From NCBI RefSeq assembly GCF_021155765.1, contig NC_060112.1, positions 23,214,501-23,278,500 of the forward strand: a DNA stretch of 64,000 nt, given 5' to 3'. The stretch comes from Diprion similis (Eukaryota; Arthropoda; Insecta; Hymenoptera; Diprionidae). The position numbers and the translations under genes were made by a program. Numbering within the stretch: the stretch's first letter is position 1; every line of letters begins with the position of its first letter. Under the pieces are notes generated by a model that was not told where the DNA came from, searched no databases, and was given only the letters and a program-made list of their open reading frames with translations. Shown piece after piece: positions 1 to 64,000 of this stretch.

Positions 1-1580
1 AATATAATTCGATGAAGCTGAATATCTGTCGCTTCCAGAATATAAGCGAGAAAACAATTTAGAAGCTTGTATATAACACACAAATTGTACAATTAAAATA
101 CGTTCAACGTACCTTGGATTTATAGATTAAAATTTTTTTAATATTATTTATTTTGCTGCCTGCAGAATGATTCACTGAAACGATACCTTATCAATATCTT
201 ATCAAATTAAGCAACGAGACTATGAACTCAACGACAAAATTAGCGTATTTAGGGCCGGATTATATGGGCACTTGTTTTTGTTTTTGTGTCTTTTTTCCTT
301 TCAAATGTCGAATATCGTAGGAATAACTCATAGATACTAGAAAGCACTTGACGTGCATTTTACAGCTTTAAATATTTTTACGAAATAGTTATTATCTTTA
401 CATATTATTATATATTACTATAGGCATGTACCATATATAATATAATACAATAAATGTATTAGATATGAGGGTAATATATAAACTATAAAATTAGTTGATC
501 AATCAATTAATCAATTCACGATTCAGTCGCTAATTATTATACATCGTATAGACAGCCAATCATTTTTCATCCGATAATTGGTGAATCTTATTGCGATTTC
601 CTATCTACTTGGAATAATAATCCTGCCAGAGATGAATTAGTTTTGCAATTGCTTCGGGTTGAAAATAAGCTCGAAACGAAGAGGAGAATCTTTTCTAGCG
701 ACTGAATTTAACGACGTGTTCGAATCTACAAGACGTGCGTCTCGACACACTCTTATAGGCTAGTTCACTTACAGTTAAACATATAGTTAGTGGTAGTGTT
801 AAATTGTTATAATGTTGAATTTTGTATTATACAATGATTATACGCATTACGCGAGTAATGATCGGATTTAAATAAAATGTGTATTGACAAAAATTTCAAA
901 CGACATGTTCAGTTTATTCATTTGAATTTTATGCTAGGTATTATATTACGTGAATACGACTGGATTTATATATTCCGTTACATCACGACTTAGATATATT
1001 ATTGCCATCAAATAAATAGATATTAAGATCGAACTTAAAGAATAATTAACAAGACAAACATCGGCTCATACGAAAAATCGCATCTGTTTCATCTGAAATG
1101 AAATTTTTACTCACATTATTATTATTATTATTATTATTATAGCGATGTGAAGATTTAACGAGTGAATTTTCTTTTCGTCTCTCGCAATTATCTCGCTCAT
1201 TATAATTACTATTCAGATCTTGTGTGCCGATGATCCTACCTTTTAAACCCTGAATGAACACAATGTTCGATGAATGAAAAATATGATTCGATGGCAAATT
1301 GTTTTCGAACAATTGCATGTTGATACGTAACATATTTGACTTTTTACCCGATAATTATATATATATACATATATATATATACGCGGACGGCTGAACATCT
1401 TAAGAAATAAACTTACGACATAGGCTTTGTACAATCTATTGAATATAGCGGACCGTGTCTTACGGCATCGCGTGCAGACCATTGTGACGCAAAAACATAA
1501 CCAGTCACTGCAGAAATATGCATCGCAAGTAACGGTCCATCGATCCTCGATCGAAAGAAGTCTCTGCAAGAGTGCTCGCT
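1..1580. other. 3' flank of elongase A, no gene seen
   Basis: AT-rich DNA lying beyond the stop codon of elongase A. It holds an (ATT)n microsatellite at 1114-1141 and short TA tracts near 1363-1382. The open frames here are short, low in complexity and match no family I recognise. The left part is probably 3' UTR of elongase A followed by intergenic DNA. Confidence 0.5.
913..918 (-). terminator. Possible poly(A) signal of elongase A
   Basis: AATAAA on the minus strand, about 660 nt past the elongase A stop codon. It is the first canonical hexamer I found downstream. In DNA this AT-rich such hexamers occur by chance, so it is only a candidate. Confidence 0.25.
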
Positions 1581-4500
1581 CTAAGCCGTCTTCTTTGTGT
1601 AAGATTTTCTGTAAAAATCGCTGAACAGGTAAATGAATATCGTGACGTTCGTCGCAAAGAAGTAAGTCAGAGCCTTCGGTAGTTTGCAGTCTATCGCCAG
1701 GAGATAAGTAAGGTAGCTGAGCATCATGCCGAACTGAATCTGAAAGGATAGAAGACAAAAGACACGGTGAGTGACAACGATCCGTTAGCGATGCAACAGC
1801 GCCTCGGAAGGCAAAACCGAGACCGAAATCGACTCACCAGCTGCATCCAGGTCATGTACTTCTTCCACCAGAGGTACTTCCGGTATGCGGGACCCAGTGC
1901 CGCGATCATGTAGTAAGAATACATAACGACGTGGACCATGGAGTTGAGGAAACCGATGACTATGCCTTGCTCACCTGGCAGCAGCTTCAGGTAGCACCAG
2001 GAGAACAGCGCGGTTATCGTGTGATGATAGACGTGGAGGAAGGTCACCTGGTTCTGCTTCTTACGGAGGACGAAGAAGACCTGGAAAAAGGATTTGGTCA
2101 GATTTTGAGACCGTATCTGGAACTGAAGCCTGGAAAGGTTGAATTTCACTGCCCAAAGTCAAACGAGAGCGATTTTGCAGAGCGCAGTTTAAGGTGCTTA
2201 TAAATACCCGTTGTACACCTCGAAAACGCGGGGACGCAAAACTCCTATACCGCTCAAGCGATCAGAGTGAAACTTGGGCAATTAATGCCTTATTTTGGCA
2301 AAAAGTGGAGCGTTCTTTTGTTTTTTCAAAATTTTGAAAAAAAATTTACAGATTGGTTACCACTCACAGAAATTGGCCAAATTTTCACAGTTGCACTGAA
2401 TGGATCGAACTATCCGGTATGATGCCACTCGGCGGTGATGAAACACACATTTTGAGTCCAGTCCCATGAGATTTGATGGTGAAATGACGAAATGGCAGCT
2501 GATTTGGTTTTCGATTACGAAGGACACCGAAATCTCATTTTGGCGACATTTGTTACCGACATTACGCGCATGCCGGTAATGTATACGTGAGATGTCGGTA
2601 AAAAATTACCGACATGCATGAAAGATCGGTAACAAATGTCGCCAAAATGAGATTTCGGTGTACTTCGTAATCGAAAACCAGATCAGCTGTCATTTCGTCA
2701 TTTCACCATCAAATCTCATGAGACTGGGCTCAAAATGTGTGTTTCACCACCGCCGAGTGGCATCATACCGGATAGGTCGATCCATTCAGTGCAACTGTGA
2801 TAATTTGGCCAATTTCTGTGAGTGATAACCAATCTGTAAAATTATTTTCAAAATTATGAAAAAGTAAAAGGACGCTCCACTTTTCGCCAAAATAAGGCCT
2901 CAACTGCCCAAGTTTCACTATGATCGCTTGAGCGGTATAGTAGTTTTGCATCCCCGCGTTTTCGAGATGTACAACGCTTCTTTATAAGCACCTTGAGCCG
3001 AACGGTACTGGTGTGATCCAGGATCCAGGTCGAGTGTTTATCCTCTAACTGTTGCGGTCTGCAGCTTGCACGTTTGGAGTCAGTTTCAAATATCGCACTC
3101 AAACGGTTACGACTCACTTGAAATATGCTACCCGTTATGTATGCTGAAGGCACTTAAACGTAGAGGTGAAAAAAAATACACTCACGGTATCGAGGAGCTC
3201 GGTGATCTTGGCGAAGAAATACCACCAGGCACCTGTCGAGAGCTGAAACCAGGAGTAGAAACGTCGGTGAAATATAGATATGACTTGATCTGAGTTTTAC
3301 ATGGGAAGTTGAGATAATTACCGCAAGCTGAAGCGGATTGTTCACGACTTTTTCCCCGTGAGTACATCCTTCAACGAGAATCAACTGCAACAAGTCAACT
3401 TGGAACGTCTGTGGAAAATATAGACAAACGTTACACGCGTTACGTAGTAAAAGTATGAAAAAAAAAAAAGCTTTTGTTTCGCCTTAGTGAATAGGTAGAA
3501 TATCGCGAGAAGAATAGAAAAGGCCTCGAATTTGCGTAAATTACAACGTCTCTCGTACGCATTGGGTCATTACTCATGTTTGTCTCACCAGGGAACACAA
3601 CCACAGGCTGAAGATCACTTGAGCACCGTTGTAGAGTATCATGAGGGTCTTAAGCTCAAACGCCGGCCGATTCGCCATGATCTTCGGGCCAACCTTCAGT
3701 ACGAAGGTCAGGTACAAGGCCAGGATGGCAAGGACTGGAGCAGGAGACCCCATCAGAGGCCACGTGTCCACCATTGGATCTGGAACGATTTTTCATTCAC
3801 CAACAATGCCTAAAAAGTAATGCCGCCAATGGACTTGCTCTTAAATGACAAGTGCAAAGGTGATCCATTCGCTTCTTGTTCTTTTCTTTTATCTCGGTCG
3901 TCACAGAATTTACCCAAGAAGTAACGTCGTTAAACGAGAGATCCAATTCCATCGCGTTAGCTTTACCAATTGGACTGTGTAAACACATCGATGACCGAGT
4001 GAATCCAAACGGTGGAAATCCCGGACGAACACGTAAGTGTGTCATAAATTAGTGATTGACGACATGATCCATGAATTTGGAGCTCACGTCATTTCGGTCA
4101 CTTATGCAATGAAAAAAGAACATTCGCAGACACTTCCGGACAATTGGCGCGGTTCCTCAATAAATTTAGACCTGCATGCACTAGCGGCCATCGGATTTCT
4201 GTGTCTTATATGCTATTCCGTCGACCTAGAGATATCGATGGTCAGGATAGAAAGAAAAAAAAAAAAAAAAAAAAAACAAGGAAGCAGCGGCACTGAAGAA
4301 TGGGGTAAAATTTATCGAGATCACAGGACAAAAGAGGCTACTCGCTCGCTAATTTCCATTCAGAGGTAAGCCACGTTCATTCATAATTTTGGGACACCGA
4401 TTTTTTTCTCAATACGAAAATTGATGGATGGAATTTCATCGGTGATTCAGGCCATAGACATATAAGAATAGAATGCGTGATCAGGCTGAGAATTTTTTTA

Positions 4501-5059
4501 CCTATTTACGAACAAGCCACCTCCGTACTCCCACGCTCTATTTTTATGTGTCTATGATCGGGACTCGGGTTCCACCGTTGTAACCTTGCCTGCTATACAT
4601 AACAAACGAAAATTGATGAGAAAGCAAAAGTGAAGTACTTCAATACCGCCTTCTGACGTAACGTGAATATTACTATAATCGACGCGGTTATCGTTATTAT
4701 AATTACTCGAGCTGGTTGTGGGCCAGTGGAGCGCGATATGGGATGACAAGTGTCGATGCCGATAGAGGGGAGCCGTGAATTCAGTGAAACGACGACTGCA
4801 CTGTGTGCAGAAAATTGCATTAAGTAGAGCAATTAAGTCCAAGCAAACTCCATGCGTCGTTCAAGAATGTGCTTACACTAGTGGAACACGATAATTGGTA
4901 ATCACAAACGGAGAAGGTCGGAACTACATGACTGACCGAAAGGTGACGGTATCCATAACGTTGAAGAACTGCAAGGAGCAAGCAACCCTTGTACTCACCC
5001 TTGTTTGACTCGAGTATTTCATTGTAGTTGCTGACCACCATGCGTATCAGGCTCGCCAT
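1581..5059 (-). CDS. ELO-family very-long-chain fatty acid elongase (paralogue A), six coding exons
   Basis: Predicted 3-ketoacyl-CoA synthase of the ER membrane, the condensing step of very-long-chain fatty acid elongation. Coding exons in transcript order: 5059-4999, 3779-3589, 3408-3322, 3242-3186, 2080-1838, 1739-1581. All have GT/AG borders and total 798 nt (265 aa). Visible family marks: Asp-Pro at residues 21-22, LLDTVFFVLRKKQ from about 129, the HVYHH box at 148-152 and MYSYYM at 185-190. Several hydrophobic segments are present, and the C-terminus ends KKTA, a classical dilysine ER-retrieval signal. The start has a CAAAATGG context. Residues 85-113 differ from the usual loop with a CQPVDYS motif, which B and C keep, and read EGCTHGEKVVNN instead. 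Introns after T132 and L213 are absent from B and C. The intron at 2081-3185 carries a foldback element. The family call is firm; chain-length preference cannot be read from sequence. Confidence 0.95.
2191..2994. mobile_element. 804-bp foldback (long inverted repeat) element in an intron of elongase A
   Basis: Two arms of about 369 bp (2191-2559 and 2626-2994) are near-identical inverted copies, symmetric about one centre with no net length difference. The outer ends read AAGGTGCTTATAAA and its complement. The 66-bp centre contains further small palindromes built on TTACCGACAT. No long open frame of a transposase is present, so it looks like a non-autonomous element. Left flank TTAA against right flank TTGA is a possible but unproven target duplication. 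It occupies most of the 1105-bp intron between elongase A exons 4 and 5. Confidence 0.85.
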
Positions 5060-5383
5060 TTTGGTACCGGGGTGTTTGGTCTCCTGGGCAAATGGACTCC
5101 GAAGTCGATCAGGACTCTGCAGAGGGGCTTTATCCGGACGGTGTTATACCGGATGTCAGGGACTCGATGATCCTGTTTTTCGAATGTTTGTCGGGAACTC
5201 CAAGTTCAGTACATCCTCGACAAGGATGGCTCGCTTCCAGGTCTCTCGCTGCACTCGCTCACCTTCTCACCACGGCGGTTCGACCGACAATGAATGACGT
5301 GCTCGGCAGTGTCTCTTCTGCTCAAGTACTTCGAACCACAATCGGGGGGCGATGGCGGATGTTTGCGGAGCCAACTTTGGTCC

Positions 5384-5421
5384 GTCTGACCCAAAAATCT
5401 GTTTGCCGGGTGGCTATATAG
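5384..5421 (-). promoter_or_regulatory. Candidate TATA core promoter of elongase A
   Basis: On the minus strand a TATATA box (5420-5415), inside the palindrome GGCTATATAGCC, lies about 33 bp before a TCAGAC initiator-like hexamer (A at 5387). It sits in a GC-richer island (about 5060-5620), 330 bp upstream of the elongase A start codon. A transcript from here would have a 5' UTR of roughly 330 nt, if unspliced. Confidence 0.45.
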
Positions 5422-5621
5422 CCCGCGGAACCGCGTCTCGGCCAATCGCTGGTCAATCCAAGGCCCAAGGATAGGCAATTGACCATCGATCTTTGAACCG
5501 ATTGGGCCATCCCGGGGATTCATCTCGCGGCTCCCCCAAAGCCAGAAAATTACCGACGAATAATCGCGGTTTCGAGAACCAGATACCCGGCATTTGCATA
5601 AAAGGCCCATATTTGATGATT

Positions 5622-8600
5622 TCTCAAATATTCGGAATTTCCGAACCGTTCTGATCAGGCTGGGAAATTTTGTTACTCGAAGATCTCTTTGCCGCTGGGT
5701 TTTTCTCGATTACTCACACGCTTCGGGCCCTTGAATCACATGCGTCAAAAGAGATGGACCATAAAAGTACACCGGTTACCTTCCGAACGATTTACAGACA
5801 TTTTATATCAACGGTTTAAACGTCTCTGACACCTTTTAGGCTGCAGCTGGGATGCAGCGGCCAGCAAGGCCGACTTTTAGGTCGAATCCGTGGCTGAAAG
5901 TGAGGCGAAATGTTTTTAAGACCGTGACATTTAGCGGTCAATGCTTCTCGTCGAAAATGTCGATCGAAGCAAGAAAGATGGAGAAGAAATACGCTTCGGA
6001 GGGGATTTCAAAGCCGCGACAATCGGCTCCATTTTACATGCCGACGGCAGTGGATATCGCTCGCTCTAATCTTTGTCCAAATATGCGTCAGACGGGTGTG
6101 TCAATAGCTGATGGGACGTAAAAGTGCCAAACGAATGCATAATATTGGCAATGGGACAACACTCGCCTGTGTGAATGTAAACCTTTCGGCGAGCAGAGGA
6201 AGTGAAATTAGAATTCGTTACCGCACGTTTCTGCCGATTATGCGATCCTGCATCTGTTGCACCGATTTCGACATTTTTTGGACCGGTCAAAATATGCGCA
6301 TTTTGAACGACTCACGGGTGACTGGAATTTAATGCGGTTAAGATTGGGCCTTGATCGGTCTGCGACACGGTGCCGAATCATATTGCGTATAATTTGAAAT
6401 TGAAAAAGTATAAATCGCAGTGCGATTGGAACTTTTACGTGTTAAGTCGCGGAATACCTTGACGATTCTCACGCTGTGCAGTTTTCGCATTCGACTAAAA
6501 ATCGTTTCTCGTACTTTGTATTCTCATACGACCAATAATACGACGATGAAAATAAGAGTATTCATACGAAAAATTCCTCTGTACAAGAGGAAAGATAATT
6601 GCAATCCATGCGTTTGTCTTTATCAAAGAAAATATAATCCTAAGTTTCATTAAGATGATCAAAAAGATGACGATAAAAACAGAAGATTCCCGATCAATCA
6701 AGCAGAGAAGATCGTTGACTTTATAATTTATCTTTTTGGGTGTGGAGCCAATAAATGTTATTTCTGCGAATGATTTTTTGTTGAGGATAAAGAAGAATTC
6801 TTTTTTTTTTTCAATACAGTCGTATAGAATTACAGAAATTAATTCCGCGCTGCGTTATGACCTCAGAATTATCGTCGATTTGCTAATATACATATCAGAC
6901 ACGCTGTGGCCAGCAGACCAGTATTTTTATTTACCGACAAAATGGTAATAATATGCTGCGGTTTTCTCTTATTTGCTATGAATAAAGATTAAGGGATTTG
7001 CTCGAGGAGGAGAGCGCGAGCTGATACATACGGAAAGGCCGAGTTGCGCAATTTTTCGACTTGTATGCGCATTCATCTGCACGTGTGTACAGTCAGCACC
7101 TTTTGTTACTGTCTCAGTTGAACCTTTTTTCCGTCAAAGCGCGTAAATTACACGGACATGTGACGAATGGTGAATGGAAGGATCGGTAACTCGAGCTGTC
7201 GCTTGCCGGTCTTATTATTTATGGTCGAGTAAACAGCTGATGATTTTGACCCGGAAAGCGAGGTCTTAGCTCTGGTGATGGTCATTATGGTAAAACTAAA
7301 CGATGCGTCGATTAATCAAGTCCAAAAAATAATCTAACACGGCTGGATTTAAGTAGTAAAAATGAACCATGTGATCGATTATTTCGTATTTTTTTCAAAC
7401 TATAATTTCATCGGTATGGAGTCTTAATAGCGGAAAAGTTATTTGATAATTTATAGTTTCATTAGAAACATTTTTCGATTCCACTTATTATATCAAACAG
7501 TTAGTCGGTTAGTAAGACGATGATGATAATTAATATTTTACTCACATGAATTTATATTCCACAGCGTCGTTTATGGGAGTAAAAAACGATTTAATCGAAA
7601 ATCGATTATTATTGGTCATTCTTGAATTCGTCTCTTAGTTCATGTTCAGGCATGCTTATACACAGTGCGCGAGAAAATTTCTACGCTCCGTAATTCGCGA
7701 GGGTCGCGAAATCCTGAAGGTTACCGAAAAATGAGCGGATCATGCGAGTCGGAATCTTGTAAGGTTGAAATTTGCGGGATGAACGTTGTATCCTTGTTGA
7801 CCTCGAGTGAACCTCGAATTCTCTCTGACATTGCCAATTGAAAAAATTTTGGCAATGCTGCTAATTGTGCGGAAAGTCGGGAATAAATACTTTTTTAGGC
7901 GGCAAGTGATATTTTGACCTCGTAAGATTTATTTTTATAATTTATTTTAGATTCGTTATTAATTTTTTGATATTCTTTTATATTTATTGCCAATATTGAC
8001 GTAATACATACATACCTAACGAGTTTTTCCTGTTCGATCTGAAAGGTTTGCGGTTATGATCATTTCCTCGAAACCTGTAAATTATATTCGCCGGCTATGC
8101 ATAATTAGAGGATTTTATTTTTCACGAAATGTTTAAATTGCATCTGAATTTTACTTACAAACATAATTGATATGAGAGCCTTAATCAATCGCTATTGATT
8201 GTCAGAGGATGGACGGAATACACTAACAATTTATTATCTTCATAAAATTTGAGAATACAAAACCTTGTGTTTAAAATTTTTTCAAATTTTTCACAAATTT
8301 TATTTTGTATCCCACGAGCTAAGAGGCCATTCTAAAATAACGTTACACAAATTTAATAGTTTCTAACCCAGCGCTCCCTGCCCCTCCTCTCGTCCTTGTT
8401 AGAGGCAATCACATTTATGTAACCTTGCATGTTATAACCGCATTCATTTAGCAATTTCTAATGAATAACTTCATTAAAAGAGGACTCTTAATATTATGAT
8501 TATTTTTGGAACATTTTTAAGCGAAGTAACAATTTGGCAAACGTATTAAATGGATGATTTCTAAGCTGTATTCTTTATATTGTATAATATAACCTCAAGA

Positions 8601-11600
8601 AAAGTTTCCTCAACTTATATGTTAGGATAAAATTTTCAATAAAGTTTCACTCGATAAGAATGAATAGAAAACACAATAAAAAATATGACCGACTCATGTA
8701 ATAATTATAAACAAACTCGCACTGTGTCCGATTGTACTTTTACCTTTTACACGTAAAAAAATATCGCTAGAATGACGCTGAAAATGATGAATGATAAGAT
8801 TGCAGCAATAATAATAACGTCTTTCAATTAACGTTTTTAATTACGAGTGGATAATATCTATCTCACATCGTCAATTTACACCGCAATGGAAATATCTGTA
8901 TACAGTGACAGGAAAAATCTCACACAATATTCTACAGTAGATGTAGATTGAGTATGTAAAATTTCAAAAAACACTATTTTATTTTCCAAAAACCAGTTGA
9001 GAAAAAAAAAAAATAGGCTGTAAAACGGTAATTTGATTGCTCGATTACAGAGGTAGTGCAGATATAGTTGCACAGAGATGCTGTATAGGTAGGAATAGTC
9101 ATGGCAGGGTGCATACAGAAAATAATAATGTTAAAGTTATCATGGTGTTTTCCTAAAAAGGCCCTCCAAGTACAACCAACTCCGAATTTTTCATTTCGTT
9201 TGATGTGTAACATCTTAACTCTCGGTATGTGGCATTTGGTGGGACTGATTTCTCGAATGCGACGCAAATGTGTAACAGAAAGTAGGAAAAAGCGTCTGCT
9301 GTTTAATTTACTGTAATATGATTCTTAGGATTCTTCGGTGCTTGTGTTGCAGCGTGTTACGCGAGCACGGCGAACACCAACATTTTCATAAGGTTTGAAA
9401 AGAGAGCGAAAGAGAGAGAGAGAGAGAGAGAGTGAGCGAGAGAAAGTAAACGGGAATTAGAATTAGAATTGGAATTAGAATTGGAATTAATTTACCTTGG
9501 GATAAGTCCCCTAAGGCAGCATGAGAAATTAACGTCGTAAAACATACACATAATAGGTTAAAAATATGATGTCAATCTAATAAAATGGAATAAAATGGGC
9601 TTAAGAGAAAGAAGACAGACGTTTGTTTTTCTAATTGCTAACCTTAGTCTTGACAAGCATGACGCGTTACCATGCACGACTCTAATATTTTCACGAAAAT
9701 ATTGCTTGATACCGAAGTTAATGCCACATCACATCATCGGCGACTAATCTAAGTCTGGTTTTGTCTCTTTCTTTTCTACCTCACTCTGTATTTTTCTGCG
9801 TTATAATTGATTATCACGTGAATTGTTGATGTTGCTAATATAAAATAAATGCCAGACAATTATTTGTATTATATTTATTATATATGCCAAGGTTTCAAAA
9901 ATCTAGGTTCATTTTTAAAAAGTCTATCTTTTAAACTAGATTATTCTCTTGCCATATAATGTACCATTTTGAGTCCAAATACGCAATTTCGAGATTACCG
10001 AATCAATGTGATTTATTATGCAGTATAACTATGTCTTGTATTAAAAAAATTTAAGCAGGACACGGAGACGCTTGACGCCACTATGACGCCTTCGCGGTTA
10101 ATCGTAAGTGCTGATCCCATTAGCAGTAAACTCCTGTCGTGAATTTGAGATTTGAAAGGTATAATTAATGCGAATTATTCAGGATAACGCTTTAATTAGC
10201 TGAAGATAAAAACATTGTCTCACGTTAGTAAAAATCTTAGGACTTTATTACTGTTATATTTTATATCTACTAGCTACTTTAGATTGTTATAAGGTTTCTT
10301 TATTCCATTATTATCTGCGTTTCATTTTAAAAAATGGTACTCGATGCGTGAAATCTTGAAAAAATATTGTAATTTTGAAATTTTCTTCCTGGATGTTATT
10401 CCACTTGGGAATTTTTGTCATTGAAAATAGAAACGGTTATGATGAAAGATACGAAAAAAAGAGAAAGCAAAGGTTACAGTTCCGGAAGTTGAACTAATCA
10501 CTCGCTATACGCATTGAATTAAAAAAAATCATTATCGATCGTCATTAGCGTCTCAAAGTTATACATATAAATCGAATGAAGTGCACTAATTCTACCGTCT
10601 TTAATCGCTTTATTCCTTCTCCTCTTTCTTCTCACAAAGAATTTTGATTGCCCACCCGTAAATTTCCTCGAACTGATAACTTTTCCGTGACGATAAATGC
10701 TCGGCGGCGGCGTTAATATGTAGATACATCATTGACCGTTACCTAATTTTATTCAACGATAACTCCGAGCCGCGTGAAGGCCATCGTTATGCTATTTAAA
10801 CCTTGAAAATTTTTTATAGATCTCACCTCGGTCAAGTTCATTCTCGGCTTCCAGCATCACGATCGCTTGTAGGCTACAAAATATCGGTCATCTATGATCA
10901 TCAGCTTCGTTAGAAAAGAACTGACCACGGAAATCACGAATCACCGATTTTTGGATACGAAGACTGCTTGTTTTCGTGATTTTTGCATGCTGCATGAATT
11001 GCCGTTGGTAAGGCGGGAGGCTGCTTTCAAAACGTAGAATCTTTGAGTCATTTCGTAAGGATAGAGTTTTGATGCCATGCAAGGCGCCTCTCGACAGAAT
11101 TTCCAAAACTTGAATAATTCCGGCAACGCTTTAACTCCCTTGCAATAAAGCATATATAGAGAAAGAAAGATCATGAGTAGTAGCTGTAAATACTGATTAT
11201 AAATTTATTTTATTTTATTTCTTCAACGAATTTATTTTCCTGTCCGACAGAGTCAATTTCAAATTCCCTCTATAATTTCCTTATACGATTGAGTTCTATA
11301 ATTTTCGTGAGGTAAGACGTCAACGGCCTCGACGACCACCGATCTTGATCGATGCTTTCTCTTTCCGTTTCCCTTGTTTTCGATCCGAATGAAAATGCGA
11401 GTTCGATTCTATAAAAATTATACAACAATGACTAGCAGTCTCTCACGTAGGCTGCATCGCCAGTTGTTGTCGCATAATTCGTGTAGAATCGAATTCGCAC
11501 TTTGTTTAGAATCAGAAACAAGGTAGCCGCAAAGGAAAAGCATTCACGTGACTTGACTTCAGATTATGCTATAGTCAGTCTTTACCGACCGAGTGAAATA

Positions 11601-12500
11601 TCACTTATTTCAACTGTTACACACGTTCGCGTATCACAAACGCAAAAAAGCTAATGACGGCACCATTCTGCATACAATGACGAATACGAATATTTAAGGG
11701 AAGTTTTATTTTACGCAACAATAATGCCAGAAAATATATTTCTGTAATTCAATCACTACTTATTGCAGGAACACATTTCCTGGCGTTATCTTAACTTGAA
11801 ACAAAAAAGTATTCGCATGTTTTTGTTCGGTATTGCAAAATTTTTGGTTCGGTAATGCGTAAGCGTAGGTAACAATCAAAATAAGTAATATTTCACACGG
11901 TGAGTAAAAACTGACTATAGCATCCCCTTAAGATTGTCTCATCGAGCATGACATGTAAGTGTGGAAAAAATTAACCAATTATGAGGAAAACCAAAAGTCA
12001 AGAAAGAAAAAAGACGGTCGCAACTTGTTGCTTTTTAGATATTACCAATAATCAATAAACACACACACACTTAAGGGTTACGTAAGGGGAACACGCAGCG
12101 TTCGAGATATTGACATTGAGCTGACGCAAGTCTTTGTCAATATTGGCAAACAGACGCGGAGCCGTGAAAAAAAATCCCTGTCTCAACTCTTTTGATATCT
12201 TTAAAAAATTATCCGGAAGGCTGGCTCGTTCTCGTGGCAGCGATGGTAAAGACGATGGTACAGCCGCGAAAGGGTGAAAAAAAGTACGAAACCCGTGGTG
12301 CATTAGCTATATCCACTTCCGAAAACGAGCCAAATATTCGAACGAATTATGAAAAATGTTGAGACGGTATAAATAACGAAATGTCTTCACACTGCAATGA
12401 TGTATATTTTTTGGGTTATTGTCTGTTGGATAAAAGTTACAGATCGTTCAACGTTTGCGAACTCATTATACTGCTGCATGTCCGTGAAAAACCGTTTTTA
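5622..12500. other. Intergenic DNA between elongases A and B
   Basis: No frame here shows exon-like borders together with a recognisable family. The longest ATG frame (plus strand, 5852-6121, 89 aa) is unlike any protein I know and lacks supporting splice or poly(A) signals. The stretch is AT-rich with scattered homopolymers and the simple repeats listed separately. Confidence 0.5.
9409..9491. repeat. (GA)n tract followed by degenerate (AATTRG)n
   Basis: A GA dinucleotide run at about 9409-9432 is followed, near 9450-9491, by imperfect hexamers of the type GAATTA/GAATTG. GA tracts can bind GAGA-type factors, but no promoter is evident here. Confidence 0.7.
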
Positions 12501-12506
12501 GTTCAA

Positions 12507-12512
12507 TTTATT
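12507..12512 (-). terminator. Possible poly(A) signal of elongase B
   Basis: AATAAA on the minus strand, about 500 nt past the elongase B stop. A weaker TATAAA lies much closer, at 12963-12968. Neither is proven. Confidence 0.25.
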
Positions 12513-12663
12513 TTTCGTTACACACTGCATTTGTTTAATTTCTCACTTACAATGATACATATACATATATAGTTACGTATAATATATCACGTATATATGT
12601 ATATACGTTATTTATACGTGAATTTCTAACGAGTGCATGGTCCGAAGTCTACTGAAATTTAAT

Positions 12664-12673
12664 GCGCATGCGC
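12664..12673. promoter_or_regulatory. Palindromic GCGCATGCGC (NRF-1/Ewg-type site)
   Basis: A perfect match to the palindromic core bound by NRF-1-family factors (Erect wing in flies), CpG-rich within AT-rich DNA about 340 bp past the elongase B stop. The motif match is visible; function is inference. Confidence 0.3.
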
Positions 12674-13009
12674 TATAACTCGAAAACAGTTGTTTGCCAG
12701 GATGACCAACCGTCACATATTCAGGCGACAAGTCGCCGCGATCCATCTAACCTAAAAAATTTTGATAACTGTCGATATTGAATACAACTGCCAGCGAAAA
12801 CTGTCAAAGTTTTTGAGATTGAAAGAAAGCATGTAATATGTTGCCAGTTTTTTTTTTTTTTTTTTTTCATATCTCGTTTCTGTCTCCGGTCTTCGGTTTT
12901 GATCATTATCTCGACAAATGAATGACTATATACTCAGTTTCTGAAATGAGGCGAGGATGACGTTTATATATAGACATATTAGAGTGAGTCTTGGAGATTT
13001 TGTTCCGGG

Positions 13010-16000
13010 CTAGTTGAATTTGTCGTTGGGAATGCTCTTCTTCGAGACGCCGTTTTGTTCCGGTTGTTTCTTAGCCACCGGCTTCTTTATATAAGTTTTG
13101 TAGTAAAAATCACCAAATAGCACGATCATGAATAGGTTTTGCGGTACGAAAATCAGCGCCGTCCACCTTGGGTATCCACAGTCCTGAACCCACAACAGCT
13201 GCATGAAGTGAAACAGTATAAGCACGAACTGTAATAGCTGCAGTTGCGTTATGTGCTTCTTCCACCATGGCTTGCTGGACCTTAGTGATGTTGCAAGGTA
13301 ATGCGAGTACATTATTACGTGCACGAAAGAATTTATCACTCCTGGAAGAATCGGCGGATGGAAGGAGGCGGTCAGTTTTATTAATGTAATATATAAGACC
13401 AAATATAAAGAAGAGAAGCAAAGCCCACCTAGGAAGGTCCCGTGTCCGCCTGCGAGGTACTTGACGCCACCCCATGTGCCTAACACCATTCCGGCGTGGT
13501 GGTAGACGTGGAGGAACGATATTTGGCTCTGCTTTTTCCGTAAGACGAAAAACACCGTGTCCAACAGGTCTATCAACTTCACTATGAAGTAGAGCCAGAC
13601 AGTCGCTGCGATCTGTTGAAAATTAGAGAAAAAAAAACGTTTGTTCTTTGGTGTGTAATTTATCCTTTATGATCGAGAATCACAATATAACAATATCAGA
13701 GGATTTTTTTATTATCAAAGTAGTAAAAAGTGTTGAATCAAAGATTTAGGACCCCCCCCCCCCCTCTAAAGTTTTAATACTTTACAGATTGTACACTGTT
13801 TCGACTTGGTTTCACTCGCAAACGAGCTCTGTGAAATTCATAGACTTTACGGATTTTCATAACTCTGTTTTTTTGACGTGGGAACAGTTCTGTTCTTTTT
13901 TATTTTCAAATCAAAAACGGTACCTCGATTGCTTTTGGAGTCTTCGAATAGTCGACGGGTTGACAGACGTAACTGTAATCCCAGAGCCAGGCTAAAACGA
14001 GTGCCTGAAAAAGAAAGAAGAATTTGAAAAAGCTGGATAAACCGATATAACCCTAATTATGTACTCGATTACTTCGAGGAAATGTCACATTGGCGATTTT
14101 ACGTAGAATGAAACCGCCTGCATTTATGCAATCCAGAATACGATTTACTGAAATTCGCCTGCGTGTATGCAATTCGAAATACATTTTGCCAACATTCGCC
14201 TGCATTTAGGCAATTCACGGTGAATATTACCAAAGTCCAGCTGCGTTTCATCAATCGACATTTGCCCCATGGCCAATCGTCAACGATAAGCCAGTTAATG
14301 TCAGTCAGTGAAATTTAAAACCAGTTGTCTGGATTTAGAAGGATTTAACCTTTGTTAAATCAGCCTTGAGATTTTTTTACGAATAACATGCTATCATATC
14401 GTGAAGTTTGCGAGTCTGATAAAACGCCTGATGCTTCTCCACCGAGCATACACGCACGCGTTCGGTGCTCGTTAACCTTAGGAGCGTGACTGGCAAACGT
14501 CGAGCTTACCAGCTTTCAATTTGCGCGAAAGAACAACGACAGGAAGTTCTTACGTACGAAGAAAGTAGAAAAGCTTTTTTCTGTCCTTTTTTAGGGTTCC
14601 GTACCTTAGAAGATAAAAATGGAACCCTCACAGGATCACTTCGTTGTCCGTCTGTCAAGGCTCTTTTTCTTAAGAACGGATCGAGGTATCAAGTTGAAAT
14701 TAATACCAAATACTGAGGTCTACGGTCACTTGGAGGTGTGAAAAATTCAAGTATCTAAGTCATCGCAATCAATAGATACCAGATCAATAGATAGATCCAT
14801 CTATGCCACATATTTTGATACTCGCAAACTCACTCAACAAAACATTAAGGGTATATATTTCCTGTTGACCTAGAGTTATGAAATTTTGAGAAAAACACGG
14901 TCTCACAGCACACGTAAAGGAAAAATTCCGGAAATAGTTAATTTGTCGTTATATTACATAAAAAAAAAACATAATCAAGTTTGTACGGAACCTTCAGGGT
15001 GCGAGTTCTGTATACTGTAATACCAGTAAAATTGATCTGATTTTTTTTTTGTTTCGTTCAGTTTTAGCATATTTACCTTGTAAAGCAGGTATGCTGACAC
15101 TATTATTTGTGCGACGTTGTATATTTGCATCACCCTGTCCAGGTTGAACGGTTTCCTGTCTTTCATCAATCTCGGCCCGAGGGACACCACGAAATGAATG
15201 TAGAAAATTATCAAGCCCAGGATAGGCCAAGGTGACCCAATGAGAAACCACGACTGCGTTCTTGGATCTTTGGAGAAAATTGATGGAAAATAAGAAAAAG
15301 AAGAAAAAACCTCAGTTTGGGTATAAGGTCGCACCTTCAACTTTTGTTGCATGGGAATTTAGCATTATATATGAATTGGTCGTGCGAATTCACACCCAAG
15401 TGAGGTTTTTTTTCGTGAGGGAAGAAGCAGAGATTCCAAAGTATCCTGATGAAAACTCCGCTGATAATTCCTGAATTTAACGTTATTATAATTGTTGTAA
15501 TTTTTCACCCGCCCCTCCGTGATCTTCGCTTCCGGTAATTAAACAAGAATTCATCGTCAAGATTTTTGATCCGAATTTTCATGCTTCCTGCAAGCAAGGC
15601 CGTGATACAAACCTTTGTTTTTGACTACGGCTTATCCCTCCCCCGGATGTCTGGAAATTAAAAACGAGATCTTCTGTCAATCACAAGAAGGTTGCCTCTA
15701 TCGACCTTGGAAATTCATAAAAATACAACACGAAGTTATTTTTTAAATGACGAACATAAGTGAACGAAAAATAATCAAAAATCAGAAGATTCAGTGCAAT
15801 TTATCCCTTGACAAAAATCAATTTCATTAGTCGATAGAGGCCGCATCTCTTCGTATGATCGAATAGAAAGTCTTGTTTTTATTTTTCCTGCATTGAAATG
15901 AAAAACGAAAATGCCGTCTCATTTTAATAAAATATGATACATTTATAATCGACAAACACGCCGACCGATTAGTTCGCGAAAATTATTCGCGAAGCAGGAT

Positions 16001-16167
16001 TGCTGTTTCTGTTTTCCATTTTTTTTTCTCTTCTATTTATAACTACCAGTCAAACGTCTCTATTGCTTTCGAACGAAAGCAACGAATAATGATGTATAAT
16101 AATTACCTGCCAGTTCAACATTGAACCAGTGATAGCCGTTCAACAAAGCCCTGATGATGGTTGCCAT
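13010..16167 (-). CDS. ELO-family very-long-chain fatty acid elongase (paralogue B), five coding exons
   Basis: Same predicted role as its neighbours: condensing enzyme of ER fatty-acyl elongation. Coding exons: 16167-16107, 15267-15077, 14004-13924, 13612-13429, 13341-13010, totalling 849 nt (282 aa). Marks: Asp-Pro at 21-22, YVCQPVDYS at about 97-105, LIDLLDTVFFVLRKKQ from 124, HVYHH at 146-150, MYSHY at 183-187. The 87-bp intron at 13342-13428 is open in frame, so a single continuous frame reads through it. Splicing it out restores the family's GTFLGVINSF run. The ATG context is AAAAATGG. The tail is Lys- and Gln-rich without a KKXX ending. A good acceptor (AG at 16203-16204) lies 35 nt before the ATG, implying at least one noncoding exon upstream whose donor I could not place. 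First and second coding exons (61 and 191 bp) match A in length. Confidence 0.95.
14116..14280. repeat. 41-bp minisatellite, about four degenerate copies
   Basis: Units start at 14116, 14157, 14198 and 14239, an exact 41-bp period, each opening with a GCCTGCRTTTATGCAAT-like block and then diverging. It lies in the elongase B intron between coding exons 2 and 3 (14005-15076). The last unit is partial and most diverged. Confidence 0.75.
14591..14720 (+). repeat. Dispersed repeat with GGGTTCCGTACC ... GGAACCCTC inverted ends
   Basis: The block opens with TAGGGTTCCGTACC, has the complementary GGAACCCT about 30 bp on, then continues with GGATCACTTCGTTGTCCGTCTGTCAAGG. I recognise this signature as a repeat seen in many insect genomes, though I cannot name its family with certainty. 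It sits in an elongase B intron; its right boundary is unclear. Confidence 0.55.
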
Positions 16168-16202
16168 TTTTCAATATCACACTCCCGGCTCCGAACATAC
16201 AC

Positions 16203-17190
16203 TGCAGAAATGAAGAAAAATCGAATTTTCGAATGACGAGAGTAATTTTTATGAAAAAACGTGAAAAAAAGACACTCACAGACACGCACATAAAGAAATA
16301 AAAAAAAAAAACAAGAACAAAGGAAATAATAGAAGAATAAATGTTTCAATTCTTTCTATTTTCTCAGTAATGTGATTTTCTAATTCTGTATCACTTTTTC
16401 AGATTTGGAAGTGACAGAGAGAGCGATAGAGAGAACCAGAGAGATAGAGAGAGGGAGTAAGAAATCATTGAAATCCAACGCGACGGGGGTGATTGACGTT
16501 TCCGTTTTTTTTAACAATCCCTCCAGACCCACCCAACTGCCACGAAGTGTTCGACAAGACTGAGGTGTCGTTTAGCCTGGACAAAATTAAGTGACCATTG
16601 TGTTTACAGCGATTGAAAATTATGCGCGTACTCGAATGTACGGATTAATGACCGTCCGGGATTTGCCGATCGCTTAGCTTGGGAGTAGAAGCGTCCCTTT
16701 AAAGCCTCCTGGGAGACGTAATCGGGACGTCAAGCTCAGATGATCCAACCCCTGCCGATCTACCCGCGATTCATCGTGATAAACGGAATCGATCGGAGAT
16801 GAGAATTCGGTTAAAAATCATGTACTTTTGCAACACGCATATTTTTTCCGACTTTCCAAAATATCAAGATGATCAAGTGTACACATTTATAGCTGCTTGT
16901 TCGGACGTTGTACTTGCAAGTCGATTGCATTTGATCTATTGATTACTGCCGGAGATCGCGACCCCTGCAGGTGAGTTTTTTCAACGTCGTATATTATTTA
17001 TTTCAGGTTTTCTCCTGATTATAATATTTTAATCGGGACGGTATAAGCAATGAATTTACAAGACCTCAAGGAAAAAACGATTCCTGGTGCAACGCAATAT
17101 GCGCAACTCATCGTACACAAGCATCATCCATTGACGTTAAGGAACCTCGCGCGTCATTTATTTTTTTCAATTTAAAGAAGGAACGCCAAT
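16203..17190. other. Upstream of elongase B, no coding feature
   Basis: AT-rich DNA with a GA-rich stretch near 16418-16460. It probably includes 5' noncoding intron of elongase B, because a 3' splice acceptor lies at its left edge. No promoter could be placed. Confidence 0.4.
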
Positions 17191-17205
17191 TTTATTCAAA
17201 TTAAT

Positions 17206-17415
17206 TTATGTGCCGTTTTTTCCTTGCCTATTGGTCGATTCCTGGTCGGCTACTGCCTCCTCGTCGTTAACAATGAGTCGACGGTCTTCACTCAGGGTGA
17301 AAAGCAATAATTCGTGCAATTCGGCCTTCGCGCTTTTGCAAATCGCTCGGACGGCAAGTGACAGTTCGTATGAGTATAACTCACAACCGATTAATGACTG
17401 TTGCAAACTTGACAT
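17206..17415 (-). CDS. Candidate intronless small ORF (69 aa), unknown function
   Basis: An ATG-started frame lies in an island of clearly higher GC than its surroundings. The product begins MSSLQQSLIGCELYSYELSL and looks largely alpha-helical, with mixed charge, a Leu-rich centre (HELLLFTLSEDRR) and an acidic then polar tail. An AATAAA hexamer (17191-17196, minus strand) lies only about 10 nt past the stop. I recognise no family. It could instead be noncoding 5' sequence of elongase B, whose promoter side this is. The opposite strand is also open here, which weakens the case. Confidence 0.25.
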   Translation of the reverse strand: MSSLQQSLIGCELYSYELSLAVRAICKSAKAELHELLLFTLSEDRRLIVNDEEAVADQESTNRQGKNGT

Positions 17416-17469
17416 TTACACACGTCGGCGACGCGGTCGCTGAACGGTTTCCCCTGCAAGCCCTTCCGG

Positions 17470-19286
17470 CCACATCCGTGTGACAATCGAAACGGAATTA
17501 ATTAAAATGTACGCTGTGTAAGTGCAAAATGTCTTCAATGTTCGATATTTTTCTCAGAACAAGACGTTTTAGAGTCAAAGTATTCCCTTAATTATTTTCT
17601 TACTTATTTATTTATTTTTTTATACTCATATATCGGTAGAGTATACTCGAAGCTGTGTTACTCGTTCCAGTTTCCGGTGAATCAATACGAAATTTCTTTT
17701 TTGAACAATCTTAGTCCTCTACTTTTTCTTTTCTTAATCTCATAGAAATTGTATCGTTCTTCGGAACAAATCTTACAGTGAATTGTTGTGGTTGAAGATT
17801 TTTGAAGATCAATAGATTCGCCGAATTAAGCTTGGCAATAATAGTTTTCGAATGAAATTTTTTGCACATCTACCAATGAATAGATCACCAATAAAAGGCG
17901 ACCGAATCGCGATGTGACATTGTGCGACTTGTTTTCCTTCTACGATTATTGCATTGCAATTACAGTGTTTGTTAGACGCTTTTTTAGAACCTTGAAACTC
18001 GGCTGTGGAAAAATACAGTAACGCCGTCCATTTTTAGCTTTTTAAACTGAAGTGCGAGGATTTTACAGAGCGATGCAAATTGCCAAGTTTTAAATTCAAC
18101 GTACCGACGTGTGCCTATTTATAAATGTCGCAATAAATGATCGACGCGTTTAGTGAATTAACGAATATCGATTACGGAACAAAATCCGATAGATTTTCGA
18201 TTTTCGCGACAATTCATTTGGTGATTATATCGGTAATAAATTACAATAACTAGTTGCTGTAATTTATCAAGAATAATTAAACGATAAATTTCGATCGTTT
18301 CACGTTTATTTCCTTTTTGCATTTTTTTACAACCACGATTTCACGTAAGGAACTTGGAAATCGTACCAACTGTCATTTCTTCTTCAATTTTCACGAAGCA
18401 GTTATGTTTTTCGGAACGATTGAAAATCCTCGAGATCATGTTTTCTTTCTTTTTTTTTTCCTTCTACCACACACAGCGTCATTCGTTGTAAAACGTTCTG
18501 TAGAAATTCGATCGATGCGAGATTATGCATTCAGTATTCACCGTTGAAAGGTCAAGAGACCTACGAACTTCAACTTCCGGTATTAAAAAAAGCAAATCGT
18601 CATTTTCCCCCTCTCACTCCTATCGTATAGAATTTCTTCTTTGACATATTACGTATACGTACGTGTTCCACAGTTTGTTTAAATAATAATTAATAATCGT
18701 TCGAGTTGTGCTGTATACAACAAAGATATATCGTGCACCGTTAATAGTTTTGTCCCTAATTTTCTCGGCTCGTCTATTCAAACGTTAAAACGTTGTTAAA
18801 ATTAATTGAAGAATGAAAACGACGATAAATTTTTTGGTCTTTTATTAAAAAATACTCTTATCTCAAGTATGTATAACACATCGTAAAGTGCACAAACAGC
18901 ACATTGTTAGCTTTTATATATATGTACAAAATTTTAAATAAATATATTGATTGGCAAAAATATTACACAATGTTTTTGTATAATATAGGTATATTTATCG
19001 GTATAATAAAAACTATAAACTTGATCGTTTCCTTTTCCATTGCTCTAAAACCTAAACTTTCAATGGGGTTGAAAGAAAACGGTTCGTCAGCCTGACACAC
19101 CTCGCATTGCAAGTCAATTTTCTTGTCATTATTATTAATATTATAAATACATCGAACACTGCCAGACAGTACCTGTTACACAATTTAAAACTACGATATT
19201 ATTATTATCACCATCACGATCATCGTTACTTCGAGTCCTAGTTTTACATTTAAATTATTTACTTTTGAAACGGGAATTTCTTTATC
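17470..19286. other. Intergenic DNA between elongases B and C
   Basis: AT-rich sequence with homopolymer runs and no exon-like frame. The right part is likely 3' UTR of elongase C. Confidence 0.45.
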
Positions 19287-19292
19287 TTTATT
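19287..19292 (-). terminator. Possible poly(A) signal of elongase C
   Basis: AATAAA on the minus strand about 550 nt beyond the elongase C stop; another occurs at 18841-18846. A candidate only. Confidence 0.25.
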
Positions 19293-19838
19293 GATCCTCT
19301 ATTCCTATTATTATGTAGAAATTATAAACCGCGGTGAGAGATAGAAACACTTTTTAATTTGAATAAAAAAAAACAAGAAAACCTTCATTTTACTATCACT
19401 CGAGGTCATCATATACTTACAAGGTACTGTTATCAGTGTTGAATGTACAATGTAAATTAAGTCAATCATAAAATTAATATTATAAAACTAAATGAATTCC
19501 ACGAGCCTAATTCGCCTACAATAATTTTCGAATAAATTATCAGGCTCTATAATTTAACTACCGATCGATCGTTCGTCGATAATGTGTATTAGATTACATA
19601 TATTTCTATGCTTTTTTCTATCAATTACACTTTACCTAACCTTATCTAATCTTAACAATTATTTAGTCCAAGGCTGAATTGTAACGAAACGAATCCGTTA
19701 CTGGCAACGATTATTAATTTCCATTATTCTTAACGAGCCGAACTCAGAAGTTAAATTCCTAGTGAAACTGGCACGTAAAAAAAAAAAAAAAACGCTCGAT
19801 ACAAAAGATGGATGAAAAAAAGAAGTTCGTTGATGCAT

Positions 19839-22821
19839 TTACTCGGCTTTTAAAGCTTGCGCCGAGCCGTTGGTAACGACGTTGCCATTTTGGACGACCT
19901 TCTGAGACTTTACCGAGGCCTTCTTCATGTAGTTCTTAACGTAAAACGATCCGAACATGTAGAGGAAGGCGGTGGCGTTGGCGAGAAGAAGGAAGGTGAG
20001 CTGTTTGGGAAATTTACAATCGTTGAACAACATCTGGGCGTTGTGCACGAATATTATGCAGAACTGTATGATCTGCATCGAGGTGAGATGCTTCTTCCAC
20101 CAGAGGTACTTCTGCACTTCCGGTCCCATCGCCGAGAGCATGTAGTACGAGTACATGATTATGTGGATGAACGAGTTTATCACGCCGAGCAGCGTTGGGT
20201 GACCACCGGCTACGAACCGGACGCCGATCCATCCGCACATCGGCATCATGGCGTGGTGATAGACGTGGAGGAACGATATTTGGCGTTGCTTCTTTCGCAG
20301 GACGAAGAAGACGGTGTCCAGGAGCTCGACTAGCTTGCAGATGAAGTAGAAGTACACCGCTCTCGCCATCTGCAAGTCGATAGAACGATTTGTAAAGTTA
20401 CAAGTCACTTACAGGTGTTTTCAAAATCATACTATCATTTATAGAATTCTTATGAAAAATTTCTGCTGGGATAATAAGTTACTTGATAGATTTGATCCTC
20501 GTTAAGTTTCGTTCCCGAGGACTTTGGTATTGACGAAAAAGGAAGATATTTCAGAATTTATGTTGTTTACATCATCTCATTAAAGTAAAAGGTGGAAAAT
20601 GCTGGAATAGCTTTCATTCTCAGACGATGATGAACACGTCAAAGATGATACGAATCATTAAAGATAATCCATCGTTGGTACGGATGCCATGTACTATAGA
20701 AAATTCTCCCGAAGTGAGAAGTGAAAGGGAAACTGAAGCGTGTAAAGATCGGATCCCCGTTTCATATTGCAGCCTGAATTGAGAACAATGCCAGGATGAA
20801 GCGTGTTTGCTGATTGATTAAGGCGTGTTATTTATTCGCGATAAAATTTCAATCGTGACTATAACGCTATCGGAAATCTGTTTACGTCAATAATTATTAT
20901 TTCGACCTTGTCTCTGATTCATAAATTTATCGAACCTAAATCAGTTGGCCGATCTTTGAGTAATACTTCGAGTTTGCACGACATTGAAAAGTATGTGTGT
21001 TTAGATTGCGTGGATCAGAGTTTCGTTTACTCGAAGAATGGTGAAATTTATCCACAGGCATCAATATTTTTCGAGACAAAATCCATTGCCACGTCCTTCG
21101 CATATAGTTTGGTCAACATTGATGCAACTGCAGTCTCCGAGTCGCAAAGGCTTCACTAAAATTTCTTATACTTCAAGAATATCTACATAAATGTATAAAT
21201 TTTACCCAAGATTGTTGATAAAAGATAAAAAATATAATTAATATCAATAAAAAATATGTAATGTTTAAACAAACGATTTAAAATTAAAGAGCCGCGATAA
21301 ACGCTATTTTTTTATCGTCATAGTTATTTTGTAACTGCAAAAAACTTTCCACTGAGTGGAAAATTGGCTAAAAAAAAAAAAAAAAAAAAATCAATACATA
21401 ACGATCATCAATTTTTGTAGGCGACTAGCTGTGGTCGACAACCTTAAAAAGGAATTTCGCAACGCGATTGGCTCTGAGTGTTGCGTGTATATAATTTGGC
21501 CAGTCGCAAGCTCGTGAGGTTCGGAGGTTGATTTGCTTCGATCGTTATTGTGTGCTAATCGACCTCCATCGATCTAGGACAAAGGGCCGTTGGACTTGGC
21601 CCTTCCTTACCGATCGAAACTGCAGGGTAGGGTGGTCAAATATTGACTCTTTTTTTTTTTTTAAGGTACCACTCGAAAAATTGGCGACAAATACTGGAAT
21701 TCCCAAATTTTTTTAGCGGTTCCTTAAAAATAAAAAAAATTAAAAAATGGACTCCCCACGTGTATGGGACGAGTGATAATAAGAAAATCGGAGTCATCGA
21801 CCGGCTTTCGGATCGTTAAACTCACCCGCATAGCTTCTGGGCTTTCTGAATAATCAACAGGCTGACACGTGTAGCTGTAGCTGTAGAGCCATCCGGACAT
21901 CAGGCCTTCGTAAACCAAATAGATGCTCGCTAGTACTTGGGTGAAGTTGTAGACGAGAAGCAGCGTCTTCAACGAGTATGGCTTCTTGTCTCTCATGTAA
22001 TTAGGACCAGCCCAGACGCTGAAGTAGATGTACGTCACCACTATCGTCACTATCGGACCTGGACCAGAGATCAGGAACCATTCGCTGGTCCTTGGGTCTG
22101 AGGAAATAAGAGGAAATTTCCGGATGTAAGAAATGATCGTGAATTTGAACGAGATGAGATTGAGACGCTTAATTGGAAGTCGGATTCAGTCATTCCAGCT
22201 CGAGGTCTACCTTGTCACGTGACTTCCGGTGTTGGTACCAAGTGAAGTAAAACGATGGAAATCGCAAAGATCGCTGGAAAGTCATTGGAAATCAATGGAA
22301 GGTCATCGACTTGAAACAATTTCAAAGGACTTCAAGCGATTGGTAATAAATGTTCCTAATGATTTCACTTATTTTCCAACTCATTTCTCATTATTCCAAC
22401 GAACGTTTCAGTCACTTAAGTACCTTTGATTGAGCAAATTAATTTCGGATGGTTAAATTCCTCGTGAAAAACCAATCAACAATCCCTCAAATCCAAATCC
22501 TATTTTTGACTATGGAATTGAGCTTGCGCGTGAGGGGCAAAGTTTTAACGAAAATATACACCGAAATTACCTCGCTTGATTCTTTTCCGTTCCGATTCAT
22601 TATTTTTCTAGCACGTCTAGGTCGAGTTCAACGATCGGTCAAGCTCTGGTTTCATTTTCTATTGGCATTAATTATCATTTAAATATGGTCGTAAAATTAT
22701 GCGCGGACGTTCAACTCGGACTCGGAATATTTCGGGGCAATAGACGGATAATGCAGGCGATTAAATGCTTACCATTCTTGTTGTACATCACGTCCCGATA
22801 CCATTCCAATATTCCGGACAT
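19839..22821 (-). CDS. ELO-family very-long-chain fatty acid elongase (paralogue C), three coding exons
   Basis: Predicted ER condensing enzyme of very-long-chain fatty acid synthesis. Coding exons: 22821-22773 (49 nt), 22097-21826 (272 nt), 20369-19839 (531 nt), totalling 852 nt (283 aa). Marks: DPRTSEWFLISGPGP from residue 17, YTCQPVDYSESPEAMR ending at 107, LVELLDTVFFVLRKKQ from 120, HVYHH at 142-146, MYSYYM at 179-184, and the KYLWWKKHLT segment that follows. Exon 2 equals the 191 and 81 nt exons of B joined, and the last exon has none of the introns of A or B, so C has the simplest gene structure. The tail (KNYMKKASVKSQ onward) is basic and then polar. An acceptor at about 22863 lies 41 nt before the ATG, showing that a noncoding exon exists further right. 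It is the most canonical of the three. Confidence 0.95.
20856..21426 (+). repeat. Duplicated segment, copy 1 (intron 2 of elongase C)
   Basis: About 570 bp, nearly identical to 23910-24477 in the same orientation, from TGACTATAACGC to TGTAGGCGACT, with unrelated flanks on both sides. It contains a frame open to 21159 whose protein matches copy 2, but no ATG precedes the shared part (TAA at 20842-20844), so this copy looks 5'-truncated. An A-rich tract of 21 bases (21371-21391) is internal, not terminal. No terminal inverted repeats were seen. Confidence 0.9.
21488..21495 (+). promoter_or_regulatory. Isolated TATATAAT box
   Basis: A TATA-like octamer in a locally GC-richer stretch, just right of duplication copy 1 and inside elongase C intron 2. 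No clear initiator or downstream gene was found. Confidence 0.12.
22214..22223. promoter_or_regulatory. GTCACGTGAC palindromic E-box (Mitf/TFEB/USF type)
   Basis: An exact 10-bp palindrome of the extended E-box class, followed by ACTTCCGG (ETS-like), in elongase C intron 1. Binding by bHLH-zip factors is an inference from the motif alone. Confidence 0.3.
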
Positions 22822-23898
22822 CGTGTCGTTCTCGTTTAGATCGGCGGATCTGGATCAACTGAAAATCGGTAAAAATCGATTAAACGCACGATAATAATGC
22901 AGGCGAAATTATAATTAATAAAACCATGTCTTTGAATTATTGGTGATACTTTTTCCTTTTTTTCGAATTCGAATTAGGAAGAGCAGGTGAAAAAATCTAT
23001 TCAAATCGTTTAATATATTACAGAGTATTGTTCGAGAATAGAGGAATTTGATAAATTCAATTCATGCAAACACACGATGCGAATAAAAATCTTTCTTTTT
23101 GCGGGATTCGTATGAAATTTATGATTGTCGACACGCAAGGTATTGTTGTTTCAATTCGTATGACGCAGTTTTCAAAAACAATACGATGTTTGCAATAAAG
23201 TACGTAACTTGTTTTTTAACCGCAGATACAGAAAGCCTTTCTGTGATATTTTTATTTACTTATTAAATTCCAAATACTTGTTATACCGCATATTACATTC
23301 ATTCATCCGCATGATAATATAAATAATGTAACTCGACTCGGAGTTTTTCGGTTATTTTATGAAAGTACGCTCACCTTCGTTCCGCACACTAAAATCTACT
23401 CGTTTACTTTGCCTCTCCTTAATCCGCCAGTTTATGGAAATGATATTTATTCTTGTGTGCAACTACGTTGGAGCTATATATATATATATATACCGGACTC
23501 TGAAGATGGAACAACTTGTACAATATGTGCACCTTTGCGTTTGCTAAGACCATTCAGTGATATTGTAAAGAATAAAAAAAAAAAAATTAAAAAATTTAAA
23601 AAAACCAAATGCGCGGAAAATATTGCAAAAAAGTAAACAAATTAGACGTCGGATATGTAGATTGATATTTTTCAAATTCGAAAATTTTACTTCTGCACGC
23701 AGAATAAGATCCGGCTTTATTTTCACGTCGTTACTTATTCATAGTTCTTTTCAGACTAGAAAAGCAAGCTTGTCAATTTTCATGCGGTAGCGTCGTCGTG
23801 TCGATAAGCCTTCGAGGAGTGCAATCATTGATATGAAAAGCGTAATTTTTTGTTTAACGATACCGAGAAATTTCCACATTATTAATAGAATAACTGAA

Positions 23899-24213
23899 AT
23901 GCCGATCTATGACTATAACGCTATCGGAAATCTGCTTACGTCAATAATTATTATTTCGACCTTGTCTCTGATTCATAAATTCATCGAACCTAAATCAGTT
24001 GGCCGATCTTTGAGTAATACTTCGAGTTTGCACGACATTGAAAAGTATGTGTGTTTAGATTGCGTGGATCAGAGTTTCGTTTACTCGAAGAATGGTGAAA
24101 TTTATCCACAGGCATCAATATTTTTCGAGACAAAATCCATTGCCACGTCCTTCGCATATAGTTTAGTCAACATTGATGCAACTGCAGTCTCCGAGTCGCA
24201 AAGGCTTCACTAA
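23899..24213 (+). CDS. Candidate small membrane or secreted protein (104 aa) in duplication copy 2
   Basis: The frame opens with an ATG (an earlier in-frame ATG at 23833 would give 126 aa), starting MPIYDYNAIGNLLTSIIIIS. A hydrophobic stretch at about residues 9-25 could be a signal peptide or anchor. A hydrophilic part with a VCLDC motif follows, and the end reads SESQRLH. I recognise no family. The support is evolutionary: against copy 1, the frame differs at 3 of about 300 bases, two of them synonymous and one Phe/Leu. The 250 bases after the stop differ at roughly 11 or more. No splice sites or promoter could be assigned. Confidence 0.35.
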   Translation: MPIYDYNAIGNLLTSIIIISTLSLIHKFIEPKSVGRSLSNTSSLHDIEKYVCLDCVDQSFVYSKNGEIYPQASIFFETKSIATSFAYSLVNIDATAVSESQRLH

Positions 24214-24477
24214 AATTTCTTATACTTCAAGAACATCCACATAAATGTATAAATTTTACCCAAGATTGTTGATAAAAGATAAAAAATACAATTAAAATTA
24301 ATAAAAAATATGTAATGCTTAAACAAACGATTTAAAATTAAAGAGCCGCGATAAACGCTATTTTTTGATCGTCATAGTTATTTTGTAACTGCAAAAAACT
24401 TACCACTGAGTGGGTAATTGGCTATAAAAAAAAATAAAAAATCATTACATAACGATCATCAATTTTTGTAGGCGACT
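23910..24477 (+). repeat. Duplicated segment, copy 2 (upstream of elongase C exon 1)
   Basis: The direct-repeat partner of 20856-21426. The two copies bracket the first coding exon of elongase C, about 3 kb apart. The A-rich tract here is shorter and interrupted. Confidence 0.9.
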
Positions 24478-24479
24478 TT

Positions 24480-25409
24480 ACACTTTAGAATTAAGATTTT
24501 ACCAACACGTGATATCGCTATTATACCGGAATAACGTGATGAACCTTGATTATCTATATGTATATATGTGTGGGTGTGTGTTTATTGCGGTGTGAATATT
24601 TCGAACCTATATAGGGATAATTTGGCCGGAAGAAAATTATTCGTAGATTTGATCAACCTTTACCGAATACATTTGAATTAATGAAAAAATTAGTAGATCA
24701 AAGAGAGAAACAAACGAAGCAAAACAAGTTTTTCTAATAGAATATCAATGAAAATCACGTTTGCTTATTCATGAATATTTCAATACACATTTACCTTATT
24801 TGTCATTTATACAGCTGAATTTTTCCATAGAATCGCAATCAAATATTTCACTGATAAAAACTCTTACGTAATACGCTGTACATGTATGTAATATATATGT
24901 AAACTCTTAGCATTGACATAAATAAATTGATTAACGCAGTTAGCTGGATTCATTTTTAATTTTATTAACATTAATTTTAACTTGTCAGTTTTACCCGCAT
25001 TGATGTTATAATTTATTATTTCTTAATAGATTTTAGTGTCCAAAATTACATTGTATGGTTGGGTGGAACGACATTTTTTACTAACTCTCACGAAGACCTG
25101 TTAAAATTGAGAATTTCTTATTCTCTTGGCTTGCAGAATATCAAATTTTTGATCTTCGTATTACCACAGTATGAAGAGATTGAAAATAAATCAAAGAAAC
25201 GAAGATAGACAGACGGTTAATATTTTATACAATAAACTTATTAGAATTAAGATAAATCGCTTTATTGTAATCCATTGAAAGAAAACATGGAGAAATTTTT
25301 TGTAACTTTCATATGCAATCGAAATTCATCCGCTATCCTAATCTTCGATACAAATTGCAAGATCACAAAGGGATTTGATAAATACAATAAAATACAATAA
25401 AATAATTAC

Positions 25410-25440
<31 letters not shown>

Positions 25441-27840
25441 TACGATAAGGGTGAATGATAAGAAATTGAAGTATAATTGTAACCTTTGAATTGCAGAACG
25501 TTATATTTAAAATTTCAAATCCGAATGAAATATGGATTTCCTCGGGTGATTCGGATCACGATATGAATGAGCGATTCACGTACACAATAACCGCGTAATA
25601 TATTAAACACATACTTGCGTTTATGCAGATTCCACCGAATGCAGATTTCAGAATGTAAATCTATGCAGCAATGCGGTATAATATATAATTCTACTAAAAC
25701 GTTCACTTTATTCTGAATAAACACAGAAGTAAAAACAAGAAAACGAACAAGAGTGAGAAAGGAAAGGAAAGGAAGGAAAGGGGAAATGAGTAAAACCATT
25801 CGATAAAATGCAGATTATCCAATGGAAATAAATCGAACCGGCATTGGTAATCAACCGCGATTAAAACTTTAGCGTTAATTAATACGGATTGTAACGAATT
25901 CCGTTCATCAAAAAAGTACGAAGGCTGTTTTTTGATTTTCTATTTATTGTTTTTAAAAACCTTTCATCCCCGACCTCCGGATGTCTCGAAAGTTGACATT
26001 AAAACTGTATAAATTATATTATTCCAACGCTTTGAGTAATTTATGCTGAATCGAAATCGTCGCTATCCCTTCTCCCTTCTATAATTTAACTGCACCTAGA
26101 CTGCACTCTTACCGTTTATTCCACTATCGGCGTTAACGCGTTTCCGTTATTGCGTGATTATTGCGGTTTCAAACTCGGAACGCAGAAAATGGTTAACGAC
26201 GTTCGGACAAAGTGAGGTTGAATTAAGAGGCGGGTAAGCGAGTCGATTAACATACCGTTTTCGCATTATTTTATCGCTGCTAGTCAATTATTATCATCCA
26301 TATGCACTGGCAAACCACTTTTGCGGCATTCTACTTCCTGACGAACGCGATTTCCGCGATTATCGTTTATTGTTATTAAACACGAAATAGCAAAATTGAG
26401 TAGAAGAAGCTGGGAATATGAATTGAGGGAATTCGAAGCTTGCGAGGAACCTTCTCGATCACTGATCTATTCGCGATGAGTCAGCTGGGTTTTTTCGCAA
26501 ATCAATTTCGTCGATGCAGAATTTTCAGAACCGAATAAAAACCAGGAATAATCTCTGAGATCAACAACCTTAACTCGTGACTTGGTCAATAACGTTCGAA
26601 ATCAAGATTTATAAATTTTTGCTCAGATCAATCAGTCAAAAATGTATCCGTAAGATGATCCCGAAGCGGTTTCAATTTCATAGTTATTTTATTCAAACGA
26701 GTAGAAACCATGAAGAAACGGACTTTCGCTTTAATCCGTTATTTGCTACAGCTATCCTACGATCTAAATCATAGATCATTTTTGTTTTTTTTCAAACAAT
26801 TTTCGTTCTCATTCCACCAAATCGACTCTAGCAAGTTCTATTTGCAATTAACGCGAGTTCTTAGGATTCCACGGAAAGCCGGATGACAAACACGGTGCTT
26901 AAACGTGAGTGACACGTTATGCAAATCATTGACAGTGACGGCAGCGATCGTGAATTTGCTAAATTTCAATTTGCCGATACATTCTAAATGATCGAGAATT
27001 TTTCATACGTGTGTAAATATATGTATACTATATTTAAAGACTAATGATTACCTCAACCGGATACCGTATTTATCCTAAGTCAAGTGTGCTTCTGGTGTTT
27101 GACATACATATATCAAAATTTATGGAGATGAGACGTTTAAAGCCGACCGAATGACAAAAAAACTTGTCCAATCCGCACGTATTCAAACGGTTGTTGGAAT
27201 GAAAAATTTTTACTCAAGAACTGGAAGTTAACGAGAATCAAATTTACTTATCGTTTCATCTAAATCCAGCGTTATTTTGTTCACCATTGTTTATATCGAT
27301 ACGGTATGAATTATTTTTTCAAACAATCAGGGAAATATTTAACGAGTGCAGAATCAGCTCTGAAATTGTTCCGCCTGAAGCTCTAGTTTATGGTTGAATT
27401 TGTAGCTGATCAATTACGTAATTTTTACGGCGATAATCAAGATTTCATCTTCGATCGAAGCAACTCCACGTCAATGGCGATCATTTTTTAATCTAGGTCG
27501 TACGGAGACCGTAACATAATGACCAATTTCACACAAATCGCAACAGCAAACTCTGCACTGGCATGCATAAATTCTTACTCAATACCCGTTGCTGTATAGT
27601 CGATGCTAAAACTGAGAACGATTCCGCGGTCCAAGGACCAAAGTATAATTACAGTAGTTGTCACAGAGCCTAACAAGTGTACAAATGTAAAAAGTTTAGT
27701 GTCTTTCTTTAGATCATGGGTCGCACGTTTCTTTGAAGAAAAACATCGAAAATCGATTAATAGTATAAAAAAATTGGAAACAGATGGAAAGAAACAGCAC
27801 ATTATGTAACAAGGAGGAAATCGTGGTCTTTTCCGGCCGA
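24480..27840. other. No gene seen; AT-rich, simple repeats
   Basis: Contains a TA tract at about 25412-25442. If the noncoding exon proposed at 29387 is right, this is intron of elongase C; otherwise it is intergenic. Confidence 0.4.
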
Positions 27841-27960
27841 GGGTAAGTTTGCAATATACGAATATTGCAGATTCTTTATTCAACAAGCGTGTGTCACGCG
27901 TTTTTTCACGAAGCACGAAATTTAGGTTAGGTTCGCGTGATGAGAGATTTGTTTTCGACA

Positions 27961-28052
27961 GCGCATGCGCGCAGTGTGGAAAAGACGACTTTCCACCACT
28001 CCTGGAAGTTAGGTTAGAGGTCTTTTCTGCGCTCCACGCATGCGCACGCGCA
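27961..28052. promoter_or_regulatory. CpG-rich block with two NRF-1-type sites in an imperfect inverted repeat
   Basis: GCGCATGCGC at 27961-27970 and TGCGCACGCGCA at 28041-28052 both match the NRF-1 consensus YGCGCAYGCGCR. Each is followed, on opposite strands, by a GAAAAGAC block, so the two halves form an imperfect inverted repeat. TTAGGTTAGG-like words lie on each side. It could be a promoter or enhancer, or a small repeat unit. Confidence 0.35.
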
Positions 28053-28119
28053 GACTCACTTTACCGTCATAGAAATGGATACTTTCTGTACGGAAAACGC
28101 GCATGGAAGAACGTGTAAA

Positions 28120-29386
28120 ACGTGCTCACGTTATTACATAAAACAAATTCCTGATAATTAATAACTGATCGATTGATTAACGGACTTATTTTATTCTATT
28201 GATATAGTGTAAATTTTATATGCAATGATTATAATATTAATATAATGTAATGATTACAATGCAAGAAAACATATGCAAATACAATTGTCAATGCCAGCTC
28301 GAGATTATAAATTGCAATTTCGTGGGCGTGAAATGTGGCAAAGGAAAAGAAAAACAATAAAAAACTAAAAAATACAGTAAATAGGAAGTGATTTGTTTCA
28401 ATCACTCCCACGCATTGCTGGAGGATCGTGAATTAGATTTTTTAAGAATTCCTTTCACTTATACTTCACGCACTTCGGTGTATTGAACTAACGAATCGAT
28501 CGTGATAATAGTATTATATAATGCGAGGATGTGAGGGCTTAACGATCGTTTCCAATGACAAAGTTGTCATTATGTTAATGGATGAATGGATGAAACATAT
28601 AAAATTTAAAGCGGAACAAATCCGAAACGTGTGACGATGTGACAGAGACGAAAGTTTCAGGTAGGTTAGAAGACATTAGAACTCGATTTATCAGTGTAAT
28701 TTTATATATCCTGCTCTCCCGAAGATTTTTCAACTCGATTCAATATTTCGGTATAATTGTACAATTTTTTTTATTAAATTTTTCTTTGGTGCACAGTATT
28801 GTATAGTAAGTATCGGATCTAATTTTACAACGAATTCAAATATTGAGCATTTGAAACAAAACTTTTAAACCAAATTTTGATAGACAAAGAAAGCAACTTC
28901 TAAAAATGAAAAAACTTCTAACAACAACCATATTCTCATCAAGAATGGTAGATTATAAATCAAAAAATTTGACTCTACACCGAATTGAATTCTGCAGAAA
29001 TTTGTACAACTCTAAAGCATAGTTTCACGGCAATGTAATCACCTTCAAGCTCATCCATATGAAAATAAAAATACGAAAGTACGTTTTAGGTAACTGAAGG
29101 GAATCGAAGAGAAAAAAGTTTCAAAAAAATCGAATCAAGTTGTAGTGAATTTTTTTTCTCATTCTCGCCCTAGTTTACGATTATGACATCGTTAATGTGA
29201 TAATTTATAGCTATTCGATCTCGATTTTTTCCTTCCACCAGATCGTTAAAATGACATAACTATAATATCCGGAAAATTCGTGAAACTAAAATTAAAGAGG
29301 GTTAAAAAAATTGTCTCCAACGGAAAAGACGAAAAACAATGAAAAGAGAAAAAGAAAAACAAAAAAGTAATCGTAACGATACTTAC
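28120..29386. other. No feature recognised
   Basis: AT-rich sequence with no exon-like frames. It ends at a strong minus-strand splice donor. Confidence 0.4.
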
Positions 29387-29829
29387 TTTTGAAACGACAG
29401 CAGCAGGAACGAGAAAACACTGACAGGTGAATTGTACTTCGACCAGAGGCTGACCGGATGCGCGAAAACCGACAAAATCAACTTTTCCCTCGATATAAAT
29501 TCCCGCGAAAATTCCGAGTCCCGTAAACTACGTGCGTGTGCAACGATATCTCCTTCTGTCGTAGCTCAGCAAGCAAAAATTTTCCCACCACCCACCCGGC
29601 CAGTTGTCGAGAGGAAACTGATCGCAGATCGGTTCGAACGCTGGACCAAAGCTGCGGCTGACTAACAGGTGGATAAATCCAAGTACAGGGGTAGGGCGCT
29701 TAGGATCACCAGACTCTCGATCACCGGCGATCTACGAGCAACGCTTTTGTCGAATGATGACCGATCGCTGCTGAGCCACGATCTGCGAACGGCTATTCGA
29801 GAAATCAGAAACGCACGACGTTTTTAACT
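29387..29829 (-). other. Candidate noncoding first exon of elongase C
   Basis: A consensus donor (AAAA then GTAAGTAT, minus strand, GT at 29386-29385) closes a GC-richer island. An initiator-like CAGTT (A at 29829) and a weak CATATAGATA box (29846-29855) stand at the far end. The elongase C acceptor at 22863 needs an upstream donor, and this is the best one I saw in that direction. The link would mean a 6.5-kb intron and is inferred. Confidence 0.3.
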
Positions 29830-30261
29830 GCGAACGACACCTTCCTATCTATATGCATACACACCCCTTCCATCGGCTGCTCGCTGAGGTGAGCCTCCGA
29901 CCATTTCCTCCACTCGTCATCGTCGTATCGCCATCTTCACCTCTGATTTTTACTTAATTTTTTTACTCGCCAAACGCGTTCTATCGCTTCTCATCGACCT
30001 CGCAAACGAAAGTCTGTTCAAGCCATCCTCATCTGTCAAAATTATCAGCTGCTTTCGGGCGGGGATGAAAAAATTGAACAACCACACGATCGTGGGATTT
30101 ATAGGGTCGAAATATGTATCGAATTTTTGAAGACGCGACAATCTTATTCGTAGAAATTTTTGAACATCGAATCAAATGATTTTTAAACTGAAAATCTCAG
30201 ATTTAAGATCTGTAGTTCGGATCTGGTCTTCAAGTATTTTTACTCGTGTAATTACATCGTT

Positions 30262-30779
30262 AAGTCATTCCATGTCAAATTTGTAAGGTGAACCTTCAAC
30301 TTCGCACGGTTGTCCGCGATGAATGATTTTTTTTTTTAGGTTTTCAAAACAATCATTTTGTTGCTTGGGATTTCACCTTCAAAATCCTGTTTTCAATCAG
30401 TCCCTGTGATTTTTTTTCTCGTCAAGTTATCCAGCATCAAAGGAAACAGTGTCCGAAAAACGTTGATCCCTCGTAACAAGTGAAAAAATTCTATTTGTCT
30501 TGAATTCATCTTCGGTATTGAAGAATATCGGAAAAAATTAAAAACAGAATTTTCAATTGAAATCTCTATTCGTCAATATTCTAATCCCGGAAAACATGAT
30601 CGCCATTTTTATGCAAGTTTTGTTGTGAAAAAATTGAAATTTTTTTTTAAATGTCTGTACGATGGATACTCCAAGCTACAAAATGTTTATTTTGAAAATC
30701 TAAGGAAAAAGAAAAACCATTTATCGACCACGACTTTTCGAAATGAAGGTTCACTTTAGAAATTTGACATGAATGACTT
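30262..30779. mobile_element. 518-bp element with about 110-bp imperfect terminal inverted repeats
   Basis: The ends AAGTCATTCCATGTCAAATT (left) and AAGTCATTCATGTCAAATTT (right, complement) are followed in both arms by GTGAACCTTCA. Further in, both share a TTTTCAAAAC-AAC-ATTTTG-TGCTTGG block, so the arms stay alignable for about 110 bp. There is no coding capacity. This is a non-autonomous, MITE-like element whose family is not identified. Confidence 0.75.
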
Positions 30780-33700
30780 GAAGATAAGATTACTCGAGTC
30801 AAAATTCGTACAAATCAGATCTGGACAAATAAAGCTTAAGGCTGAAATTTTCAGCTTCAAAATACTTTTTAATTCAACGATCTACTTGCAGTTTTCGCAA
30901 AGTTACAGCTTTTCAAAGTTCGACTTTCTTCCACGAGCGTCTGTCAGCCTGATATATATTTACTTATCAATTAAACTTTCACTTTCCTACGTTTCCACTT
31001 TTCCGTACTTAAATATTCTACAATAATCCTGTTAGATCTTCATTTCTTCGAAAACTTTGATATATTCCGAGATTCTTGCTGTGTACGCATCTCACTTTTG
31101 ACCCTCACTCAGGTCCTTTGTCCCAAGATTGATTCCCCCCGGTCGAATCGTACAGATGTTAATTATAAATACCGGCTATGGGACAACCGGACAGAAGAAA
31201 GCAAAGAAACAAGGAATTCCAGTTTTCCTCCTAAGCCATAAAAAAATAATTGGATGTATTGACGCACGTCTTTTATCCAAGCATTGAGCGCGAACCTTGC
31301 ATCGAAGATGATTATGGGACAGGATTTCTTTCACGTGAGACTTTAACTTTTGTAATGTGTTTATCAGACCATAAGAAGAAACAGAATTTCGTGCAATTAT
31401 CGATCTTAGCTTCACTCACGACATCCCTTAGAACGAGTTTCTGTACATAAGACAATCCCAAAACACCATAGAATAACAATTGTCCAGGAGTCAACTCAGT
31501 CTATGTCTTATAAGTCAATCTTTGTAATCAAGTCCCTTTCATCGGTTTATTATACTTCCAGGACACGTTTTCTCATCCTCGAAACTCCGCATCTTGATAA
31601 CTTCCAAATTTCAAATAACATAAAAAAACCCATTAACGCTGGCTACAAGATCCTGCCAAAAATAGTAATGCTATAAATAGTGATTTGCAGGTATAAATCC
31701 TCTCTGGAAATGCATTGACCGGTCAATGTCCGAATTATTTGTTTCATTTTTCATCTTTCGTCATTTATCATAATCCGCGTAAATAATCTCACGTAGGTAT
31801 AGTCCAAGTCTGGTTACATATAAGTTAGCAATTATAGAAGTTGAACGAAGTAATTTAAACAGTTGATCTTTACAATTATCATAGAGCTAGTAATTCCGGA
31901 GTGTTTTTTTTTTCTGTCTCACTCTCAACTAATCGTGTAGAGAATTGTTATCCTTTTCTATTACTTTAACTCGTTTTTTTTTTTTTGTTTCATCATTGTC
32001 AACTAATCGAGTATAGAATTTTTGTCGTTTCAGTTTTCTATTGCATTATAGATACACGTAACTAGGTGTAGCGTTCTAAAACGCCCCCGCAACTCTTGCG
32101 TTATGACGTGACACAATAATTCTCGTTTAACGATCAGTAAACGAAGTAACGAGCGTGTATCAAATGCAGAGACTTGTATAAAGTCGATGCATGATTCGGA
32201 AAAGGCGTTACTTGTAGAAAAAAAGAATGAAAATAAGGAGATGAAAAAAAAAAAAATAGGACAAAAAAAAACGAAAGATAATGAAGAAATTGCACGTTTT
32301 CGCACGCGATAATTATTTATACGCACATATATATATATGTATTACGTAAAGATGCGTATTAATAATGTCTGCAAAACTTTTCCTGTTCACGTAATTTTTC
32401 GTTGTTTTTTTTTTTTATTTTCTTATTTTTTTATTTTATTTATCTTCTTTTTTTTTCTTCTCCTCAACGAAAAATAAGATAAAAACGAAATTAAACTCAC
32501 AATTAGCGCAGTAATGAATTATATTTTCTAAAAATTTTAACCCTTCCATGCAATTAATTATACACTTAAATATACAGTTTAAAAAAATCTTTTACTCACA
32601 GGAAAACATATAACAAAAAAAAAAAAAACAGAAAAAAGGCAACTTGCAACTTTTCTTTAACACCGTTACAACGTGTTTGAGTTGATGCATTTTTTTTTTT
32701 TGCCTCGCCATTTATTCCTTTCTTTCTATCTTCTCAAGACTCAAACCGCAGACGTGATACAACGAATTATACCCATACCGATAAAATTATCCTCCTGGGT
32801 ATACGACATAAGACCAAAAGTACCATGCGGTGGCAGAAAGCAAACGGGAGAACGCAATGACAGTTGGATTTATCGCTGTACCTACAGATTCGCACGGATT
32901 CGCGGTTCGAAAGATTCAGGAAATATATTATTCCTCCTCGCCCCTCCCTTTTTTTCTCACGTCTTATTCTGTTTCTCATTGTTATTCCATTTGGTTCCGT
33001 GTAATTTTTTCTTAAACCGCCCAAAATTTCTTTAAACTTGATTCAAATCGAAATCAGTAATGGTGTATAAATTTTTTTTTTTTTTTTTTTTCTCTTCTCT
33101 TTACCGTTTCCACTTCACTTTTAACACACGTTCACCTTTTTTCCAAGCTCGCTCGTTACCTCTTTACTGCGTGATTATTTTTCTACACCTGTGGTATTAA
33201 GGGAATAAAGAGAATGAAAAAGCGTGGAAATGAGAGAAAAAAGTAAGAGCAAGATAGAAAATAAATAAATAAATAAACAAAAATGAGACGGTATTATTCC
33301 AGTATTATATAGTGCAAAGTCATTTTCTGTATTATTTGCAACCTTACACACGCCTTTATGCGTGTGCCAAGACGGCCTTCAATTATGCCATCGTATGTTT
33401 ATTTACCAAATAGACTGCCTGCCCGCAGCTTGAATTTGCATATACACTTATGTACATGTGATCGTATCAGAATTTATGTATATTATTTCTAAAATTCATA
33501 CGTATTCCATTTCATGTGTAATATCAATCAAACAATGAATTATTATTTTACCGTTGATTAATTTATTTATTTATACATTTATTCATCGGATTCTATTTTT
33601 CCTTTGTAAATGAAAAATGTACGCGTTTATTCGTTTTATTTTTCTTTCTTTTCTTTCTTTCTTCGAAAAACTGATTTTCACGAATACAAGCCGGCTGAAA

Positions 33701-36700
33701 AATCTCAAAAAAGTTCACGTTCATGTTTATGTTTGCTTTATTTTAATACACACATTTTATCGAGGGGAACAGAATGTTCACCGTTTCATCCATCAACTGC
33801 TTCTACTCATTGATTGCAAGGTGTTGCAACGTATGTATGTAAACACCTGTTGTTGTACTGACCAATACTTTTTTTCAAGGCTATTACGACCCCAGGGCTC
33901 AGGCTCGAAATCCAACTATGGTGTAACCGGTGCCGATTACCCAAGAATGCCATCGTAATGTCTTAACCTTTGAAAAGACAAATAGAAGATAAACGATTCA
34001 ACGATTCGATTTATTTACGCTACGCAAGGTTCTTCTTTCGCTTACTGGTGTTAATTTTTTTCCACCATCCTAAGGGTATGGATTTTTTTTTTATTACCTT
34101 TTTGATGCAATGAAATTTCTGACTCACCGTAAGTAAAGTCGACTTCCGTTAATCAGACAACGAAAAAGAATCCTCAGCCAGGGAGAAATGGGGATTTTTA
34201 ATATCACATGAAATCACAATCGGTTTGTATGAACGAGTTTTAATTATTCTTATGCATCTGTATCAGGGGTGGTGAAAAATAAGTTTTTATCTAGAGCTTT
34301 CAGGAGCAGCCTTGGAATTTTTTCAGACCGTGGAACATCACGCATCAGGCATTCGAGACGATCGCGATGTGCGTGAATGAAAATTGAGCAATTAACAAAG
34401 CAGTCCTGTATTAGAGATACGTCATACATATCTATGTGTGTCCGGAGACCGTAAAATATATAATATATGTGTAAAACGTAGGTATAAGCGAGGTGCAAAA
34501 TCGGGTCAGACGCGTAAACAGCGCCTGCGGCGTTCAAGGCTTTGTAATAACGCGGGGAGTCATAGCTCGATGGCCGTTTTATACGCATAAAGTGCATAAG
34601 TCAGACGCGGGCAGTGACTGTCGTGAATAAAGAGGAAATGAAAAATTACCAATGGAAACGGACGCGTAGGCTGTGGTTGGTTGGAAACGAAATGAGACGA
34701 GATTTTCCGTAACATCGACGGCAGATCGGTTTTATTGCCGCGAGTCTGTCTGCCTGCAAGACGAGAAAACACATTTTTCAATCATTCACCTTTTTTCTAT
34801 TAGTGAATTTTTTTTTTTTTTTTTTTTTTTATATATATTTTTTTAAAGAGAATATAAATAAAAAGAATTATTTCAATTTTTATTTGGCTGAAAAAGCAGG
34901 CGTTTTGGGGTAGAATTTATGCACACCCTGAAAATTTTCGTAACAGACGAAAGTGAGGTCGTGATTAAATCGGTGTAAATATTTAAGGGGTGTCAAATAT
35001 CTGCATAAAATTCATCGAAATCCCTCGTGAGATATTTATACCGATAAAATTTTTTGAAAAGCTGGTTTTTCTAGGCCTGGGGAGCGTGCGGAAAGTGTCC
35101 CGTTTCCGAACAGTGCGGTAAAACGATGCTGGCGCATGCGCGTGGCTGGAAATCTCTTTTACACACTAGGGCTTAATTTTACGCACAGACTTTAGTATCC
35201 TTCAGAGGATTTGAAATAGTACGTAGCGCGTATCACGCATGGGGTTGGACGATATCTGACTCGTGTGATCACAGCGCTCATCGGAAATCTATCACTTTCC
35301 GCACTAGTACCATAATATACTATTTTTAGTTCCTAGTTGCATATGCATGACTGCAGTGAATGTGTATCTAAAAATGGATTTCACATCCGGAAACATCGGA
35401 CTTCCTCGCACGGAAAATATATGAGATGTTTTGTGTCTAACGACACGAAGTGCCGAAAATTCGAAGGCAAAGATCCGGTTTGTAAAATTGATGAAATTGA
35501 AAAGGTGGTCGAAAATTTGGTGGATCGATTCACATGCAAAATTTATTCGACAGTCCAATGACGGTATGGTTTGTTTTTCGCGAATTTTCAGCTCCGGCAT
35601 TCCAACTTCTCTGTTTTTTATTCCTGGCATATACTATATGTATATGCCATTACCGGGATATAATTGCAATGGCATTATCATCAAGGTAATAACTGAATGC
35701 GAGGTGCTTTCACTGTCGCTCACGAAATGGTATAATATGTACGGCAGAAGTGAATAAAAATTAGTCGGCATCGATGCCGATGAATCGAAGTCTTCTTCAA
35801 TGATTATAGTGTCAAATTTTTGGATTTTCGATTATCTATATTTACGTTCAAGGGATACTATTCTATAAAATAAACTGATACAGAATTGAAAGTCTTCCTA
35901 CATGTATTGAATAAACGAATATTAAAAGGTATTACATGAAACGTATCGAGTTAATTTGGGCTTGTTTTTGCTAATTTCTTGATCAATTGCGACGCTATCT
36001 GCTACACAATAAAAACAGCCATCGCAGAGAACAGCAAATTCGAATGATAAATACTCGATGCACAATAACTCGTGATATTAAAATTAATGAAAAGTACATA
36101 AGATCGTCGGCCTGCAGCCAACTTCTCAAAAGAAAACTACTTGATATGGAAATATTCGCAATCAACGTTCGTAATATTATTTGACTTCCATTAATGACAA
36201 ATTACACTTCCTAGCTAATATAGGTAAATAGCTTTTCGTTTTTACGTGACTGTTTGAAGACAAACCAGCCATCCTGTCATCCTCACCATATCCAATTGTC
36301 AATAAACATTCGTTTGCAACAAAAAAAAAAAAAAAAAAAAAGAAAACAAAAATATTGCTAAAGAATGTAAAACTTTGTCGACGAGAAAAGAAACAAGAAA
36401 TAAATCAATGCGATTAGGAATCAGAATCGCATTTTTTTTTAAAGAACACTGAAAAATCGTCAGTGTATCCCTAAATAAAGGCACTGTAAAATACGAGCCC
36501 TTAATGTTATTATTCAAAGCTGACGATTCTTAATTTTCTATTTCCGTTTGAATAATGTGGGAAATTTTTTTTCCGAACTATGCAATTTTATTTCTCGTAA
36601 AAGAATCAATGTACAATAATAAACAATATAGTTCTTTGTAGGAAATTAAACGCTCTATAAAAAAGGTCTGAACGAAGATTTGCGTAAGGCGAGCCGTTTG

Positions 36701-38500
36701 GAAGTTACCTTAAGCCTCAACCATTGAAAAGACAGGTTTTTCAAGGGATTGGAAATACGCGAAGATTTAAATTTGTTTTTTTCATTTTCTGTACTTAAAC
36801 CTGAAACATTCCGGCAACATCACCTCGGTCGTCGCCATATTTCCGCTTTGGTTTTCATCTATCTTTTTTTTCGCCGTTAAAGATTTCAAACGCTAATCAA
36901 CATAGATAATCGTAACAGGTTTTACTGGCCTAAAATTTTTAACATCATCCGGCTAAAATTCCATTCCAATGCCTACGAATAAATCTCCAATTTTCTTTCC
37001 CCACCATTCGTTTGTATTTGTTATTTCAATTTTTATATTATACGTGCAGTTTTATCAATGTAAAAAGGTTCAAGTCATATTCGCGATAATAATATTGTCT
37101 GGATCGCTGTACGCAGTTAATTATTCCGACAACAATCATTACTAACAATAAGTTGCAATGATTAACACAAATCATGCAGGTGCGATTATGCGTAATGAAC
37201 GTGTGTAATGCGTTGAGAAAGCAAACGCTCACAGTTTGTATGGTAATTTAATCTGTTAAACGGAAGTTAAAACGCTGATATAAAGCTCATTCAGTCATCG
37301 AGCACTGTAAACCGGCCAGAGATTAATCATGCATCTGCAGAATTTTATCGAGACGGGATTTTTTCACTTTTCTTTGTGCCGCACGGCTCAAATGTTTATA
37401 ATAGTTTTGCGGTTTTGGACTAACGAAGAAGAACAAAAGAAGAAAAAATTTATTGCAGAAAAATTTAATCTCCTACCTCAACTTCGATGGAAAACGTAAG
37501 AAAGTCATTTCCGCTATTATTAATTTATCGGGTTCAAACGATTACTTTCTGATAACGAAAAACCGAAGGCTGAAAATCTCTGACGCACTTCAGACGACGT
37601 CTTCATTCTTATTTCAAAGAACCAAAAATATAACGAATTTTACCCAATATGATTGTAATTTTTGTTTAAACCGTTTGTGGTAAAAGATTTCCGCATGTAA
37701 TTAATATTCATTAACGAATTAAATATTTTTTCCATCGAATCCGCGAGTCGTCCGCAGACGATTACGTTTACCCAATTTTAGTTTATGAAACATGCAACCT
37801 TAAAAAACTACATATTGAATTTCGTTTCCACCATGTATTATTTCCGACATATGTAATCGATACTCCGATCGGTATTTCATTTTTTTACGTCAAAGAATAA
37901 ATTTTATGAATTACAAGTTGAAAACCGATCTGCAGAAAGAAAAAATTAATCAACAGTCCATGAATTAAGATGATATTTTCCACCGATTTCAGGCGGATGT
38001 TTACGATTGTAATAGATCTTCCGTTTGGAGACAAATATTGAAAATGAATAAAAAAGTTTTTGCGACTTTTGAGACATCCGTCAGATTTAATCTGCAAAAA
38101 CGTAAGTATTTTTGTCTGTGAATAAAGCGAGAAGAAACTGATCGATTTTTATGAAATTTGCCTTCTCGATTTTTTCCACTCAACTAATCGGAACTGATTA
38201 GATTTTGGGAAAAAATTCTCCTCCTGATTAAAAAATTGTTAACACAATAGCGTAATTTCTCCACCTTTCTTGCATGTAAACGAAATATATTGCAGCTATT
38301 TTTTTTTTTCTATATCAAATTATCTTCAATTAAATTCACCTCGTCCAATTGCGTAATTCGAACCTCGCCGTTACCACCAAGGTAATAATTAACTCTGTCT
38401 CCAAGAGACTAAACTTCTGTTTTTTTCAAAAATTTCCAAAAATGTGTGATGCGTAAGAAGAAGGTGAAAAAGAAGAAGAATAAGTAAAGAGTTTTCATTC
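30780..38500. other. Long stretch without a confident gene
   Basis: AT-rich with many poly-A and poly-T runs (32401-32460, 33068-33090, 34808-34830, 36320-36340). The short frames, such as plus-strand 35343-35561 with several Cys, have no junction or family support. It is most likely intergenic between elongase C and the DNase gene. Confidence 0.45.
35086..35304. repeat. 12-bp inverted repeat GTGCGGAAAGTG bounding a 219-bp CpG-rich block
   Basis: Perfect 12-bp inverted copies lie at 35086-35097 and 35293-35304. The interior carries another GTGCGG word and an NRF-1-type palindrome (35132-35141). It could be a very small transposon remnant or a regulatory block. Confidence 0.35.
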
Positions 38501-39004
38501 AAAAGTCGCGACGCATTCGAACCCGTTTGAATCCAATCGCTGATGACGCGTCAGCTGTGCGAGTTTTGCAGGCCATCAGGAAAAACGCAGTCGCGCAGCG
38601 CAGTTGCGCAGAGATGAGAGAGGATCGACGCTTCCTCTCCAGTCTCTCCTGGGCTCTCCTGGCGTCGCGGCGCCCGTCGTTCGACGGCGGATCCGTCGGA
38701 TCAAGACTCGTCCAAGCTCCTTTCAATCCGGCTTCCGGTTCCGGGCGTTGCGTCGCGTCGCGTTCAGCCGATCGAATCAAATTTCGAAAGTCGAAAATAC
38801 TCGGCAGTAGCGATCCGCAGAGCGATTAATGAGTCAGTTTTGGTTGGCTCGTGTCTCGCAGGAAGCGAACAGCTGTTCGTAGTGCGAGTATCGGGCCACG
38901 CGTCATTCATAGACTGGGCGTCGGTAAGCAGTGTCCTACCTTACCGATCGGCCCGGGTTTCCCCGTTTCTTGGCGTTCTTCGTTTGTTTCTCGATCGAAA
39001 TAAT
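38500..39004 (+). promoter_or_regulatory. CpG-rich promoter and 5' UTR region of the DNase gene
   Basis: A sharp rise in GC and CpG directly upstream of the DNase start codon; both strands are open here because stops are rare in GC-rich DNA. No TATA box was found, which fits a CpG-type housekeeping promoter. The transcription start cannot be fixed. Confidence 0.5.
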
Positions 39005-42000
39005 ATGTCCGTCATCGTTGATCGGCTCCGTAGCATCATGCAGAGCAAAAACTCTCGCCCGGCAAACACTGAGAAAGAGGTGATTGGAAAGGGTCGTAGA
39101 GATGATTTTTATCTCGATATTTTTTATTGTAATTAGTAATCAATCCTGTTGTTTTCCGATTTTTAGATCAAGGGATACCGAGTGACCAACGCCGATCGAA
39201 CTCGGAGATTTGGAGTCGCCTGTAGGGATTTTCAAGAGCTTAAACGCAAAGCCTGCGCAAAGTTCAACGTGAGTTGTGTTTTTATACCTGCGAAAAAACG
39301 AAAACTATAATTTTTCGTCTCGTTAATTTCATGGCAAAAGCATTTACCACCGATTTAACCGAGCGGGGAAATTACTGCTTGCTTAATCATCTCATCCGCC
39401 GAAAGTGTCCGGATCAAATTTCAAATGAAAGTTGTTTGCGTGTAGTCAAAAGTCGTCGAAATTTTGGCTGATACTTAAACGTTTGAAATATTACAAAAAA
39501 GGTTTTGTGAGTTACGGTTTAAGTTACAAAAGAAAGAAGAAAGTATTTCTCCGATTTTTCTTCTTTCACAATCAGTTAAACTTGAATTAAAAATATTCCG
39601 AGCGTTAACTTATCTAGAACCTTACCAATCGAGTGTCATTTCAATACGGCTCACATGATAAGAAAGGAGTTTTCCGAGAGTTCGATAGTTTTTTTCAACT
39701 CCTCTTTTTTCCACGCGCAACGGCTGCCATTTATTAGCATAAGAGCAATATTGATAAACTAGAGATCACCAGATCACGTCCCAGTTTCCTGTTTCCGCAG
39801 TCTGCAACCGCCTGATGCAATCGCGTGCAAGTGCATAAACCCGGCCGACGTTGCAGTTGCCGGCTTTATCGAATGGGCCGAGCCCCGAGCGTCGATGCTA
39901 TGATTTTTCGAACCCCCGCAACGTCACTGCACATACACTTAGCTACATCCACTTCCGGCTGCGTGAGTCTCGGTCAAGGTCGATTACACCGACGGATCGT
40001 CTCCGTGCGCTTAACGAACCCTTGCAAATTCGATTTCAGCGTTTCCCCCGAAACTGGGTCACCAGCCCCTCTCTGCCCCCCTTCACCCCCCTTTCACTAC
40101 CCTCCTCCCCACCCTTCTTTCTCTTCCACGTTGTTCCTGGTTTTCCGTTCTCAATTTTCAAAGATTTTCTTGAAAGAATAATTTTCAAAATTAAGGAAAA
40201 ATTCGATTTTGTTTTACAAGATTTAAATGTTTACTTACTTTTTTTGATATGATCTAATTATTTTCAAGTACATGTACACCACTTTATGCATATTTATCTT
40301 GATACGAAAAGCAGAAAGTTTTCTTTCGTGATATTTATCCAGTATGGATTTTGCTTGATTCGAAGAAGACGCAATTGAATCTGCAAAAAATTTTCCGGGT
40401 TCAAACTGTTCAGTGTTTGATTCTCTTCTTAATTTCTGTTTTTTTTTTTTTTTTTTTTCTTCCCTTACTAGGAACAAGTAAATAACATCTAAGGATTATT
40501 CAGTTATAACTAAGACTCTGTAATTAAATTTAATTAAAATATTCTCAGATAATGTTGAACGTAAAAATTACCCTCATTGAGAAAATATTATTCGAATTAA
40601 TTGGTCAATATTTTGTTGATTCGCAAGGTCTTAAATTGTTCGAATTGTCATCAGACTCGCCTCTATGCTTTATAGGAAATTTAAGAGAAGCAAGTTAGTC
40701 TTATTCGATCCAAACAAACGTGCTAATTTTGGAATATCGATGCAACGAATATTCACATATTAATTGGCATTTTCGCATTCATATTCGCAATTGCAAAAAT
40801 CGTGCGAATATTTTGTGAACGTGACGATTCGCAACCGAAATCGTATTCAGGAATACTTAAAACTTTACATTCGTTACATCACTATTATGGAATGAAAAAA
40901 ATCAAGGACAACAAGTAAATAAATATTTATATATTGTTGATAAAGGGAATTTTTCCTTCAGTCTAAAAACGATAAACAATATTTATTTATTTGTTTTCCA
41001 GTTCCCTCAGACTTTTTTCTATAATAAATAAACTATGTGTTTTTTTTTCTCGTAACTTATCAGCATCATTGATTCTAAAACCAGTTGCATCACTTCGGTT
41101 TGTTTACATTCACGGTGCTAATTTATTAAAATTCGTCTTATTCTTCAGCCAGTTTTGAAATTTTTTTTGTTTGTTTAGCGAAAGTCAAACTTTTCCGGAT
41201 CAACCGTTATGATAATGTGAATTTTTTTTCCAGATAGTAGTACTAATACCCACTAAAACCTTACAGTTAGAAATTTTTTTTTAACATTGTTACTATTAGA
41301 ATAAAATGTATATGCTGAGAATGTGTCCGCAAAAACACGTTTATTCTAAATGGGGAGGTTAAAAACTAAAAAAAAAAACTAGATTACTGTTTTTGAATTA
41401 TTTAAAATTGATTAGGGGTTGAGATGAAATAAATTTGTCATCGTTTTATTAGATTATTAAAACTTTCTTATTAACTCGCGTTCTTGGCTGTCTGTTTGTT
41501 TATCTGTTCGGTAGAAATTTGACAATCGATCTGTTAAACTAAATTCCCGATGAGCCAGAGATTTGAAATTTTAAACATAGCTCAGAACTGGATGGAAATG
41601 CAACATCATTTGTTTGTTTGAAAAAATTTAACTTCTCTAATCCTTTTCTTGGTCCCATCCAAAATCGATTGCAAAATTTCATCCACACAAGACTAAAAAG
41701 CAGAAAATAATTTGTTTTCGTCAATTCACATCGTTTTTAAAACGGACTGAAAAGCATAAAATATTATCTCCTAAGCCCGATTACAGATTAGATGATAGCG
41801 AAGATTGTGTAGATAAAAAAAAAAAAAAAAAAATATTCAATTTATTTGAATAATTTTTCCTCATTCTAATTTCTACCCCATTCGAATTCGCAGATTTTAA
41901 ACCCCGATGAGCGGGACAAAGTGACGATTTATCTCGTCGACGGATCGATAATCGACGACGAATATTTCCACACGGTTGAACCGCAGACTACTTTGATATT

Positions 42001-45000
42001 GCAGCGACACGGAGAGAAGTTTTTGTCAGGTGAGCAGCAGTCTCTTCAATTATTTTCTCTTTTCTTTTTTTTCAAACTCTAATTTTGGTTTCTCAATTTA
42101 TATACCTCGTTCGCAATTACAGGCAAAATTTTACTTTCGCGGCTTACAGATGTCGCAAATTAAATTCGTTGAGCTAAAACCCTAGTGGAGGTCTCGAAAT
42201 TATTTTGCATGCAAATAACGAACGTGAGTGAAGATTCGCGCCGGTATGTCGTGTCGATAAAACGCGAAATGCACTTTTTATGAAGCTTATAATTTGTTAC
42301 ATCCGTGAGCAACGGAGATCTCTTTAAAAATAAGAATTTAAAATAATACTGGGGTTATAAATATAAGAAATGCTTGGATATCTAGGAGAGACACTGAAAC
42401 TGATCGTGAGAAACTTTTTTTTTGCTTAAGCAGTAAATTTAATCGTCATATAATCATTATCTTTGCAACGCGTTTTGAAATCTAGTATTCAACAATGCCA
42501 ATATGATGAAAGAGAAATTTGTCAGTGAATTTATAGTATAAAACAGTATTTCGAATAAAATAAATAATCGTTTAGAAGAATGAAATTTCAAACGACTTTA
42601 CTATTTGACTTTAAATAATTTCGAAGCGATTTGAAACGAAGCATCGATGTCTGAGTTCGTCTGCTTCCTGATTCTAATAATAACTGTCTAAGTACGTTTC
42701 GAAAAATCTCCACGTCAGTTTAAAATTCTGGCAATTCAATGAATATTCAAAGTTCGATTGTCCTCGGGTTACAAAAAGTCCGCCTAACAATGACGAGGTG
42801 AAAAATTTCATGATATTCTTTTTCACTGTATAATCACATGTATTTGGGCCTTACATTTTCCTTGGTAATTAATTAAACGATCCCCGGATTTATAATAAAG
42901 TTCAGAGGACAGTATACCGCACGATTTGCAGAACGTTTGCAATTGCGATTCGGCATACTTGCTATAATTTATGAAAATGCAATCTGAACCAATTTTCGTC
43001 TTCGGTATAATTATAATGTATTATTCGCTCGTATTCGATGTCGATGAAGATCGGCGGGAAAAAAATATCGGACTTCGTTCTTGTTGTTGTTTGTTTATTT
43101 TTTCTCTGTTTTTTTTATTCTACAATTTTACTATTGAGAAAATCGAGGAATTTAAAAAATTTTTGAGAGACGACTGTTGACTTATTATAATATTATTTTG
43201 TATGCGCATTAGGGCTTCTTTGTTATTCATGACAAGTAGCAAAATACTGTTGGTAAATAAATTTCTAAACGAAATAGCGAAGATTCGTAACTTTTTGTTG
43301 TGGATTCATGATGATGTTGAAATTTTCAACAACGTAATTTTTTAAACGTGTTTCTTGTTGCTTCTTGCGTCTAATGTTTATGTATTCTAAGTCGCGAAGT
43401 TTAAGAAGACTATAATTAATTTTTCGGTTCTTTATGTATGTACGTATAGGTTGACGTATGTATATGTGAATTTTTTTTTAAATAAGCAAGTACTGTTAAA
43501 AAAATCACTGTAAATTCACATGTCGTCTCTTTAATCAACTCGACGGTAAAAATGCTCGGAATATCAAACACTTTAGTCTCATTAAAATGTCGCGCGTAAC
43601 CCCGTGGAACTTTAAAAAACGTCACTATATTTACTCTAGCATCTATTGCTGAAACATCTTAATTGCCAGGTATGTCCACTGAGGTTAAAAAGTCGTCGAA
43701 TCAACTAAATGCACGATCACAGACGTTGAAATGAATATTTATTTTTGTCAATTTGATGGTTCAACAAAATGTTTAGTTGATTTAAGGGGAATCAAGAAAA
43801 AGTCCAAAACTCAAAGTGTGGGAACCGTAAAAAAGATATTTAAAAATTGTTCATAACAAAATCTGAAAATTAACTCAAAAAACAAAAGGCAAAACGTCTT
43901 ATTCAAGGCAAATCGAGAGAGATTTTTTCGTTCCATTTGTTTCACTGTCGTCAAAGATGAACAAAAATTCATTGTTTATTGAGCTGTCGAAAAGTTGTTG
44001 TTTTTTTTTTTTTGTCTTTTGTTTCACTTTCTATCTCGAAAAGATTGAATAAGAAAGTTAAAGAAAGGAGTTTGAATTCCTGTCATTATTCTGTTACCAA
44101 TAATTTTTTTTTATCTAATATGTTATTTATAAATATAATAATTTATTCTCGATTTAGACGCTGAAATATTCTACAACACGCTGCGTCAAGTCAATCTCGA
44201 GTTCATAACGACAGGCGATGCGATATCGAGCTTTCTGACCGAGAATCTAAAGTCGAAAATCGCCGTTTTGAACAAAGCTCTGAACAAGGATGACGAAAAG
44301 ACGAGACTCAGTTCGAGAGAGGATCACCCCGAGTGGTTTAAAAATTTGGAGACGACGGCGACGACGAAGGTAAGAATATGGATGGAAGATAAATAGAAAA
44401 AAATAAAATAAAAAATAACAATCAACAATGTCCATTTTTTTTACTTTGAGAATTTTTTTTATCATTATTGTTATTCTTATTATTTTATCTAGATTTATTG
44501 ACCGATTTCACGTGCATGTAAAAATTACTCGAATGAAGCGATTTCGAATTACGTCATGATTCGTTTCGCAGAAAAACTGTATTATGTAATCGTATAAATC
44601 ATATTCGAAATTTCGTTAGATTGACCTATAATAAAATCTTAAATTCGAAAATTAGCCATTCGCTGCGGTTAAAAGGCGGATCGTATTTCTTCACGTTTTT
44701 GTTTTGCCCACTTCTGCTTATGAAGTAACTTCTAAAAGTCCGATCAGAAGTATGCGCAGGACTCGAATTATGTTTAAAAGTATAGTAATAATAACACCGT
44801 TCGAGACGATATTTGGTTCTGACTAATGAACGTCAAATTTTTGTTTCTTTTACATTACTAGTAAGGGAAAAAATCATTTTTTTTTTTTTATCAAAGTTTG
44901 CTTTTGTAGAAACCAGAGTGATTTTTACAACTTTGCAAAAAAAAACTGAAATTTTCGTAATTTCATTTTAAATTACAATCAGAAAAACTTTTCTTGAACA

Positions 45001-45448
45001 TCGGAAACTTTTAAATTCAAGGATAATGATTAGTAATAGCATACAAATGTAAAATAATAATACAAAAAAATTTTTTGCTTCTTACTTTAATGAATTCACC
45101 GCAAATAAAACAAAATGAATAAACATCTTGTTTACACTGTCTTATTGCCGCCATTTTCTAATTCAGAAGTACACAAGAACGATTGTTACAGCTTTGATAG
45201 ACAAGTAAATACTCACTATACTGTGTCTTACTCGAGTAATATGCAATTTGCCATCGTTTTCATCAAAGTTCTACCACCTGCTGCTTGTAAAATCAATTAA
45301 AATCTTCAAAACTTAATTATCGATGTAATACGGACAAAGGCAAACTTTAAAAGCTCAAAATGAATATTCTGGTGTTTTTCGATACCTAGCATCAGAATTT
45401 ATGCATTAAAACAGAAACTCTGAAAAAAAGTTTTTTTGTTGACCTATG

Positions 45449-45488
<40 letters not shown>

Positions 45489-48096
45489 CAACAATAATAA
45501 TCAGGAAAATTACCATAAAGCTTCGAGATAATCAAGCTAAATTCCCATTTAAGTATGTACATATGGATTAACAGTTTTATTTTATTTTTTCAAAATACAC
45601 GTAATGAATCACGAAAATGTTCGCAAATCGGTAAATTATAATTTGAAAAAATTCAAACTCTTCGTTGGTAATAAATAGAAATTGTCAAATTACAGTTTAG
45701 TTTCGTATTTCCAGGAGGCCTACATGCACCGCAGATGCCAGGACAGGATCCGGTGTTACTTGTACAAAACGATCGATCAAATAAAGAGTTCGGACGTATA
45801 TGCGAAGAACGAATCAGCGAAGCGTCGTCTGTTGCACGCAATCACGTATTTCAAGCTCCAATTGAAGGAGGATCACTGTTTTGGTTTTTACTTTGACCGA
45901 AGCTGCGCAAGAGGGGTTAAAAACCGGTCAAAGATCGGCAGACCGATTGCCGATAAGGAAGAAGAGGAAGAAGAAGAAGCAGAAAAAACTGCAAATTTGA
46001 GTTCAGACGAGACGGATTTCGGCGCCTCGATTTTCTCATGCCACCATCTTCATTGTCCGTGCAAAATCGGCGCCGCCTCTGCAGGTTTCTGGTCGCTATG
46101 GAAGAGCGACCGATTTCTCGCCGAGTTTTTCCCCGAGGAAGACGAAACCGACGAGACGGATGCCAGACGAATTTCTCCCGTTAAAAAAACAACCGCGAAC
46201 AAGGCCGAATCGGCCGATTTTTGTCCCTATGAAATCGGCAAAAACGACGAAACGGAGCCGCGATTCGCGCTCTGTAATTCCGACGGTGAATTCAAATGCG
46301 ACGGCGTCTGGAACGCCGATCGCTGTGCCTACGGTGAAAGGCACTCCATAAATCCTTACCGATCGTACGAGGAATTAGTTCTCTTCTCTACATGGAATTT
46401 CGATCACAGGTACTCTAGTCCTTGATTTTTTTTTTCTTTTATTCTGATCTGTTGCGCAAAGGCAATCGCGTGACTAAGCAATATTCATAATCGACACGGC
46501 GTTTCTTTCTTTATTGTTTAATTTTTAAAAAGTCACGTTTCAAGATTCAACAGATATTTTTCTCCAAAGTTCCTTACCGATATTCTTTTTTTTTTTTTTG
46601 TTTTTGTTTTTTTTTTCCTTACATCTCGTTTCTTTTTTTTATTCTCAGGATTACAACCGGATGTTTGGATAGGAAATTTTTCGTAAATTATCTGTCCTCG
46701 CTCACATTCGCAAGTTATTTATTTTTTTTTTTACGTGCTTAAGACAATTTTAGACATCTTATTATGATACTTGAACGATTTTGAGACATTTCCTGCATTA
46801 AACGCAACGCAATTAATACATTGATACAAATCCAGAGACTTTTTTTTTTAAAACATTAACTACTAGTCGGTTAACAGTGTGTAAAATAATTTTTCATCAC
46901 TGAAAAGGAATTTTGAAAAGCGATGTAATACGATCCCGTTTCAGGGGAGAAATCAAACATTTATAAATATATTTATGACTGACAAAAAAATGTGTCACAA
47001 TTTTTTCGTCTAACTATTCAAAACTGATAATATCAGTGAAATAAAGTCTTGTGAAAAATTTAAAAATATGATTTCTAATAATGATTCTGCGTTGGAGAAA
47101 AAAAAACAAAAAAAACAAACGTCATTATACTCTAACAACGACGAGAGAAGTAAAAATCTTTTCAGTCAAAGAATCTGCATCAAAGTTTCCTTGGATTTTA
47201 TTGCATAATTTTTATTACAGATATAAATTTTTGTTTAGTTAGACGGTAGTTATATTACGAGGTCATGGCTTTATTATATATATATATATATATGTGGATA
47301 TACGATCAGCCAGCCTTCGCATTTTTACGCATTGTGCGTTTAACGATCCGTCAATGCTTCGGGCAATCATCACCTTTGATGAGCTTGCAGGGTTTGGCAA
47401 TCCTAACGATCTGCGATTCTTAGTTCATAATAACTATGTACCGACGTGGCTATGGGATCATCCTTGACGCACAATGAAATTTGCGAGAGCAAATTAGAAA
47501 AAAAAAGAGAAATCATAATCAAAAGAAAAAAGATGTAAAGGTGTCGAAACGTCTGGGTCATGGCTAGTCTTTGTCATCTATATATGTAGATAGCCGATTT
47601 GAACCAGAGGATGACTCGGCGAAAATTCACCTCGCATCTCTGTTCAAATAGAAAGATTATTGTACACTGTATACATATCTATATACGGTCTATGACGTGT
47701 CGTGTACTTGTATTTCTACATAATTTAGAAGCAGTCATTGAAGAAGTAACGCGTGTTGCAAAAAAGACACGCATGGCAAAAACAATACAAGATTATAAAA
47801 TTATGGAATAATATTTAAGCGATGAAACTAATTGATTGATCCTCGTTTAATTGATCTTCAAATTGAAAAAATCTGTGCCATCTATTTTTATATCGATCAT
47901 TATTATAGTCTTTTTTCTATCTAATTTCAGGATCGAGAGATCGAGAACTCTGATACCGAATCTGCTGCGAGCGTCTGAGGAAAAGGCGATAAGTCGTCAG
48001 GATGTTGTCAACCTCTACGAGAATATATTCACGGTGAAAAATCTTCGACTGGTGCACATAGTTTGCCACGATAAGGGAGCCCACAAAGTTCAATGA
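39005..48096 (+). CDS. DFFB: Caspase-activated DNase (DFF40/CAD, Drep4-type), six exons
   Basis: Apoptotic endonuclease that, once freed from its inhibitor ICAD/DFF45, cuts chromatin between nucleosomes. Coding exons: 39005-39079, 39167-39268, 41894-42029, 44158-44369, 45715-46409, 47931-48096; total 1386 nt, 461 aa, all GT/AG. The first in-frame ATG is at 39005. CIDE-N domain at residues 26-104 (FGVACRDFQELKRKAC; YLVDGSIIDDEYF). The nuclease part shows PEWFKNLE, RIRCYL, YFDR, RHSINPY, LFSTWNFDH (Asp405-His406) and VHIVCHDKGAHK, with His449, Cys452, His453 and His458 in the positions of the known catalytic and zinc residues. The human enzyme is about 338 aa; most of the excess is an acidic insert at about 240-358 holding three DETD tetrapeptides and a CHHLHCPC cluster. 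The protein stops soon after the last His, lacking the basic tail of vertebrate CAD. The inhibitor gene is not in the window. Confidence 0.95.
39269..41893 (+). other. Large intron 2 of the DNase gene
   Basis: A 2.6-kb intron with a GTGAGT donor and a TTCGCAG acceptor. It includes a C-rich stretch near 40070-40120 and poly-T runs; no nested gene was recognised. Confidence 0.8.
42030..44157 (+). other. Intron 3 of the DNase gene
   Basis: A 2.1-kb phase-1 intron (GTGAGC donor, TTTAG acceptor), AT-rich and without other features. Confidence 0.8.
45448..45501. repeat. (AAT)n microsatellite in DNase intron 4
   Basis: About 14 AAT units followed by ACA/ATA variants, inside the intron 44370-45714. 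Confidence 0.9.
46410..47930 (+). other. Intron 5 of the DNase gene
   Basis: A 1.5-kb phase-2 intron (GTACTC donor, TTTCAG acceptor) with a TA tract near 47275-47292. The stretch at 47295-47475 is less AT-rich than its surroundings, but no RNA gene could be recognised in it. Confidence 0.8.
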
Positions 48097-48145
48097 GCGA
48101 CGAGGAATCGAGAGTATTAATAATACGCAACAATTGAGCCATAGA

Positions 48146-48151
48146 AATAAA
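48146..48151 (+). terminator. Poly(A) signal of the DNase gene
   Basis: AATAAA 50 nt after the TGA stop, in the expected place for a short 3' UTR. Confidence 0.5.
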
Positions 48152-51100
48152 ATTTACAAATTACATAAATTACATCCTATTTTCATAGCTCGAACCGTTA
48201 CAAAAGATTATAAAGTTGTATAATTCATATATCAGCAGTTGATTTTCCAAAATGCGTTACTTGTTATGGAATTTTTGATGTTCAACGTTATAGCCATCTG
48301 GATTAGAATCCAGAAAATAATATGTATATGTAATTATATAGATAGATATATATTTATATACAATTATATAATCGAGCTGACGCTGCGAGTGTGCATAATA
48401 AATATTGAATAATTTCCAAATTTCATCGAGGTGGGTAATTTTTTATTTGAAAAGTTTATTGAGCGGATTTTTGGTTGGTCATTTCACATCTTTGGGATAG
48501 AATTTTAGATTAATATTGTTTTTTCGTTAGGATATTAAACATAACATTATAGAGAAGTAGGAAATTGAAATTTGACATTTCGTTATCAAAATGGCGCCTG
48601 AGCCCGAAGATCGTTAATTTTTTTCTTAAGCAATCTGTAAATATCGATTCTAATATTAATGTAAATAGTTTTAGTTTAATATGTTATAAAAAATGTTATG
48701 GAAATTTGGAAATTATTACATTTTTATGATCACGAACTTATAAACAATAAACCGTAATAAATATCATAAGCCATAATATTATGTGATGCATGCGTTTACT
48801 GTGCGCAAGCAGCGGAGGAAATGGAGCCGAAATTTCATCTTCAGATCGCTCAGTCGATTGGCTGAAAAATAAAAATTGCTTCGAAAATTATTCACGCTTT
48901 ATAGATCACCGGAATCCGTTTGTAGAAAATAAAAATTTCAATTTCGTAGAAAAAGAAATATTAAACGGTGTAATAAATTCTGCAAAAAATCGTGCTTTTT
49001 TTCTGCGCTGCAAAGAAGAAGAAGAAGAAAAAATTCGCAATTACATGTTCTTCAGTCGAAATTCCCAAGTGTTGATCTTCACGAGCTGATTTTGAAAAAA
49101 ACCAAGTATTTTGAAACCGGATTCCTCTCCAATGCTGCGATGATAGCGCGAGTAAAACGACGAATTTCTTATATCTATACACGATGAATTATACGTAAGA
49201 CAACTGAAGATAAAATCTTTCTTGTAAGATTTTAGAGACTGTTATAGTATATATCATATATATCTAACTGAATTAAAAATAATATCAACACTTTGACAAG
49301 TAAGAAATGATATATAAACGATAATAATTATCACAATAACAATGATAACGATAACAATGATAACATGTTTCTTCTACCGGTTATACAGGGAGTCAAAACG
49401 GATTTAAAACGGAATTTGAGAAGAGACAGTAAGAAAAATATCTTCCAATTTATAAAACGTATTACATATTGAAAAAAATCAAGGCGTTGTAATTCTAACT
49501 GAAAAATCATTAAGTTCCGATATTATGTAACTTAGATCTATATATGTATATGTAAAATGCAATACGTCATTCACATATGACGCGTGCAAAGCAATTGAAC
49601 GCAGTTTATAAATAATAACAACATTCGTACAGTTACATTGTCTGTAATTTTATCTATTTCAGTGATATACACGGAGAGAAGACAAAGAACAGATTCTACT
49701 CACCAACACTTTTTAACTGTATTTTTTTTCGCTACAAATTTAGAAGATTTTAGTCTGCACGCATTGGTTTTCACCGTTTCTAAAGTAAATTCTGCATTTT
49801 ACGATGGATATTTTGCAAGAAATATTTATGCCTTCCTCTCTTCCTGCAGTTTATTATTTAAGAAGAATATAACAGGAATTATAAAGAAATTACTTGAAAA
49901 TGATAACAAAAATAAAAAAATTAATATCCCGCAAGTAGACTCGTCCGATTTCATTAAAAGGACTATTTTTTTTATCAGAGTTACTGATACAGATTTTATT
50001 ATTTTATTTAGTCGTCCATGATCAATATCGGTGTAATAATGCTGTTAAATTAAACATTTAACGATCCGAATAAGATTGACAAAAAGTGTTCCGATAAACT
50101 TACTGTGAACACTATTCGGAATAAAATAATCGAATCTTATCAATTTCTAACAATTATATTGAGAAAATTTGCAACGAACACATCGTCGTATATAAACTTT
50201 ATTTATTTATAACTCCAGTATTTTCAAAGCCAACTTCGTAGCTTGAGTATAATAATTTGACAATGAATTGAAAACTGAATTATGACCGAGAAAATATTGG
50301 AAACTCTTGACAATGAAGTTATCCTCAAGAAGCGAAGGCAATAGACTGAATGACACACATTTCGCAAGTCTCGTCACGGATCTCCTTTCATAGATCTCCG
50401 CCGTATTCAGACTCGAATTAAGGCATCATCCAAGCCTGCAGTGTATCATAATCCCCTGCAATTATCAATCATCCGAGTGATTCTCATCCGCTTATACGAA
50501 TACAATACATAATAGAGAGTACAATATTAATAGACAGTCAACGCCAGTTCAACTGACAGTATGAAAACGTCAATATAACGATCGTAATATGAAAATTCTT
50601 ATACCATTTCGTGCAGCTAGGAACGTCAACTTTTGCCAATTTAATCATTCTCGTGATATATTACGAATATATATGTTTGTTTTGCAGGCATATCATTTTT
50701 CGGAATAATCTTATCCGGCTTTTGTTTTATTGATAATCATATTCAACCTCGTATTTTCTTCAGCCTAGAATATCACTGTCTTTGAAAAAAAAAAATCAAA
50801 TAATCAAAAATTTCATTGACAAGCGTATCTACGTTTAAAAAAAATCATCTCGACGAAAGTCTTGTCTTTGAATTTTTTCATTTTCACTGCACGTGAAGCC
50901 AAAACGAAAGAATTTCTTAATTTGTCGACAAGACAGCAAAATTGTATAGAAAAAAAAGAAAAAAAGAAAAAAAAAGTGTGACAGAAATAATTCTCTGTTT
51001 TGTAATTCGCACTATCTTGTCGATATATTTATTACTATTATTATTATTATCATCATCATCATCACAATTATTATTATTTTTATTATTATGATACGGCACT

Positions 51101-52132
51101 ACGTGGTATTTTGACTCTGAGAAGGGGAAAAAAAAAAAAAAAAAAAAAAACAAACGCACGTAGCAGATACCGGGTGGCTGACTTCCGTTTGAGGTGATTT
51201 ACGCCCTCTATTTTATTCCCGAATCTCTGATTTTTATTTTTAAAACCTTCCCCCTCATTCCTGCAATGCCAAAAGCAGCCCGGTTCCTAAACGATGTAAT
51301 GTCTGGTCCACACGCACCCTCAAAGATCCTCGGCACGCTTTGTCGTGGCGACGAACTGCTCAACTTTACATATATGTATGTACATACATATATAATTATA
51401 TATGTGTAATGTACAAAGATCTAGAGACTTTGACTATAAGGGAAAGCACAAAAGTGCTCGGTTTCTGGCTATTCGTGTTTATCGAGGATGTCTGGTTGAA
51501 TGAGAAGAAAAAAAAGTATCGGATGAAAATTGAAATTACATAAATTTATACGAATGATGAAAGAAGAACATATTTTTTATTTGACTACGGTGGAAAATAT
51601 TTGGAACCGGTAAATTTCAGTTGACGAAAGGTATTATTCGTTTATTAATAATTTTCGATTTGTGACGCATTATTGTGTTAAAAAACGGAATTAAAAATCA
51701 CATTAAAAATTAAAAAAAAGACTCAGAGCAATTATATCAACGATTTCGCAGTTACTTTCATGTGTAATTAGTGGAAATTTTATTTTAGAGATTCTTTGAA
51801 CTGAATTCAACTGATCGATCGATCTCAGTTTATAATTTCTAAAACCTCGGTTGATTCAATATTTCTTTTTTCCGTTTCGTTAACTCTTTCATCGAACAGA
51901 TGTGATTTTAGATTTTTGAGAAAATTCATGCAAAACAAGCAGCAATTAAATCATAAATCTATTCCTATTAAGTCGAGTCACCGTTGATGCGGATCAGATA
52001 ATTTATAAGCGGAAAATTCATTTTTTCGGCATATTTTTCGTCTCATCTGTATCTATATTATATATCTATAACGAGAATTCAAAACCAAATTTTGAGAGCG
52101 TGTATTATGTTCTTAACTAAGAAACCACCCCT
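48152..52132. other. No confident gene
   Basis: AT-rich. The plus-strand frame at 48790-49089 begins with an ATG but is low in complexity (poly-Lys/Glu) and has no support. The long frame at 49638-50021 opens with TTG rather than ATG. A trinucleotide ATT/ATC repeat lies at about 51031-51085 and a long A run at 51129-51150. Confidence 0.4.
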
Positions 52133-52156
52133 CCCCCCCCCCCCCCCCCCCCCCCC
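52133..52156. repeat. C24 homopolymer
   Basis: Twenty-four consecutive C followed by a CT-rich tract (CTCTCTCC and similar). Its length is liable to sequencing error. The minus strand is a G run that could form a quadruplex. Confidence 0.9.
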
Positions 52157-53169
52157 ACCTCTCTCCATCTTTCTCTCTCTCTTTGTCATTCGATCGCGTT
52201 GAGGAATTACGCGTGTCTAGAGGCTGTAACGTGAAATCGTACGACATACATCAAGCCTCAACGAGGTGCACGGAGTTACTCGTTGGGATATTGATCGCGA
52301 GAGATCAACGATACACGTATTATTAATGAACGAGAACAGGTAAAACTCCGTTCCCAAAAATTTCTGATCTCACCCTTCGGAAACCCCAGTGAAAACGTAA
52401 AAGGGCGACGCGATAAAGTGGAATATAAAATTTTTTAAACGTGATAATCGCGTTTAGTGTAGTTGATGGATTTTTTGGAAAATGGAGAAGAACGAAAGAA
52501 TTAAAAATATCAGAATACACCACTTTTTATAAAAATATATAACGCGAATAATGGTTCAAATAAACGATTTTGTTACACGTAGGTATTTTGTCTTATCTTT
52601 TCCGTATTTTGAGTCTCTCCATTTTCAAATTTTGCGTTGGCAGAGAAAAGAAAAAATGTTACCGAATCTGCTGAATATAGCGTAAGAAATGTTTCGTTAA
52701 TGCACATAATTGCAGCGCGCAGTTTTGCTTGATTGCAGTTAAGAAAAGTCCTTGTTTTGAAAATCTTTTTTTCAATCAAATAAACGTTTCTTTTGGATCG
52801 AAGAACAATTTTTTATACATTTGGCAAAGCTGATAAATCCTCTCCTTCTCTCTTTCTAATACGCGCGTAACGATTCTACTTTTAAACGTTGACGCGAAGT
52901 TTCGTGAAGAAAATATTATGCCTATGCATTTAAGAAGCTGTGGAAAATGATCCTTGCAGAGTATCATAATAATTGCATAGTAGATCGCAAGTAGAGGGTA
53001 GAATTCCTCTGATAGTCACGCGTGTGACGCTTGAAGGTAGAACTTTGAGCCAACTCGATTTGACGAGTTAAACTCATTGTCAGCCAGAGCAGCCGGTGTA
53101 CCGCATCTGCGTTCAAACACACAACCAACCGCCCAGACCCAGACACAGATAAACGGAACCAACTCACCG

Positions 53170-53500
53170 TTGGAGGATCCTGACTCACGTACGATGGCAA
53201 TCAGATGATTTAATTCCAAAGACAAACCGCGGTAAGAAGCGAGAGCACGCCTCAAGGAGAAACGCCAAGCAACGTCGAAGACGCTTCTACGTGAGCCCCG
53301 TTCGCTGCTCTTCGAGGGTGGCTTCAATTCCTCGGGGCGAGACGCGACTCTGTCCTATCCGTAAACTCTCGTCAACACCGAGTCACATCCATTCTACGGA
53401 GCAATTTTCAGTCCGTTCGAAGTTTTGCGCTCGGTATCTGAACGGCAGGGTGCTTTTCCTTTTCGAATTTTCCGAATCTTGGTTGGTTGGCTTTAAATAA
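53170..53500 (-). other. GC-richer island ending in a minus-strand splice donor: possible orphan first exon
   Basis: On the minus strand a CpG-containing stretch closes with AACG then GTGAGTTGG (GT at 53168-53167), a fair donor. A TATTTAAAG word lies at 53491-53499 and a TCAGAT initiator-like word at 53436-53441, but their 60-bp spacing is wrong for a TATA promoter. No matching acceptor or coding exon was identified to the left. Confidence 0.2.
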
Positions 53501-53509
53501 ATGAATAAG

Positions 53510-55630
53510 AATCCACTTGGGAGCAGAGATCTCTGTAGCAAGCCTAAGCTCCCGCTCAAGGGCTGTTCAGTTTGCAGTTTAAAATATTCACGCGTTTTTA
53601 ACACGGTTTTTATATATATTTCGTCCGGGGAGTAATTGTTTGAAAAAAATCTGTTGACGTGAGAAATCAGGGAGCATTGATCCAAATATTTGATACGAAA
53701 TATCAGCACCGTCTATCGAGCATTCTATCTCGGCTGTACCCGATCAGAATTTGAATTTTTGTGAGTTTTTTATCAGTGGACAATTTACACGAAATCCTCC
53801 GTCGGCGATGCCGAAATTTTTATCAAACTGCAGCATCGGTGCTGACTGATTTCTCACGCTTAGAGATTTCTTGGGAACAGTTAGTCCCAGGGTAAAATAT
53901 ATGCATCCTCAAAGTTGAGTAAAAATGTGTATATTCTAAATGGCAAACTTCACATAAATTGCGATAAGGTTTTTGGGGTTGAAACAGATACCTGCGCTTT
54001 TCAGGATATTTCTATTCATTCATTTGGAACTAACCCGCAAGGTGCATCGATGAAATTTCGAAAAATTTCAATCCAAATCCAAATCCTGCCTTAAATCTTA
54101 GACTTTTTTCACAAGCTTTTCCCTTAAATAATCTTCTCAACGATCATTGACGAAACTATCGATCCATTTTCGAATCAGCCATGTATTCAACATTAACAAT
54201 CGTGTCATCCTCCTCACACATTGATCTCAGACTTTAGATTACATATGTAATCCGCTTTAGTGTGTATCATCCACACACACCGCAGACTGCAAACTTATAC
54301 ATATATGCAATTGGCAACATATTGCCGGGCAATTTGCGCCCCTTGTGTGTCAGGGTGGTTCTGCGGCGCCTGATGATCGGCAACTCGAGCGTGAAAAGTA
54401 ACTCAAGTGTGAAATGAAAATTTATTTGGAACCGATTTTCTTATACCGCGGTCTTATGTTGCGCCCGATCCTTCCTCGCCTCGCGAGTACATCTGCCGGA
54501 AATACATCGCACACATCGTCCACCGATTTTATATGCATAATGCATTTCTGCATCCGTGATACGTCCTCTATTATGCTATTATTACGGAACTTGTCGCAGA
54601 GCGCCAGATGTTGGAACGATTACTTATAACAGATAATTCACCACTAAATCAGTTCCCGCCATGCGCCATGATCAATAAACCCTGCATGAGGAATGAAATT
54701 TATTATTACAAATTTAGACGAATATGGTTAAAGGATAATTCACCTTTTATCCAGAGTTCGTGAAGAATTTTTTCTCGATCAGAAATCATTCGGTTCAATT
54801 ATGAACATCATTCAATTATTTGATCAACGGGAACGAAAAGAAACAAATAAAAAATAAACCAAAAATTCTTAATTTATTGAAAAGGATAATTATTTCAAAC
54901 AGTCGACTGAGTGCAATCGGTTGTCATCGGTTGCATTTCGTTTAACATTTCGCAATGAATATATTTCATCAGAATGCATCAAGAGTGGTTGAAATTGCGA
55001 GACTAAATTGTTAGAAATCGGCTTTTGTCATCTGTATTAAGGAATGAACTTTGTTTTTTGATCAGACTGATTCAAACGTCGAGACACTCGCGAAGATTTG
55101 AATGGCAATATTGGAATCCGTTTTCTCCTTTGTCCTCCTTCGTCTTTTTCTTCATCATCTTCATTGTCGCATTCGCGAATGAAGTCTAACATTGAATTAA
55201 GCGACGCTTCGATACTTGAAGAGGCGAATACAAGACGTCAAAGAGCTTCTTCTTCTTTTTTTTTCTGCCGCTTCTGTAATTTCGTTGAAACGTTCGTTAT
55301 ACGCCGGGGGTCTCGGATGCTTGAGATGGGTGCAAAATCGAGCTTGAAAATGTCTGGAATCGATGAAAACCGTTTGTGCAAATTGGCGAAACGGCGAGGC
55401 CGGAGCTTTTTGCCGTGAACTTTCACCCCACTTCGTTAGCTGCAATTATGATTTCGCATTCTTGGATATTCTCGGAAAACACGATCCTCCGGTGTTTCCG
55501 AAGAGCCTCGGCCACTCGTCTCCTTACAATATTTCATACAATCTTTCGGAGGAAGACAACATGCTGTAAACAGGACAAGTGACTTTAGACTGGCCTTTGA
55601 ATTTCTCATTCTCACCAAGTTTATAAAAAA
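53510..55630. other. No feature recognised
   Basis: Mixed-composition DNA with short frames only. None shows family motifs or paired splice sites. Confidence 0.35.
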
Positions 55631-55639
55631 AAGGAAAGA

Positions 55640-56240
55640 ATAATGTCCAAGTCGAATTTCGAACTACAAATTCAGATTCGTGATTAAGGATTTTAAAGCC
55701 CTTCGGTACTGTATCACGTGGAAAAAAGGATGATTTTTTTATTTTCAACCACTATAATGGATTCACCATTACCAGTTTTGGAAATCTGAGTTTGGATTCG
55801 TTATCGGTGACACAGAAAACATCCGTCTACCAATTTCTACCAAAATTGGAATATTTTTGCACTTTTTTTTCCACCATATTGAAGAAATTGATGAGTACCA
55901 ATTTTCATTGAGTTCAAATTTTTTTAGTTTTTTTTTCAACTTATTCAATACGGCAAATCTAAATTTTTCAAAATTGACCTCAGATTCGTGATTAGCGACC
56001 CAAAAATCCTTACGGTGCTAATTTCCAGTCAAATCAATCCATTCGTTCTCAAGATATCATCGATTTCATTTGGTTTTTTTGGGATTTTGTTATTTAAATA
56101 ATTGAAAAAGTACCGAGCCGATCGAAACCAAAATCTAACAAGTTCTAAGTTTGGAAAAACTGCGTAGGTTGAGATCAAAATCATTGAAATCTGGTGACTC
56201 GTTTTCCAGATATCGCTGGACAAAAAAATTGATCATATAC
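55640..56240 (+). repeat. Three diverged repeat modules around an ATTCGTGATTAGCGACC-type core
   Basis: Core words at 55675 (ATTCGTGATTAAGG), 55796 (ATTCGTTATCGGTGAC) and 55984 (ATTCGTGATTAGCGACC) are each followed by AAAA-C and then by an AATTTC-ACCAAA/AGTCAAAT block. I recognise this as a dispersed repeat type common in arthropod genomes, here as a decayed array with uneven spacing (about 120 and 188 bp). Its origin is not known to me. Confidence 0.5.
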
Positions 56241-56939
56241 AGACGTTAATTCATCCGAAAATTGTTAGAAGTGATTTTCTGGATCTTGAAACGTCGAGAT
56301 CTAGTAGGAACACAACTTTTCACTTTCATGGTTATTACAACAACCTCGTTTTTTCCCTGAAAACAGAAAAACGATGAATTGAAAATGTGAACTATCGGAA
56401 AGTATAATCACACGAATTATTGTAAAAATGAACAATAACGTGATATCTCATTGTCTGGTAATTATGAGAATACTTGAATCGTTATTGTAAAATAAATTAA
56501 TTCGAGTATAGAATCTTCTGTATAATAATTATAAATAATAAAGTATATATCGACGTAATTTTTTTCTCCGTCTACATCTCATCCGAGAAAAGAAATTCCA
56601 GCTCGCAAAAGTGAAAGGAGTTGGAAAAATGGAGATTCAAGAGAGGACAAAAGGAAAGAGCGAAAAGACGATACTCGAAAAATCGCACCTGATGTTTTTA
56701 AAGCTCTGACAAGCTCGTTAAAAATGACGTATCTCTGTAATACCGTCGGCAGCCATGAGGGTATTGCCTTCGCCGTCCCGCCAGGCGTACCTTTAATAAG
56801 GAGTGTCGTTTCATCATTTTTTCACCCCCTCTTGAACCTTCGGCGAAGTTTTTCCTCCCCCCGTTTCCGCCCCTCCCTTCGTCTTCTCCTCTTCGTCTTT
56901 TACAAGCTCTGACCCTGCCGGCTTGCTTTTCCAAAATTT

Positions 56940-57227
56940 ATGGCGTGCGAGCCGTTGGTTACAGGTTACAAGATCCAACGCCAAACTGTCCGCGAAATCA
57001 AAATCATTCGCTCGCCAAGGAGAAGATCGAGAGAAAAAGCTGCTTCCTGCTATATTTTAGCCTCGATTGGTGATAATATTCTTATTATTCTCATTATCAC
57101 GATAATTTTTTCCATTGCTGTTTACGCAGCAGCGAAATTTTTGCACTGGCTAAAAAACGGAAATAAATATTATCAATTTTATTTGCAACGATGCAATTAT
57201 CAACCCTGTAATTTTACTTCGATATAA
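56940..57227 (+). CDS. Candidate 95-aa single-pass membrane protein, unknown
   Basis: An ATG-started frame directly after a C- and T-rich, GC-richer island. It has a basic N-terminal half (RSPRRRSREK near residues 25-34), then one long hydrophobic segment (about 38-67, including ILIILIITIIFSIAV) and a polar tail with two Cys. I do not recognise a family. The AT-rich codons in the hydrophobic segment could produce such a helix by chance, and no poly(A) signal or splice context supports it. Confidence 0.15.
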   Translation: MACEPLVTGYKIQRQTVREIKIIRSPRRRSREKAASCYILASIGDNILIILIITIIFSIAVYAAAKFLHWLKNGNKYYQFYLQRCNYQPCNFTSI

Positions 57228-57884
57228 AAATTGTGTTTATAATTTCTTTTCGTGAATTAATATTTATTACACACACTGAGAAAAATTAATCATTACTTTT
57301 TGCAAAGACAATATTATTACAATCTGACTTATTATAGTATGGCTGTTAGATAGCTATTCAAAAATTATGTGAATCAATTTATTTTTTGGGTGGAAAAAAT
57401 TTCAGTCGATCTGTCGAACAGAATATAATAATGTCTTATCATTATGGCGTGAGAATCGTATTTAATAATAAGTTTTGTTAAATCGGATGAAAAGTTTCCG
57501 AAACACGTAATAATTCGTGGCAAATAGAAAAAAAAAAAAAAAAACAATTCTAAATACCTATATATCGAAGTTTGCGATGAATAATCGAAGAAAAGAATTA
57601 GAAAACTGCCATTAAAAATGAATAAATAAATAATTCTTCCTTTAAAAAGGCCAATGTTATCTCAAAAAAAAGAAGAAAAACACAACATTTGAAAAGAAAT
57701 TGTATTCAGGGACTTTTTAATTTTCTTCTTTGATTATAATCTTCTTGCCGAATTTCTGCCATTTTGGAAAAATTTCGCTTAACAAGCATGAAACACAGAT
57801 TTGTAAACAAATGAATATAAAGACGGGATGATTTTCCGATGGAACCGGAGAAGTGGTCTAAGGGAAAATCAACCCCTGAAACGG

Positions 57885-57985
57885 GGCGAGGATCACGTGA
57901 CCGGAGAATAGGGATGGAAAGAGCTGTATTGAGCGTAGCCAGATAGTGTCGCCATTTTGGGCGCGAAATTTCTTTAAAGTATGAA
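57885..57985. promoter_or_regulatory. Possible promoter: CACGTGACC E-box and CGCCATTTTGGGCGC block
   Basis: ATCACGTGACCGG is followed within 60 bp by GTGTCGCCATTTTGGGCGCGAAAT, resembling YY1-like and E2F-like sites in AT-rich surroundings. No gene start is evident on either side. Confidence 0.2.
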
Positions 57986-58754
57986 ACGAAGAGCGAAGAA
58001 AAATTTGTTTTATTACTTTGTTATTATTTTATTTATTTATTTTTTTAGTAAATAATGAAGAAAAGATAAAAGGAATTAAACAAAGCGATTCGGAACGACG
58101 GAAAGGAATGTAAAAAAGAAAGAAGAGCATTGAAAATTATATCTATTACAATCCGACGCGGGGAAAAATAATTGACGTTGTATAAAAATTGCTTGCTGAA
58201 ATTTTTTCGAATCTGAATTTGCGTATATACTTACGTGTATCGCCGCAGGCGTTTGTTAGTTGCTATTTCCTTCCACTTTACCTTCGGGCGAATATGCATG
58301 ATATTATCCGTCTAACTTTTTACTTCCGAGTTTTGATTTGTTTTCATTTTCCTCTCTTTTCTTCTACTGTCTTTCGATTATTCTTGTCTAATCACTTTCG
58401 TCGCCAACAGAATATATATGTATGTACGTATAATTTTCAACGATCACGATCGAAAGTAAGTGAAACGAAATATATTTAAAACATATTTATAACCTATGGA
58501 TAAAATGTATCCGAACGTATATTTATACTTTTAAAACATATAAACGGAAGAGAGGTGAATAGGAGGAAGCCAAGGACAGGAAGAAGGCGAATAAACGGTG
58601 CGCGGATAATAAATTAATATAGCGAGTGTGTAGCTGCATTGCTGCAAAATTCAGAGTGCGACGTCCCGGCAAACTAACTGTCGTAAATATAAAAGCTTGC
58701 AGTTTTTATTTTATTTCCATTTATATGTGTGTATACTGTATATATATATATATT

Positions 58755-58830
58755 AGGGTGGCGCAATAAAACCGACTATTTTTTTTTTTTTTTTTTTTTT
58801 TCGTCTAGTGTGACAAAATGTTAGTTTTCG
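58755..58830 (+). repeat. Possible dispersed-repeat end AGGGTGGCGCAATAAAACCGAC plus T25
   Basis: The AGGGTGG start followed by an A-rich then T-rich run resembles a similar AGGGTGGTCAAATATTGACT plus T-run at about 21629. A shared repeat family is suspected from two examples only. Confidence 0.3.
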
Positions 58831-59519
58831 ATGTTTGTATACTTGATTCGCAGTAATTTTCAACAACGTTACTGAATTACTTAGTGAATTTTTGTAAATT
58901 TAAAGATAACGAAATTTCGTTGACATTGGATGAGAAATTTTTCGACCAGTTCAGAAATTTTAGTTTCAATTTTTTTCCCCTCACTTTTCATTTTCGATTT
59001 GATTTTTTTTTTTTTTTTTTTTTTTTTTCATTTTTAATATTTTAGCCTGATAACGATATTCCGATTGCATGTTTCTTACGCACTCTGTACCTACTATCAA
59101 ATACGTGGATACCCTGCGATACAAAAGATCGAAGGAAATAAAAATAGACATGAAGAATATAGTTATGCACGATGCCGCGTCGTAATAAAAACGTGGCCGC
59201 GGTAAAATTATTTCCAGGCAAATATATATATATATTCATATATACTACGTAGGTATATATCTGCCATAATATATGTGGAAAAGACGGGTTTAATGACTCA
59301 TCGTTTTACGATCCTTTTTCGAGGACATTTTGCGCCCGCATGCATCGGTTTCTATGTACCTCGCGCTAAGTTCCGCCCATTAAAGACCGAAGTCTGTCAA
59401 AAACTTTCCCCGTTTCGACCTTTTCCTCTGTATACATATGTTTATACATACTACATACATACTCATATATATATATATATATGTATACACACACATAGTT
59501 TTACTAGCGATAAAATAAA

Positions 59520-59545
59520 GGGGGGGGGGGGGGGGGGGGGGGGGG
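59520..59545. repeat. G26 homopolymer
   Basis: Twenty-six consecutive G, preceded by TA and CA microsatellite tracts (59464-59498). Length is probably unstable and hard to sequence; a G-quadruplex is possible on the plus strand. Confidence 0.9.
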
Positions 59546-59838
59546 TGGAAATGGCTGTCGAGGAAATATCTTCGAACATTCGACGTATATATCAGAAACA
59601 GCTGGATTATAAATAAAATGGGTTTTTCAAAGCTCGAGTATTTCTTTGGTTCACTCATTTCGTCTGGTTTTTGTTTGTTTTCTTTTTTTTTTTTTTTGTT
59701 TTTTTTTTCCTGACCGTTTCCAGCTCCGGTCGATCGATTTTTCCATCGATTAACGAAACTTCAGGAAAATCCAGCCTCCGATTAAAGTTCGAGTCTAACT
59801 TGGTTTACGATATTTTCTATCTACTATAGCATATTGTA

Positions 59839-59841
<3 letters not shown>

Positions 59842-59882
<41 letters not shown>
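59842..59882. repeat. (TA)n microsatellite
   Basis: About 20 AT dinucleotides without interruption; a shorter one lies at 61504-61532. Confidence 0.95.
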
Positions 59883-59887
<5 letters not shown>

Positions 59888-60389
59888 TTCGTGATTATTA
59901 CGAAATGAGGTTATTTTGATTATTGACATTACGTCAAAACGATAACTGAATTGATATTTGAATGTTAATTTTCCCCGAGTCTCGTGCTGATTGCAATTTT
60001 CAGACCCGTAAGCCTGTAATGTTTTTTTTTGTTTGTTTTTTTTTTTTCAAAAACTTCTTTGCCTCAAAGACTACGGTATGAAAGCTGCAGGATCTCATTT
60101 TGGAAGGTCTTTCGTCCTTTGTACAAGGCCAAAGCGTAGCTGCTGAAAACGTGTGAAAAGCCTCTTTTCTCTAAACCAGTTATACGTGTAATTCGCAAAC
60201 AAGACGGGTGATATTCGTAATTACTCTCTTGATCCTGATTCTAAAGGGAGTTTAAAATAAAAAGATTTTCATGTTACAGAAACTCTGCTTAATATCCATA
60301 AGCTAAACGATTTGGAGAAAATTTCTGGCCTTTGCAATTTATCGCAGGCTAAATATATTTTTGCATGTTATCTTGGTGTTCGGTACAAA

Positions 60390-60560
60390 GTCCGTGACAA
60401 ATTCGAGGACATTTTTAGGTTATTCAAGGACATTGAAAACAGAATATTTCCAGGACACATGAAAAATTCAAAGACATTGAAAATAAAATATTTCCAGGAC
60501 ACAAAAAAAATTCAAGAATAGTTTCTATGACTTTCGAAGGACAGGCAAAATTCAAGGACC
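60390..60560 (+). repeat. TTCAAGGACATT repeat block with a 44-bp tandem duplication
   Basis: Units starting at 60424 and 60468 are near-identical over 44 bp (TTCAARGACATTGAAAA...TATTTCCAGGACACA). Related half-units lie before (AATTCGAGGACATTTTTAGG) and after (AATTCAAGGACCTTTCC). This is the pattern of a widespread dispersed repeat, and the open frame across it is a by-product. Confidence 0.65.
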
Positions 60561-60699
60561 TTTCCAAAACCGATGGGCACCATGAAGGCGATCATTATGC
60601 GAGGAATCTCGATGGGACAGAAGACCGAAAGCGGAATCTCTAGTTATTCCTATGCAATATTTTCAGCTTATGCAAAGTGTCGGAAATTAAATTTAACCA

Positions 60700-60900
60700 T
60701 GAGTTTTTTTTTTTTTTTTTTTGTTTTGTTTTGTTTTGGCGCCGCCCGTCGCGTTCCAGCTCTTCTGCAGGTTTCCCTCGGGAATCACTTCCCGGGTTCG
60801 ACGCGGTTTCTGCAGCGTCGTTGCCTCCCTGGGGACGCCGATGTTGGCTTAGGCTGACGACGTTACCTTCGAGCGATTATGCAAGGTGAATATTTTTGCA
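60700..60900. other. GC-rich island after a T run
   Basis: After a long T tract and (GTTTT)n comes about 150 bp of CpG-rich sequence (GGCGCCGCCCGTCGCG onward). Open frames on it have no recognisable content. It could be a promoter or part of a repeat. Confidence 0.25.
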
Positions 60901-61500
60901 TTCCTTCCTTACGCCTCTTTTCCTTCCTTTTTTCCCATCCTTACGAAGCCCTTTCGACATTCATTCTCGTCTCAGCGTTTTTCGTTTTCGGATTCCCTTA
61001 ATGTCAGTTCAAATCGTACAAGTTCATAAAAGTTTTTCATTTTTTTCGGACGAATTTTTTCAACACTCAATTTAATGATGAAACGGTGACCAATTTTTGC
61101 AGTTGAAAAGCAGCTGTAAGTAGGTATTATTGTGCATTGAGTATTGTTACAATTTGTTGAATTCGGTGAATTTTTATTACAAACGTTGTGTAAATTTGTA
61201 ATATGTAATAATTGGGAAATAAATTGTATAAATTGTACTCGTGTTTTGCAAGTATGCTGAAATAAAATTGACATTACGATTCTATTTTGTAGACGAAACG
61301 AAACAAAATACTGATTACATTTGTAATTTATAAGTGAGATGAAATAAAATACGAATTACATTTATATTTTGAAATTGAATTGGTTTAATTACAATTCTCG
61401 TGAGTAATCGAAATTTATTGCCCTTTATTCAAGTCGCAATTACAATTGTCATATGTATAGTCAATACATGATTTTCATTCGATCAAATTGGAATATTCTA

Positions 61501-61535
<35 letters not shown>

Positions 61536-61700
61536 CAATCCGCTCTGCAGACGAACATAAAATTTCTAAAAACTAAAAAATGTTATCAAGTTCAAAATTT
61601 GTACTTCAGAATCGTTTAAATTTCAGATTAATTCTCTTTACGTATTTCCATATTTGTATTAAATTAACCGTAAAATTTTTGGAACAGAAGAAGCCTCGGA
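60900..61700. other. AT-rich DNA without recognised feature
   Basis: Contains (TA)n at 61504-61532 and several AATAAA-like words, but no gene to assign them to. Confidence 0.4.
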
Positions 61701-61921
61701 GAGAGGAGGAGGTGTTTCAGCACGTGTTTCAGAGTAGAGCTGAAGTTAATGAATGAAGAGAAGAGATAATAAAATAAATGAGAGGGACTGTTTCCTGCTT
61801 GTAAAATATTTTCGAGAGAGTGAATTGTAATTCCGTGGTGGATCAGTGGCGGCGCACCTGTTCACTCAGTCAAACCGGAGAGTTTAATTGTTTACACAAC
61901 GTGCCGGATAGGCTGTGAGAA

Positions 61922-61925
<4 letters not shown>

Positions 61926-61956
<31 letters not shown>
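61926..61956. repeat. (GA)n tract, possible GAGA-factor site
   Basis: About 15 GA dinucleotides at the left edge of a GC-richer stretch (61980-62280). GA tracts like this are common at insect promoters, which would fit a first exon just to the right. Confidence 0.6.
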
Positions 61957-61960
<4 letters not shown>

Positions 61961-62122
61961 AGAGGGTTTATTCTGATCGCTACACGAGCGCTTCTATCCG
62001 GTCCCGGGTTAATTCGATCAGACCGCAGCAGGCAGCGACGAGACGGGAGAAGAAAATATTATATCGTAAGAATAGAAGGGGTTGGTGGTTGTCAGTAGCG
62101 AAAGAACAATGAAGAAGCAACA

Positions 62123-62314
62123 ATGGCGGGAGGCGTCGAGGGCATTACGCAGCTGTCTGAGTCTCGCCTGTTGATAAATGAAGGCCCATTAACTGAAAAC
62201 CAAAATATTCATTTAAATTTAATATCCCGCCGGGGCGCCGCGACGCCTAAAAACTCCGATCGCACGCCGGCTACCCGCGCCAAAATATTATATATATATA
62301 TACGCCGAGGTTAA
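62123..62314 (+). CDS. Candidate first coding exon or short ORF, 63 aa
   Basis: An ATG in good context (CAACAATGGCGG) starts MAGGVEGITQLSESRLLINE. The first 27 residues look protein-like, then the frame runs into AT repeats before TAA, so a real exon would have to splice out earlier. I found no convincing donor. An upstream out-of-frame ATG at 62109 opens a 21-codon frame. Only the preceding GA tract and GC content support it. Confidence 0.15.
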   Translation: MAGGVEGITQLSESRLLINEGPLTENQNIHLNLISRRGAATPKNSDRTPATRAKILYIYIRRG

Positions 62315-62319
62315 TGTAG

Positions 62320-63370
62320 ATAAATGAGAGTCACCCGTTATACATATCGTAAGGCATTATGCATACGCGTAAACTTCGTCGAAGCAAAATACGTTCCGGA
62401 ATTCAGGTCCATTTTTTTCCTTCTCTTTACCTTCGTTTTTGCCATTTTTTTATTTATTTATTTGTCTACCGATTTTTTTTTTTGTTTTTTTTTTTTTTTT
62501 TTTCTCTTACACTTTATCTTCATTATTTTATTTTTGTCATATTTTATTTACACTTTCACGTATGCTATTGTTTTCGGAAATCGTTCATCATTTTTGTTCC
62601 TTTTCAGAGATATTCAAATTTTCCAATTCTTACCACAAGCATATGCAATAATCTATGTCTAAGAGAACTTAAACTTGATATTAAAAATTATTTATTAATA
62701 TCTGTCGAGTGAGAATTATATACGGTTTATTGTATCGGGCTGATAATAGATTCAAAAAAAAAAAAAAAAATTTCTAACTCGGCTTTTGTAAAGAAAACAG
62801 AAGGAAGAAATCAGAGATTTCGTAATAAAATTTAACGTGAAAGGATGTAGAGGGTGAAAGTAAAGAAATGAAAAGAAAAGAAGAAAAAAGACGAAGAAAA
62901 AACAGAGAACATCCTTCGAGTTCGAATAAATTCAAGAAAAAAGCTCGAATCGGTCCAATCATAATCAAAATTCAAGGTCGAGCAAATAATTACCTCTGTT
63001 CACTGACTTTTTCTTTCTAATTCCGAGAATCTCTTGCGAATCGTTTGCTGAATACAAAGATGTATTATGTATAATACAATATTATATATTTCCAAGAAAA
63101 CAATATGCTTGATCGAGTATTATTTATTAATATTATTATATCTGGTTGATTTGACGTCGTTGTAATTATTTCGGTGTAGAAAAAAAAAAAACAAACAAAA
63201 TGTCAGGCAGCGATAAAGAGTTTGTTTTTCTTTTTTCTTTCTTCGAAGGTACCCAATGGGGTATGTTTTTTTTTCTCTTTTTTTTTTTTATCTTTCTTCA
63301 AACTCCTTTCACCAAAATCCCGAAAAATATCGCCTAGTATTTAAACGGGTTTAATTTATTTTTTTTTCTT
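62320..63370. other. T- and A-rich DNA, no gene
   Basis: Long poly-T, poly-A and purine-rich runs. The open frames are homopolymer artefacts (Phe, Leu or Lys rich). Confidence 0.6.
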
Positions 63371-63374
63371 TTCT

Positions 63375-64000
63375 TATTCCCAAGCCGCGGAGACGTTTTG
63401 ACTTGGTCCAGGATGCTGATGGATAAGGTAGACGGTGGTTGGACTGCAATTTTCCACGGTGCGTGCTCAAGGGGCGAAAGTCGGGCCTACGGGACACAAG
63501 GTACAGGAGCACATACACAGAGCGAAGGAATCCAGGTATTACAGATACTCACGCAGGCAGGGATGCCGACGCAGGGGGTGCAGGCCGCAAGCTCGAATTG
63601 GAATAACTACGTGTCATCCGTTCTCGGGAGGGTTGAAAAGGGGTGGCGGTCGTAGGAGAAAACGAGACCGGTTCGCTCTCTCTCTCTCTACCTCGCATGA
63701 GTTACTCGGAATGAACTATATGTATAGGGAAGAACAAAGAGCCTCGGCGCTTCAGTGTTGCGAGCTACTTCAGTTTACTAATGAACCCAGCTGGGTGTAC
63801 GCTTGAGTTAGGGGGCACTTTTACTTCGGGAACGAGACACAAGGCGGGCCGAGTCGAGCTGCCTAGTCTTGCCTGGCCTGTCTGTCTGCGTCGACAACAA
63901 TGCGCCCTTTTTTCTCTGACGAACAAGGAAAAAGGTGTGTGCTGGGGAATAAGGTTATTCGAGATGAGGAGGATGAGGATATGATATCTGCAGAGTGAAA
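63375..64000. other. GC-richer island at the right edge
   Basis: About 600 bp of clearly higher GC, including CT-rich runs. Several overlapping frames are open, none with a recognisable domain. It may be the start of a gene that continues beyond the window. Confidence 0.3.

Follow-up and report, generated by a model that had tools for sequence, protein, structure and literature searches.

A caspase-type DETD insert in the caspase-activated DNase of Diprion similis and its possible role as a cut linker

In mammals, the caspase-activated DNase (CAD) is under a single caspase lock, which sits on its inhibitor, and the human inhibitor DFF45 carries a DETD caspase site. The CAD of the solved structure 1v0d, which we take to be the mouse enzyme, is presumably switched on through ICAD cleavage alone. 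For Drosophila CAD, the work of Yokoyama et al. (2000, J Biol Chem 275:12978) has the words 'a novel activation mechanism' in its title and reportedly describes active fly CAD as a p32 and a p20 chain derived from one precursor.

The excerpted text of PMC4229683 places CAD among caspase targets, terms Drep-4 caspase-regulated, describes Drep-1 as 'also cleaved by caspases', and names cleavage of the inhibitor as what controls Drep-4. In the excerpts of PMC8891305, PMC7617294 and PMC13362088 the switch is likewise cleavage of the inhibitor, and according to the excerpt of PMC7617294 sublethal caspase activity leads, by way of CAD, to DNA breaks in the blood progenitors of flies. For DETD together with caspase and Drosophila a single paper was listed, on a caspase-2 tool, and DETD as a word is absent from the 15 papers listed, out of 110, for DETD, ICAD and DFF45.

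The CAD gene and its extra stretch

The window, that is the whole stretch of 64,000 nucleotides analysed here (contig C8, positions 23214501-23278500), contains a complete CAD/DFF40 gene on the + strand with six exons, five GT...AG introns and a spliced translation of 461 aa; genome searches covered the 269-Mb assembly of 60 contigs. Exon 1 (39005..39079) holds the start codon, placed at the first ATG of an open frame that has no earlier M, and a further exon upstream is possible. Splicing and Pfam matches put the start of the CIDE-N domain (residue 27) in exon 2 (39167..39268), the remainder of this domain, to residue 102, in exon 3 (41894..42029), and the start of the DFF40 domain in exon 4 (44158..44369). 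Exon 5 (45715..46409) encodes the first half of the nuclease, the insert, the zinc segment, HSINPY and D405/H406, and exon 6 (47931..48096) encodes H449, C452, H453, H458 and the stop, all on the + strand. The Pfam matches themselves are strong for both CIDE-N (PF02017, residues 27-102, E 5.8e-19) and the DFF40 nuclease domain (PF09230, residues 126-460, E 3.5e-63). Both PF09230 matches in the genome are exons of this gene, which makes it the single DFF40 gene detected in the assembly. Searches with the whole CAD and with a two-sequence alignment found no relative among viral and prokaryote contigs, a collection that holds no animal genomes. Three matches to ELO (GNS1/SUR4) fatty-acid elongases lie upstream of CAD on the - strand (1724-2158, 13010-13666 and 19839-20408) in what appears to be a cluster.

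The closest solved structure is 1v0d (E 6.1e-38), which has the same domains. Residues C370, C379, H385, D405, H406, H449, C452, H453 and H458 are all kept and correspond to C229, C238, H242, D262, H263, H304, C307, H308 and H313 of 1v0d, which we take to be its zinc and catalytic residues. The two proteins differ in an insert that 1v0d lacks together with its DETD words. The preliminary description of this locus had noticed an insert of about 115 residues between YFDR and the zinc/HSINPY part; by alignment to 1v0d it comprises 118 aa (residues 240-357; 45907..46260, + strand), lies at that place and is wholly contained in exon 5, with borders that MAFFT shifts by a few residues relative to the first 1v0d alignment. 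Likeness to Drosophila CAD/Drep4 was seen in the CIDE-N domain (PDB 5xpb, E 1e-6), and the comparison with Drep4 covers CIDE-N alone, as its PDB matches are the 100-residue CIDE construct 5xpb/5xpc.

The insert has a GC content of 0.51 against 0.27-0.34 across the five CAD introns, and its frame stays open over all 118 codons, for which base composition gives a chance of about 0.003. We trained a codon score on 1055 codons of the same genome (elongase, caspase, ICAD-like and the remaining CAD) against introns. The insert scores 0.38 bits/codon in its coding frame, against 0.17 and 0.20 when read in the two remaining forward frames and at most 0.23 on the opposite strand; the CAD flanks of the insert, both part of the training set, score 0.44 and 0.48. 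By the same measure 123 intron windows have a mean of -0.24 and a maximum of 0.35, and the insert is barely above this best intron window. A retained intron is unlikely in view of the GC content, the open frame, the exon-like codon use and the lack of a good GT donor by eye. Acceptor-like sites occur inside the insert at 46084, 46125, 46137 and 46141, and alternative splicing may take place within it. A mobile element or repeat is also unlikely, as the own genome matches only the insert itself, once by DNA in a search that passes over simple repeats and once by protein.

In composition the insert stands apart from the remaining CAD, with 23% acidic residues against 14% and a computed pI of 4.7, and a Pfam search found no family that matches it. 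It contains an acidic run, E257-E263, encoded by a run of GAA/GAG triplets (45958..45978, +), and a Cys/His cluster, CHHLHCPC (residues 284-291; 46039..46062, +), which is possibly a metal site. FoldIndex was set aside as evidence of disorder, since its values are mostly negative over the insert and equally at or below about zero at the conserved residues 200-230 and 360-410. A 19-base internal repeat (46053 and 46221) is probably due to chance, as estimated by hand.

DETD words in the nuclease, the caspases and the inhibitor candidate

The segment 46006-46161 (+) translates as DETDFGAS...EEDETDETD. DETD occurs at residues 273-276, followed by F (46006..46017), at 318-321, followed by E (46141..46152), and at 321-324, followed by A (46150..46161), all on the + strand; a near-copy without the P1 Asp, DETE, is found at 353-356 (46246..46257, +). 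The preliminary description had reported these three DETD words, and its residue numbers are exact on the spliced 461-aa translation. The overlap of the last two that it noted was likewise seen, with the Ala coming after the 321-324 copy. Caspase-type sites inside the nuclease, the mark of a CAD of the fly type, are thus present as a motif in three copies. D324, with Ala behind it, presumably has a better P1' residue than the other sites, Phe after D276 and Glu after D321 being, as we assume, unfavoured.

When the residues of the insert were shuffled 200,000 times, at least one DETD arose in 0.57% of the shuffles, at least two in 0.001% and three in none; two non-overlapping copies arose in 1 of 50,000 shuffles. 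These odds need caution because the copies are not independent: the second and third overlap as DETDETD, and the first and third are the same 12 bases. One DETD word could have been multiplied by local duplication or slippage. The looser word D..D is far less telling, with at least three in 1.4% of the insert shuffles; the whole CAD has four, and at least four occur in 18% of whole-protein shuffles.

A caspase search of the genome gave 20 exon matches, and six caspase regions were examined, with a match at C4:14.57 Mb left out. A QAC active-site piece is found in four of these regions; the one at C4:23.7 Mb has QTC, with no linker read, and the one on C14 has no such piece. Just past the active site, three of the four QAC pieces have xxTD and a small residue, namely DETD-Ser in the caspase on C9, TETD-Gly in the piece at C1:1.008 Mb and TQTD-Ser in the piece at C1:8.409 Mb, and the fourth has FDDVQAEAV in place of this linker. 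The latter belongs to a cluster of caspase-like exons at C1:8.408-8.421 Mb, in which it has lost xxTD and its neighbour keeps TQTD-Ser.

The C9 caspase, joined from three exons, has its top matches among 134 sequences in Sf-caspase-1 (1m72, E 8.4e-48; 2nn3) and drICE (3sir, E 1.8e-45). Its DETD-Ser aligns with TETD-Gly of Sf-caspase-1; drICE also has TETDG at the linker, although its alignment opens a gap of two residues ahead of the final Asp. For 3sip_B (109 residues), which we take to be the drICE small subunit, the match begins with the final D of DETD (query residue 29) and with chain residue 2, and that chain therefore begins at the linker border. As judged from these alignments, the word in the CAD insert is identical to the inter-subunit linker word of the species' own effector caspase. 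In most caspases this linker is cut by an initiator caspase, and the shared word thus points to a general compatibility with caspases and not to the particular caspase that would cut CAD.

The CIDE-N search of the genome gave six exon matches at three loci, CAD itself, one on C3 and one on C10. The C3 gene looks Drep2-like by eye. The C10 gene encodes a protein of 203 aa whose CIDE-N domain spans residues 14-88 (E 1e-27), and it is, from its sequence, an ICAD candidate. Its assignment is not secure, because the match to DFF-C is weak (E 0.0065) and under the cut-off, and because its CIDE-N is nearer to CIDE-A (E 5.2e-14), CIDE-B and DREP2 than to ICAD (1f2r_I, E 4.3e-8). A genome search with PF09033 (DFF-C) gave no match, but its control was silent too, which makes this negative uninformative. 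The sole D..D word of the C10 protein is DDTD-Ser at 103-106, shortly past CIDE-N; the pattern [DT][EDQ]TD[SGA], chosen after this word had been seen, occurs in 96 of 20,000 shuffles of the protein. The weaker standing of the candidate leaves the CAD motifs untouched and our confidence unchanged. A protein with CIDE-N is reported from a betabaculovirus group in the excerpt of PMC5245865, and one may speculate that it acts on insect CAD/ICAD.

A proposed two-chain CAD and competing explanations

The reading that we consider probable is that caspase cuts both the inhibitor and the nuclease, and that CAD stays together as an active two-chain enzyme of 32 + 21 or 38 + 16 kDa, the insert in the nuclease domain serving as a caspase-cut linker. 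By analogy with the family, ICAD would hold CAD inactive via the CIDE-N domains of both proteins. Upon apoptosis an effector caspase would cut ICAD, with DDTD106 as the candidate site, and would also cut CAD after D276 and/or D324, where the motifs are observed. By analogy with the two-chain CAD of the fly, the two halves of the protein, one bearing CIDE-N and the other the catalytic residues, would remain joined as a nicked two-chain enzyme, and nicked CAD, rid of its acidic tether, would then cut chromatin. The predicted masses are 32.2 + 21.3 kDa for a cut after D276 and 37.7 + 15.9 kDa for a cut after D324, and both cuts would free a 48-residue piece of 5.4 kDa that contains the Cys/His cluster. 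In these predictions CIDE-N is on the first chain and all zinc and catalytic residues are on the last, downstream of the insert. A similar linker is known from Sf-caspase-1 (1m72) and drICE (3sir), where cutting at xETD yields a two-chain enzyme; these enzymes are unrelated to CAD, and the logic of the cut linker is all that they have in common with it. If active fly CAD is the p32/p20 pair that it is reported to be, its sizes are close to the 32.2 + 21.3 kDa predicted for D276; the present CAD would then resemble the caspase-processed CAD of Drosophila and is probably of that known kind.

The proposal of the preliminary description, that a caspase cut may be built into the nuclease, is strengthened by the identity of DETD with the linker of the effector caspase and by DDTD-Ser in the ICAD candidate. 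Several features weigh against the two-chain reading. Repetition of the local DNA ties the DETD copies to one another, the sites at 276 and 321 have Phe and Glu as their P1' residues, and the switch given in the excerpts of PMC8891305, PMC7617294, PMC13362088 and PMC4229683 is cleavage of the inhibitor. The local repetition can also be explained by a fast-growing acidic loop of low complexity, in which slippage of GAC-GAR-ACN-GAY made the DETD words and cutting, if possible, leaves activity unaffected. The run of GAA/GAG triplets, the repeated 12-base word, the excess of acidic residues over the rest of CAD and the lack of any Pfam match all agree with such a loop, which we regard as a tentative alternative of some weight; against it stand the rarity of two non-overlapping DETD words in the shuffles and the recurrence of this very word in the linker of the own effector caspase. 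The recurrence of the caspase word is left unexplained if the insert acts without proteolysis, for example by mimicking DNA at the active site or by binding histones or metal via CHHLHCPC. The E257-E263 run, the Cys/His cluster and the low pI would suit such a function, which we nevertheless hold to be improbable.

Whether a cut would activate CAD or shut it off had been left undecided in the preliminary description. A cut inside the DFF40 domain would sever the catalytic half from the part that carries CIDE-N, and could thus end CAD activity and limit DNA damage. However, the sites lie in additional sequence that is missing from 1v0d, and activation is preferred because the zinc and catalytic residues share one fragment downstream of the insert and because the title of the fly work speaks of an activation mechanism; a shut-off cut is in our estimate very improbable. 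A stronger version of activation, which we think rather doubtful, would make CAD a true two-chain zymogen resembling an effector caspase, with cuts at DETD, the word of the caspase's own linker, after D276 and D324 releasing a propeptide that bears the Cys/His cluster. Under this zymogen reading, the xxTD word common to CAD, ICAD and caspase would therefore mark a second safety lock, placed in the nuclease.

Returning to the preferred two-chain reading, its significance lies in the control of DNA cutting in insects. The xxTD words common to a caspase, the ICAD candidate and the CAD of one genome make the idea testable by point mutants. If insect CAD must itself be cut in addition to its inhibitor, the pathway would have two locks, and sublethal caspase activity might then open one of them and not the other.
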